A stretch of DNA of 64,000 nucleotides, from assembly GCA_037974965.1 (NCBI GenBank), contig JBBPFI010000003.1:1116001-1180000 (forward strand), in the 5' to 3' direction. Shown here one piece after another: positions 1 through 64,000 of this stretch. This DNA comes from Dacryopinax spathularia (taxonomy: Eukaryota > Basidiomycota > Dacrymycetes > Dacrymycetales > Dacrymycetaceae). Numbering within the stretch: the first letter of the stretch is position 1; every line of letters starts with the position of its first letter. The translations under genes and the position numbers were made by a program. The notes beneath the pieces were generated by a model. The model saw nothing but the letters and a program-made list of their open reading frames with translations. It made no database searches and was not told the DNA's origin.

Positions 1-145
1 GATTGCTCGAGGGTGCTGGAGAGGTGGAAGGACGGGCCGAAGGATGGGAGCTGTGATTGAGCTTGGGACCATCGGACACTCTGATTTGCTCGATAAGATG
101 GGGCCTGTATTACATCTTATATCCATAATAGCACAACTCAACCTC

Positions 146-1927
146 TCACTCCTCCGTCTTCCGTCTCTTGCTCTCTGGCCTCTCCGCCTCTGGGGAACCG
201 GCAGCACCAGCAGTGACCTTGGCCAGCATCTCCCGCGTCTTCTTTCTCCCTTCGCTCTTCGCGCCTGGTCTGTCCTTCGGGCCAGGCGGCTCATCACCTT
301 CGGGCTCTTCCGCATACTTCGGCAGGAGCAGCAGATCATTATACAGTTCGAGAGATTTGAGTGGTTCGAGCGTGGCTATTTACCCGATACATCATCAGCA
401 CAGGGGAAGTTCCATTCAAACTGGTATAACGTACCATCGTGAGGAGGCAGCTTACCGATCCCAGCGAGCAACGGTGAGGATTCGCCGAAGCGCGGCACCA
501 GCACGCCTGCGTCCCATACAGCAAGACGGACGTCCGCGCCCGCCGTCTCGTACCCCGGCCAGCCCATGTCAAGCGATATCCATACGCAAACACCTTGCAC
601 GCAGAAGTCGAGTATGGGCTTGCCCAGGTTGAGGGCTTTCAGTTGTGCTGGTGTTGGCAGTTGGGAATCTGAGGGGAAGGGGAGGTAGAACAAGGCTGAG
701 CAGCTGCGCACAATGAGCGTAAGCTACGTATAAGCGTACGAGAAAGGTAGGGACTTACCCAACGAGAGAAAACAATATGACATTCTGGGTCTTCGATGAA
801 AGGGCAGCTATCTTCCTGACGGAGAAGGTGATATCGCTATCTTCGGGTGCTTCAACTTCCGCCAGTACCCGCCGATGCCCTCCTTCACCTCCTTCCTCGC
901 CTGTGTTCCCTTCGTCGTCCTGCGCCTCCCCATTCTCCGCCCCCTCAGCAGCTTCAGCGGCTTCCTTCGTATGCTCCTCAGCAGCCGGTGTGCCGTTTTC
1001 GCTCCTACTCCCAGCCCTTTTCTTTCCGCCTACCCGTCGTTTCGGCTTCACATGCATGAAAGGCCTCGCTGTCGTTTCGTACGACACCTTCCCCCGCAGT
1101 TGAGCAGATTTCCAGTCCCAGAAGAAGACTTCCGGCTCTCCCCCGCCCGAAATGAGGGTTGACGGCGAGAAAGGCGGTATCAGAAGTGCAGAGACGAATC
1201 TGTCCCTTCCTTCAGCCCACAACGTGTAGGAGGTGCCGGAAAAGGTACGCACTTTCGGTGTGCGAACAAGAAATGCTCAATCACGTAGCTCGCTGGATAC
1301 CGACTGACGCGGATATGCTCGTCCCGGTCTCCAGTTATGATGTACCTCCGATCGAGTGAGAGCTGGAGGGCGGTGATGATGCTCACATGACCCAAAAGTA
1401 GTTCGCCGTCCGAGGACGGTTTTTCGGAGGTTGAGCTGCTGCCTTGCGGAGCGGGAGTGGTGGTCGTACTAGGAAGGTGAGAGGAATGTAACGGGTAGCG
1501 GAATACATCGCCAAATTTGTCGGCTACCACGAGTGTTGAGGCATCGGCAAAGGTTATGGATGTCGCTCGTTTTGGCATTTCTCTGCCTGACAGGTCAAGT
1601 TAAGGAGATTGGCGAGTAATAAGGCACGCGCACCGACTGCTGAGCACCTCCAATCCGTCCCTACGCCTCACGACCAGCTTCTTGTTGTCCGCCGCAGTCA
1701 CCACATGCTCAAACGCCTCGTCGACGGCCAACACCCTTACGGGTAGGGCCGTGTCAACCTCAGAGAGCAGCTCGCCCGTCCTAGACAAGCCTTCGTCAGT
1801 TATCCTCCTCGTTCACGCACGCCGGAGCCACTTACTCGGCGTCCAGCACCTGTATCCACGGTCCCGCGCAGAGCACTGCATATTTAGGCCCAACCACAAG
1901 ATGGGTTATAGGATAAGATGGCGGCAT
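146..1927 (-). CDS. TRM82: tRNA (guanine-N7) methyltransferase non-catalytic WD40 subunit Trm82
   Basis: Six exons give a protein of roughly 490-500 aa; start codon at 1925-1927 (MPPSYPITHL), stop at 146-148. In the family this WD40 subunit partners the Trm8 catalytic subunit to make m7G46 in tRNA. Visible support: the DKFGDVFRYP stretch, the DRDEHIRVSRYP blade motif that is characteristic of Trm82/WDR4, then FVSALL and ISGGGEPEVFFWDWK blades. Introns of about 45-60 bp lie near 1781-1835, 1585-1637, 1190-1240, 700-757 and 380-433, all GT-AG. An acidic Glu/Ala/Gly insert lies between blades (about 880-1010) and the C-terminus is Lys/Glu-rich with a likely nuclear signal (SKRRK). The splice joins restore one continuous frame, so the gene looks intact. 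Confidence 0.9.
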
Positions 1928-2965
1928 GCTGCTTTGCTTTACGCGGGTGTCCAGGCTGAAATGCGCGCTAAAACTTGGGAACGGGCACCCTTGGAGCACG
2001 TGACCGTGCTCGCTGCATGACGTCTACATAACCATCTTTACTGCAAGACCCCGGTTACGATGGTCTCGGAGGATTCATGAGGACGCCGCCCAAAACCTCC
2101 TTTTGATGCCCACCTCGATCTACCGAAAGTGAAAGACAAGAGTCTCATCAGCGCTCCGACGATGGCTGGTCGATATGGTTGCTGGCTGGGATGGATCATC
2201 GATGACTCTCCAAAGTCTCAGGCCCCCTGAAGCGTCTGGGAAAACGAGAGGGAAGCTACTGGGCGGCGAACTTGAGACCGGGATGATACGCACTATCGCG
2301 CTCGGCGCAACTCCAGACTTTCATGATGGGGCCCATAGTAATCGGGGCGCAAGCAGAGCCGACGTCATCATGAAGTGATGTATTGCACCACGGACGTCAT
2401 GGCGGGAAACCGTTATCCGCACCTCCCAGATAGTCATCGTCCAAGATCAGGATCACAGTCCGTCTTCCTCCGATGATGTGATCGATGTGATCGACGGGAG
2501 GAGGGAGAGAACATGAACGACAGCTCGCGATCATACCCTGGGGCATTTGGGAGCTCGGGGCCAAGTTCGATTCGAGAGACGCGTGTGGTCCCATCATACA
2601 CCACGGCTCTCTGCTGAACGCTCATGAGCACAGCCCGTCCTCCAAGGCCGCCCACTTGTAGCCTCCCACACTCGCCCAAGGCTCAGCTCGAAACAGCTCG
2701 CGCCGAGCGGCGGCAATAACAGCTTGCGACCATATCTTCCTTCGTACGAAAAACGGTGTCTCAGTATCGGCGAAGGTGTGGAGATGACCGCAGTGGAATA
2801 TGATGGATGGTTTTTCAGGGCGGCGAGGAAGCGGAGTAATCGGTAGTCGAAGGACAGATTCGTGGAGAGGGTTGCGGGGATGTGGTTTTAGGCCGTGTAC
2901 TAGAGGTCGATAACGAGTCGCGTTCAGCTTGTCGAACTAGCCTTGCAATGAAATTTGAACGATGA
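1928..2965. other. Intergenic stretch, no gene seen
   Basis: About 1 kb upstream of TRM82 with only short unconvincing frames. Near 2361-2400 there are two GACGTCAT-type (CRE-like) words. From about 2850 the sequence begins to resemble that left of repeat element 3 (near 58390-58590), so its right part belongs to repeat-associated DNA. Confidence 0.4.
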
Positions 2966-3040
2966 TGTATCATGGCCCATCGCTCCCATCCAGACTTTCT
3001 CAATACACAACAGACGAACCCATGACGACATACATAAAAG

Positions 3041-3430
3041 TATCAAAACTTGAGGTGTTGGGTTGTGGTGGTGGTTTGTGTTGTGGTTTAGTCGCGTTGT
3101 GGGGGTACCGGTGGTGGTGTGTTTTGGGGTTGTGTTTTGGGTTTTTGGTGGGTTGCTTTTGGGTGTGGCCGCTTCTGCCGCTTGCTTTCCTTTTCAGTTC
3201 GCTACATGGTGTCCGAAGCCAGCTGGTGGGCCCGAAGGCCGACCAGCTCGCTTCGGACTATTTAACTTTTCCCGGAGGTTAGTAAGCATCCACATGTCAT
3301 CTATACTAGGGCGGATCCGGCCGCCTTGCCTTTAATGCGACGGTTCGATACCGACGGGATTCGAACTCGGGGCTGGTCCGCCAAACCCTTTTCACAGGGC
3401 GGCGCGTTAACCAGTTGTACCAGCGAGCCG
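3041..3430 (-). ncRNA. tRNA-like Pol III cassette, element 1 left arm
   Basis: Read on the minus strand it starts GGCTCGCTGG, has an A-box-like TGGTACAACTGG and a B-box-like GTTCGAATCCC about 55 nt later, then the UUCG hairpin (3211-3258), a CA-rich tract and TTTT at 3045-3048. Transcription is inferred from the boxes, not observed. Confidence 0.5.
3211..3258 (-). other. Long hairpin with C(UUCG)G tetraloop
   Basis: Arms of about 16-17 nt with one mismatch (GTCCGAAGC...GCTTCGGAC) enclose GGCC-TTCG-GGCC when read on the minus strand. The same hairpin is kept in all six arms of the family. Confidence 0.75.
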
Positions 3431-4993
3431 AATCCAAAGCGCAGCGCGCAATTAGCCAGTATAGCCTCTCACCACACCTCATCCCCTCGTCCTCAAATAT
3501 TCGCGTCCCCTGTCTGTCCTCCGTCCTCATTACGGCCTCATCACGCACCAACCACCTCATATACTCAATTCATCGTCTACACTTCGTCTATGTCTCGCAT
3601 TCTGATGACGACGCCTGCACGTCTCGGGATGTTCGTAAACTGAGACAGCAGGCTCCCTGGTCGACGAGTACGACGCATAGAGGCGCGCACATCCCTTCAC
3701 CTCTGGCGAATCAGCTTGACCTCTCCTTCTCTACTAGTACCCTGGCTGATGAAAGCGCTCACGTCGTCTATCGCTTACGCTCCACGGTCCACCAAGGCAG
3801 TATGCGCTGACGATAGGAGCTTGCGACCCTCTCTGTGTTTTCTCAGTTGCCCATCGACAAGATCGTAACAGAAACCTGGTCTGACGGTCCATACCGTCCA
3901 TTTACAGGCCAATACAGCAGACAACTATCTCGCAAGCTATCAGAAGACAGAACCCCAACACACCCTGCATGGAAAATAGGCTCCTGACTCGTAAGTAGGC
4001 TCCCGTCTCCCGAACTGAACTACGGCCTACATCTTCACCTGCAAAAGGGAGCACTATCCTGAGAACCCCTGTCAGCTTTTCGTCTTCTTTCCCCGAGCCT
4101 CGGAGTAGCTACTGCCCACTCTCGTTCGTTGCCCATCGAATCTGTCTTCCTTCGCCTGTATTCCCCAACCCCTCCCAGACTGAACTGATCGCACCTCGCC
4201 ACGTCGCGTGCTGGAGTCGGTGCCTGAAGCTGGAGTGTCATCGTTTCAGGAGTATGTTTGGACAGGAGAGGTCTGATGGAGCAAAGGCAACAGGAAGAGG
4301 GGATAGGGCGACGCATGGGGAGGGCTCCCTGATGAGGTGAAGAGGTTCAAGGTGCCGCGATGGGTGGGGTGGGGGGGCTAGTCGCACATACATCGACCAG
4401 CCCCATTACGGAGGATTGCAATGCTATGAACTGTTCTAAAGATTGGACTATGTTGCACAATATGTACGAGGGGAGGTTTGGAAGGGTTTGGGCGCTACAA
4501 GAATACCACTAGCTTCAAGTGGACTTGAGTCGTGGAGGTTCGACGTGCGCACCTGCATCGAACCCGACTACTTTGGAGAACAGCGCTGTCTCTGTCCTCC
4601 TGCTGTCCCTCATTACCGATGCGGCGATGACTACCAAGTCTATACAAGAATCGGATGCGCCGTAGCAAGGCAGCCCTCAGTCATGCCGTCTTTGGAAGAG
4701 TGTGTGCGTCTGAGTGCTAGTACGCGACGAGGCGTGCGCGCATCTATGTGTCGTACTCGTCGACCAGGGAGCCTGCTGTCTCAGTTTACGAACACCCCGA
4801 GACGTGCAGGCGTCGTCATCAGAATGCGAGACATAGACGAAGTGTAGACGATGAATTGAGTATATGAGGTGGTTGGTGCGTGATGAGGCCGTAATGAGGA
4901 CGGAGGACAGACAGGGGACGCGAATATTTGAGGACGAGGGGATGAGGTGTGGTGAGAGGCTATACTGGCTAATTGCGCGCTGCGCTTTGGATT

Positions 4994-5368
4994 CGGCTCG
5001 CTGGTACAACTGGTTAACGCGCCGCCCTGTGAAAAGGGTTTGGCGGACCAGCCCCGAGTTCGAATCCCGTCGGTATCGAACCGTCGCATTAAAGGCAAGG
5101 CGGCCGGATCCGCCCTAGTATAGATGACATGTGGATGCTTACTAACCTCCGGGAAAAGTTAAATAGTCCGAAGCGAGCTGGTCGGCCTTCGGGCCCACCA
5201 GCTGGCTTCGGACACCATGTAGCGAACTGAAAAGGAAAGCAAGCGGCAGAAGCGGCCACACCCAAAAGCAACCCACCAAAAACCCAAAACACAACACCAC
5301 CGGTACCCCCACAACCCGACTAAAACACAACACAAACACCACCACAACCCAACACCTCAAGTTTTGAT
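4994..5368 (+). ncRNA. tRNA-like Pol III cassette, element 1 right arm
   Basis: A-box-like TGGTACAACTGG at 5002 and B-box-like GTTCGAATCCC at 5058. The anticodon-arm region reads CCGCC, then CTGTGAA, an extra 8 nt, then GGCGG, as if a GUG (His-type) loop carried a tiny intron. Downstream are a GGCGG/CCGCC hairpin (near 5098-5115), the UUCG hairpin (5166-5213), a CA-rich tract and TTTT at 5362-5365. The acceptor stem is not preserved, so this is tRNA-derived and not a working tRNA gene. Confidence 0.55.
5166..5213 (+). other. Long hairpin with C(UUCG)G tetraloop
   Basis: Plus-strand copy of the element hairpin: GTCCGAAGC arm, GGCC-TTCG-GGCC apex, GCTTCGGAC arm. It lies about 100 nt downstream of the B box. 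Confidence 0.75.
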
Positions 5369-5461
5369 ACTTTTATGTCGTCATGGATTCGTCTGTTGTG
5401 TATTGAGAAAGTCTGGATGGGAGCGGTGGGACATGATACGGAACCGCGACAACCCAACACC

Positions 5462-5857
5462 TCACGGTTTGCTGAGCTCTGCTGGATGGCTCGTCTTAGC
5501 CCTTATCCTCTTCTCCGATAATTGCACATCCATAGAGGATGCTAGGATGACGAAGGGCATGTAATTGTCAACGACATAACTGTGATATGCTAAGGAGACA
5601 TGCGGCATCTGAACGTTGTTGCGCGGATGGACGGCCATCCTCTGGGTTATTGGCTCATGCGCGTTATCCATCAACAGCGCCGGGTCAACAGCGCCCATGT
5701 GTTGGCTGCCCAGGCAGAAGACTCCGTCTGTCGCACCCAGCATGCGACGTACACCGAGGAGCATCCATGTACCGAGATCTCCATCATATTGCCGCTGGTG
5801 AGATGAGCGAGGCGCGCGATGGAAACAAGGCCACGGATGTGCGAACGAGGGAAACAA
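5462..5857 (-). CDS. Unassigned open frame, possible gene fragment
   Basis: A 131-aa open frame next to repeat element 1. The protein (MFPSFAHPWPCFHRAPRSSH at its start) has no motif I recognise. Its middle (GDLGTWMLLGVRRMLG, then NNVQMPHVSLAYHSYVVDNY) looks more protein-like than most short frames here. Its 3' end runs into what looks like a second, decayed element terminus (5441-5470). It could be the remnant of a host gene cut by the repeat, or chance. Confidence 0.2.
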   Translation of the reverse strand: MFPSFAHPWPCFHRAPRSSHQRQYDGDLGTWMLLGVRRMLGATDGVFCLGSQHMGAVDPALLMDNAHEPITQRMAVHPRNNVQMPHVSLAYHSYVVDNYMPFVILASSMDVQLSEKRIRAKTSHPAELSKP

Positions 5858-6714
5858 GGGAATTCATATGGACGCCGACGCTCTCTCACCTTCGATAGCC
5901 CAGGCATTAGCCCGCTTATAACCACCCCTGGAATCCTACCCGGATACTACTCGAAATAAGTCGATTCTCACAGGCCCTCAAACCCCTCTCAACGCATCTC
6001 TGCTCTCGTTCAAGAGCGGCAGAAGAGGACGTGGAGGTCATCTTCCGCCGCCTGAAATGCTGCCGAGGACCATGTTGCACTGTGGTCCGGTAAAGGAAAA
6101 CGCAAGCGGTCACTTATCGCCCTCAGCAAGGACGAGGGTGGACGAGTGATGGTGAAGTGCGTTACAACCCGGGCTTCTTTGCGAGATCGATTCGTCTCAT
6201 ATCGCCTCATCGATATATAAGTACACGCCTATCTAGTATCAGTTCGATCTGGACAGGATCAGGTCCCGACCTACTAGTTAGATCGTCCTCCCAGCACAGC
6301 CGGAGCCTTCATCACGAGCTCGACCGTACTCTTCTGAATAGTAATATACAGCACGAGAGGTGGTACTGACCTCTGCGAGCGCGACTTTCGGGTTGCTATG
6401 CCTTATCATCGTGTCGAGCACGACGAGCAGGCGTCGCCGATTGGGTAACACGAGCTGGGGTCCCTGGGAAGTCGGAATTGACAGGGTTCGCCTCGTGGGC
6501 AATCTAGCCGCACGTTGGTTAGAGTGCGTCTTTCTGCGACGTTGTTCCTTTCTGGACATTGCTCCTTTCAGACGCCGCGCATGACTTGTAGGTTTATCAT
6601 GCATGCTCTGATGCCACAAACGCAGCCAGCGCTCTCTTTCGACCGCACCTTCGCCTTCGATCCTCATCCATCCGCAGGTGGATCCGTCGACTGGCAAGCC
6701 TGTCACAAAACCGA
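5858..6714. promoter_or_regulatory. Intergenic region upstream of kinase gene 1
   Basis: No convincing coding sequence. The segment near 6550-6595 (ATTGCTCCTTTCAGACGC) closely resembles that near 10021-10050 upstream of the second kinase, so the tandem duplication included promoter or 5' UTR sequence. Confidence 0.4.
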
Positions 6715-9668
6715 ATGAATCACTTGGGCTCCGGCATGAACCAGGAAGCATACAAGGCGCTCTGCGAGGGGCTGAATGCACCTATTGTTCCAGTCAGGAG
6801 GCTGGATGCAGAGGCGATAGGCACCGGCCATCATGCAACGGCGTTGAAGGGCGAAGCATTCCTCCCGGCAGGGCGCAATGTAATAGTGGCCCTTAAGGTG
6901 TTTCACTCCAATGGGTCAACACGGGAGCAGGTCGAGGGGGTTACTAGAGTGAGGATTACTTCACGAACTCGCAAGTTAGTGCTGAAACAGAGCGACGCAG
7001 GCGATTGTCCAAGTTGCAAAGCGCTTGCTGCGGCTTCGGCCTCACCCGAATGTCCTCCCCTTCTTTGGACTGTCCGTAGACGCGGCTGCACAACAGCTGT
7101 CGATGGTTTCGCTCTATATAGAGAGGGGCAGTTTGTCGGAAGCTCTGGAACGCGACGATGATATGGAGTGTGTGCCAATGGTATGGTACCGTTTTCGGTT
7201 GCTTTCAGTATCTGATTTCTGGGACAGATCCGCGGCATTGTGCAAGGAGTAACGTACCTTCACTCCAACCGGATTCTCCATGGAGATGTTAGGGGAGTAC
7301 GTATTGCCATGTGGCTCAGGTTGGGATGCTGCTGACCATCCATGATCCTAGGCAAACGTGTTCATCGATAGGGACGGTCATCCTCTGCTTGCGGACTTCG
7401 GCCTCTCAATGCTCATAAACGAGATCGCAGTTATTACACACTCGAACTTCGGAATGCGAGGCAGTCTGAGATGGATGGCTCCAGAGCGCGTCGAACCTCG
7501 CCGGTTCCGGATGACGGCGGAGGAGGCTGCGATGCCTCCGAGCGATGTTTATTCAGTGGGCATGACAATGTATGAGGTGGGTTGATGCCTAGTTGACGCC
7601 AGTGTCATTTATGACCGCTCGGTAGATCTTCACCCGCCGATGGCCGTTTCATCAAATAAACGACGCGCAGGTTGCCCAAGCCCAATCCAATGGTACCAAA
7701 ATGAATCATCCTGGCAATGTGGCGATTTTACGAGGCATGAGTCCCCGGCTCTGGGAGTTTATGTGGGACACATGGAGTTCAGAGCCAAAGCGGAGACCTA
7801 GGTTGGGAGATGCACTGCGAACTATACTGTGCGAACCTGCGACGCAAGATACTCGCTCTCGTCCCAGAGGCGTGGCCAGACTACCGCATTCGCGAACACA
7901 AGGCCAATGGAAGGAGATAGAGGTGGCCGCTAGTGAGGCTGTCTACGAGCTGGAGCCGTGGGGAGAGCGAGAAGGTCAGCTAAGCACCTGGCTCATGGAT
8001 TGTCTTCTGACCCTTGCTCTTGCTAGGTTGGTATCTTGGAAGGACGTCGCGGGGAGAGAAGGGCATCTTTCCCGGTTCGTCCAATCCCATACATCTTTGG
8101 GTCTCTATAAACTCTCAATGGACAGGCTCGATTCTTCATCTGGATGATCAGTCAACTTTGCAGCGTCCGCCGGTAGAAGCACAGCGTCTCCACAGTGGTG
8201 CCGCAGCCCGGCCCGAGCCGACCCTGGGGCAGGCCCGGCCATCACAGACCACATATGCGGCGCCCGGTAGGCCTGATATGCAAGCTGAGAACCATCACCC
8301 ATCGGTCCGGGGAAGGGCACCAATACCCTCGGTTCCTTCCTCTGTTGCTCCTCAAGTACATCCTGCAGGATTTCATGTTGCGTGCGCTCCGTAACTTGTC
8401 TAGTACTCTCATAAGCTAACTTTTCCAGAAAGGCCATCGGCACCAACCACGGACGTCCGTAACCCCTATGTTGGTGCCGATCAGCATGGCATTGCTGGCT
8501 CGAGCCAGTATAACAGTGCGAGGTGCGATTTTATATACAAAGTGCTCATCTGACGCTCAAGCCTTGATGCTCTCTTAGAGGCCCATACCCTCCACCTCAG
8601 GGTAGGCCGCCTTATAATCATCGAGAAGTTGCCCAACAACCACCTCAACCACCTCAACATGTTGCTCTTCATCATGAGATCGATGGGGGTGAACCAAATA
8701 ACCAGCGGCAACAGAACATCGGACCGCACCGTGCAATGGGACGACAGCCCCCTTCGGACGCTCGATCGAATCTTTACGGGCCTGCAGGTCAGTCACAGCC
8801 TCTCTCCCAGGCAAGTGCACAATATGGGCAACGTGTCGCGCCGTATCCTCTCCAGCCGGGACAGCCGGAACGACCGGCCGAACTGCGGCCAGGGCTACCT
8901 GCACCACAGCCGGAAGCCTATGTCGCCCGCACCACTTCGCATGCCCAGGTCTCACGCGGACAACAGAATCCTCCATCTCAGCCCAGCAACACTGCCTACG
9001 CTACGCACTCTGCTCCGCAATTGAATATTCAACAGTCGCAGTTTCGACATGGGCCTCAGCCAGAGCCTCTTCGGCACGTGGATGCCCGGGATACGCCACC
9101 GTCCGACCTCTCTACACCGCCGTTATCAGATGGGAGTGCAATAAGCCGAGCCGGAGGGTCCGGTACTGAGCTGCAACAGCAACGCCTCGCAGGTGATGTG
9201 CGCCCCAACTATGGCTACCCTGCGGCACAGACGACCGTAGGCGATGCGAGCTCGCGTCCTGTCTATCCTCCCTACCAGAGTGGCCGTGGTCCGACAGAAT
9301 ACCAGACCGTGCCGCCTCCTGTAGGCATGCCGTTCTCCGCAGATCGCTCGACACGCCGGGCTGCAACAGGTCCAACTGCGCGACCACAAGAGGACCAGCG
9401 AGTTCCAAATGCGCCGGGTCGTCCGGTCAGCCTCGACGCCCCTCGGCCAATCCAACTGCCGACTGCCCCGCGTGCCCCGCATATACAACCTTTTGGTCAA
9501 CCGGGTCCCCGGGGACCACGATATCCAAACAACACCTTCGTGGAATCGCCGGTTATAGGGAACGAAGACCCGGAGGACGTGATCAGCGGGATGTTGCGGA
9601 GGACACAGCTCGACGGTCCAGGCCTAGGCCGGGCACCGCCGGGCTATCACTATCCACCACCGCATTGA
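6715..9668 (+). CDS. Protein kinase with long Pro/Gln-rich tail (tandem copy 1)
   Basis: A multi-exon kinase: glycine-loop region IGTGHHATALKGE, ATP-binding lysine in VALKVF, hinge region YIERGSL, catalytic loop HGDVRGANVFID, DFGLS, WMAPER and DVYSVGMTMYE, ending near RRPRLGDALRTI. The HGD[LIV]RG..N loop is typical of the expanded TKL-like kinases of mushrooms and allies. The alphaC segment reads IVQVAKRLLRLRPHPNVLPF, with no clear Glu where copy 2 has VVREIN. After the domain come several hundred residues of low-complexity Pro/Gln/Ser sequence (last exon from about 8736) ending in PPGYHYPPPH. Exons join cleanly, for example GDVRG to ANVFID across a GTACGT intron at about 7297-7351. Substrate and pathway are unknown. 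Confidence 0.8.
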
Positions 9669-10138
9669 GTTACTGAGTGCTTGGAGACAGTCCGTCCGTC
9701 AATTGAGCGCGGAATTAGACCTCATGAGGTGTTGTATGCTCGTTGTGGTGGGATCGTAATATACATGCAGTACCCTGAATGCCGGAGAGCGTCTTATCAG
9801 GGTCAAACAAAGCCCTCCATGGTTACAACTTCTGCCCAATTACTTGACATATGCATACTTACGACGGAACCTCACATCGATCGGCCCCCTGTTGTATAAC
9901 TTATAAATGTAGCCTCCGGCTACCGACCGGTGCCGTCGGGGTCCCGGCGCTAATTTCGAATGTTCAGGGTCGCTCACGCTTCTTGATGGGCTTTCTGACG
10001 GCCCACTTGCTTTGCTGGTTTATTGCTCCTTTGAGACGCTCAGCATGACCTCCTTATCATCTATGGCTTGCAGACGCATGCGGCGCCTGAGATCTGTTTC
10101 TCTTTGCTGCGTCCGAGTGTTCTGTAACGACATCCGGG
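9669..10138. promoter_or_regulatory. Intergenic region between tandem kinases
   Basis: About 470 bp. It holds the duplicated upstream segment near 10021-10050 and a GC-rich imperfect palindrome near 9912-9950; no coding frame is convincing. Confidence 0.35.
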
Positions 10139-13099
10139 ATGCCTCAAAACCCGTCGGGAGGGGGCAGTTCCATTATGGATCAGGATGCATTTCGAAGCCT
10201 ATGCCAACAGCTGCAAGCACCGGTCATTTATGCAAGAAAGGCTCCCGAATCGGAACCGATCGCTCAGGGTCATTATGCCATGGTGTACAAAGGCGAAGCA
10301 ATGTCTGAAGGACGCAATATCCCAGTCGCAATAAAAGTCTTTCGCAACCGCACGAACACGGCTGGGCAGGTGCAAACGACAGACAAGGTATGCCTAGGCC
10401 TTTTGCTGTTTTGGACAGCAGCTGACAAACAGTCATCCAGCTTGTCGTACGCGAAATCAACACTTGGCACCGTCTCCGCCATCGCCACATCCTCCCTTTC
10501 CTCGGCGCCCATCCCGATCCGTTCACCCGAAGAATTTGGCTGGTTTCGCCATGGATAGAGCGGGGAAGCTTGTGGGGACTTCTTGAACAGGATTATCAGA
10601 TGGATTGCATCTCTATGGTGAGCTTTCACTCCTCCTTCGTCGCCCCTCAGCTGATCCCTGACAGTGTCGGGGTATTGTGCGAGGAGTGAAATACCTTCAC
10701 GACCAGGAAGTGCTGCACGGAGATATCAGAACGGTCCGTTTCTTGTATCGCCTGTCGTCTATGCCTGAATAGACGCCTGACGCCGTGCAAACGCCTGTAG
10801 ACAAACGTGCTAATCGATCCCGATGGAGAGCCTCTGCTCGCAGACTTTGGTCTGTCAAGGCTTATGGCCGATCTCGCTGTCGGGAATTACTCGAGCTCGG
10901 GCCTTTACCGAGGATCGCTAAGATGGATGGCTCCTGAGCGCCATGAGCCAGAAAAATTCGGCCTTACTGCTGTTGGCGCCCAGAAACCTCCAAGTGATGT
11001 ATATTCTGTCGGCATGACTATGTACGAGGTTCGTCCCATGTACAAGCCCCGACATTCCGGATGGCTTATCGAAGCACTAGATCTTCACTCGACAGCAGCC
11101 TTTTCCTGGGAGATCGGATTTCGACGTTGTGCGCGACATTACTTCAGGCAGACAAATGGAGCATCCTGGAGAGCTCGCAGAGTCCCGAGGCATGAACGCG
11201 CGACGCTGGGACTTCATGAGGGCGACATGGGACAAGGATCGAGATCGAAGACCACTATTAATCGATGCACTGCGGACTATCTTATGGACTCCAGCTCCAG
11301 CTCCCTCCCGATCCCAAACCCGAGGTATTGCTGTCTTGCCGTATACTCGGGCATTGGGCGCGTGGATAGAGATCGACGTAAAGGCTGGTGACATCCTCTA
11401 CGAGCTGGAGAATTGGAGCGAAGGCAAGTCGTGTTGACTCTGTATCAAGTCATATTCTTATGAATGTCGAGCTTAGGCTGGACACTTGGCATGAAGTCCG
11501 ACGGGGAGAAGGGGATCTTTCCTGGTCCGTACTGATCCTCCATGGTTGACTACACCTAAAGACAAGGTGAACAGCTTCAATCCTTCAGACCACCGGCGGA
11601 CCAACTTCGCATGGCGCCTATCCGAACCAGCGATCCTCCAACCGTCTGACTCTCGCGCGTCCTGGACCCGCCAATTCCACAGTCCGGCAAGCCGGAACAT
11701 CACAGAGCCCGTATGCTGCGGTGCACAGACCAAACAACCAAGCTGTGGAGTCCGCGACAACCGCAGGGCGGTCGCTTCCGGATCCAGGGACCCAGGTAGG
11801 AACCTTCCTAGAGTCAACAGTGAGGTGCATCTATTTCCCCTCCTGAAGGAGGGTGTGTGTACTCATTCGTCTTCGAAGTTTGGTAACACCACCTGAGGAG
11901 ATGGACGACCCTTACTCTACCGCTCGTGACGGAAGGGTTACCACAAACTACAATCGAACCACGAGGTACGCCTCCTCACTCCAGCGCCTGTTCTTGCCCT
12001 CACAATACTTTGGGTCTTCAGAGCCGCCTATCCTCCAAGTGCTTTTAACGGCCAACATCGCGATGTTCGCGACAGTGCCCAACCTCGATACAGACATTCT
12101 GGTACGGGCGATGAAGATGAAGCAGATGACACCGAACAAGACCGACATCCAACATCCCGGCCGCCTCATGGGCTCAGGAGACAGCCACAGACACAGGGGA
12201 ACTCGACTACTTTTGGCCCCATTGTCCAGTTCCCGCCGGCGGCGGGGGTAAGCGGCCAATATGTGGAGCGGGCATCTTCGCACTTTGTTCAATCGAGGCA
12301 AACAGGACCACCAGCGACGGCCACGATCATGAAGCCATTGGTTCGCGAGATCTACGTGGGCGAAGGTACGCGGTGGAACGAGGTTCCACGTGGAGTTTAC
12401 AGCTCATCCCAGTCCAATGTGAATGCCGCCTACATGGGCTCAGCATCGAATGTCGGGCAGACGCCCCAGCGGTCCCATTCTCTGCCAGGAGCCGCCCTAA
12501 ACATACCCGCATTGAAGCCTCCGCCCGACCTCCTCACACCTCCATCCTTGGACGAAGCTCCTGTGAGCCAAACGTATGCTCCACCTTTCGACACGTCGCA
12601 ACGACGATGCGATGCTCCAACCACAGGTCATCCATATTCTGTCGAGTATTCAACGGTTGGGAAAGGACGTCTGCATACTAGGCCTCCTGATCATTGCAGC
12701 GGTCAAGACGCGAGAGCCTACCGTCCTATGCCAGAAGCCGTCGTCATGCCGCTCCCTCAGGTATCTACCGCCCGCGGAGGCGAAATGATCGGCGCCTCTG
12801 AACAATGGGAGGGACAACCAAGATCCACTGTGCGAGGTCGACCAAGCAACTTCATCGACGCAGGATCAACAGTGCACCTGCCGACTCAGTCGGGGGCGCT
12901 GCCTATCCGACCCCTACCCCGGCGTAGATCTCGGCAGAGGCGGTACACCGCAGACGGCTCCACGCAGTCTCCGATTACTGGGAACGATGGCCCAGGAGAG
13001 GTGGTCAGTGCATGGCTGGGGAGCATGCAATTAGAAGATTCGGGTCAAGGCGCAGCGGCTGCAGAGTATTGGGATCCGCAGCAGCAATGGCTCCGCTGA
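10139..13099 (+). CDS. Protein kinase with long disordered tail (tandem copy 2)
   Basis: Paralogue of the upstream kinase in the same orientation. Glycine loop IAQGHYAMVYKGE, lysine in VAIKVF, alphaC Glu in VVREINTWHRLR, hinge PWIERGSLWGLL, catalytic loop HGDIRTTNVLID (exon join at about 10735/10803), LADFGLSRL, WMAPERHEPEKFG, DVYSVGMTMYE, then RRPLLIDALRTI. All core catalytic residues are present. The tail from about 11300 to 13099 is Pro/Ser/Arg-rich; its last segment (SPITGNDGPGEVVSAWLGSM) aligns with the end of copy 1 (SPVIGNEDPEDVISGMLRRT), so a short C-terminal motif is under constraint while the rest diverges. Function unknown. Confidence 0.82.
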
Positions 13100-14022
13100 G
13101 ACTGGCTGTTTGTTCACGATCTTTGAACTTGTACGCACGAACCGTAGGACTGGCTTCGTTTTCTGTAATATATATGTAGATGACACGAGTACGAATGATC
13201 ACGACCCATTTATGCATGATTTCTGCAGTGACGGCAGGGCGGAGATCTGATGATGCGCCTGCGCGGAGGCCCAGACTGATGGCTGCCGTCGCGACGCCAC
13301 GGCGCCTACAGGCCGGCTAGGTACAGGGGCATCAAGAGGCACACCGAAGCAGGACGTGCCATTTCCTGTTTAGATGTGATAAAAGAGCCGACCTGCCGAA
13401 CGCCAAGGGGAGAGGACATTACATACATGCCAGGGGACAATGCAAGGTAACACGATCATTGTAATGTTGACGTGGTATACGTGCCGTAACCAAGTTTTGG
13501 GTTATTATGGTCGACGATGAGGACCCCTATATGAATTGGGCGCCTGATGGGTCATTTGAGGGTCTGATGGAAAAGGATCCGGTTGCGGTGTTTCTGTTTG
13601 TCGCCATGCGAGGAATGCACCGATGAGACACAATGGAAGCTTCTTTGGCTACGAAGACCCCCGAAGTGGCTCTCTGTTTGGCTCACACAAGGGCCAAGCG
13701 GTGACAGGACGCTCGCTACCCCCTTCCTCATCGCCGTTATCGCCCTCCTCACCGTCTCCGTCCACCTCTCCCTTCCTCGTCTGCGCCTACTCTTCTGGCC
13801 TTCATCCGACCGTTTTATCCCTTGTCGACGCGCAAAGGCCCGCAACGACACTACGCTCGCTAAACACCCACACTCGTTTAGACCAACACGCTACGCGCGA
13901 TTTTACTGCTTTATCAACACATACAGATATCTCCTCACCTCCTGCAACCAAGCGCAGCTTCTCCGACGCGCAACGGCCCAGCTCTTGCCTCGCTCTGCAC
14001 CAGCTATCATTAACGCGCAACC
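13100..14022. other. Intergenic stretch, no gene seen
   Basis: About 920 bp between convergent-free plus-strand genes. Frames at 13583-14089 and 13623-14039 are Ser/Pro/Thr-rich and have no start context better than the downstream ATG at 14023; they are more likely 5' UTR and promoter. Confidence 0.3.
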
Positions 14023-15967
14023 ATGGACCTTATGCATAAGCAAAGGCACGAGCACCTGGCTCATCTTGCTGGGAGACAGCTTGTCATGACGACCAGTACG
14101 CATCGACTGTATCTCTCCATCTGGGTGTGAGCTAACATCAGAATAGCCGGACTGTCCGCAAGCAAGTCCAGTTCTACCTCCACCACCTCCACGACCAGTG
14201 CGAGCACGACTTCCACCACCTCCAAGGCGACTTCGACTAGCACAACAAGCACCTCTACGACGCCCACGACATACGCGACCACCCCTCCAAGCTCGCAGAG
14301 TATTGTCAATACCACACCGGTGCGCCTTCTTCCATGATCCATAATGAAGTCCCGTATTAATGTATCTATAGACGGGCATCGCATCGTATGCCGCGAAGAC
14401 GACATCGCCTCCTAAAGCGGTGACGTCCAACTATGCACCTGCATACACCACTCCTGCCGCCGTGAAATCGGGCAGCATTGCCGGTGCCCAAGGGACAGGT
14501 GCAGTGAGTGGGAAGACGGCAACGTCTGGGAGTCTGAGTACAACCACCATCATCGGCATCGCGGCTGGTGGGTTGGTCGGTATCATCATTCTCGGAGGAA
14601 TCGTGGCTTGGATTATTGTATGTTTCTCAATTGCTGCTTTTTTATGTTTGCGCTAAAAGATCCGTTCATAGCGCCAGTGCCGTCGTCGGAATGCTCGAGC
14701 GGAAACGAACTTCGACCGTAATTCGTTCATCCGCAATTCGGTTCTGCTGGACGACAAGAACGACAGCAGCATGTCTCTTGGAATGGACGAGAAGCCCATG
14801 TATGGAGCGGGTGCTTCCCTGGCGCCACCCGTTCGCTCGAACTCCAAGTTTAGCCCACCGGGTGCTCGCATCGCCGGAGGTCCGCGGCCCCCGACGATGA
14901 TCCAGCGGCACTACGACGCGCCGGCTCTTCAGCCTGGGCAGTATATGCCGTATGGCCAGCAGCCCGCGGCGCCACCCGCGAGCTATTATCCGCCAGGAGG
15001 CATGCCCATGCGCTCACCCTTCGCGAATGGACCTGCGAAGGATCTGCCTTCTTCCCCCGTAGATTCGTTCTACACGCAAGCCCAGGCGCAGGCTCAAGGT
15101 GGCAAGTATTATCCTGGTCAATACAGGCAGAATACTGGCGCGGCTGAGCTTGCACGTGCACCTACGTACAAGAGCCAAGCATCGGACCATGGTGATCTCG
15201 CACGTCAACCGAGCTCGGGCAGCAAAGAACGGGCGGGCCGCGGACTCAGCGTCACGCCCTTCCAAGCCCAACAATACGCCGAGATTTCGCGGCTCGTCAA
15301 TCAGCCTCTCCCACCGAACCCGCCGCCTAAGGCAGGTGCAGAAGCGTACGAGCTTCCGGCGAGAAGTGTTGCTTCCCCGCCGCCGGCCATGCGCTCGCCT
15401 CCGCCCATGGGGAGGCCGATGGACATGTCCCCGTCTGGCTTCCGTTCGCCGTCCCCGCCATCGCCCACTGCTCCGCCGCGCAACCTCGTCTCGCCTTTCC
15501 AGCGGATTGGTTCTGTGCCGCCCATGCTGCCTCCGCTCATCACCAGCTCGCACCCGTCAGAACAGTCCCTCCATCAGTTCAATTCCGATCGAAGTCTAAA
15601 CATGCTGAGCCGTACGGGCACTCCGACTGACCCGAACCCACAGCAGTACTTCACCACTGTTCGCTCGGCCAGCCCGCAGGAGATCGAGGAATCTCGTTCA
15701 CCGTCTGGCTACCCCACCCTCGTCGAGCCAAACAACGCGCCCCAGACCCCGCGTTTCCACAGCGGAGTCAGCACCTTGTCTCACGTCGGAGAACCCGGCA
15801 ACTTCGGCAGCGCAGGCAACATCAACGGTCTTGCGCAGAGCCGAAGCGGGAACAACCTCGCCGTGCCCGGACAGGATGATGGACGCCGCCTGAGCGTGCG
15901 TAACTCCATGGCAAGCGACGGGAGGTACAGCATGTACGGCGAAGAAGATGTATACGGTGGGATCTGA
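14023..15967 (+). CDS. Single-pass membrane protein, Ser/Thr-rich ectodomain and Pro-rich tail (Mid2/Skg6-like layout)
   Basis: Start ATG at 14023 in good context (MDLMHKQRHEHLAHLAGRQL). Exons join to a Ser/Thr block (STSTTSTTSASTTSTTSKAT), then a transmembrane segment STTTIIGIAAGGLVGIIILG with VAWII following, then a basic stop-transfer RQCRRRNARAE. The cytoplasmic part of about 420 aa is rich in Pro, Gln and Ser and ends YGEEDVYGGI. Introns lie near 14096-14144, 14320-14371 and 14619-14670. No cleavable signal peptide is visible, so the TM helix may be the signal anchor. The layout matches fungal cell-wall stress sensors and Axl2/Skg6-type proteins, but no sequence-specific family motif was identified. 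Confidence 0.7.
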
Positions 15968-17057
15968 ACCGCCCACGCCTTAGACTAGGTATATTTATCT
16001 CCTGCCTTTTCGCCCCTTCCCTCGGTACATCTGTGTTTTCGCGCTCTGCCGGTCCTGGTGACGGCCAACCTTCCTTCAGCTCGCCCGTTCATTCCCTCTA
16101 CGCTCTTTTGCACCTTACAACGGCCTTTCTCGGAACTTGCCTCGCTTCGCCACAAGGACTATCTCGTCCGTCCTTTTCCCACTTCTTACGCCCCTCGCCG
16201 CTGAACCAACGGCGCCTATATCCCTACTTTACTGATTTTGACGTACCCCCTTCTCCTTTCCCCTGTTCTCTGCTACTTCTGAGTTCTATGATGTTAGTCC
16301 TTCTTGACCTCTTTGCTCCTATCGATGTTTCTGTGCGTGGATGGGGAGCTCCGGAGGTCGATCTGGTACATTTTGATTCAATGGAATTCGTTGCTGAATC
16401 ACGTTTTTTGTCTGAGATTCTGGTTCCGGGGACGCGTCGTGTTGTCGTGCTTCTCCTGCACCTCTCAGGCTCCCCTCCGAACCGACAACGACGCAGCGTC
16501 CACTTCGAGTGCATATCGACATCAGAATTCATCTTCTTTAAGTAGACTGAGGATGTTCCACAATAAACTACATATCTAGCCGACGTTCTACTTCTGCGAC
16601 CGCCGTGCTGAAGCGACCGACCGAACCCCTAGCTGGAGCCCTTGCTCGGCGATGTTCACAAGCGCATACATCTAGCTGTAACCTCAATACCGAGTTCTCC
16701 TCAGCCAGAACCTACTTCCACCGCTGTCAATCCCTGGGACGGTCGTTTCCCATGGCTTATCTCTCACAGTCTTATATGGATATCGGCTTGTCTACCTCCT
16801 CGGCTCTTGTCAGATTAGGCGACACTTCGCCTGACATGCCTTCTGCGGAGGCTTCGTGCTTGACCGTTACGTATTGCAAAGGCTTGTGATTGTAGCAGGG
16901 GATGGCAGACTATCTTCACGCTCACATCAAGAAGTATTGGACAGTCTTGCTTGACATTGGAGATATACATCTATCAAGATTGTTGAAGGGTCGATGACAA
17001 CGTCGAGAATCCCTTACCAACTCACCTGTTCGGCACTGCAACGACATAGCATCCGCA
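15968..17057. other. Intergenic stretch, no gene seen
   Basis: Downstream of the membrane protein and upstream of the first monooxygenase. Pyrimidine-rich, fits 3' UTR plus promoter. The open frame at 16033-16545 has no recognisable content. Confidence 0.3.
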
Positions 17058-23115
<6,058 letters not shown>

Positions 23116-23220
23116 ATCGTGATATATGCCTTCATTTCCTTTTTCAAACAAGGTAGATCCAAGTTGGGCCGTGTAGACCGAAAGACGATGATAAGTATCT
23201 GTCAATTACATTTAGTATGG

Positions 23221-24182
23221 CTACAGTTCGTCCTTCGATCGTTGTGGAGAAGGCGTGGCAATGTCGTCGAAGAACGGCGTTAAGGAGTCGTAGTTGAGCT
23301 TGCCTTGAATTTCCCATCAATAAATCGACACAGAGACAAGGCGAGGTAACGCACCGTCATATAACGTCCTCTGCCCATCCTTCCATGTCACGACCTTCGT
23401 TTTATCTCCTTTTAACATCAATGCGTCCGCAATTGACTGATCTTCGTCCTTTGCAATTGCGAATGCTATCCGCTTGTTGTAGTTCGAGCCCAGGACGCGC
23501 CATAATACCGGCATCTGCTTCTTGTCCGTCAGCAGCAGGGCTTTCGGTTGCTTAATCTCGTTCTGAACAAAATCAGTACTATCCAGCCGTGAGCGATTTG
23601 CCTGGGCGCACAGAGTTTATCCAATCATTCACCGCATCCAACCCCCTCAGCACCTTCACCCGATTCGGCACCTCGCTCTTAACCCACTCAATAATCGCAT
23701 TCGCGCTCCTCTCCTGCTGATAATCATGCGGCACGCCCTTCAGCCCCTTAGGGAAGGATTTGATAGTCGGGAACCCCTTGATGCCCTGTGCGCCGCAGAG
23801 CGGCTTGTTCTCGTCGGCGTCGCAGTCGACGGCGTAGAAGGGGACGAGGGGGGAGAGGGATCGGGCTGCGCGTTCGTATTCTGGCGAGAGTCGCTGACAG
23901 TGCTGCGTCGTTCATCAGCATGCCATTCCTCCAGGCATACACTGTACACTCACTCCACACCATGGGGCTACGAACGCGACCACGCTCGTCTTCTATATAC
24001 CGCGCATATAGTTAGAAAGAGCTCGTCGTCGCTGAGGTGGATGGACGCGCCTCATCAGCCAGGGCCCTGTGGAAGTCGTTACTGTTGAGCATCTTGACCG
24101 GGCTCTTAGCCCCAAAGAGCGCTCCAAGCGTGAGCTCAGCGCATGCCAGAAGAATAGTAGCTAGCGCGACATTAGTGCGCAT
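23221..24182 (-). CDS. ER protein disulfide isomerase (Mpd1/P5-like) with KDEL tail
   Basis: About 240 aa over five exons. An N-terminal signal peptide (MRTNVALATILLACAELTLG) leads into LFGAKSPVKMLNSNDFHRAL and a thioredoxin fold with APWCGHCQRLSPEY. The CGHC active site is assembled across an intron: PWCG, then HCQRL at about 23900. Next come FYAVDCDAD, GIKGFPTIKSFP and a second region with PVLWRVLGSNYNKR. The last exon ends SKDEL, a classical ER-retention signal, with stop at 23221-23223. The product should oxidise or isomerise disulfides in the ER lumen. The first intron appears to start with GC rather than GT. It is convergent with monooxygenase copy 2, about 105 bp away. Confidence 0.82.
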
Positions 24183-24452
24183 TTTGGTGGTGATGTGGTG
24201 GTATAATGTGCGGAAGGAGGTGAGGGCAAGAGAGGACGGCTCGCTTGGGTCAGGGACACGTCGACGTGTCCTGATCGTGATGGCGACGTGTCTGACGCAC
24301 ACGACCAACTCTGAAACTGGTCTCAGCCGGTTCAGCAAATATAACTGAACAATGCGTGTTTCACTGCTCAGAATGAATAACTTTATCTGAATACACTACA
24401 CTACGCTACACATGTCTTATACAGTCCGTCTTGAGTCCGTGCGCCGATGCAT

Positions 24453-25803
24453 TCAGCTGTTCGCCGTGGTGGCGAACCCGACGCGCCTGTTCGTGGTATC
24501 GTACACGCTGTAAAAGCGCTCGAGGAAGAAGTAGCCGTTGATGAAGTCCAGCCCCTGGCCCGAAGGCGAGCCCAGATCCGAGACGATCGAGTAGTACGCA
24601 TTGCGCGTGCCGCCAAACTGCTCGTTCAGGCTCTGGTCGAGCAGCTGGTCTGTGCCCGTGAACTCGAAGTTCGTCCCGCCGATGTTGAACACCAATGGCT
24701 GGAGGTTGGCCACTTGGTCAGCGGGGATCTCGAGCAGGCCGGAGTTCTGGTCCACGCGCGAGCCGGGGATCGCTTCCTGGTACGCTTGGAAGGCGTCGCT
24801 CGCGATGAGGACGAGGGTCGTGCCGGTGTCGACGATACCGGCCGAGTTGAGGATCTGCTTGCCGCCGTAGGAGATGGTCTGGTCGATACCCCAGTAGTTG
24901 CTCGCGGGCGAGGTGCTCGTGATGGGCGTGTAGGTCACGTCGCTCGTGATGCGGCTTTCGTCAATACCGCCGAACGTGAGCTCGCCGTTAGCGGTCCCGG
25001 ACGCCGTGGTCGGAGCATAGTAGATCCCGATCACTTCGGTGGAGATCGTACCCTGCTTGTAAAGATTGTCGGTGACCGTGGGAACGAGCTGGCCGTTGGA
25101 GACGGTGCCCTGAGTGAGGTCTACCGGGCCAATGCCGATGATACCATCAACGCCCTGGAAGCCTAAGGAACATCAGCATCAGCATCAGCTACTCGACAGA
25201 AAACGGCATGAGCGACTCACCCTGGTCGGAAGAGGCAACACCGATAGACTGGTTGCTGATGACCAGCCCGCTGCCCAGGTCGACCTGGTCGGTGTACTCC
25301 TCGCCGGAGAACTGACCCGAGCCATACGAGACGTTGACCGTCGCGCCCGTATCCTGCGACGTGCTCGTCACGTTATAAGCCGTAGCCGCGCCGCACCACG
25401 TGTTACTGCTCCCCGTGTCGATGAGGAGGTTGTACGTCGTAGGCGGGTTACCGATGTTGACGGCCATAGTGTACGTCTGGAGGATATTGGTCGCGCTCAC
25501 GCTCGTCCCGTCGGAGGTCTGGGCGAGCTCGGCGTACCGCGTTCCGGCGCCGGGGGCTTTACCGTACCGGCCAGCGATGAATTCGCTCGCACGAATACGG
25601 TCGTTGTGCGCCAAGCCGACATGCAGCTTGGGCTCGCGGATCTTGCGGATAGGCAGCTTCAGCGCCTTGCCCGCGCCGGCCTTGGTGTGCGTAGCTGCGT
25701 GATGGTGATGATGCGTCATATTTGTTGTTGCTGATGCTGGAGTACGAGTGCGAGCGAAAAGGCTATGAAGCAGTGAAAAGGGGAGAAAAGTAGGTCTGCG
25801 CAT
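24453..25803 (-). CDS. Pepsin-family aspartic protease (A1, polyporopepsin-like)
   Basis: Two exons (25221-25803 and 24453-25162) separated by a 58-bp intron, giving about 430 aa. Both catalytic motifs are present: DTGSSNTWCG in the first lobe and DTGTTLVLIA in the second; the flap reads YGSGQFSG. The end GYFFLERFYSVYDTTNRRVG is the usual A1 C-terminal strand. The start at 25803 gives MRRPTFLPFSLLHSLFA, a weak signal peptide, and sits 52 bp from a TATA-like box; an internal ATG at 25719 (MTHHHHH) would lack a signal. A propeptide with LKLPIRKIREPKLH precedes the mature enzyme. Secreted acid proteolysis is the expected role. Confidence 0.87.
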
Positions 25804-25854
25804 CCTTCCAAGCCCCCAAATGTGTCCCTTTTATGTCCCTGCTCGCACCGCGGA

Positions 25855-25861
25855 ATTTATA
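25855..25861 (-). promoter_or_regulatory. TATA-like box upstream of aspartic protease
   Basis: Minus-strand TATAAAT, 52 bp from the ATG at 25803. It favours that ATG as the start. Confidence 0.4.
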
Positions 25862-27232
25862 GCATCAACCACTGGGAAAGGGGAAGAATTCATCAGGGGG
25901 TTGGGAGGGGGAGTTGACGGAGTGTTGCGAGTGGAGCCATGAGCGTGGATTATGGATCTTCGTCGGCGGAGAAGGGGGTCTTACGATCGCCGCTGTGCTG
26001 CCTGGAGCTGAGGGTTGCGCATAGGGAAAATAGGGGAGCGGGGAGTGGGCGACCAGCTGGGTTGCGAAGAAGATACGAGGAGGCACCACCCGCTAGTGCA
26101 GAGCTATTCCCGGGAGAGGGAGAACGCTGCCTATGTCGGTAGGTAGCAGAGGTAACAAGCAGGACGAGCATAAGCAGCCCAGGTCGTCCCTGACGATCGA
26201 ATGCGCAAAGTATGCGTCATACCCAGGGGGAGTATGACGGTCCAGAAGGCCCAGTTGGGCGTGGCGAAGCACGTATTGCAAGATATTAGCAAGCAAGTGG
26301 AGACGTCGCCGCCGTGGTCCAGAACCGATTGCGAAGACAACCGTTGGACCGAGGACAACTCCCGAGGGGCGTGCGGCGACTGGGAGAGGAGGGTATATTC
26401 TTAGGCACAAGTTGTGAGGAGTGCTGCGGAGCTTGTTGGTCGTGCGCCTTGATGAGCGTGAGCAAGAGGAGAGAGAACCGAGCGAGCATGTGCATGGGAG
26501 GGAGATAAGGTCGGGTCTGCCCCATTCAGCGCATGGACCGGTTGTATTCATTCCGGTGTTGCCAGAAGAGTCGCAAAGACGAGACAACTCTACGCTCGTC
26601 GGCGGTCCATGCCCTCCGGCTTGACCAGAGCTAGAAGACAAGGACAGCAGATCCGCCGGGGACTCGGGATGATAGGATGTCGCGCGAGTAGACAATGACA
26701 TTCATCTCTCGAAGCCAGCGAGAGCGCCTTGGTCGCAGCAAGAAGAAAGAGCAAAACTGAAGAGGGTGCCACGTCGATGACGTGTCGCGTGCCACGCGCC
26801 GCAACTTCCGCCGACGCCCGTGCTTGATGCAGCGTAACCAGGCTTCGGCAGTTTGATCGGCGGTCCAACATATCCTGTATGCTTTGTCGCTTTGAAGACA
26901 ACGAACGAGGTGAGATTGTTGCCTGTCCGAGGCGGGGAAAGGAGACGGATGGGCTTATTTTCTAGGAGGCGAGCAAAAACAGAGCTGTGGAAAGAAGCAG
27001 CGCTGCTGATGGGATTTGCTCGGTAGCAATCATTTGTGATGGCGGCACTTGCCCAATGATCGTCCTGCTCAACACGACCTAGCTAGTACGACTCCACAGA
27101 AGATCACTTCCCGTCGTACGGGTGAACGGGCAACAGTCGGAGCAGCTACGGATCCCAATATTTTGGCTTGAAGATAAGGCTAGCGATACAGTAATGACAT
27201 CTCCTTTTCATGTATGCGCCGCTTCTCACAGC
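25862..27232. other. Intergenic stretch with a weak secreted-protein candidate
   Basis: About 1.4 kb. On the minus strand a frame from about 26525 starts near MHMLARFSLLLLTLIKAHDQ, a plausible signal peptide, but it soon closes. A following frame (26093-26380) has hydrophobic, Cys-bearing sequence without a recognisable domain. It may be a small multi-exon gene, a decayed one, or chance. Confidence 0.25.
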
Positions 27233-27706
27233 TCAGGCAGTAGAGGAAGGCGAATCCCCTCCAGTAGGACCCAGCGGCCCCTTCTCCCCCTTGCCTACAG
27301 GATCCTTATTCTGCGCCGTAGTGGTATCAGCCGCCGATGTCGGGCCCTATAGTATGTGATCAGCCCATTGCCCTCCAAGGCCGCAAGTAAGGAGGACGTA
27401 CACCAGCCTCAACGTTCCTCTTCGCTTGATACGACCCAGCACCGCCCTTCAGGACGGTATCGACCTGTGCATCTTCGTCCGCCTGCCCACAACCAATGAG
27501 CATATGGCCGTAATAAGAGGAGAGGAACAGGGGCGTACAGCAGTATCGCCAGGCGGCGCCTCCTGCATCGTATTCTTGTCATACCCCTTCTCGCCGGGCT
27601 TGTCAGCGTACGTCCTGCGCGGCACCGCTACAGCGGGGGTACGCAGAGCACTAGGGCGAGGGTGGAAGACGCGCAAGTTCTGGGAAGTACGGAGTGCGGT
27701 TCTCAT
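27233..27706 (-). CDS. Small predicted mitochondrial protein, unassigned
   Basis: Three exons give about 120 aa. The N-terminus (MRTALRTSQNLRVFHPRPSA) is rich in Arg, Ser and Ala and lacks acids, as in mitochondrial presequences, with a likely cleavage near RRTYAD. The rest is hydrophilic: EKGYDKNTMQEAPPGDTA, then DEDAQVDTVLKGGAGSY and a Gly/Pro/Thr-rich end, stop at 27233-27235. Introns of about 60 bp lie near 27498-27560 and 27350-27405. I do not recognise the family. It is divergent from cardiolipin synthase, sharing a promoter region of about 400 bp. Confidence 0.6.
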
Positions 27707-28102
27707 TTTGCTCGTTTGTCGCTCAGAGTGTCGAGGTGCAGCAATAGTAGGACAGGCTATAAGTTAGAGTCAAGCAGTCAAGCGCCTAAGAGAGCGCCAT
27801 TATATCATCCCCAAAGTCTCCTCCGTACCCCGCTCAGAGACTCGGCTACAATCGAGCATCGTCACCCACGCTTCCAAGTGCCCGATCGAAGCTGGAGAGA
27901 GAGAAAGAGGCGACGTCATCAAATGATGTCTGTCACGTGCCCGAGACTTCTGTGGCGTAAGAGCAGGGGTCCGGAAGGTCCCCTGGTCAGAAGCCGGCCG
28001 AGCTCTAGCTGAGGTGTGCGCGTCGAGCTGAGGTTAGACTGGGTTCCGGAGTGCTGAGCTTGACTAGGTTGTTGGACTTGCTTTGCTTGAGGTTGGCTGG
28101 CG
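27707..28102. promoter_or_regulatory. Shared divergent promoter region
   Basis: Between the small mitochondrial protein and cardiolipin synthase. Around 27914-27945 there is a near-palindromic GACGTCATCAAATGATGTC followed by a CACGTG E-box, candidate bZIP/bHLH sites for two mitochondrial genes. Confidence 0.35.
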
Positions 28103-29296
28103 ATGTCTGCACGAATACTGGGCGTGGTCATGTTTCCGGCGTGCAGGAGGGGATGTTTGGGAGTCCGGAACTCCTCTACTCTCCGGCGCGTACCAGTGCT
28201 CCTGCAAACCTCAGGAGACGTGCACTTCAGCGCGCGGCTGCCTCGGCGCGTCCTTCGCCAACTCCGACTTTCTCCCTTACATACCACTGCTGTCCATCTG
28301 TACGCCACCCAACCGCCTCCAACGCCCTCCCAACCTCCAACCCCGACGCCCTCCTCCTCACAAACCCCACCACCCACACCACCCGAAGCCGACCCCAACT
28401 CCGACCCCGACCCTCCAACCCCCCACGAAAATATCTACACCCTCCCCAACCTCCTCACAACCTCGCGCATTCTCGCCTGCCCCATCCTGGGATACGCGAT
28501 CCTCGAAGGCTCATGGCCGCTCGCTACTGGCTTGCTGGTCTATGCAGGGGTGACAGACTGGCTGGATGGGTGGATGGCCAGGAGATGGGGGATGAGGAGC
28601 GTGTTGGGGACGATTTTGGACCCGGCGGCGGATAAGGCGTTGATGACTACTTTGACTGTTACGTTGGCTATGAAGGGGCTGTTACCAGGTCCGCCTTCCG
28701 CGCTGTTTCTCACCAGAGCGCGGAGAAAGCTGACGAGGAGCGCAGTACCACTGGCAGCAATCATCCTGGGTCGGGATGTGCTGCTCAGCATATCAGCCTT
28801 TTGGTGGCGATATACGTCCCTCCCTCCTCCTGTGCGTCGCCTTCCCCCACTGACCCTCTCCCGTGCCATCTCGTCCTGGTGTCCCCGTCTACCTTGCTGT
28901 CTGAGCTGACAACACGAACAGAAAACATTCGCAAGATACTGGGACTTCTCCATCCCCTCCGCCGAAGTCCGGCCAACGGAGATCAGTAAGGTGCGTTCTG
29001 CACTTCTCCCTCCTGCTCAATGAAGATCATGGGATAAGAGGCTGATCGGGAGCCAGATCAATACCGCACTCCAGCTGCTGCTAATGGGCGTAACGACTGT
29101 CAGCCCGTTAGTGCCGTATGATATCTCGCTGCCTTTGCAGGCGCTGCAGTATGTTTCTCTCTGCTACTTGTGGGATAGCGCTAATCACGGTATGGCTAGG
29201 TGGACCGTGGCGGGAACAACGATCTGGAGCGGTTTGGGGTACCTGTTCAACAATCATAGTGTGCGGTTAGTGGGCAAGACCAAGAGGAAGCCATAA
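28103..29296 (+). CDS. CRD1: Cardiolipin synthase (CDP-alcohol phosphatidyltransferase), mitochondrial
   Basis: About 300 aa. An Arg/Leu/Ser-rich presequence and a Pro/Thr-rich linker precede YTLPNLLTTSRILACPILGY. The CDP-alcohol phosphatidyltransferase signature is complete: DGWMARRWG, then GTILDPAADK, matching D-G-x2-A-R-x8-G-x3-D-x3-D. Splicing gives LLPVPLAAIILGRDVLLSI and SLPPPKTFARYWDFSIP, both typical of Crd1/CLS1, then membrane helices ending LFNNHSVRLVGKTKRKP. The enzyme condenses CDP-diacylglycerol with phosphatidylglycerol in the inner mitochondrial membrane. Introns lie near 28689-28750, 28831-28920, 28991-29057 and 29150-29200. The gene looks intact. Confidence 0.92.
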
Positions 29297-29477
29297 TGCC
29301 TCATTTGTGGCGCATACATTTGCTTGTCTGGCTTTCTGTGGGGGTATGTGATAATGTCGATTTAATACTGGATCCTGCGGGTTTATATAATACAATACTA
29401 CACGTGTTTATGAGGCCAAAAACAACAAAAGAAACGTCACAAAGAAAGAAGCACGGAAAGAAGAGGAAAGCAGAGGA

Positions 29478-32400
29478 TCAAGCAGCTGTTCGCCGCCGGC
29501 GGGCGTCGTCCAGCGCTGCGTACATGTTCGGTCGATGAGCCTTCTTGGCTTGCCATTCCTCGGTGCACCGCCTGTTCAGAAGTCAGGAACCTCGACTAAA
29601 CGCCGGCTGAAGCGGTACGTACCGAAGTCTGAGCATGAAGATCACTGCTTGGGCCGCATTGCGCAAAGTCGGTGCCTTTTCTGGGTGGTGCGACTTGGCC
29701 AGCAGGGCCACTGCTTTGGAGATCCTGCTACACGGTTGAGCGTAGAAGAATGGGAAGAAGACAGCTGCTTACGGCTGATTGGCAGTCTTCGCCAGCGTGC
29801 CGAGGAGATATCGTTTCTGGTATGCGAGGTCCATCCGGAAGACGGTCTCGCGTTTGTAGATGTCCTTGACATACTGGATTTGGACAAGCAGGCCTTTGCA
29901 TTCTTTTTTGTGTTGGCTGCGAAGGCGTTCGACTTCTGCGGGATCACTGCTCTCCTGTTAGTCGGCTGCTGATGCCGGGGATATGGCACTTACGAAGCGC
30001 ATATATGCTCAGTCAACGCGGCCTCCCATCGGCGTGCTTCTGCTTGCGCTGCACCGAGCTGCTCCTTAATCAGGCGAACTTCGGTGGCATCTCGTTGCCG
30101 TTGTCGCTCGCTTTGCACCTTCTCTTCCGCCCTTCTGGCCTCGAGGCGATCTTTCTCCGCTTGCATGTTCGAGAGATCCTGGCCGAACCGATCAGCCTCC
30201 CTGCGAAGTCGGTCTAAATCGGTGTCGAGCTCTCGGATCATGCGTTGGATTGCTTGACGATCTTCATTACCTCGCTCTCTCCCCCGAATAGCAGACTGGA
30301 GCTTCTCTGTGAGACGATCGACCTCTCCCTGGTAGCGTGCAACCATGGCCTCATGTTCAGCTCGCTCCCTTTCCAGCTGACCGCGAACGTTGGCGTTGTC
30401 CGTTTCAGCAGCCTTCAATGCCGTTTGGGCGCGACGTTGTCCTTCTTCATCTTCAGCTTGACCTTGCCTCCACTGCCTCCGCTCCATAGACATGTCTCGC
30501 TTAAGGGCTTCAAGCTCGCTGTTCAATTGTGCAACCTCCTGCTCCCGGTGCGCCAGATGGTTAACTTCCTTTTGCAGCTGTTGCCTCTTCTCGATTTCGT
30601 CTTGCAGACGCCGAAGGATCTCGTTGTTCCGACCGAACGCATCTTGAAGTCCGTCCAGTTCGTCGTCAACTTTGCGTTCTTTCGTAGCAACTTCTTCTCT
30701 GAGACGTTGAATCTCCTGAACAAGCGGCGCAACGTGGGCGGCCCCAAATGTGGTGTTTTGCAGCCAAGAAAGCTGAAGAATATGTCAGGTGGGTGAGTTG
30801 GACTCGGTCTAGGAGCTTACCTCTTTTAGGGGAGTACCAGGGGTAGCTGGGATCTTCAACGCTTGAATCGACTTATGGACAGCACTCGGAGTAAGCTCCA
30901 CGGTCGTATTCTTCCGAGCTGGCGTCTGCATCTTCTCCACTGTCGTGAACATTCTGAGGGCATCCTTCAACTGAGCGTTCTGTTCTTCGAGTTCTCGCTT
31001 CTCAACCCGGAGCGCGCTCAAGATCGCATCCGTGGATGTTCGGTTTCCAAGCTGCTGCCTGACCTTGCCTAGCTCGCGGTAGGCCTCGTCCAACTGGTCT
31101 TGCAGAACCGCTACCTCCTCTTCAAGCTCCTTCGACGGGAGCGCGCGGGACTCGGTATGGGCTTGCGAAGGTGAATCGGGTCTTAGCCGTTGGGCGAGCT
31201 CGAGCTCTTCCTCCTTGTCTTTCAGGGAAGCCTCGAGTTCCTGGATGGCGTCGTGACAAGAAGCCAGCTCCTCGGAGAGATCGCTTATACTAGTGCGCAG
31301 AGAATCCAGCTCTGCCTCCTTGCTTGCGATGAGCAAGCGTTGATCGGATATCGTGGCTTCGGCCGCGTCAAGCCGCGGCTGTAAGGCACGAAGTCGATCG
31401 ACCTCCTCGCTAAGGCGGTCCACCTCGGCAGAAGCTTTGTTGGCCAAAGAGTCGCTTGACTTCACCGCACGCTTCATGTCGTCGATGTTGGACTCGGCAT
31501 CACGCAAGCGCGCTGCCGCCTCTTCCCTTTCCGAATCGCGCTCTTGACGTTCGCGTTGCAGCCGGTCTTGTAAGGCTTTCACCCTTTGTGTCTCGGTAGA
31601 CGCTTCGTCGGCGAGTTTCTCCTTCAGGGTTTGGAGCTCCCTGTCCTTTTCCGCAATTTGCCCCTCGAGCTCTTTGACGATGGCATCAATACCTTCTTCA
31701 GCAAGTTTCGCCTCTTGCTCATGTCTGGTCTGAGCTTCTGCCCTCTCCTGAGCCTCTTGTCTCGCTTTCTCGGCCCAGTGTTCGGAGTCAGCCCGTGCGT
31801 GCTCGAGGTCACGGGTAAGACTGCGCAACTTCGCTTCCCACTCGCTTTCCTTCCTCGCAGCGTTCAAGGTGAGTCCCTTGACTTCGTCCTCAAGTCGCTC
31901 TCGCTCGGCGTGAGCTGCGTCCAGTTCTTCCCGCAAGCTTGCGACGACGTAATGCCATTCTTCGGCCTGCGCAACCGATTCCTCGTGGATGGAAGAGTTA
32001 TGTACGCTTAGGGATTTGCGTGCGCTCGATTCGCTGTGGTGACTGCCGCTCAAAGACGCTTCGTATTCCTTCAGGGCCAGATGCAACCCCAGATTTTCCT
32101 CCACCAGCTTCTCGTTGAGCTTGTGTAGGTAGCCGTTCATCTTTGCTACGTTGAACCTCGTTTCGCCAATGGCGGGATCGAAACTTGTATTGGCTTTGAG
32201 ATTGGTCGTCAAGTCATTGTTCGTCGACGGCGTTGAGGTAGTGGCCGACGCAAAGGAGGCTCGCCTCTCGAGAGATACTCGTATCAATGGATGCGGAGTC
32301 CGACGAACGGGGGCCCTATAAGGATGTGGAGTGGCCTTGATCCTGGGTTTCGCGCTTGAAAGAACAGACAGAACGTATGAAGCACGTCGACTTGTGGCAG

Positions 32401-33560
32401 AATGAGAGCTAGAAGCCAGTGGAGTACGTGGAACGGATGTAATGGTCGTGAAGTGAGAGTCCATCTGGGAGGTGTCGGGAATTGGTGGCAGCTTCGACAA
32501 TGAAGATGACTTCGTTTGCTGGTTCTCTGGCGCCGAAGCCGGAGAACTGGAGAAGGCTCTCTTCATGTGGGAGGTATCGCGTTTTTGGTGGGGGGTATCT
32601 TGAGGAAGCGTTATATCCAGGGATAGGTTGACTGCATCTGCGGTCGTCTCTTTCTCCTTCGACAATTGTCGTTGTTCTTCCTCCGAAAGGTTGGAAAATG
32701 ACGAGTCGGACAGAACTGAGACCACTCGCTTTGCAGTATGGAAAGACGACCGCCGACGCGTATTGATATTCTTCATCGGATCTCTTGGTGAAGGCTAAGG
32801 CGACAGATCAGACCGTTTCATTTCCTGAGTAATATTGGCGTACCATAGGCGCAGAATGTACGCTGACCTGGTACTCCTCGTATTCTGGTACGGCGCCAGA
32901 GACGAACGATTCTTGAGCTTCATGCAGTTCGTCGGACTTGACACTCTGCTCGGCCTGATCCTCCTTGACTTTGACGGTGCTTTCCCTTTCCTCTGCCGCA
33001 TCGTCTTCTGCGAAGGACGCCTCCAGATTCTCACTGACATCGCCGCCACGGCCTCTCTCCACTTCTGTGCGAGATCCATAGCTGGATTTATTTCCTCCTG
33101 CCCGTATGGTGGATGCAGCGGAAGACTCTACCGGGCTGGTGCGGAAGCTGAACTCCCTTTGACCTCCTCTGGGTAACATCGATGTATGCGGGGTGCCAGC
33201 CAACCTGGACTGCGAGCTTGAGGGATGCATGGCGTCTGCAGCCGGCCGTGATCCGTACCCTCGCAGGTTACTCGATACTACAGGAGTGGTCGTTACTCGA
33301 GTTGCGGGTTCCTCGGACCCAGTTGGGTCGGTGGGAAAGGATGTGATCGAGCGCTCGGCAGAGTCGGAGGGCGTAACAGATGGGTACATCGGGTCGCCAG
33401 GACCGTCCTCAGACTCGTTCATAGGGAAGCTTGGAAGTGAGGGCATTTCCACCAGACTGGCCTCGTCGATACGCCGCATGATGCGCGAGGGTGTCTCCAG
33501 AGTGGCCATGTTGAGCTGTGGTGGACAGACGATGAGGTCGACGTCAGGGACGATGTCCAA
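29478..33560 (-). CDS. PACT-domain coiled-coil spindle-pole/centrosome scaffold (pericentrin/Pcp1-like)
   Basis: About 1,290 aa. A disordered N-terminal exon (MDIVPDVDLIVCPPQL start) joins at about 32793-32840 to a second exon of about 655 aa. This carries a conserved block FNVAKMNGYLHKLNEKLVEE and then very long heptad-rich coiled coil (to about 30000). After two more introns the C-terminus reads KECKGLLVQIQYVKDIYKRE, RMDLAYQKRYLLG and AAQAVIFMLRLRRCTEEW, the pattern of the PACT domain (PF10495) that anchors pericentrin, AKAP450 and Pcp1 to centrosomes or spindle pole bodies and binds calmodulin. Stop at 29478-29480. Expected role: scaffold recruiting gamma-tubulin complexes. Convergent with CRD1, about 180 bp apart. 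Confidence 0.82.
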
Positions 33561-34474
33561 CGCGTCTGCCGTTGCAGCGACGCGTCACAGCCACATTGAT
33601 TTTAGGTATCACGTGATTGGGACGACCCCCTTTTCCCCTCTCTCCACCTGTCCGCGGTTCGCTGTCAGCCCACTTCCTTCCCCTTCGCCTGGTTGGGAGA
33701 TGATCCGACTAATCACCGAGAATGACTCTTTTGAACATGGCCAGAGCAAATTGGGCAGCCTCGCGGTCACTCTGGTCGACAATCGAGCAACCTTCGTTAT
33801 GGCCGGTTCATCTTGCTAATTCGAGATGCACACCGACAGGGTGTTGGTCATCCATTGCTTCTTGGGGCCGAATTCTCGCTCGAAGGGCAGTACCATGCGC
33901 TTCTGCGCGGCAGAAGGCGGGTGCCGTCAGATTCATCCCCAAGATTCCGACGGATAGCTCCTGACCCCGGCATGGGGTGCTTCTATCGCTTCATCTGTTT
34001 ACCGACATGGACGTGACCCGATACTTTTTCGTGACAGTCCAACGAACGTTTTGGCTGTCGCAGCGATGCATGATCAGGGCGATCAGAGCCAATAAGCGCT
34101 TATCTCTTTGCAGTGAATGCATTGTTTGCACCTCTTCGGCGACCTCTTCTGCGATCAGGATCTATCGCGGGAGCCATTCTATGTCCTTTTGTGCTCTGCA
34201 CAGCCTCGAGCTCTACCCACGACATCATTCCATCAGAGGCGACCGAACGCACCCTTCGACGCCTGTCTCCGATATCTCGATAATCTACGCGGAAGTTGCT
34301 GGGCTCGTTGACTGCTCCATTTGTACCTTACAACCTCGCCATCCCTTCGGTCCGGGTGTCAAGGCAAAAGTGCGATAAATGGGCAGCTAGGTGTGTGTCC
34401 TCCGCCTCCCCTCTGTCACTCACCACTCCTCCAACCCTCGTTCCCGTCCCTCCTCCCTACCTCCATACAAACCA
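33561..34474. promoter_or_regulatory. Divergent intergenic region
   Basis: About 900 bp between the pericentrin-like gene and the plus-strand gene at 34475. A CACGTG E-box lies near 33610, about 50 bp from the scaffold start. No coding frame is convincing. Confidence 0.35.
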
Positions 34475-36152
34475 ATGGCGGATCACTTGAGATGGCAACC
34501 TCCCCTCCCTAGTTTGTCTGGCAAGGCGGCTAGTCGCAATCAGCAGGTCTTCATTGATATCTTCGCACCTGGACCTGCTCCAGTAGGCCTTCTCGTTCTC
34601 TGTGCCCATAGGATTAGCTCTGATTGCTTTCCTGGCAGGCCTTTCTCACCCCTTTGGAAGAGCTCGCCCACGAGAACTACCGAATCTTGACCATTGAATC
34701 ACGGTGCTGCACGTTTTGCACACGCGTCTTTCGTGCGTAGCAGCTTACGTCATGAAAGAGTACCCCCCCTGAACTTCTTGCTCTAGCTCATCCGACAGCT
34801 TTACGGAAGCATCTCAGCGAAGGTACGGTTCAGTGTAAGAAAGCTCAGTCCACCCAGCGTCATGGAGGGCCCCGCTTCATCTTTTTTGGTTGGAAGTACA
34901 GTGAGTGGACTTCCAGAGCGTCCCAAGATGTCTTCTCAATCCTTCCCCAAGGTCAGGGATCCATCGACCCCGCTATCCGAAAGCCGCTTATGCATACAAA
35001 GTATGCGAAGCTTGAAGAACTCCAGAACCTCAATCACCCGCAGAAAGACGTGTGGCTAACAAAGGTTTTCCCGACGGTACAATCGCATTCACATGTTCTC
35101 ATGGTCCACGTACTGATGGCTTCACTAGGAGCTGCCTTCTCAAGGATCGAATGCAGCCTCTCCAGCAATTTCGAGTGGGAGTCAGCCACGCAGCACTGGC
35201 GTGGATGAAGCTGCCCCCTTGTCCCCCACAATTATAAGGACGCCTGCGGCCGATCGGCAGGGGTCCACTCGCGACCTGTCCTCCATGACTCCGAGCTCGG
35301 CCACTGCCCGGAACTTTGGAACGAACGCGACGCCTAATCTGGGGCCCGATCAGCCGCTATTGGTTCGCGCCGAGTCTGTCATCTCATCGGAATCCGAATC
35401 GGGGGACGAAACGCCTGCTACCCATTACATTCCGAGCATTCATCTTCCCAACTGGGAGGACGGTTTCGCAACTATTCCCTTTCACCAACAGTACGTACTC
35501 CTTTCGTTGGTCATTTGCCCATCATGACATTCATGTTGCTAGGCAAATGCTGCCACATGACATGCAAGGTTACGTAACTCCCCTACGACGGGATCGGAAC
35601 TTCTTCAAGCATTTCCTCCTGGTCGAGCTCGAAGCGATCAAGACAGCTAATAATGAGTACTTCAATACTCCAACCAGCGAGGCCGATCAAGCAATGCGCC
35701 GTCGTTGGGACCGTCCCTTGCATATTTCGAGCCCGGCCTCGCCCTACATCAATGCTGAATTCGTTCCTCCGAACGATACCAATCGGTCGTTCTTCGATTG
35801 GTATGCACAGCAAGTGCTGAAGAGCGAGCGATACCCGGATGGATCGTTACGCCCTACCGCCGAGAACTCGCCCTCGCTTCTCAGCTCACCCTGGGCTCGA
35901 AATGCAGATACCGAGCCCCCGCCGCCCGAGATGGTCGCTATGTTCGGTATCGGTGGTCAGCTCGAACCACAGCAGCCGATTCTTCCTTACACAACAGCGT
36001 ATCATGACCCAGGACAACTTTCTTCTATCTTGCCGGTCACCCCAAATTCCTTTTTGGCACCTAACGACCTCAACGGGACTCCTGGACCCGACTTCCATGC
36101 CAACCCGAACGCTTCCGCCCATAACCCATTCTACCACGATTGGTCGTTGTAG
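34475..36152 (+). CDS. Unassigned protein, about 520 aa, nuclear-type low complexity
   Basis: Start MADHLRWQPPLPSLSGKAAS at 34475. Exons join by GT-AG introns near 34600-34650, 34730-34787, 35076-35130 and 35491-35542. The N-terminal half has ESRCCTFCTRVF (three Cys), then a conserved-looking region RFIFFGWKYSEWTSRASQD and a basic stretch KYAKLEELQNLNHPQKDVWL. A Ser/Thr/Pro-rich linker follows, then a helical block RDRNFFKHFLLVELEAIKTA with FFDWYAQQVLKSERYPDG. The last third is Pro/Asn-rich, ending NPFYHDWSL. I recognise no family; a transcriptional regulator is possible but not shown. Confidence 0.65.
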
Positions 36153-37308
36153 TCGGACTACTGGTCTCCTCGTCCACTCTCCCGCTTCAGGGTATTGTGG
36201 CTGGTCACGTTCTCTCATTACGAAGCTGATACGAGTATGATTATGATTCCGCAACCTTGGCTGTGTTTGATTTCGTTCTTTCGTTCCTTGTACATCAGAG
36301 TATTCTACCGTAGTATTGACTTTCTTCGCCCAGGATGATTTCTTGTGTGGCCGGATGACTAAACAAGGACAATGATATGACTCAACAAGCTTGGTATAAC
36401 TACGTGATTGTAACCAAGATTACGGCTCAAGTGAGCCATTGATTAAGGGCATTCTCGAGCCACTGGTAAGGAGTCATCAGCACTTTGGCAACAAATGGGT
36501 CTACCCAAATTCGAGGAGGGATAGTGGAGGGCCGTTCCAGCCATACACACAGCCCACTGTTCTAGAACTGCTGCCCCAAACTGGGAGGGCAAGTACAGTC
36601 GCGGGATCATCACGCAACACAGGAAGGCGGTTCCTCTGATGGTTGACAATAATCAGGACGGGTCGGAAACCCGACCGCGGCAGTCGCTGTCCGCATATGA
36701 TAGGGCCCTATACTGATCTGTAGATGCGAGAAGATGGCAGGGGACAGCAACAGCCGCGTTTGTGTGTGTCCTCGTACTGATCCAGGCTTGGAGACGATGT
36801 GCGACGTCATCCGTTCCTGAGCTGACTGCGCTTGCACGCTTTGATCTTTCGGCACGTTCGAAATAGCAAAGGAGCAAAAGGGAGTTCCGAATGCGGCATT
36901 TCTCGATGTGGGAAAAGGTTGAGAAGCGTCAGAACACCGTTGCAGGTATCCGGTCGGAGAGCACAAAGATGGTATCCGTCCCGGGATCGGGGTGAACTTT
37001 CGGCTTTCTCCTGATTTCTGGATATTCTTTGTCCAAATACCAAACAGGTGGATGCCGTCCTTTTCCCGACTTCTGTTATGAGCAAAGCACAGCGGTCACC
37101 ACAGCCTTGTGAAGACTGGCCGAAAAAGGTGGACGCGGAGAAAAGTGTGGCCCACGTGGCGTCTTCGGCACCGCGTTTTGAAGGCGCGTCTGGAGTTCGC
37201 CACCTTCACCTGTGAGCCAGTAGACGGTCTGGCATCACTCTCAACACTCTGCTATCATCAGTCAACAATCTCTCAGTCTCCAACTTAAGCTATATTCGTG
37301 TCAGCGCC
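36153..37308. other. Intergenic stretch, no gene seen
   Basis: About 1.15 kb between two plus-strand genes. Only short frames without recognisable content. Confidence 0.3.
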
Positions 37309-38740
37309 ATGTTTCAGCAACCTCAGACGCCTTACAACCAATATGGGTCCCAAGCCCAGCAGCAGCAGAATTTCAACACGCCTCCGGGCTTCCTCCAGTC
37401 TGGAGGAGCCGCCAACCGTTCCTCTCAGTTGTTCCAATCCCCTTCACAATCCAATGTACCCCGAGCAGCCGAACAGCCCAAAGAAGCTATCAACGCCTCT
37501 AACGTTCAAACGACCTATATTCCGGGATATCTGATTGCATCGCAGTCAGGGAGGGTGCGTGTTCGCGCCGATCTTACATGCGTTGATCTCAACAAAGGCC
37601 AATTTAGGGACCACCAGCATCTGCATGGGCCACACCCTCTGCGAAAGAGCCTACGCCGACAAAGGAAGACGAAAATCCTTTTGCTAAGGAAGCCCCGATC
37701 TTTAGAGATACCAGGGGTGCATCAACCTCTTTCAATGCTGGCAGCCCCTACAATGCCAGAAGCAGCTATTCGTTGGCAAAGGCGTGCGTCCCTTCTCGAT
37801 CTCGGTGCTGCATTGCCTGACCTCTTTCAGAACCCCTCGCCGGTCTCCTGGCGAGCGTCAGACGCCGTACTCTCCTGAATACACCCGCAATTCCCCTCCC
37901 TCCGATGAGGATTCCGTTCCTCAGGTCTCCCTGACCGATATCGCCCCGATCCCTCGCCGTACACGATCCACGACCGCCCCGGATGACAGCACTTTCTCGC
38001 TTGCAGCTTCTGAGATCAGCACGGCCGGAACCGTGAAGCCTATCAAACTTGTCGTTTTCGGATATCCTGCACACTTGACGACAAGGATGCTCAAGGAGTT
38101 CACCAGTTTCGGTAAAGATCAAGTTTTGAGTCAGGAGATGGGGCCAGAGGGAAGCAACTACTTCGTGGTCGGGTATAGAGATCCTGCGGTGGCAGCTCGG
38201 CTAGCACGAAGGAATGGAGAGCTCATTGATGGCATCTACCGTATCGGGGTTGCCTATCAGGTGCGCATATATTCGACTACCGGATTCTGCGCATATACTC
38301 ACATCGTACTCTAGGATCCCAGACAACAGCCGGCGGAAAGCATGCTCGGCACTTCAACTTCTCCTGCGCCCGATGCGAGCATGCTCTCGACGACCGGTAG
38401 CGTGCTCACGGCGGGCAACGCGTCTCTCGCTCCAGGTCACCACTTGCAAACTCGCGCCTCCAACGTGTCACTCGCTAACACGTCCGCACTCCTTCCCGAT
38501 CCGCCAAAGAAGGGTACGTTAGAATGGATCACCAGCTTCTTCGCCGCCCCTGCGCCGGCTCAAAATTCTGGGCAAATCTTGCCGCCTGCTCTGGCTGGTG
38601 CACCCGCTCCCGTACCGGCAGCGGCGGGTGCTGTTGTTCAGGGCGCGCAGGCGGCAGGGAACGCTGTGCAGCAGGCAAGCTCGTCATGGGGTGTTACAAA
38701 CGCCGTGAACAAGGTGTCAGAGCTGGTGTTCGGCTGGTGA
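37309..38740 (+). CDS. NUP53: Nucleoporin Nup53/Nup35
   Basis: About 425 aa over four exons. Start MFQQPQTPYNQYGSQAQQQQ. The Gln/Asn/Ser-rich N-terminus contains TTYIPGYLIASQSGR and a Pro/Thr region with KEDENPFAKEAPIFRD. The MPPN (RRM-like, dimerising) domain reads VVFGYPAHLTTRMLKEFTSF, then NYFVVGYRDPAVAARLARRN and GIYRIGVAYQ. The protein ends NAVNKVSELVFGW, the amphipathic C-terminal helix with terminal Trp by which Nup53 contacts the nuclear envelope. It acts in the inner ring of the nuclear pore. Introns at about 37555-37610, 37786-37830 and 38262-38313. Confidence 0.92.
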
Positions 38741-39121
38741 TCTGGATCCCATACCACATTGCATTTTCTTGTTGATTCCGTGAGATGTTGGCTCCCGATT
38801 TGTAGTCTGTTTGTCTGTTTCCGCGACGCTCGGTAAGTCACTCGTTTCGTATGTGCACATTGTCTGCAGCACCTGGATACCCTCTATAATCATTGCTGAA
38901 TGTTAATATTTGATGATGATAATTGGACACTTCTAGGAATAGAGTTGACGCTTGGCAATGCCGCCCGATAATACAGGCCACAAACGCGGGGCACAGTCAC
39001 ACGCGCTTCCAAAACCAACAGTCACAAATTGCGCGGAGAATTTGGTCTTCAGCAGCCACACTCCCCCTCATACTCCACTTCAATCTCTCCGGCCCCAAGC
39101 GGGATCCTTGACGGATACAGC

Positions 39122-40024
39122 ATGTCAAACCCCCTCCCCCCCATCGACCCCACCGAAGCTTGCTGGAAACAACGGCGGCACCTGTTCACCCACCTGTTGC
39201 TCGACCCCCTCCTCCAGCCGAACAAACCCAAGCCCCACCTCCTTTCAGGACTACGAACGCCAAACAGCAGACTGGGCACGCCCGCCTGACCGGGATATAC
39301 GCGTGGGACGCGCGTCGGGCGCAGGACTGGGAGTTCGTGAAAGGTGGGATTGAGGCTCTGGTTAAGGAGTATGAGGAGGCTTCGTCGAAGGAGGATGTAT
39401 GCAGGTATGATTTTGTGCTCCGTCTGCGGGGCTTGCCGCAGGCCAGGGGTGGGGAATGCGGGCTTGACATCGGGACAGCAAACGAAGAGTCGTCTGGGCT
39501 GTGATGACTGTACAGGAGTTGTTGCAGGCGTACTGTTCGGTCAATGGGCTCTGGGGGACGTTGAGGCCGAGGATGTTGACGAAGAAGAGAGAGCTGATAG
39601 CTTGATCAAATGCAGAGTCTCGACCCCACTGATAAATAAACCTTAGTCTCCCGCCTGACGAAAGGCAGGGATATGGCTCGCCCGACTGGGACGAGAAGGA
39701 CGAATATGCTTTCGAGGAGGACATGACCCAACACGGGTGCGTCGCCCACCGTTACAGGACCAATCTTCGTCCTATGGTTCTGCCCAGTGCGAACTCCGCA
39801 GGAACTACGATGCCAGGCCCTTGAAACTCCCGGACGTCTTCGAGGCTGGCGAGATCCCGTACCGGAAGGAGGACGGGTCGTTGTCCTCTTTTTGGTTGAT
39901 CCAGCATGTCGAGGTGCTCGATCATGAGCATCAGAGGTTCGTGTCGACATTCGTCATAAAGGAAGGCGATGCGGAGCGTGAAGTTACGCGAGAGGAGCTC
40001 CTTGTCATGTATTATAGCCTTTAG
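39122..40024 (+). CDS. Unassigned multi-exon protein
   Basis: Start MSNPLPPIDPTEACWKQRRH. With introns near 39190-39250, 39404-39470 and 39577-39650 the frame continues as ARLTGIYAWDARRAQDWEFV, then VVWAVMTVQELLQAYCSVNG, then YGSPDWDEKDEYAFEEDM, then FWLIQHVEVLDHEHQRFVST, ending REELLVMYYSL. The acidic, Trp-containing sequence looks coding, but one proposed donor (GTTGAC near 39577) is weak. No family recognised. Convergent with the DUF836 gene 57 bp downstream. Confidence 0.5.
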
Positions 40025-40081
40025 GACGCCGATGAGCGAGCGAGCGGCGCCGAGGAATGGACCGTGCATAATCCAAGACCG

Positions 40082-40448
40082 TCATTCATTCTCTGGCTGG
40101 CTTCTCGACCGTGTCCCTTCTTCCCACGTAGCCTTCCACTCCTCTAGCCTGGCAGCGAGTCGATCCGGGTCCACCCGATGCTTCATGATCATCTTGTCCT
40201 CGAGATGAAGCACTGGGATGTCATATTGATACAGCCGCTTCCATTTCTCTTGACCGGGATCTTGGATATCGATGAGGTCGAGGTGGAAGGGAGATCGGAG
40301 TTTTACTTTGGCTAGTTCTTCTTTTGCGACCTGGGAATGCGATTCAGAAACAGCTGGGATAGTAAAGTCGACGCGCAGGACGAACGTCGCAGAGAGAGCA
40401 GAATGGCCCAGTGAAAAGCGTTAACCTCGGTAGACGCGCCCTGCTCAT
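40082..40448 (-). CDS. Glutaredoxin-like protein (DUF836, PF05768)
   Basis: Two exons (40386-40448 and 40082-40330, 55-bp intron) give about 103 aa. The N-terminus LPRLTLFTGPFCSLCDVAKE has the family's CxxC-type motif (CSLC). It is followed by FHLDLIDIQDPGQEKW, the cis-Pro region YQYDIPVLHLED and RVDPDRLAARLEEW. Start at 40448 (MSRARLPRLTLF), stop at 40082-40084. Related fungal proteins (yeast YDR286C type) are small thiol-redox proteins of uncertain substrate. Confidence 0.85.
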
Positions 40449-40613
40449 CTACCCAAGTCGTGCGCCACTAGCCAGCAATCGAGCCACGTATAAGAAAGCA
40501 GCGAGCCTCGTGCTTGTCCTTCTTTGATGACGATGCTGGTAACTATATGAAGACCAAAGCTGCGACAGGTGTAGTAGTTACGGCGTGCAGAGAACAGAGC
40601 GTGAATGAACGTA

Positions 40614-40995
40614 CTGTACCCGCATGATCATATGCGTTTTGATTCCGTTTCAGGCTCCGACACGGAAGTAAAGAGAAATGCGATTGCACGCTTGTTACAA
40701 GTTACAAACTGAACCAATTACTCGCTCTTCGATGGTGTATGAGCAGAAGTTCCTAAGTTAGCGGAAGTAAGCACCCAATTGAGGGAGTGCTGTTTCATAA
40801 GAAAAGGAGGAGAGATTCAGATTCCATGAGGAGAGGGCGGGGCCGAAAAGATTTGAGGACCGAATAGCGGAGTTGTAAGCGGAAGCAGAACTGAGCACTA
40901 CTCGCGGGCCCGCATTACATGTTACAAAGTCCGGATTTGCTCGCGAAAAAGGCTCGCGTTACGCATTACACGAGCATATGATCATGCGGGTACAG
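40614..40995. mobile_element. MITE with 22-bp terminal inverted repeats and TA target duplication
   Basis: Ends CTGTACCCGCATGATCATAT at 40614 and its inverse ending GGGTACAG at 40995; the inverted repeats match over 22 bp. TA dinucleotides flank both sides (40612-40613, 40996-40997), as in Tc1/mariner-type insertions. 382 bp, no coding capacity. It lies upstream of the nitronate monooxygenase and of the DUF836 gene. Confidence 0.8.
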
Positions 40996-41260
40996 TATAG
41001 CCGGTCAATTCGGGGGCAATAAGCGGTACAACCCTTACCCCGCGTGGGTTGCTTCCCTTTGGCCGGTTATCGTTGTGTAGCCGGTACCGCACCCCGCGTT
41101 CAGCTTTCACAGCTTCGGGCGGCCGGTGTTATGATCGAGAGACGAGTGTGCATAAGCCGTCCCCCGCCTCCTTTCTCTCTCAGCAGCTACATAGCTACTT
41201 GACGTCGATCTATCACCCACCTCGCTGGTCATCACCTTGCTCACACCTCGCTCGCCCACC

Positions 41261-42490
41261 ATGTCACTCTCAACAGCCATCACGGAGCTATTCAAGATCC
41301 AGCACCCCATCCTGCTAGCAGGTAAGCACAGCTCAATTCCCGACTCCCGGTTTTCAAGCTAACACGCAAATGAAAAGGAATGAACGTCGCTGCCGGGCCC
41401 GAGCTCGCTGCAGCCGTCACGAATGCGGGAGGACTGGGCGTGATCGGCGGTGTTGGGTATACGCCGAAGGTGCTCACCCAGCAGATCAAGATCTTGAAGG
41501 ATAATCTGAAGGACAAGAATGCGCCGTTCGGGGTGGACTTGCTTATTCCTCAGGTTGGGGGTAATGCGAGGAAGACCAACGTGAGCTGCTCTTCCAAGGT
41601 CGTCACCAATTTGAGAGTGCGCGCTAACGCGGATATAGTATGACTATACCAAGGGCCAGCTTCCGGCGCTGATCGATGTCATCATCAAGGAGAAGGCGTC
41701 TCTCTTTGTCTGCGCTATTGGTGTCCCACCCAAGGAGGCAGTCGAGAAGCTGCATGCCGCCGGCATCCCTATCATGAACATGGTCGGCCACCCTAAGGTG
41801 CGGTCTTCCCATCTTTGCTCCTCGCTCAATAGTCCCAGATGCTGATTTGCGCTTCTTTGACAGCACGTCGCTCGCGCCCTAGCAGCCGGCGTCGACCTCA
41901 TCTGCGCCCAAGGCGGCGAAGGCGGTGGCCACACAGGCGACATCCCCTTCTCCCTGCTCATCCCCGCCTGCGTCGACGCAGTAAAAGGCAAGACCTCCCC
42001 CCTCACCGGCAAGCCCATCTACGTCGTCGCAGCCGGAGGGATCTACGACGGCCGCGGGCTGGCCGCTGCGCTCATGTATGGTGCTCAGGCCGTCTGGGTC
42101 GGCACGCGGTTCGTTGCGTCCGTCGAGGCTGGCGCGCCTAAGAAGCATAAGGAGGCCGTGACGACTGCCGGGTATGACGATACGATCCGGACGATCATCT
42201 TTACCGGCAGGCCGCTACGGGTCAGGAAGACTGCGTATGCGGAGGAATGGGAGACCAAGAGGCGAGACGAGATTATCGACCTGACAAGCAAGGGGATCGT
42301 TCCTGTTGAAAAAGATTTGGAGCAGCACCCGGAGAAGAGCCTGGAGGCAAGGCCGTGGTTGATGGGTCAGGTGGCGGGGGCGATTGATAAGGTCTTGCCG
42401 GCGAAGGAGATTGTGGATGAGATGGTCGCTACGGCTGTGGAGAGGTTGAACGCGGGTAGCCAGCTAGTGAAGAGCAAGGCTAAGCTTTGA
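41261..42490 (+). CDS. Nitronate monooxygenase (2-nitropropane dioxygenase family)
   Basis: About 345 aa over four exons, start MSLSTAITELFKIQHPILLA. FMN TIM-barrel landmarks: GMNVAAGPELAAAVTNAGG, GVIGGVGYTP, FGVDLLIPQVGG, CAQGGEGGGHTGD (phosphate-binding, catalytic His region), PIYVVAAGGIYDGRGL and GAQAVWVGTRFVAS. The enzyme uses FMN to oxidise alkyl nitronates such as propionate 3-nitronate. Introns near 41322-41378, 41581-41638 and 41799-41862. Intact. Confidence 0.93.
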
Positions 42491-42626
42491 GTCGTTGCGG
42501 TGCGGGATCTGTATATATCTATAGGTTCGGATGGTGCGGTTACGTAGCAAAATGACGAGTGTTGTTCGTTCGCTGCTTATAGTACAAGCGTATGCAATGC
42601 GGCAAACTAGGAATACAGGATGCTAA

Positions 42627-43998
42627 CTACAGGATATGCACCTTCTTCAGCTCGCTGAACTCGCACTGCGCTCCAGAAAGAGGATCCGTAACAGAGTCCA
42701 TCCCCGCAGCCGCGGCGAGTGATTCCAATGCCTTCCCAGCAAGTCAGCACCCACCCTGAGCAAATGAACGCGCATACACGTACCTCTCGCGAGTACACTC
42801 GCCCATTCGGGAACGCCATCGGCGGGTTATCCTCGTTCGTGATCTTCCCGCTGAGCCTGCATATCACCGTCGAGATACTATGATGCGAGAAGGGTACTTC
42901 CGTAGCGAGCTTTCCGAACCCTTCTGCGTCGCAGACCGGGCAATCGGGGTTCCGGGCAGTGGGGTCGTAGCACGCCGGATGCTTGAGCGCCGCTAGCCCT
43001 GCGTAGAGCGCAACGTGCATCATCGGTTCTCCCGAAAGGGACGAAAGCGTATACGCCGTCTGCCTGAACGTGCGCGCCAGCGTCTTCCAGCGCGAAAGAT
43101 CGTATAGCCTCTTATGAGGTCCCCTGACGCCCCGAGCACCGGAAGCGAGGATACCCAAGGCCATCTCCAGCTCGCCCCGATGCTCGCTGTCCCACGCCAC
43201 GAGGTGTTTCTTCATATAGAGGATCGCGTCGAGTTTCTTCCCGCTTCGGATCATCTCGATGAACTCTTGTAGGCGGAGGTCGAACTCGAGGTTAGAGCGG
43301 AGCTTCTTGAGCGCGAGCCGGTTCTCGGTGCACCACTGGAGTGCGGGGCCGCACGAGCGAGCAAGGAGGGAGGACTCGATGCTGCTGATCTCTGAGAAGA
43401 GGTCTATATCCACCAAATCCTACAACATTATCAGCAGAAATTGCAGAGGAGGACACAGTCGGACGCGCTTCGATCCCCTTCTCTTTCGCAACAGCTCTGG
43501 CAGTCTCGACCCTCCCGTTCCTCAGTGCCCAATCGACGATCCATCTGTCCAGCCTAGTCCTCGAAAACTCCCTATACGCCGGATCCTCCACCCCAGTAAG
43601 CGTATCAACAACCCTAAGATGGTCGATCCTCTCCCTAACCCTCGCATGCGCCGGCTCGAGACTGCGCTCATTGAGCTCCTCGACCTTGCGCTTCAACCCT
43701 TTCACGCGGGCGATGAGCTGATCCAGTGCACTGGCGGTCTCTTCGGTTGATAGGCCACCGACGAGCCCGGGGCGAGTCTTGGAGACGAGGTCTTTGGCGC
43801 TGTTGGAGATTAGGGCGAGGTCGCGGTCGACGATACGGGTCGCATTGCGAAAGCTCTTGCGGGACGCTTCGAGGGGGACCTATCATGACGGTTCACATGA
43901 GCTCACTCCTACTTCTCAACCTATATGAGCTACGATACCTTGATGAAAGGCTGTTCGAATAGTAGAGGCCCCTCCTGGTGGGGCTTGAGCACACTCAT
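42627..43998 (-). CDS. GID9: GID/CTLH ubiquitin ligase RING-like subunit Gid9/Fyv10 (MAEA homologue)
   Basis: About 420 aa over four exons. Start MSVLKPHQEGPLLFEQPFIK, then VPLEASRKSFRNATRIVDRD. A coiled segment is followed by LisH-like sequence FSRTRLDRWIVDWALRNG and the CTLH/CRA region (FSEISSIESSLLARS, LQWCTENRLALKKLRSNLEF, LQEFIEMIRSGKKLDAILYM). The degenerate RING has NPDCPVCDAEGFGKLA, PFSHHSISTVICRLSGK and NGRVYSREALESLA, ending SELKKVHIL. In yeast Gid9 pairs with Gid2 to ubiquitinate gluconeogenic enzymes. Introns near 42727-42785, 43417-43462 and 43880-43936. Divergent from the POLD4 gene across 466 bp. Confidence 0.93.
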
Positions 43999-44464
43999 CT
44001 GTGCGTGGTATGGGACAGCAGAGAGGGGCACACGAGTCGGTTCGGTTGTCGGACTCGTGAGCACGGCCGAGCCGAATGCTCCCGCTTTGCGGGGTAAAGC
44101 CGCGCCTAGTCAAACGCTACCCAGAACGAATTGTTCTCCTGACTAGAGCTAGGGGAACGTATGTGATTACCTGGTCCAAGCATATCGTACTTATTTCATA
44201 TACAAGAACTGTTGCCCATGAGCTTGCTGCTCTGGCTCTTCGCAGAGGGCGTCGATCGAGCAACTCGATCGGATCAGAGCGGGTCATGACGCGCAGCGGG
44301 AGCATTCAGCCAACATCCCCGCGCCTCCTCGATCCAGTCACGGAAGTCGACCACCAAGCCCCACTCAACATCCCTACCAGCGACCACCAACTACTCCTTC
44401 AGAAGCGCTAGTGCTACCTCAAAACGCTTCACACTATATCTGTACCCCCTTCAGAACTCTCAAA
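43999..44464. promoter_or_regulatory. Shared divergent promoter of GID9 and POLD4
   Basis: 466 bp between two divergent ATGs. No coding frame or clear TATA box seen. Confidence 0.4.
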
Positions 44465-45136
44465 ATGCCTGCAGCAAGAAGAGGTTCGGGCGGACGCGCC
44501 GGCTCTGCGCCCTATGTTCAACAGAAGCTGTCTTTCACTTCCTCCAAGCCGGGCGTTTCTGGCGGGAAGAAGAAATCCGCTTCCAACCCCACACAGCGTA
44601 CGAAGACTGCGACGCCTCCGCCTCCGCCTGCTCCTGAGCCCGTAGAGCTGGACAGCTCGAGCGATGAAGAGGTCGAGGAGGCCAAGACGCCCACTGTGTC
44701 GCCTAAGGCTCCCACGCCCGTCAAGCGCGCAAAGCTGGACGTGAATGACAAGGCTGGAAAGTACAAGTTGTACTGGAATGAAGCGCAGGAGCGGATGGGA
44801 CACCAGGATCCCAGTAAGTGCCTTCTTTCTCTTGACGCGAACCAAGTTGAGCTCATATATGCGCAGTACATGGGAAGGATGAGTCGAAGGTGTACCGTAT
44901 GCTTCGCGTGTTTGACCTGTCATACGAATACGGACCTTGCATCGGGATGAGCAGACTGGAGCGATGGGAGCGTGCGCAGGCTATGGGGCTGGATCCTCCT
45001 CCTGAGGTTTGTCATTCGTTTCCCAGTCCCACCTTTGTCACTGATGGTTTGGCAGGTTCGCGAAATCCTCATGACGGAGGAGGGAACGAAAGATCCTCAC
45101 ATCGCGGAGTGCATCTACTTTGAGACGGACGCGTGA
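44465..45136 (+). CDS. CDM1: DNA polymerase delta small subunit (POLD4/Cdm1)
   Basis: About 200 aa over three exons. Start MPAARRGSGGRAGSAPYVQQ. A PIP-box-like QQKLSFTS lies near residue 20, as expected for PCNA contact. A Pro/Ser/acid-rich linker follows. The conserved C-terminal domain reads YRMLRVFDLSYEYGPCIGMS and RLERWERAQAMGLDPPPEV, the Pol delta subunit 4 pattern, then EILMTEEG and the end CIYFETDA. Introns near 44815-44867 and 45007-45055. Replicative role: stabilises Pol delta and helps tether it to PCNA. Confidence 0.92.
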
Positions 45137-45724
45137 GGTGCTCCGCACGCCCGATATACCCCGCATTTTTCTGAGTTTCCCGGTCCTGGTATTATTCTTT
45201 CTCACGGTCCACACATTTATCACAGCTCGTCTGTCACGTCTGTCACCTATTACGACTCCTCGCATGTACCCACATCATGTTTAGCTACATTTATGATACG
45301 ACAACTATTACAGGAATGCCTTGCATGCCATTAGAGGCCAACCCCTTCACCCCCCGCCTGCAGGAGTGTGAACCCGAATTCCCACCAATAGGAGGGGACA
45401 ACCTTCATCCGCCCCGCAAGTCCCTTTGCCGACACTTCAGTTTCAGTCACCGGACCCCTCGTGCTCCGTTTGGCTGAGCCACACAACGAGCGATGGTACA
45501 CCGGACCTTAACTGCCTCTCCACGGGGAAGCCAATCCCCGACTCGGCGTTGTTGCATGAGCTTGGGATAGACATCACTCCGCGACCTACTTAAGCGCGAC
45601 AAGTTGACGGCGTTGCCGACTACCACCCCGCAGCGCTCTAGGCGACCGCAACTGCATATCCCTACCTGGCGCTCACTCACGACCTCCACGCACCTGACGA
45701 CCCCTCCATCATCATCCTCAACTC
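45137..45724. promoter_or_regulatory. Intergenic region upstream of monooxygenase copy 3
   Basis: About 590 bp; no gene recognised. Confidence 0.3.
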
Positions 45725-48025
<2,301 letters not shown>

Positions 48026-48305
48026 TGATCCCGACCGGATATGGAGGCGACGATCTTGAGTCATGTGTACTGTACTTCTCGTAGCAAACGAATACATAGC
48101 GATTGTCACCGAGATCGTGTTCTCCCCCCGAAGGAATCGTCCTGGATGGCAGGGAATCCACGGGGTCAAGGTACGGTCAAAGGCCGAAGGACGTGACCAC
48201 GGGCGACGTGAGATAATGTCGTTGTCAATCGCACGCTCACAGCCCGCAACCTGGACAGTGATCGAGAAAGAAAACGATGGATAAGATCCACTAACAGAAC
48301 GTCGC

Positions 48306-48687
48306 AAAACTTGAGGTGGTGGTGTTGTGTTGTGTTGCGTGGTGTGTGGTGTTGTAGTTGGTTTGTGGGGTGTTGTTTGCGTGGTGGTTTTGTGGGTTGC
48401 TTTTTGGGGTGGCTGCTTGTGCGGCTTGCTTTCCATTTTCGTTTCCATTTCCATTTCGCTACATGCCTTCCGAAGCGAGCTGGTGGGCCCGAAGGCCGAC
48501 CAGCTCCCTTCGGACTGAATCCATTTCTCGTTGGTTAGTAAGCATCCACATGTCATCTATACTAGGGCGGATCCGGCCGCCTTGCCTTGGAAATGCGACG
48601 GTTCGATACCGACGGGATTCGAACTCGGGGCTGGTCCGCCAACCCTTTTCACAGGACAGCGCTTTAACCAGTTGTACCAGCGAGCCG
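48306..48687 (-). ncRNA. tRNA-like Pol III cassette, element 2 left arm
   Basis: Minus-strand GGCTCGCTGGTACAACTGG A-box region, GTTCGAATCCC B box, UUCG hairpin near 48472-48517, CA-rich tract, TTTT at 48306-48309. Confidence 0.5.
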
Positions 48688-49414
48688 AATCCAAAGTGCA
48701 CCGCGCAATTAGCCAAGATAGCCACTCACCGCTCCTTGTCTTGCTTGAACTCCGTTGATCTTCTCGTCCCTCCGTCCGCCCTCCGTCCTCACTACTGCCT
48801 CATCGTGCACCAACCACCTCCTATACCTAATCCATTGTCTACATTTCATCTTGACTTCACGTCCTGTCGACCACGCCTGGACGTCTCGGAATGTTCACAA
48901 ACTGAGACAATCTCCCTCGTCGACGAGTACGGCACACGTATCACATTCCTCGACGTGAATGGCCCGATCGTCTCTTTATTTGGCGGAACACCGGCTCAGG
49001 GCAGAGAAACGATGCCCGAATTTACAGTCTCAAGGCAGTGCACGATCTGTCCCAGATGTCGCCAAATGCAAGAGTGGTCCAAGGAACACAGTCTCTTGCG
49101 TACGAACCCGTCTCCAGAACTGAACTACTACAGCCGACATCGTCACCCACAGCGCCGACCACCGCTACCAAATGGTCTGGATCGGCCCTGAAAGGCGGGG
49201 GACAAGGTCCTTTGATAGTTTGCCTCCTCTGAACTTCTCAACCCAGTATAACTCCCGCACACTCTCGTATAGCTCCCCATGAGAAAACCGGTCTCGTTGG
49301 TTGGCGCTGAGCAACCCCTCGCAAACTGAGCTCATCGCACTTCGGGACGCCCCGTTTTGGAGGTAGGCTGTTAAAGCTTTGGCGTTAACGTTGCTAGAGT
49401 AAGGTGTCGAAGGA

Positions 49415-51720
49415 AGTTTTTGCGACGCTCTTTGAGTGGATCTTTCCCACTCGTTTTCTTTTTCGATAACTGCCCAGGTTGCGGGCTGTGAGCGTGCGAT
49501 GACATTATCTCACGTCGCCCGTGATCACGTCCTTCGGCCTTTGACCGTACCTTGACCCCGTGGATTCCCTGCCATCCAGGACGATTCCTTCGGGGGGAGA
49601 ACACGATCTCGGTGACAATCGCTATGTATTCGTTTGCTACGAGAAGTACAGTACACATGACTCAAGATCGTCGTCTCCATATCCGGTCGGGATCATCAAG
49701 CACTCGCAATCAGGAAGTTGCCGAAATACTCGTCCAATCTGCCCTTCGTCACGTCTTCCAACGAGCACACGAGCGAGACGTAGCCGTCTGGCCTGCAGCA
49801 GACTACAGCGCCGGACGAGCGATCGATACCGTATGTGCTGTACGCTGTTCCGCCCGCTCGCCCGTCGATGGCGATGTCGTCCGTGAATGCTCTAATAGTA
49901 CGATTAGACGCCGAATGCTCATTGCAAAGAGATCTGACGTGCTTTGACCAATGTGTACGCAGCCCTGGGTGGATATCCGTGTAATCCGCATCGTCTTTCG
50001 ACGTGCTCGACACAGTCAGCACCGTGAACACTGCATCTTTCTTCGCGTCCTTCGGCGTGAACCGCTTCAGGAAAGATTTGTCCGACTGCAGATGCTCGCC
50101 AACGCCATTCACGACCGCTCGCTGATGTTCCTCCTTCGGGTTCCCGACGAAGAAGATGACTTTCCATTTTGTGTCGCTGACCAGGAGATCTTGGATCTCG
50201 AATGGTCGGGTATCAGCCACGCGGATGATCACTTGAGGGACGAAGCGTTGGCCGATGACGAGGCCTGGTGCTAGGTCTTGCGAGGATGGGTCGGTGATCA
50301 AGGATGGGGCGTATTGGATGCCGATTCCACTGCATTGCACGCCAATTTGTCCCTCTAAACCCAGATGGTTGGAATGCATACCTGGTGAAACCGCCCATCG
50401 ACTGAAGCAGCCTGAAAATGGAATGTTAGCGTAAAACCTCATAGATATCCAGTTGACCACGAACCCTTGGAATTCCTCATGCGTCACACCCTCCGCATTC
50501 TCCTGAGTAACAGCCTTGCCCGAGAACAAGTCCGCCAGCTTCTTATCAAAGTTGATAAGGTCTCGCGCGTACTTCTGCCGCTCGAACTCGTATGTCTTGA
50601 GGAGTTCGGGTGAGGCCCAGCCGCGCAGGACGTGTGCGAGCTTCCAGGCAAGGTCGTGCGAGTCATTCATGGAGGCGTTCATCCCTTGACCGGCTTTGGG
50701 AGAGTGGGTATGGCCTTTGCAATGTCAGGCATGGCTTTACGAACGAGGCAGTAAGGCAGTCATACATGCGTCACCGGCGATAAATACGCGTTCCTTGACG
50801 GAGAAGTTCTTCGCTACTCGTTGACCGACTATGGACGATGAGAGAATGCCGATAGCCGAGATAGACGTGGCAACTTACTGACGTAGCAGGTCCACCATTC
50901 CGGCTCGTCCGGGAACTCCAGTTTGAACGGCCTCAGCGACCGCTTCGCAATCTGCTCACGGTATCAGACCACTTTTTCGCACCAGTGCAGATGAGGCAAC
51001 GTACCTCCATCACTCGTTCCGGCGTAACCTCACTCCTGTCCTTCCTGCCCTTCTCATCCACCTTCAACCCCTCCGCAATCTGCACATACAGCCTGACCTT
51101 ATCCCCCTCCCGCGGGATAATCATACAGCTCCCGTTATCCGAATGGATCGCACACCGGTTCCTGATGTCCGGAAAATCGGTAACAGGCACGCAGTCGACC
51201 ACGCCCCAAACATGGTCCGTATGCTCGCCTTCGAGCGCTATGCCGAGGGAGTTGCGTACCCAGCTGTGGGCGCCGTCCGAGCCGAGGACGTATTTCGCGT
51301 AGACCGTCTCGGTTGAGCTGCCTGACGCCTGGAGGGAAGGCTCGACGGCGTTCGTGTGTGCTCCGTTGGGTGCGGCGTCCATGGTCGCGTCCGCCAGGTG
51401 TCGTAGTACCACCTGGGTCGTTTGCATCAGCCTCTGTCATCTCGGTCCTCCGCTGACAGCGGATGAACGCACCTTCACAGGGTAGCTGTCTCTGCTCGCA
51501 AGCTCCTTCTCATCCTGCGAGATCGCGAGGCTCTCGGGCACGATTCGAGTCCAGGAAGATAGTTTCGATCTCTCCCTGATGCAGCGTGACCTCAAACCGG
51601 AACCTCGCGCTCGGAGGGCTGCCGTCCGGCACCCTACTCGTCCTCTCTACGCCCTTGCCGTCTTTCCGCGGGATGTAGAATGCCTGCGAGAGGTATCAGC
51701 ATACTCGCCCATCAGACTAG
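49415..51720 (-). pseudogene. Truncated inverted copy of monooxygenase copy 3
   Basis: Closely matches 45990-48305 in reverse, including introns and about 280 bp of 3' flank, so it arose from DNA and not from cDNA. It lacks exon 1 and with it the FAD-binding GAGPAG fold. Relative to copy 3 it also lacks about 34 bp near 51545-51550 (the segment coding MRSHGLEVERP), which shifts the frame. Long stretches stay open: 49696-50682 carries the C-terminal domain and 50933-51427 carries [14 protein letters not shown]. The stop corresponds to 49696-49698. High similarity suggests a recent event. The 3' breakpoint falls at the same GTCGCAAAA point where gene flank meets element at 48305. Confidence 0.85.
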
Positions 51721-52667
51721 TATCCAGAACTGAAAACTGCCTACATCTTGATCACAGAACCATGGCACTCCCACGAGCGACCCTGAGCTGCCCGGAAGAA
51801 GGTCCTCTGACGGCTTGTTCCCTTTGAGCCTCCCAAGCCCAGTATGACCTCCGCCCCCTCTCGTACGTTGCCTATACAAAACCCGCCTCGTTCGTTAGCA
51901 CTAAGCAACGCCTCGCAGAATGAACTCATCGCACTTCATAATGCCGCACGCTGGAGACAGGCTGTCAAAGCTAGGGTGTTGCTGGAGTAGGCGGTCAAAA
52001 CTTGAGCCTTTTCGAGAGAGGGGTACGTTGGCATCCGAGAGGTGGGACATAGGAGAGGCAAGACAAACAGGGGTCGATGCTGGGCACGATGACTGGGAAG
52101 AGAATCGCTGGAGATGCGAGGGGGCAAAGGTGGTTGGTTGTTCGCATAAAGGAGTGCTAGCGACACAGGTTCACCACCCCTGGCATCGCCGAGGTTCCCA
52201 TTGACATGAACTGATTCTGAAATTTGGGCTTTGTCGTGCGGTCTACACTGGAAGACTGTGGGTTACGCGCTACAAATAGACCATTAGCCTAGACTTGAGT
52301 TGTAGAAGTTCGACGTGCGCACCTGGATTGGTCCAACTACTTGGGAGAACCGCATCATCTCTATCCACTGACAGTCCCTCGTCACCCTCGCCTACTAAGA
52401 ATATACCATCCGGGGGCAGGCCCAAACGATGGTGATCCCAGTCATGCCATCCGTTGTTCACTTTCAGCGTCTGAGTGCAAGAACGAGACGAGAGGCAAGA
52501 CAAGTCTCAAGCGGAGGAATGTGCGCATATATCCGTCGTGCTCGTGGATGAGACGGGCTTGTCTCAGTTTGCGAACATTCCGAGACGTGCAGGCGTGGTC
52601 AAGGAGAGACGCAATGTAGACAATGAATTGGGTATATGAGGTGGTTGGTGCGTGATGAGGCAGTAAT

Positions 52668-53005
52668 AGAGAGTTTGAGCGCCGTCCGCAGGAAGCGTTC
52701 GTCCGGACCCTAAGCCGCTCCAATGGCCCTTTTGGTGGGCCTACTTAGTAACTTTACACCCATATTTCTTCATAACCACCTTAATAAACCCTAATTTAAG
52801 GGCACTCTCACTGTCGGGACACTTATAAGACTTATCTGTAAGGGTGACACCCGGTGTGGCTGTCTCGATACAAAGATAAGTTCGAGCGGACGATAGCGTT
52901 TCCCTGCCCTTTCCAGGACACTTCCAGGGGTTTCCACCAATCAGAATGCAGATTTAGGGCTAGGGTCCGGCCGAACGCTTCCCCCGGACGGCGCTCAAAC
53001 TCTCT
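52668..53005. mobile_element. MITE nested in element 2 right arm
   Basis: 338 bp with long terminal inverted repeats of about 45 bp: starts AGAGAGTTTGAGCGCCGTCC, ends with the inverse. AAT flanks both sides (52665-52667, 53006-53008). The equivalent uninterrupted site in element 3 reads GCAGTAGTGAGGACGG, which matches the flanks joined through one AAT. No coding capacity; a 3-bp duplication would suit a PIF/Harbinger-type source. Confidence 0.85.
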
Positions 53006-53107
53006 AATGAAGACGGAGGGCGGAAGAGGGACGCAAATATTGGACGACGATATGGGTGAGGCGCGGTGAGTGGCTATATTGGCTAATTGCGCGGTGCACT
53101 TTGGATT

Positions 53108-53484
53108 CGGCTCGCTGGCACAACTGGTTAACGCGCCGCCCTGTGAAAAGGGTTTGGCGGACCAGCCCCGAGTTCGAATCCCGTCGGTATCGAACCGTCG
53201 CTTTAAAGGCAAGGCGGCCGGATCCGCCCTAGTATAGATGACATGTGGATGCTTACTAACCAAAAACTGGATATAGTCCGAAGGGAGCTGGTCGGCCTTC
53301 GGGCCCACCAGCTCGCTTCGGAAGGCATGTAGCGAAATGGAAATGGAAACGAAAATGGAAAGCAAGCCGCAAAAGCGGCCACACCGAAAAACCAACACCA
53401 AAAAACACCACACAAACCAACCAACAACGACTAACTACACCCGCAAACAACACCACCAAACACCACACCACCACCTCAAGTTTT
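53108..53484 (+). ncRNA. tRNA-like Pol III cassette, element 2 right arm
   Basis: A-box-like TGGCACAACTGG, B-box-like GTTCGAATCCC, UUCG hairpin near 53276-53322, CA-rich tract, TTTT at 53481-53484 with a second longer T run just after. Confidence 0.5.
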
Positions 53485-53699
53485 GATTTTTTTTGGTCGT
53501 GTGGTAGTTGTAATCATTTGCCTGGAATCCATTCCAAAAGCACGTGGATTCCAGCGATGGGACTCGGTACAGAGTCATTCCATTTTCATCACAGCGCTGC
53601 TATGACAAGCGACTGTTAACTTGTTGGAAGCGATCATCCTCCCACTACACCACCTAAAACCATACGCCCGGATCCCTCTACACAAACTTCCCCTTCGAC

Positions 53700-55075
53700 T
53701 TCCAATCACTCCGTTTCTTCGCCGCAGTCCATAACCGGCCGTCCATAACCAGCCGTCCATAACCAGCCGTCCAACCCAACCGCAGTCATCTCCGCACCCT
53801 CGCCGAAACTCAGACCCCGGTCCTTTGCACGAGCGACAATATCGTCGCATGCTGTTATTGCCGCTGCTCGAAGAGTGGCGACTTGTTCAAAGCTGAGCGT
53901 TGGTCCAGGTGCGGAAGGCTGTGATCGCGTGTGTCTGGATGACGTGCTCTGCTCGTCCGACCTAGGAGCGTCCAGTAGCGAATTGGGGTTTATGGGACCA
54001 AACGCGCTTCGCAGCTTTGGATCGGTCGCTTGCGCGATGGGGATGATGCCGAGGTGTACGAGCATGGAGGGGAGGACGTTGTCGGCGAATGCGGGTGGGT
54101 GGGCTGCGGGTGGGAGAGGGATTGGGGAGGGCGAGAGTCGGGAGAAGCGGAGGGTGAGCGAGTGGATTAGGAAGAGGGCTTTCTTGAAGATGTATACAGA
54201 TGAAGCGCAGTATCACAGCACCGACGGGATTAAGGGGTAGTGAGGGGCGTGCGTTGGTTGTCTACGGTCGTCATGTCCCTCAAAGCTGGGAATGCTCGCA
54301 CTAGCTGCAGGGAGAGTAAGCGATGACGTTGATTTTGGACAACCATGAAGCTCACCCGCTACAGGAGAACGCTCGCTTCTGGCTCCTTTCCCTTTCTCTT
54401 CCCGACCTGCTCCCTTCCTTCGGCCCCTCCAGCACAAAACTTCCCAGATCCGTATACCCCTGCTCCACCAACGTCGGCCCCGTCTCATTCAACACCTCCG
54501 TGATGCGAGTTACGAGCTCGAACATCGGTCCTCCCAGTTCGCCAAGTATGACAGCAGGCAAGGAAGGATGTGGCCGTTCGGAATGTATAGATACACGAAG
54601 GAGCTCGGCGACCTTCTCTTTGCCCACGCTTTGCATCCCTCGCGCTGAGAGCAGGGAGGGAGAGCTGTCGTCCAGATAGAGGGAAAGGACAAGAGCGCGG
54701 ATGTTGTCGTATGTCCCTCGACCGGTTGCCTTATGTAGAGAGACACGGAAGGAGGCGCCGAAGTTCAGCAGAGCTAGGATGGAGAGGAGGTTGACCTAGC
54801 GGCTATGGAGGGGAAGGCGAGCGGTAGCGCGGTTCCATGTTGCTTGCTCAGTTCAGCATAGGTGAACATCAGATAGGGAGAGTCAAGTAGGCGGTCGATG
54901 TCGGTTTGCGAGGCCTAAGGAGCAACAGTGATCCTGGTGAATGCTAGCTCGTCGAGGTAGACGAGGATGGGCTCACGAGCAGCCCTGCATGCTCCGTGCA
55001 TCTCCTGCTGCTCGATCGGATCGCTTCAACATGGTCGCCATGGGGAAGAGGACATTCGATCAGATCGTTGCTCAT
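53700..55075 (-). pseudogene. QNG1: Queuosine 5'-phosphate glycosylase/salvage protein (DUF2419), frame apparently broken
   Basis: Start MSNDLIECPLPHGDHVEAIR at 55075, then SSSRRCTEHAGLL spliced to QTDIDRLLDSPYLMFTYAEL and LPLAFPSIAA. The next conserved block, VNLLSILALLNFGASFRVSL with HKATGRGTYDNIRALVLSLY, is one base out of frame at about 54794-54799 with no intron able to explain it. Further on are ELGGPMFELVTRITEVL, LVRAFPALRDM, then KALFLIHSLTLRF and FADNVLPSMLVHLGII, all typical of DUF2419/Qng1. The C-terminal end lies in a 14-bp tandem repeat (53731-53772). The family releases queuine from queuosine phosphate. One base lost, or a sequence error, would explain the break. Confidence 0.75.
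53731..53772. repeat. Three tandem 14-bp units
   Basis: ATAACCGGCCGTCC followed by two ATAACCAGCCGTCC units, at the 3' end of the queuosine-salvage gene. The unit length is not a multiple of three, so copy-number change alters the reading frame of the C-terminus. Confidence 0.85.
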
Positions 55076-55599
55076 GTTCCAGACAGGATGACTGTCTCGT
55101 AGAAGTTGAAGCTCGAAAGGCTACGATCACCGGGATGTGTCGAGAGAGGGTGAGACGCCACGGGGACACATAATATCACGTCTCCGAGTCGCGTAACGCG
55201 AATTGCCCCTTACGGTGGCGATGCGCGTCGTTGTCAAGACGGGGAGCGAATAGCACCCCGCCTCCGCTCTTACTCGCCTGCTCGACTTATGCTCTGATCG
55301 AGTTCTGCGCCTAATCAACTGCTTCGCGTCCGTGGTCGAGCGGCTGCAGGGCTGCCATAGGGGAACGGGGGAGCCATCTACCTCTCCCAGTGGCGAACGG
55401 TACGGGTGTGGGTGCGCTTGGTCCGGCTGCAAGCATACGGGAGGGCCTGCCGGAGGAGTATGGAGATGCCCAGCTGCATAAGACGAGGAGTCGGGGTCCC
55501 ACATGATCTATATCTCGTGAGTACCCCTCACAGACTGAAATATCGGGTAACTGAGCTGACGTGAGGTCATAGGTATACCTGTCAGCTCAGTCGGTACGT
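55076..55599. other. Divergent intergenic region, possible 5' exons
   Basis: Probably the promoter of the queuosine-salvage gene on one side and the promoter plus unlocated first exons of the next plus-strand gene on the other. A frame near 55383-55503 (VANGTGVGALGPAASIREGL) looks coding but could not be joined with confidence. Confidence 0.3.
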
Positions 55600-56355
55600 G
55601 GCGCTTTGGGTCAAGCTCAGTCCAGGCGGATATTGACCTACTACAGGACATGCTCGTGCACTGGCAGAAGACGGTGGCCTTGCCGCAAGCACATCCACAG
55701 CACGCCCTCCCTCCTCTCTCGGTCCCCTTCCATCACCATCCATCAACGGCGGTCTTTCAGAGCCGCTCACACCTGCTTCCCTCTCCGGCAACCCTCAACT
55801 CTCCCCCTCTCCGAGCCCTCCTAACTCGTCGGCGTTCAAGTCCTCTCTAAGAAAAGCGAGCGGAGCGGGAGGGACGACGAAGGTACTTGCTCAGCTGCAG
55901 GCGGGAGTGAGCAATGCGAGGAATGCTCTGAAGAATACGAAGAACCAGCTGCGAACCAGCCAGAGACAGGTCGCTCAGGTCTGTCTCCCCCGCTTGAAGC
56001 CCCGCCGTAGCCGCGCCCTCGCTAGCTCCCAGCCCGGCCCTCACTGGTCTTTCTAGCTCACCAGGCCTCGCTGGCCCGTCAGTCTCCGCCAGCTCTTTAC
56101 CCACCCGAGCTTCCAGCAGCATCCGCCGGTATAGGAGCGCCACCCTCTCCCTCGCCCCTTCTCCTTCTTCTTTCCCTGCCTCTCTAACCCTCACCCCGTC
56201 CTCAACCCTCGTCGAGCACACGCACACAACTCCGGCTCCCTCCGTACTCGGCCTTCCATCGCCCAGCGTCTCCGAGCCCCCCTGTCCCTCGCTTCCCTCT
56301 CCTCTTTCCTCCCCTCATCACTCTCCGCTCGCCGTTGGGCAGCCGCTCACCTCCT

Positions 56356-56390
<35 letters not shown>

Positions 56391-57675
56391 ATTCGACGGG
56401 GACGACCTCTCTCCCTCCTCTTCCTCCTCCCGCTCGCCAGACGCACTACGGACCAGTCCCGGTGAACGCGGACAGCACTGGGAAGACGTCGCCTCCGACG
56501 TCCGGAGGTGGGCGGCCTCTCTATCCAAAGTTGCGCGAGACCTGCATGTGGAGGCTGAAGACGCCACGCGGAAAATGGAAGATAGAGCTCGGATGCCTAT
56601 CAGTCCTCTTCCCGCTTCTAACTTCTCTCCGAACCACGGTCAATCATGCAGACAAGCAGAAGGACTGGCCTCGCCCCTCCCGCCTTCGACCCACACTGTG
56701 TGGAAGTGCTGCCTTTCGGTCATCCTGAAGGACCTGAAAGGTTCGCACCGTCCCCTACGCCCGAGCGTAGGTTTCTGAACCGGACGACGAGCTCGATAGC
56801 TGGGATCGAGGAGACGCGCGCTCTCCTGAGCGGGAGCACGCATGTGCTGAGGGAGTGAAGTCTTTTGCTTTCTACCGGAGAGGCTGGCCACGACGACGAG
56901 TCCCGAGGGACAGAGCACGATGTAGTGAATGAAGGGCACGAGGTCGACCCTTTGGTGGTGGACGACTCGATCCGGCCTGTGCTTCCTGCCGTCGTGCGGG
57001 AGTATGAGCGTGGTCGGGCCGACTTGGTTGCTGTCCTTCGCAAGCTGTCTCGTGAAGGCGACGCCGGGGTAGGAGAAGGAGAGAACGAAGCTGAGGAAGT
57101 ACCGACTTTGTTGATGGATCTGTTCTCCGCTTCTGGCAGCGAAGAGCACGCTTGCCCCTCCCACTTCCCACTTAGGATCCTCGAGTCCGTCCTTGCTCGC
57201 TCTCACCGGCTTCCACAGGCTCTCGACCCGGACTCCCATTTTCTCCCTGAAGACGCCCTGGAGCAATTCGACTTCGCCCGCCCGGGCATCCAGCAGGTAT
57301 CGAGGACACGGGGACGATCGGTGCGTGGCAGAGGGAGAAAAGCAAGCTTACGCGGGAAGAACGGATTGCTCGCGCTGGTGCAGAGAGGAAAGCGCGGAAG
57401 CTGGGAGATACGGCTGGATCACCATCCCTTCCGCCGACTAGTACGGCGCTTGCTTCTCTCGCGGGCTCGAGGCCTACTTCGCCGGGGGTTAGGAGACCTG
57501 GCCTGGCGGGCTGGGTGCCTTCTGGCGAAGTTGTTCAAGAGCTGAAAGACGTTATTCAGCGTGTCGGGCAGAGGAGGCTAGCGCTCGTCGAGAGCCAGCG
57601 GGCTTCGCATTCTCCTTCGCAAACGGGCCCTCAACCTTTTATCTGGAGGGTCGGAAGGCTCTCGAGGGACGGTTG
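55600..57675 (+). CDS. Unassigned coiled-coil, Pro/Ser-rich protein (5' end not defined)
   Basis: Coding segments in order: LAEDGGLAASTSTARPPSS and SSLRKASGAGGTTKVLAQLQ with ALKNTKNQLRTSQRQVAQ (to 55978); a Ser/Pro block with LTGLSSSPGLAGPSVSASS up to the C run at 56357-56389; then RGQHWEDVASDVRRWAASLS and KVARDLHVEAEDATRKMEDR; then SSIAGIEETRALLSGSTHVL; then DDSIRPVLPAVVREYERGRA with DLVAVLRKLSREGD; and finally REKSKLTREERIARAGAERK and SGEVVQELKDVIQRVGQRRL, stop near 57675. The last intron is about 40 bp near 57298-57336. The open frames on the two sides of the C run are not the same. No family recognised; a cytoskeletal or trafficking adaptor would fit the composition but is not shown. Confidence 0.5.
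56357..56389. repeat. Homopolymer run of 33 C
   Basis: An uninterrupted C tract inside the coiled-coil gene, encoding poly-Pro. As counted here it does not keep the upstream Ser/Pro frame joined to the downstream GQHWEDVASDV frame. Confidence 0.9.
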
Positions 57676-58480
57676 AGGCGAAGGCCTTGCCTGGGGAGGA
57701 ACTGCGCCTGTCACACCGCCCTTCTCTCCTCAAACATCGATGCTGATTCTGGAGACCGCAGATGAATGAGGAAGGATGACCTGGTGCGTACTTACGCGGT
57801 ACTCTCTGGAGTGCTTGTTTCGGTTAACTGCGTACATGCAGGTTTTCTCATTGTTCTATGTGTTTCCTTTTGGTGCGGTTTCTGTGCGATACCCTTTCTC
57901 GCTCCTCTGGGCTTTCCTTGTGCATTCCGGTGGATGCTCTGTATCCTTATTGCGTCTCCATTTCGTATTCTTTCCCTCTCCTTCTACACCTCTGTCGGGC
58001 TCGTTCGCCCCGCTTTCTCATCTCGCGGCGCATCATCCACGGATCGCGACGACACGTCATGTCCCTGCACGAAAACCGGTTTCGCATCCATTATGCAACC
58101 GGATCCTGACTCGCCTTTCCTCTTTACTGTACTGTCACGCTAGCGCTAATCTCGGAAGGTGATACATTATTACAGCGCGCTTACCTCTGACTGTAATACA
58201 TGAGTTTTCTTGGCATGGCGGGCGTGTTAAGGAGCACACCATTCGGACCAAACTTCACAACATCAACATTAGACATGCATCATACTGATGAATGGAATAC
58301 CATCAAGCTACGTCAAAACGCGGCGGGAACGAAAAGGTGGCCCGCGTGAAGATCATCCGTATGCCTGCCCGTATTCAAGGTGGAAGGGGAAGTCGGTGGA
58401 TAGGGAGCCGAGTGCGTGTATCCAGGCCATGTACTGGAAGAATGATCGCGTAGAACCAGGAGAACCAGTCGCTTTCAGTT
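57676..58480. other. Intergenic stretch, no gene seen
   Basis: Pyrimidine-rich sequence fitting a 3' UTR. From about 58390 it resembles the sequence left of element 1 (about 2850 onward), indicating repeat-associated DNA outside the conserved core. Confidence 0.35.
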
Positions 58481-58593
58481 TGTTAAACTAGCGTTGTAAT
58501 GAAAATCGGAATGATAGTGTATTGCGTCTTATCGTTATCTGCGTGCTTCCTCAGAAGACTCGATGGACTCATCCTATCACGACATAAAATATC

Positions 58594-58969
58594 AAAACTT
58601 GAGGTGGTGGTGTGTTGTTGTGTTGTGTTGCTTTTGCTTGCTGTGTGGTGTGGTGTGTTTGTAGTTGTTTTGTGTGGGTGTTTTTTGGGGTGCCTTTTGG
58701 GTGTGGCCGCTTTTGCGGCTTGCTTTCCTTTTCCAGTTCGCTACATGCCTTCCGAAGCGAGCTGGTGGGCCCGAAGGCCGACCAGCTCCCTTCGGACTGT
58801 ATCCATTACCCGTTGGTTAGTAAGCATCCACGCGTCATCTATACTAGGGCGGATCCGGCCGCCTTGCCTTGGAAATGCGACGGTTCGATACCGCGGGATT
58901 CGAACTCGGGGCTGGTCCGCCAAACCCTTTTCACAGGGCAGCGTTTTAACCAGTTGTACCAGCGAGCCG
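58594..58969 (-). ncRNA. tRNA-like Pol III cassette, element 3 left arm
   Basis: Minus strand: A-box-like TGGTACAACTGG, B-box-like GTTCGAATCCC, UUCG hairpin near 58752-58797, CA-rich tract, TTTT at 58594-58597. Confidence 0.5.
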
Positions 58970-60472
58970 AATCCAAAGTGCACCGCGCAATTAGCCAATA
59001 TACCCTCTCACCGCGCCTCATCCAAATCGTCGTCCAATATTTGCGTCCCTCATCCGCCCTCCGTCCTCACTACTGCCTCATCATGTACCATCCGCCTCAT
59101 ATATCCAACTCGTTGTCTACAGTCCATCTCTACCTCACGTTCTGACGACCACGCCTGCACGTCTCGGAATGTTCGCAAACTGAGACAAGCCCGTCTCATC
59201 CACGAGCACGACGGCTATATGCGCATATTCCTCCGCTCTGGCGACGTGTCTTACCCCCCGTCTCGTTCTAGCACTTAGACGCCGACCCGTAACAGCGGAT
59301 GGCATGACTGGGATCACCATCGTTTCGACCTGTTCGAGGATTGTATATTCTTAGTAGGCGAGGGTGACGGGGGACTGTCAGTGGATAGAGATGACGTGGT
59401 TCTCCGAAGTAGTTGAGTCAATCCAGGTGCGCACGTCGAGCTTCTGCAACTCAAGTCTAGGCTAATGGTATATTTGTAGCGCGTAACCCACATTCTTTCA
59501 GTGTAGATACTGCACAACAAAGCCCAAATTTCAGAATCGGTTCATGTCAATGGGAGCCTCTGCGAAACCAGGGCAGGTCGACGCAACGTGTGTCCCTAGC
59601 AGGCCTTCATGCGGACAGCCAAGCTTCCCCCTCTCGCAGCTCCAACAATTCTCTTCCCATGCCTCTTACCCAGCGCCAGCCCCTCTGCCTCTTGTCTCTC
59701 CTGTGTACCACCTCTCGGATGCCCAAGTACTCCTCTCACGAAAAGGCTCAGCCTTCGACACCTTACTCTAGCAACGTTAACGCCGAAGCTTTAACAGCCC
59801 ACCTCCAAAAGGGGCATCCCGAAGTGCGATGAGCTCAGTTTGCGAGGGGTTGCTTAGCGCCAACGACCGAGACCGGTTTTCTCATGGGGAGCTATACGAG
59901 AGCGTGCGGGAGTTATACTGGGCTTGAGAAGTTCAGAGGAGGCAAACTATCAAAGGACCTTGTCCGCCGCCTTTCAGGGCAGATCCAGACCGTTTGGTAG
60001 CGGTGGTCGGCGCTGTGGGTGAAGATGTCGGCTGTAGTAGTTCAGTTCTGGAGACGGGTTCGTACGCAAGAGACTGTGTTCCTTGGACCACAGTTGCATT
60101 TGGCGACATCTGGGACAGAGCGTGCACTACCTTGAGACTGTAAATTCGGGCATCGTTTCTCTGCCCTGAGCCGGTTGTCCGCCAAATAAAGAGACGATAG
60201 GGCCATTCACGTTGAGGAATGTGATACGTGTGCCGTACTCGTCGACGAGGGAGATTGTCTCAGTTTGCGAACATTCCGAGACTGCAGGCGTTGTCATCAG
60301 AACGTGAAATAGAGATGGTCTGTAGGCGACGAGTTGACTATATGAGGCGGATGGTACATGATGAGGCAGTAGTGAGGACGGAGGGCGGATGAGGGACGCA
60401 AATATTGGACGACGATTTGGATGAGGCGCGGTGAGAGGGTATATTGGCTAATTGCGCGGTGCACTTTGGATT

Positions 60473-60841
60473 CGGCTCGCTGGTACAACTGGTTAAAACG
60501 CTGCCCTGTGAAAAGGGTTTGGCGGACCAGCCCCGAGTTCGAATCCCGCGGTATCGAACCGTCGCATTTCCAAGGCAAGGCGGCCGGATCCGCCCTAGTA
60601 TAGATGACGCGTGGATGCTTACTAACCAACGGGTAATGGATACAGTCCGAAGGGAGCTGGTCGGCCTTCGGGCCCACCAGCTCGCTTCGGAAGGCATGTA
60701 GCGAAATGGAAATCCAGCCGCAAAAGCGGCACCCCAAAAAAGCAACACCAAAAACAACAAAACAAACAACACCCTCACAAACCAACTACGAAAACACAAC
60801 ACAACACAACACAACACAACAACCCCACCACCTCAAGTTTT
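60473..60841 (+). ncRNA. tRNA-like Pol III cassette, element 3 right arm
   Basis: A-box-like TGGTACAACTGG, B-box-like GTTCGAATCCC, UUCG hairpin near 60643-60690, a tract of repeated ACAAC units, TTTT at 60838-60841. Confidence 0.5.
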
Positions 60842-60845
60842 GCAA

Positions 60846-61312
60846 CGCTCTCTGGGTCTATTTTACACGTTGTTGTCTTCTCCGATAAGTGCTTAGGTTG
60901 CGGGCTGACGAATAGCATGCGATTGACAACCTACGACTCAACTACGCTATTTCAAGTCGCCCGGGCTTTATCCAAGCGTTCGCACTAGAACCAGACCCGT
61001 TGCCTGTCTGTTGCTATCTTCTGCCGGGCAAGTCAGCACCTATCGAATCGGACTGCTTGTCTTCGCTCTCTAGCGCGTGGAATCATTTGGCGTACTTTGA
61101 CCTTGTTCCCCAGGCGTCCAGGCTATTCCTTCGAGTGGAGTCCACGAGTGCGACGACAGTCGCTTTGCATTCGTTTGCTATCTAAATTACGGTACACATG
61201 AATCAATATCGTCTCCTTCATATCTGGTCCAAATTATGAAGCGCTCGCAATCAGGAAGCTGCCGAAATACTCCTCCAACGTCCCCCTCGTCATGTCCTTC
61301 AACGAGCACAAT
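60846..61312 (-). pseudogene. Relic of monooxygenase 3' end and flank
   Basis: Minus-strand sequence near 61230-61312 still matches the last codons and 3' flank of monooxygenase copy 3 (the part coding LEEYFGNFLIASA and the preceding residues). The flank out to element 3 is recognisable but much more diverged than the copy inside element 2, so it is an older duplication. Nothing upstream of this fragment is retained. Confidence 0.7.
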
Positions 61313-64000
61313 GACTTTAGACCGACCTTATCGGCTGAAAGGATGAAATCAAAGTCTTCGCACGGCCCCCTGCTGGTTGTCTGGCTCGCCGTGCATATCT
61401 ATTGCACGCACGGTATCCAGATACCACCATCTGATTGCACCTGCCGGGATCTCGATGTTGCCCAGATGGCCATAGATATTAATATTCCAAACGAGATTGT
61501 CAACCGTAGCAATGATCTTCGCAACGCAGTAGCCTGCCATGGCCAATCCTGATGTCGAGAAGATTGTTTCCAGCGAGAATCGAGGACGAATTTTCGCACA
61601 TGATGATCCCCACAAACCGGAATGTGTCGCAGCTTGTGACTCTTGCCGGTCTTCCACCGTAGATGCGACCATTGACCTTGCCTGGTGGAGTAGAGAGAAA
61701 CATGGGAGCAAAGCACAAGGGGAGCACTATGGCTGGGAAGCGGATGACAAGAGATAGGTATATTGTCGGCCGACAGCGGCGGCACATACTGTATTGTGAG
61801 AACGTGGGACACGACCTATTCCCCCATGGAAGCAGAACTCATCCTGAACTTCAGAGCAGTTACCATGGTCCAACTGGAAGACGCATTGTTGGGCGCGTAT
61901 AGCCAGATGATCGCCATCATCGGGAAGGAAACGCAGTAGGAGCCGGAACATTTCGTTCGAGTCATGAGGAGGTCGAAGCCGGACATGCAAGGACCAGCGT
62001 GCTCCACTTTTCCCAGTTCAGCGCGATTGAAATCAGTGGGCGAGCGCCGAGCAGCATATGGTCGTACCCAGGTTCAGGCAGATAGCAAGCAGGTATGGCA
62101 TGTCTCTGTAACGATGCAGAGCTTCCAAAGATCGAACCGCTAGACACAATGCCATCAGAACAGCCGACACCAGATGGTGAAGCAGATCCAATGCCCAAGC
62201 CCAAGCCTCAGACGATGCCAATAGCAGAGGAGGAAAGAGAAGCGCAAGCCGAGCAGCTACCAAAAGCGTCCAGAAGCCCCCCAGAAGGAAGCGCAGAAGC
62301 TCAGGGTTTCTCTGTCAGATACGCCAGCAAACACGACAAAGGGCAGTCAAATAGCCTAAACCGGTCCGATCCGCCGGGTCGGGTTTTGCCTTTTTGGGTT
62401 TTGAGTTCGCAGAACCCGTCTTCCTTCCTGCCGCTGGCACGGGACGAGCCAAACCAGCGGAAAGTTCGGGCTCCGCTGGGAGCGGCCTGTGGCGTGTACT
62501 GGTAAGTAACGGCTTATCAGCGGTGCCGTGTGTTGAGTTTCGGCGATTGTTTCCCGTTTTCGGTGCTTTGGAGCATGGTGTTGCTGGAGGTGGGTGGAGG
62601 CAACGTGTCCCCACGCGGTCGTTGATAGGAGTTTGATGGGAGTCACCTCCGCACGGCGCGGTGCATAGCAGGTCAGAGGACGCGCGTCTCGGAGACTTGT
62701 CACTCCTGCCGGCGCTTAGGAAAGGAGAGTAGACTCGAGAAGAAGCAAGACAAAGGAGTCTCGGCCGTGCATTCCCCTTCGGCTCAGGGTTGAGCTCCGC
62801 TGGTCTCCGCTGTCCATCCGACCGAGCGGGAAAGGCGATCGAGGAACCGGGCCGGATCCGGATTTAGCAAGTTAGGTGCTGGAGATAGCAGCGTTGGTCC
62901 AGCGGAGAGGGAGGGATGATACGGTTCGCGCTCGTGCGGTGGTACGATTGATGGTGGTGGGCGGAGGGGTCTGGCCGCGGTTTGTGCTGTCGCTGTCGTC
63001 CAAGAGTTGCCGAACGGAACATGCTCGCTGATGAGCTAAGGTGATCCGGCCGGCCGCCGGCTCGGCCGACGATGATCCACGCAGTTGGGAGGGATAGGCA
63101 AATCGACAATCACCGCACCATCCCCCCGACCGAGGGGTAATAGTCCAATCACCGCGGTATCCCGCAACACACGACAGATCGACCCCGAACCATATATGGC
63201 AGCATGACGGCTGTTGTCCCGAGCCGCCGGGAGACGAGCCGGTAAAGGAGGGATCGGGATTGGGATTAACTTGCTCCCGCGGGAATAGGGTTACAGGGGT
63301 TATGATGGGGTTTATGCTTCTGCCCCGTGGGGTAACTTTAGTCTCGGTGCGGCTGTTCCAGTGTGAGTATTGTTGGACGAAAACGTGGTTTGCGCGAGGT
63401 TGGTGGCTGTGGGGTGTGATGCGCGAAGACAAGACAGGGGCTGCGAGATCTGCGTTTAGGAAGCAGTGTTTGTCCTCGGCGTGCTGAGGTATTGATGAGA
63501 CGCCTAGGACGCATTAGGCACTCCTGTCCACCGTCTTTCTTCCTCGAGCTGTCCGGCAGAACTTTCGGATTGATTTCCTCAGAACTTGTGCACGAGAACC
63601 CCGTGGGGGACAAACAGCTCGAACAAGGGAGAACGAGGCCGTGCCTGACGGTTGCCTAGTGACGGACTCGGTCGCGAGGCGGAAAGCGCACAATAGGCGC
63701 ACTGAGGCTGCGGGGCGCAGGGGTGGATCATGATCATCGACAGACGGGGAAGTAACGGGGACGGTCCGATAGGCCGGTTTTGACGAAGCTCGAGGAGAAG
63801 GTTTGGGGTTTGATGCCTGTCTCGCAGAAGGGGTTGACTTGCTCCCACGGCGTGGGTTTGCAGGGGTTCTGTATTGAGGCCCCAAACACTCGGGCTGCTG
63901 TCGTTGGGGAACTGAAAGGGGCGAACCAGCCAACTCGGAGCTGTAGTTGGTCACGCGAGTAACCAGCAGGGCTGAAGGTTGTGGAGGAGGAATGAGGCTG
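61313..64000. other. Region without a recognised gene
   Basis: Several minus-strand frames overlap between 61349 and 62263, including hydrophobic stretches (LALLFPPLLLAS; FPMMAIIWLYAP) that could be exons of a multi-pass membrane protein, but no consistent gene model was found. From about 62340 the sequence turns GC-rich with short frames only. Two loosely similar G-rich segments (near 63240-63320 and 63800-63880, sharing ACTTGCTCCC and CAGGGGTT) may be old repeats. Confidence 0.3.

Follow-up and report, generated by a model that had tools for sequence, protein, structure and literature searches.

A family of 13 genes for a noncoding RNA, predicted from its sequence to be transcribed by RNA polymerase III (Pol III), is probably what underlies a set of inverted repeats in the fungus Dacryopinax spathularia: the genes lie in divergent pairs, seem to have been duplicated locally, and some of the paired arms appear to have been homogenised by gene conversion. 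The window analysed here, a stretch of 64,000 nucleotides (contig C3, positions 1116001-1180000; genome of 29.2 Mb in 24 contigs), contains three of the repeat units. If transcribed, the product would be a previously undescribed multi-copy Pol III RNA of a fungal class, strongly constrained and matching no family of the RNA library used, and the inverted pairs would provide a natural system in which gene conversion among Pol III genes of a fungus could be studied. No description of this paired RNA gene family was found in the open-access literature searched.

Arrangement of the putative paired genes

Each of the three units in the window has inverted arms, and every arm carries a module that reads outward (Table 1). 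The order of elements is the same in all six arms: A box, B box, a 46-nt hairpin capped by UUCG, an A/C-rich tract and TTTTG, with the A and B boxes 55-56 nt apart from start to start. The first-pass annotation had reported both the three copies and their common outward module; both are confirmed, with ends that are now defined family-wide. Its ends for U1, 2966 and 5443, reflect the fact that the arm-to-arm match of this unit continues outward to 2967 and 5439. The centre, which it had taken to be unique to each copy, is in fact related between units: in the five units compared, the centres are weakly alike, with about 66-77% identity in matching stretches of more than 100 bases. A coding centre was considered and rejected, as no long frame common to the centres was seen by eye; the centre of U1 contains no frame of 200 aa or longer. 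In the right arm of U2, the inner part is interrupted at about 52665-53005.

Table 1. Positions of the repeat units and their predicted RNA genes in the window
Feature	Position	Strand	Remarks
Unit U1, two putative RNA genes of Pol III type, divergent and sharing a centre	3044-5366		family-wide ends
U1 left arm, predicted RNA gene	3044-3435	-	module 3435-3212; A box 3422-3411; B box 3366-3357
U1 left arm, 3' parts	3257-3044	-	UUCG hairpin 3257-3212; A/C tract 3211-3058; terminal 14 nt 3057-3044
U1 right arm, predicted RNA gene	4989-5366	+	module 4989-5212; A box 5002-5013; B box 5058-5067
U1 right arm, 3' parts	5167-5366	+	UUCG hairpin 5167-5212; A/C tract 5213-5352; terminal 14 nt 5353-5366
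U1 right arm, upstream element with TATA-like sequence	4951-4988	+	-38 to -19: 13/20 columns invariant over 13 arms
U1 centre	3700-4730		66-75% like the centres of other units in matching stretches >100 bases
Unit U2	48305-53485		interior enlarged by inverted copy (49418-51713) of monooxygenase gene piece 45982-48309
U2 left arm, predicted RNA gene	48305-48692	-	A box 48679-48668; B box 48624-48615; hairpin 48514-48469
U2 right arm, predicted RNA gene	53103-53485	+	A box 53116-53127; B box 53172-53181; hairpin 53277-53322
Unit U3	58593-60842		family-wide ends
U3 left arm, predicted RNA gene	58593-58974	-	A box 58961-58950; B box 58905-58896; hairpin 58796-58751
U3 right arm, predicted RNA gene	60468-60842	+	A box 60481-60492; B box 60537-60546; hairpin 60646-60691

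Copy number and distribution in the genome

DNA searches of the whole genome with a 535-base arm and a 255-base core revealed 13 arms, all on C3 between positions 1119044 and 1288602, and otherwise only short matches inside those same arms; repeat counts from such searches are lower bounds, all 13 first-look candidates having been scored in both. The arms form six two-armed units (U1-U5 and U7) and one single arm (U6), which lies inside the cluster; four units, U6 among them, are situated beyond the window. A 35-nt core pattern, searched over the 29.2 Mb with up to three mismatches, gave 13 matches, all of them exact and all in arms, and the reversed pattern, used as a control, gave none. Neither the DNA searches nor this pattern detected dispersed single copies outside the 170-kb cluster. 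A covariance model built from the 13 arms returned the same 13 and one weak match (E 2) in the 200 kb around the window. An exact 30-nt pattern was absent from viral contigs and prokaryote genomes, as expected for a fungal sequence, and a protein-database search with one frame overlying an arm yielded no match at E<=1.

The arms are thus not mostly single and scattered with unlinked centres: 12 of the 13 are paired, and the centres of the five compared units are related. The earlier suggestion of a divergent Pol III-type pair that duplicates as a unit stands, but a dispersed mobile family is not borne out, all copies found being confined to 170 kb.

Predicted promoter elements and terminators

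A strict scan for an A box and a B box in the 200 kb around the window identified 13 sites, each of which is an arm, and all 13 arms match the strict consensus; ten Markov-1 controls gave 0 or 1 site each. A looser scan is unspecific, with 29 sites versus 0-7 in the controls, many of the sites being second registers in the same arms. Upstream of the module, conservation peaks at -38 to -19, a stretch with 13 invariant columns that includes a TATA-like sequence.

In ARAGORN and Rfam searches, no tRNA was called in the window, and a tRNA gene was rejected on these grounds and because no likeness above shuffles was seen beyond the boxes. Among 20 tRNA genes of this genome, the best match to an arm is tRNA-Asn, with an unmasked score that none of 500 shuffles reached; when the A and B boxes are masked, the similarity score over the 20 genes is reached by 285 of 500 shuffles. 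By this test, the predicted promoter is tRNA-like, and the resemblance to tRNA exceeds that of shuffles when the two boxes are included.

The first run of four T residues (T4) is the terminal one in all 13 predicted transcripts; about 10 T4 runs would be expected in these transcripts, an expectation that overstates the significance because the A/C tract is poor in T and the cores are near-identical. The antisense strand contains 4-8 T4 runs per arm. The tRNA sample comprises 20 genes read among 54 matches listed (63 of 551 candidates scored), the matches left out being 27 on C19 and C23, contigs of a different-looking kind, and seven others. The first run of at least four T lies no more than 14 nt away in 18 of these 20 genes; it is exactly T4 in 14 of the 18 and is followed by G in 11. 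T4(G) is therefore an ordinary terminator in this genome. As to the two contigs set aside, six tRNA matches occur on both C19 and C23 with equal scores and in reverse order, which suggests that part of C19, perhaps organelle DNA, is present a second time as C23.

Sequence conservation and predicted fold

Mean pairwise identity between units reaches 95% in the tRNA-like part (95 nt), 88% in the 79-88 nt that follow and 97% in the hairpin; it amounts to 60% in the A/C tract and to 99% in the last 14 nt, where 13 of 14 columns are invariant. Upstream of the modules, the nearest 60 nt are 74% identical and the sequence farther out 58%, a figure that is lowered because the right arm of U2 contributes only 50 nt there; without this arm, the mean over 250 bp upstream is 69%. 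Outside the unit ends, identity is 27-34%. Counted in steps of 20 nt along the right arm of U1, 15-19 columns are invariant in most of the core and 7 in one linker; across the A/C tract the count is 11-12 at the start, then 6, then 0-2, followed by 13 at the 3' end and 0 outside. Apart from its first 30 nt, the A/C tract consists of 87-95% A+C in all 13 arms, as compared with 38-46% in the 250 nt upstream of the modules, while its sequence and length diverge; its composition thus seems to be constrained or renewed by slippage. Recent copying alone would hardly yield this conserved-variable-conserved pattern within one predicted transcript, a pattern that an RNA gene with a free linker would give. 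The constraint falls on the part predicted to be transcribed; a foldback element or a SINE dimer would not by its nature account for this.

Compared with dinucleotide shuffles, the predicted folds (four folds from three arms in all) are more stable, with z scores of -3.2 for the right arm of U1 over 4989-5359, the near-full transcript, -4.1 for the same arm over 4989-5212, -4.3 for the right arm of U2 and -3.9 for the core of a third arm. A UUCG-capped hairpin is present in all four of these single-strand folds and in the RNAalifold consensus of a 230-column alignment. For the 5' part, two alignments lead to two different folds: with 230 columns, RNAalifold prefers a long closing helix (1-17/109-125), and with 105 columns a hairpin of 79 nt, closed by pairing of the B box strand with the 5' end. 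In the 105-column fold, 100% of the cells are paired and helix 1 shows one compensatory change, from A-U to G-C in U7; this is one compensatory pair among 10 distinct, highly similar sequences, and it was reached by 51 of 500 shuffles. From these predictions we infer that the RNA would be folded in the cell.

At gathering score, the window has no Rfam match, and U1 has none at E<=5; at E<=10, two arms gave only matches far below the gathering scores. A known Rfam family was rejected accordingly, and no function is named by a relative, the matches being absent or far below gathering scores.

Unit ends and multiplication of the units

All 13 arms end at the same base. For arms with unrelated flanks (66 pairs), identity is 98.7% over the last 14 nt and 28% over the next 30 nt. 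Target duplications, for which the first-pass annotation had proposed to look, are absent: abutting direct repeats measure 2 bp in U1 and 0 bp in each of the other five two-armed units. The 13 outer flanks were sorted into seven classes by eye and with BLAST matches (L and R denoting the left and right arm): U1L, U1R, U2R, U3L and U4L form one class, U2L and U3R a second, and U5L and U6R a third, and the flanks of U4R, U5R, U7L and U7R each differ. Neither flank of U7 resembles that of another unit for more than a few bases in the 200 kb compared. Three blocks between U2 and U3 (C3:1169012-1171353, 1171351-1171980 and 1171997-1174373) recur at both sides of U4, inverted and permuted, with 81%, 90% and 79% identity; around U2-U4, this fits a segment holding a unit that was duplicated and then inverted.

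Within units, the arms are 98.8% (U1), 90.7% (U7), 88.5% (U3), 79.3% (U4) and 55.8% (U5) identical over 250 bp upstream, U2 with its interrupted right arm being left out of this comparison. Among 20,000 random pairings, 23 reached the observed within-unit mean. Over these 250 bp, 6 of 10 arms are most similar to their unit partner; judged by the A/C tract together with 98 bp of upstream sequence, 4 of 12 are. The abrupt unit ends exceed what plain segmental duplication would predict, and two accounts remain for them: either a DNA element is bounded by these ends, or the loci are old and gene conversion has renewed their arms. The former is weakened by the missing target duplications, and the latter gains from the likeness of arms within units over 250 bp upstream, uneven though it is.

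Gene neighbourhood

The genes among or near the units include those for Sec6, a P-type ATPase, a CDP-alcohol phosphatidyltransferase, a GID9-like protein, an AreA-like factor and a UAA transporter. The window encodes a CTLH-domain protein (GID9/FYV10-like) that shares 89% identity, over 79% of its length, with a protein of Calocera cornea; its identity to a Dacryopinax protein is 81%. Related pieces of a phenol-hydroxylase/FAD-type monooxygenase gene occupy 17075-18844, 21423-22365, 45982-48309 and 49418-51713, with 70-89% DNA identity; the piece inside U2 repeats the neighbouring one in inverted orientation, and the block so copied stops at the outer end of U2. A weak match to Q_salvage (queuosine salvage) adjoins U4 at C3:1190838-1191407; a link to queuosine salvage was dropped, as the whole-genome search lists this family only on C4. 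A mating-type locus was rejected as well, since matches to STE3 were located on C9 and those to Homeobox_KN on C2 and C12. Two STE3-like receptor genes are found about 10 kb apart at C9:379541-391317, one of them with in-frame stops in a six-frame translation, which may be introns. Outside the units, C3 also carries an inverted repeat pair of 185 bp with 99.5% identity (1198666-1198850 and 1215476-1215292).

Proposed model

The 13 genes could function in the following manner: As a local cluster of six divergent pairs and one single gene, each would be transcribed outward by Pol III from an internal A box/B box promoter, assisted by the TATA-like upstream element, and transcription would stop at T4G. 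The predicted RNA, measured from module start to unit end, would be 351-411 nt long and consist of a stable 5' domain, a linker, the UUCG-capped hairpin, the variable A/C-rich tract and a nearly fixed 3' end (CACCUCAAGUUUU). Purifying selection would hold the structured core and the 3' end, which most likely bind proteins or partner RNAs, and the A/C tract, free to vary in sequence and length, may serve as a flexible or protein-binding linker. This layout suggests that the RNA is part of an RNA-protein particle or a regulatory RNA. The pairs would have multiplied at least partly through local segmental duplication and rearrangement, and some inverted arms would swap sequence by gene conversion.

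Alternative explanations

The units might be chromatin boundary elements: TFIIIC bound to the paired B boxes could organise or insulate this gene-bearing region, with transcripts as by-products. B boxes in inverted repeats, like centromeric tDNAs, are types of barrier described for fission yeast (PMC2040200), and the proposal by analogy is quite improbable here. A boundary would need the boxes, yet the hairpin and the last 14 nt are conserved equally well, which points to an RNA product, and the ordinary genes among or near the units (Sec6, P-type ATPase, GID9-like) leave no obvious silent domain. That the arms are strongly diverged copies of an essential Pol III RNA already known, with signal recognition particle (SRP) RNA as the foremost candidate, is very unlikely. 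Models RF01502 and RF00017 found no SRP RNA in the genome (26 of 268 and 26 of 957 candidates scored, the control of one search matching nowhere), and basidiomycete SRP RNA is described as non-canonical and as liable to be missed where models do not cover the lineage (PMC4605306). UGUGA, invariant in the arms and located in a loop of the 105-column structure, fits the UGUNR motif given for fungal SRP RNA in the same source; by our own estimate, UGUNR is expected more than once by chance at such length. The loop of the most stable hairpin, UUCG, has G at the fourth place, as opposed to the A described at the fourth loop position of helix 8 (PMC4605306), and no SRP model is among the matches up to E 10 in two arms. 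RNase P RNA is located elsewhere, on C10.

The first-pass annotation had offered a foldback element or a dimer of SINEs as the origin of the units; dispersal and target duplications, the signs of such mobility, are absent, and the sharp ends leave room for a DNA-element origin. Two copies of a tRNA-derived SINE, joined head to head and now duplicated together, would have the A and B boxes, the length and the oligo-T end seen here. Such a dimer was nevertheless rejected for lack of target duplications and of dispersed copies in the whole-genome searches, and we regard it as extremely improbable: the upstream arm and the centre belong to the unit, and an RNA copy would not carry them; with the boxes masked, moreover, the tRNA similarity is within that of shuffles, though no shuffle reaches it unmasked. 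A DNA element of the foldback type, bounded by terminal inverted repeats (CAAAACTTGAGGTG), carrying a pair of Pol III genes whose terminators are its ends and hopping or being copied locally through an unknown enzyme, is possible but unlikely. It would account for terminal inverted repeats at fixed ends, for the common end base of all 13 arms amid unrelated flanks, for the flanks peculiar to U7 and for the number of flank classes, seven being more than the two expected from a single ancestral locus. Against it stand the near absence of abutting repeats, the confinement of the copies to 170 kb of 29.2 Mb, and the lack of transposase or reverse transcriptase domains in a Pfam scan of 29 distinct ORFs among 109 listed (>=190 aa); the preferential conservation of an internal RNA would also be unexpected for a non-autonomous element, and gene conversion up to the last homologous base could sharpen the ends as well. 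In a fusion of the RNA-gene and DNA-element ideas, which we hold to be unlikely, the arms would encode a new class of Pol III RNA with genes found almost exclusively in palindromic divergent pairs. Their terminators would double as the outer limits of a DNA unit that is copied locally; RNA gene and mobile or conversion-driven unit would have become one, and the RNA may aid in its copying or keeping. The locally duplicated family of predicted Pol III RNA genes is the reading preferred here.

Comparison with known systems

Foldback and other DNA elements with terminal inverted repeats have long inverted arms, fixed ends and a variable centre. The units described here are alike in all three respects; they differ by having neither target duplications nor dispersal and by enclosing a conserved predicted RNA gene. 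The fission-yeast barriers of the inverted-repeat/B-box and tDNA types, as described in PMC2040200, likewise place B boxes within inverted repeats; in the present units, conservation includes the hairpin and the terminal sequence in addition to the boxes. Fungal tRNA-related SINEs of the AfuSINE2 type, according to PMC5063351, share the internal A and B boxes, a size of 140-493 bp, low copy number and an oligo-T tract, but have target duplications of 4-14 bp, which are lacking in the present units, themselves paired and restricted to one cluster.

The nearest analogue in kind, by comparison of general features, is the dictyostelid Class I RNA family. These RNAs are about 60 nt long and have the upstream promoter element DUSE, in contrast to the 351-411 nt, the internal A and B boxes, the inverted pairs and the A/C tract of the units in the fungus (PMC7919456). 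Transcription of Class I RNAs by Pol III is thought possible by the authors of that study, and the family, not found in outgroup genomes, is presented there as lineage-specific, multi-gene and often clustered, with conserved ends and a variable remainder (PMC7919456). Several clustered genes with conserved ends around variable sequence are features that the two families have in common.
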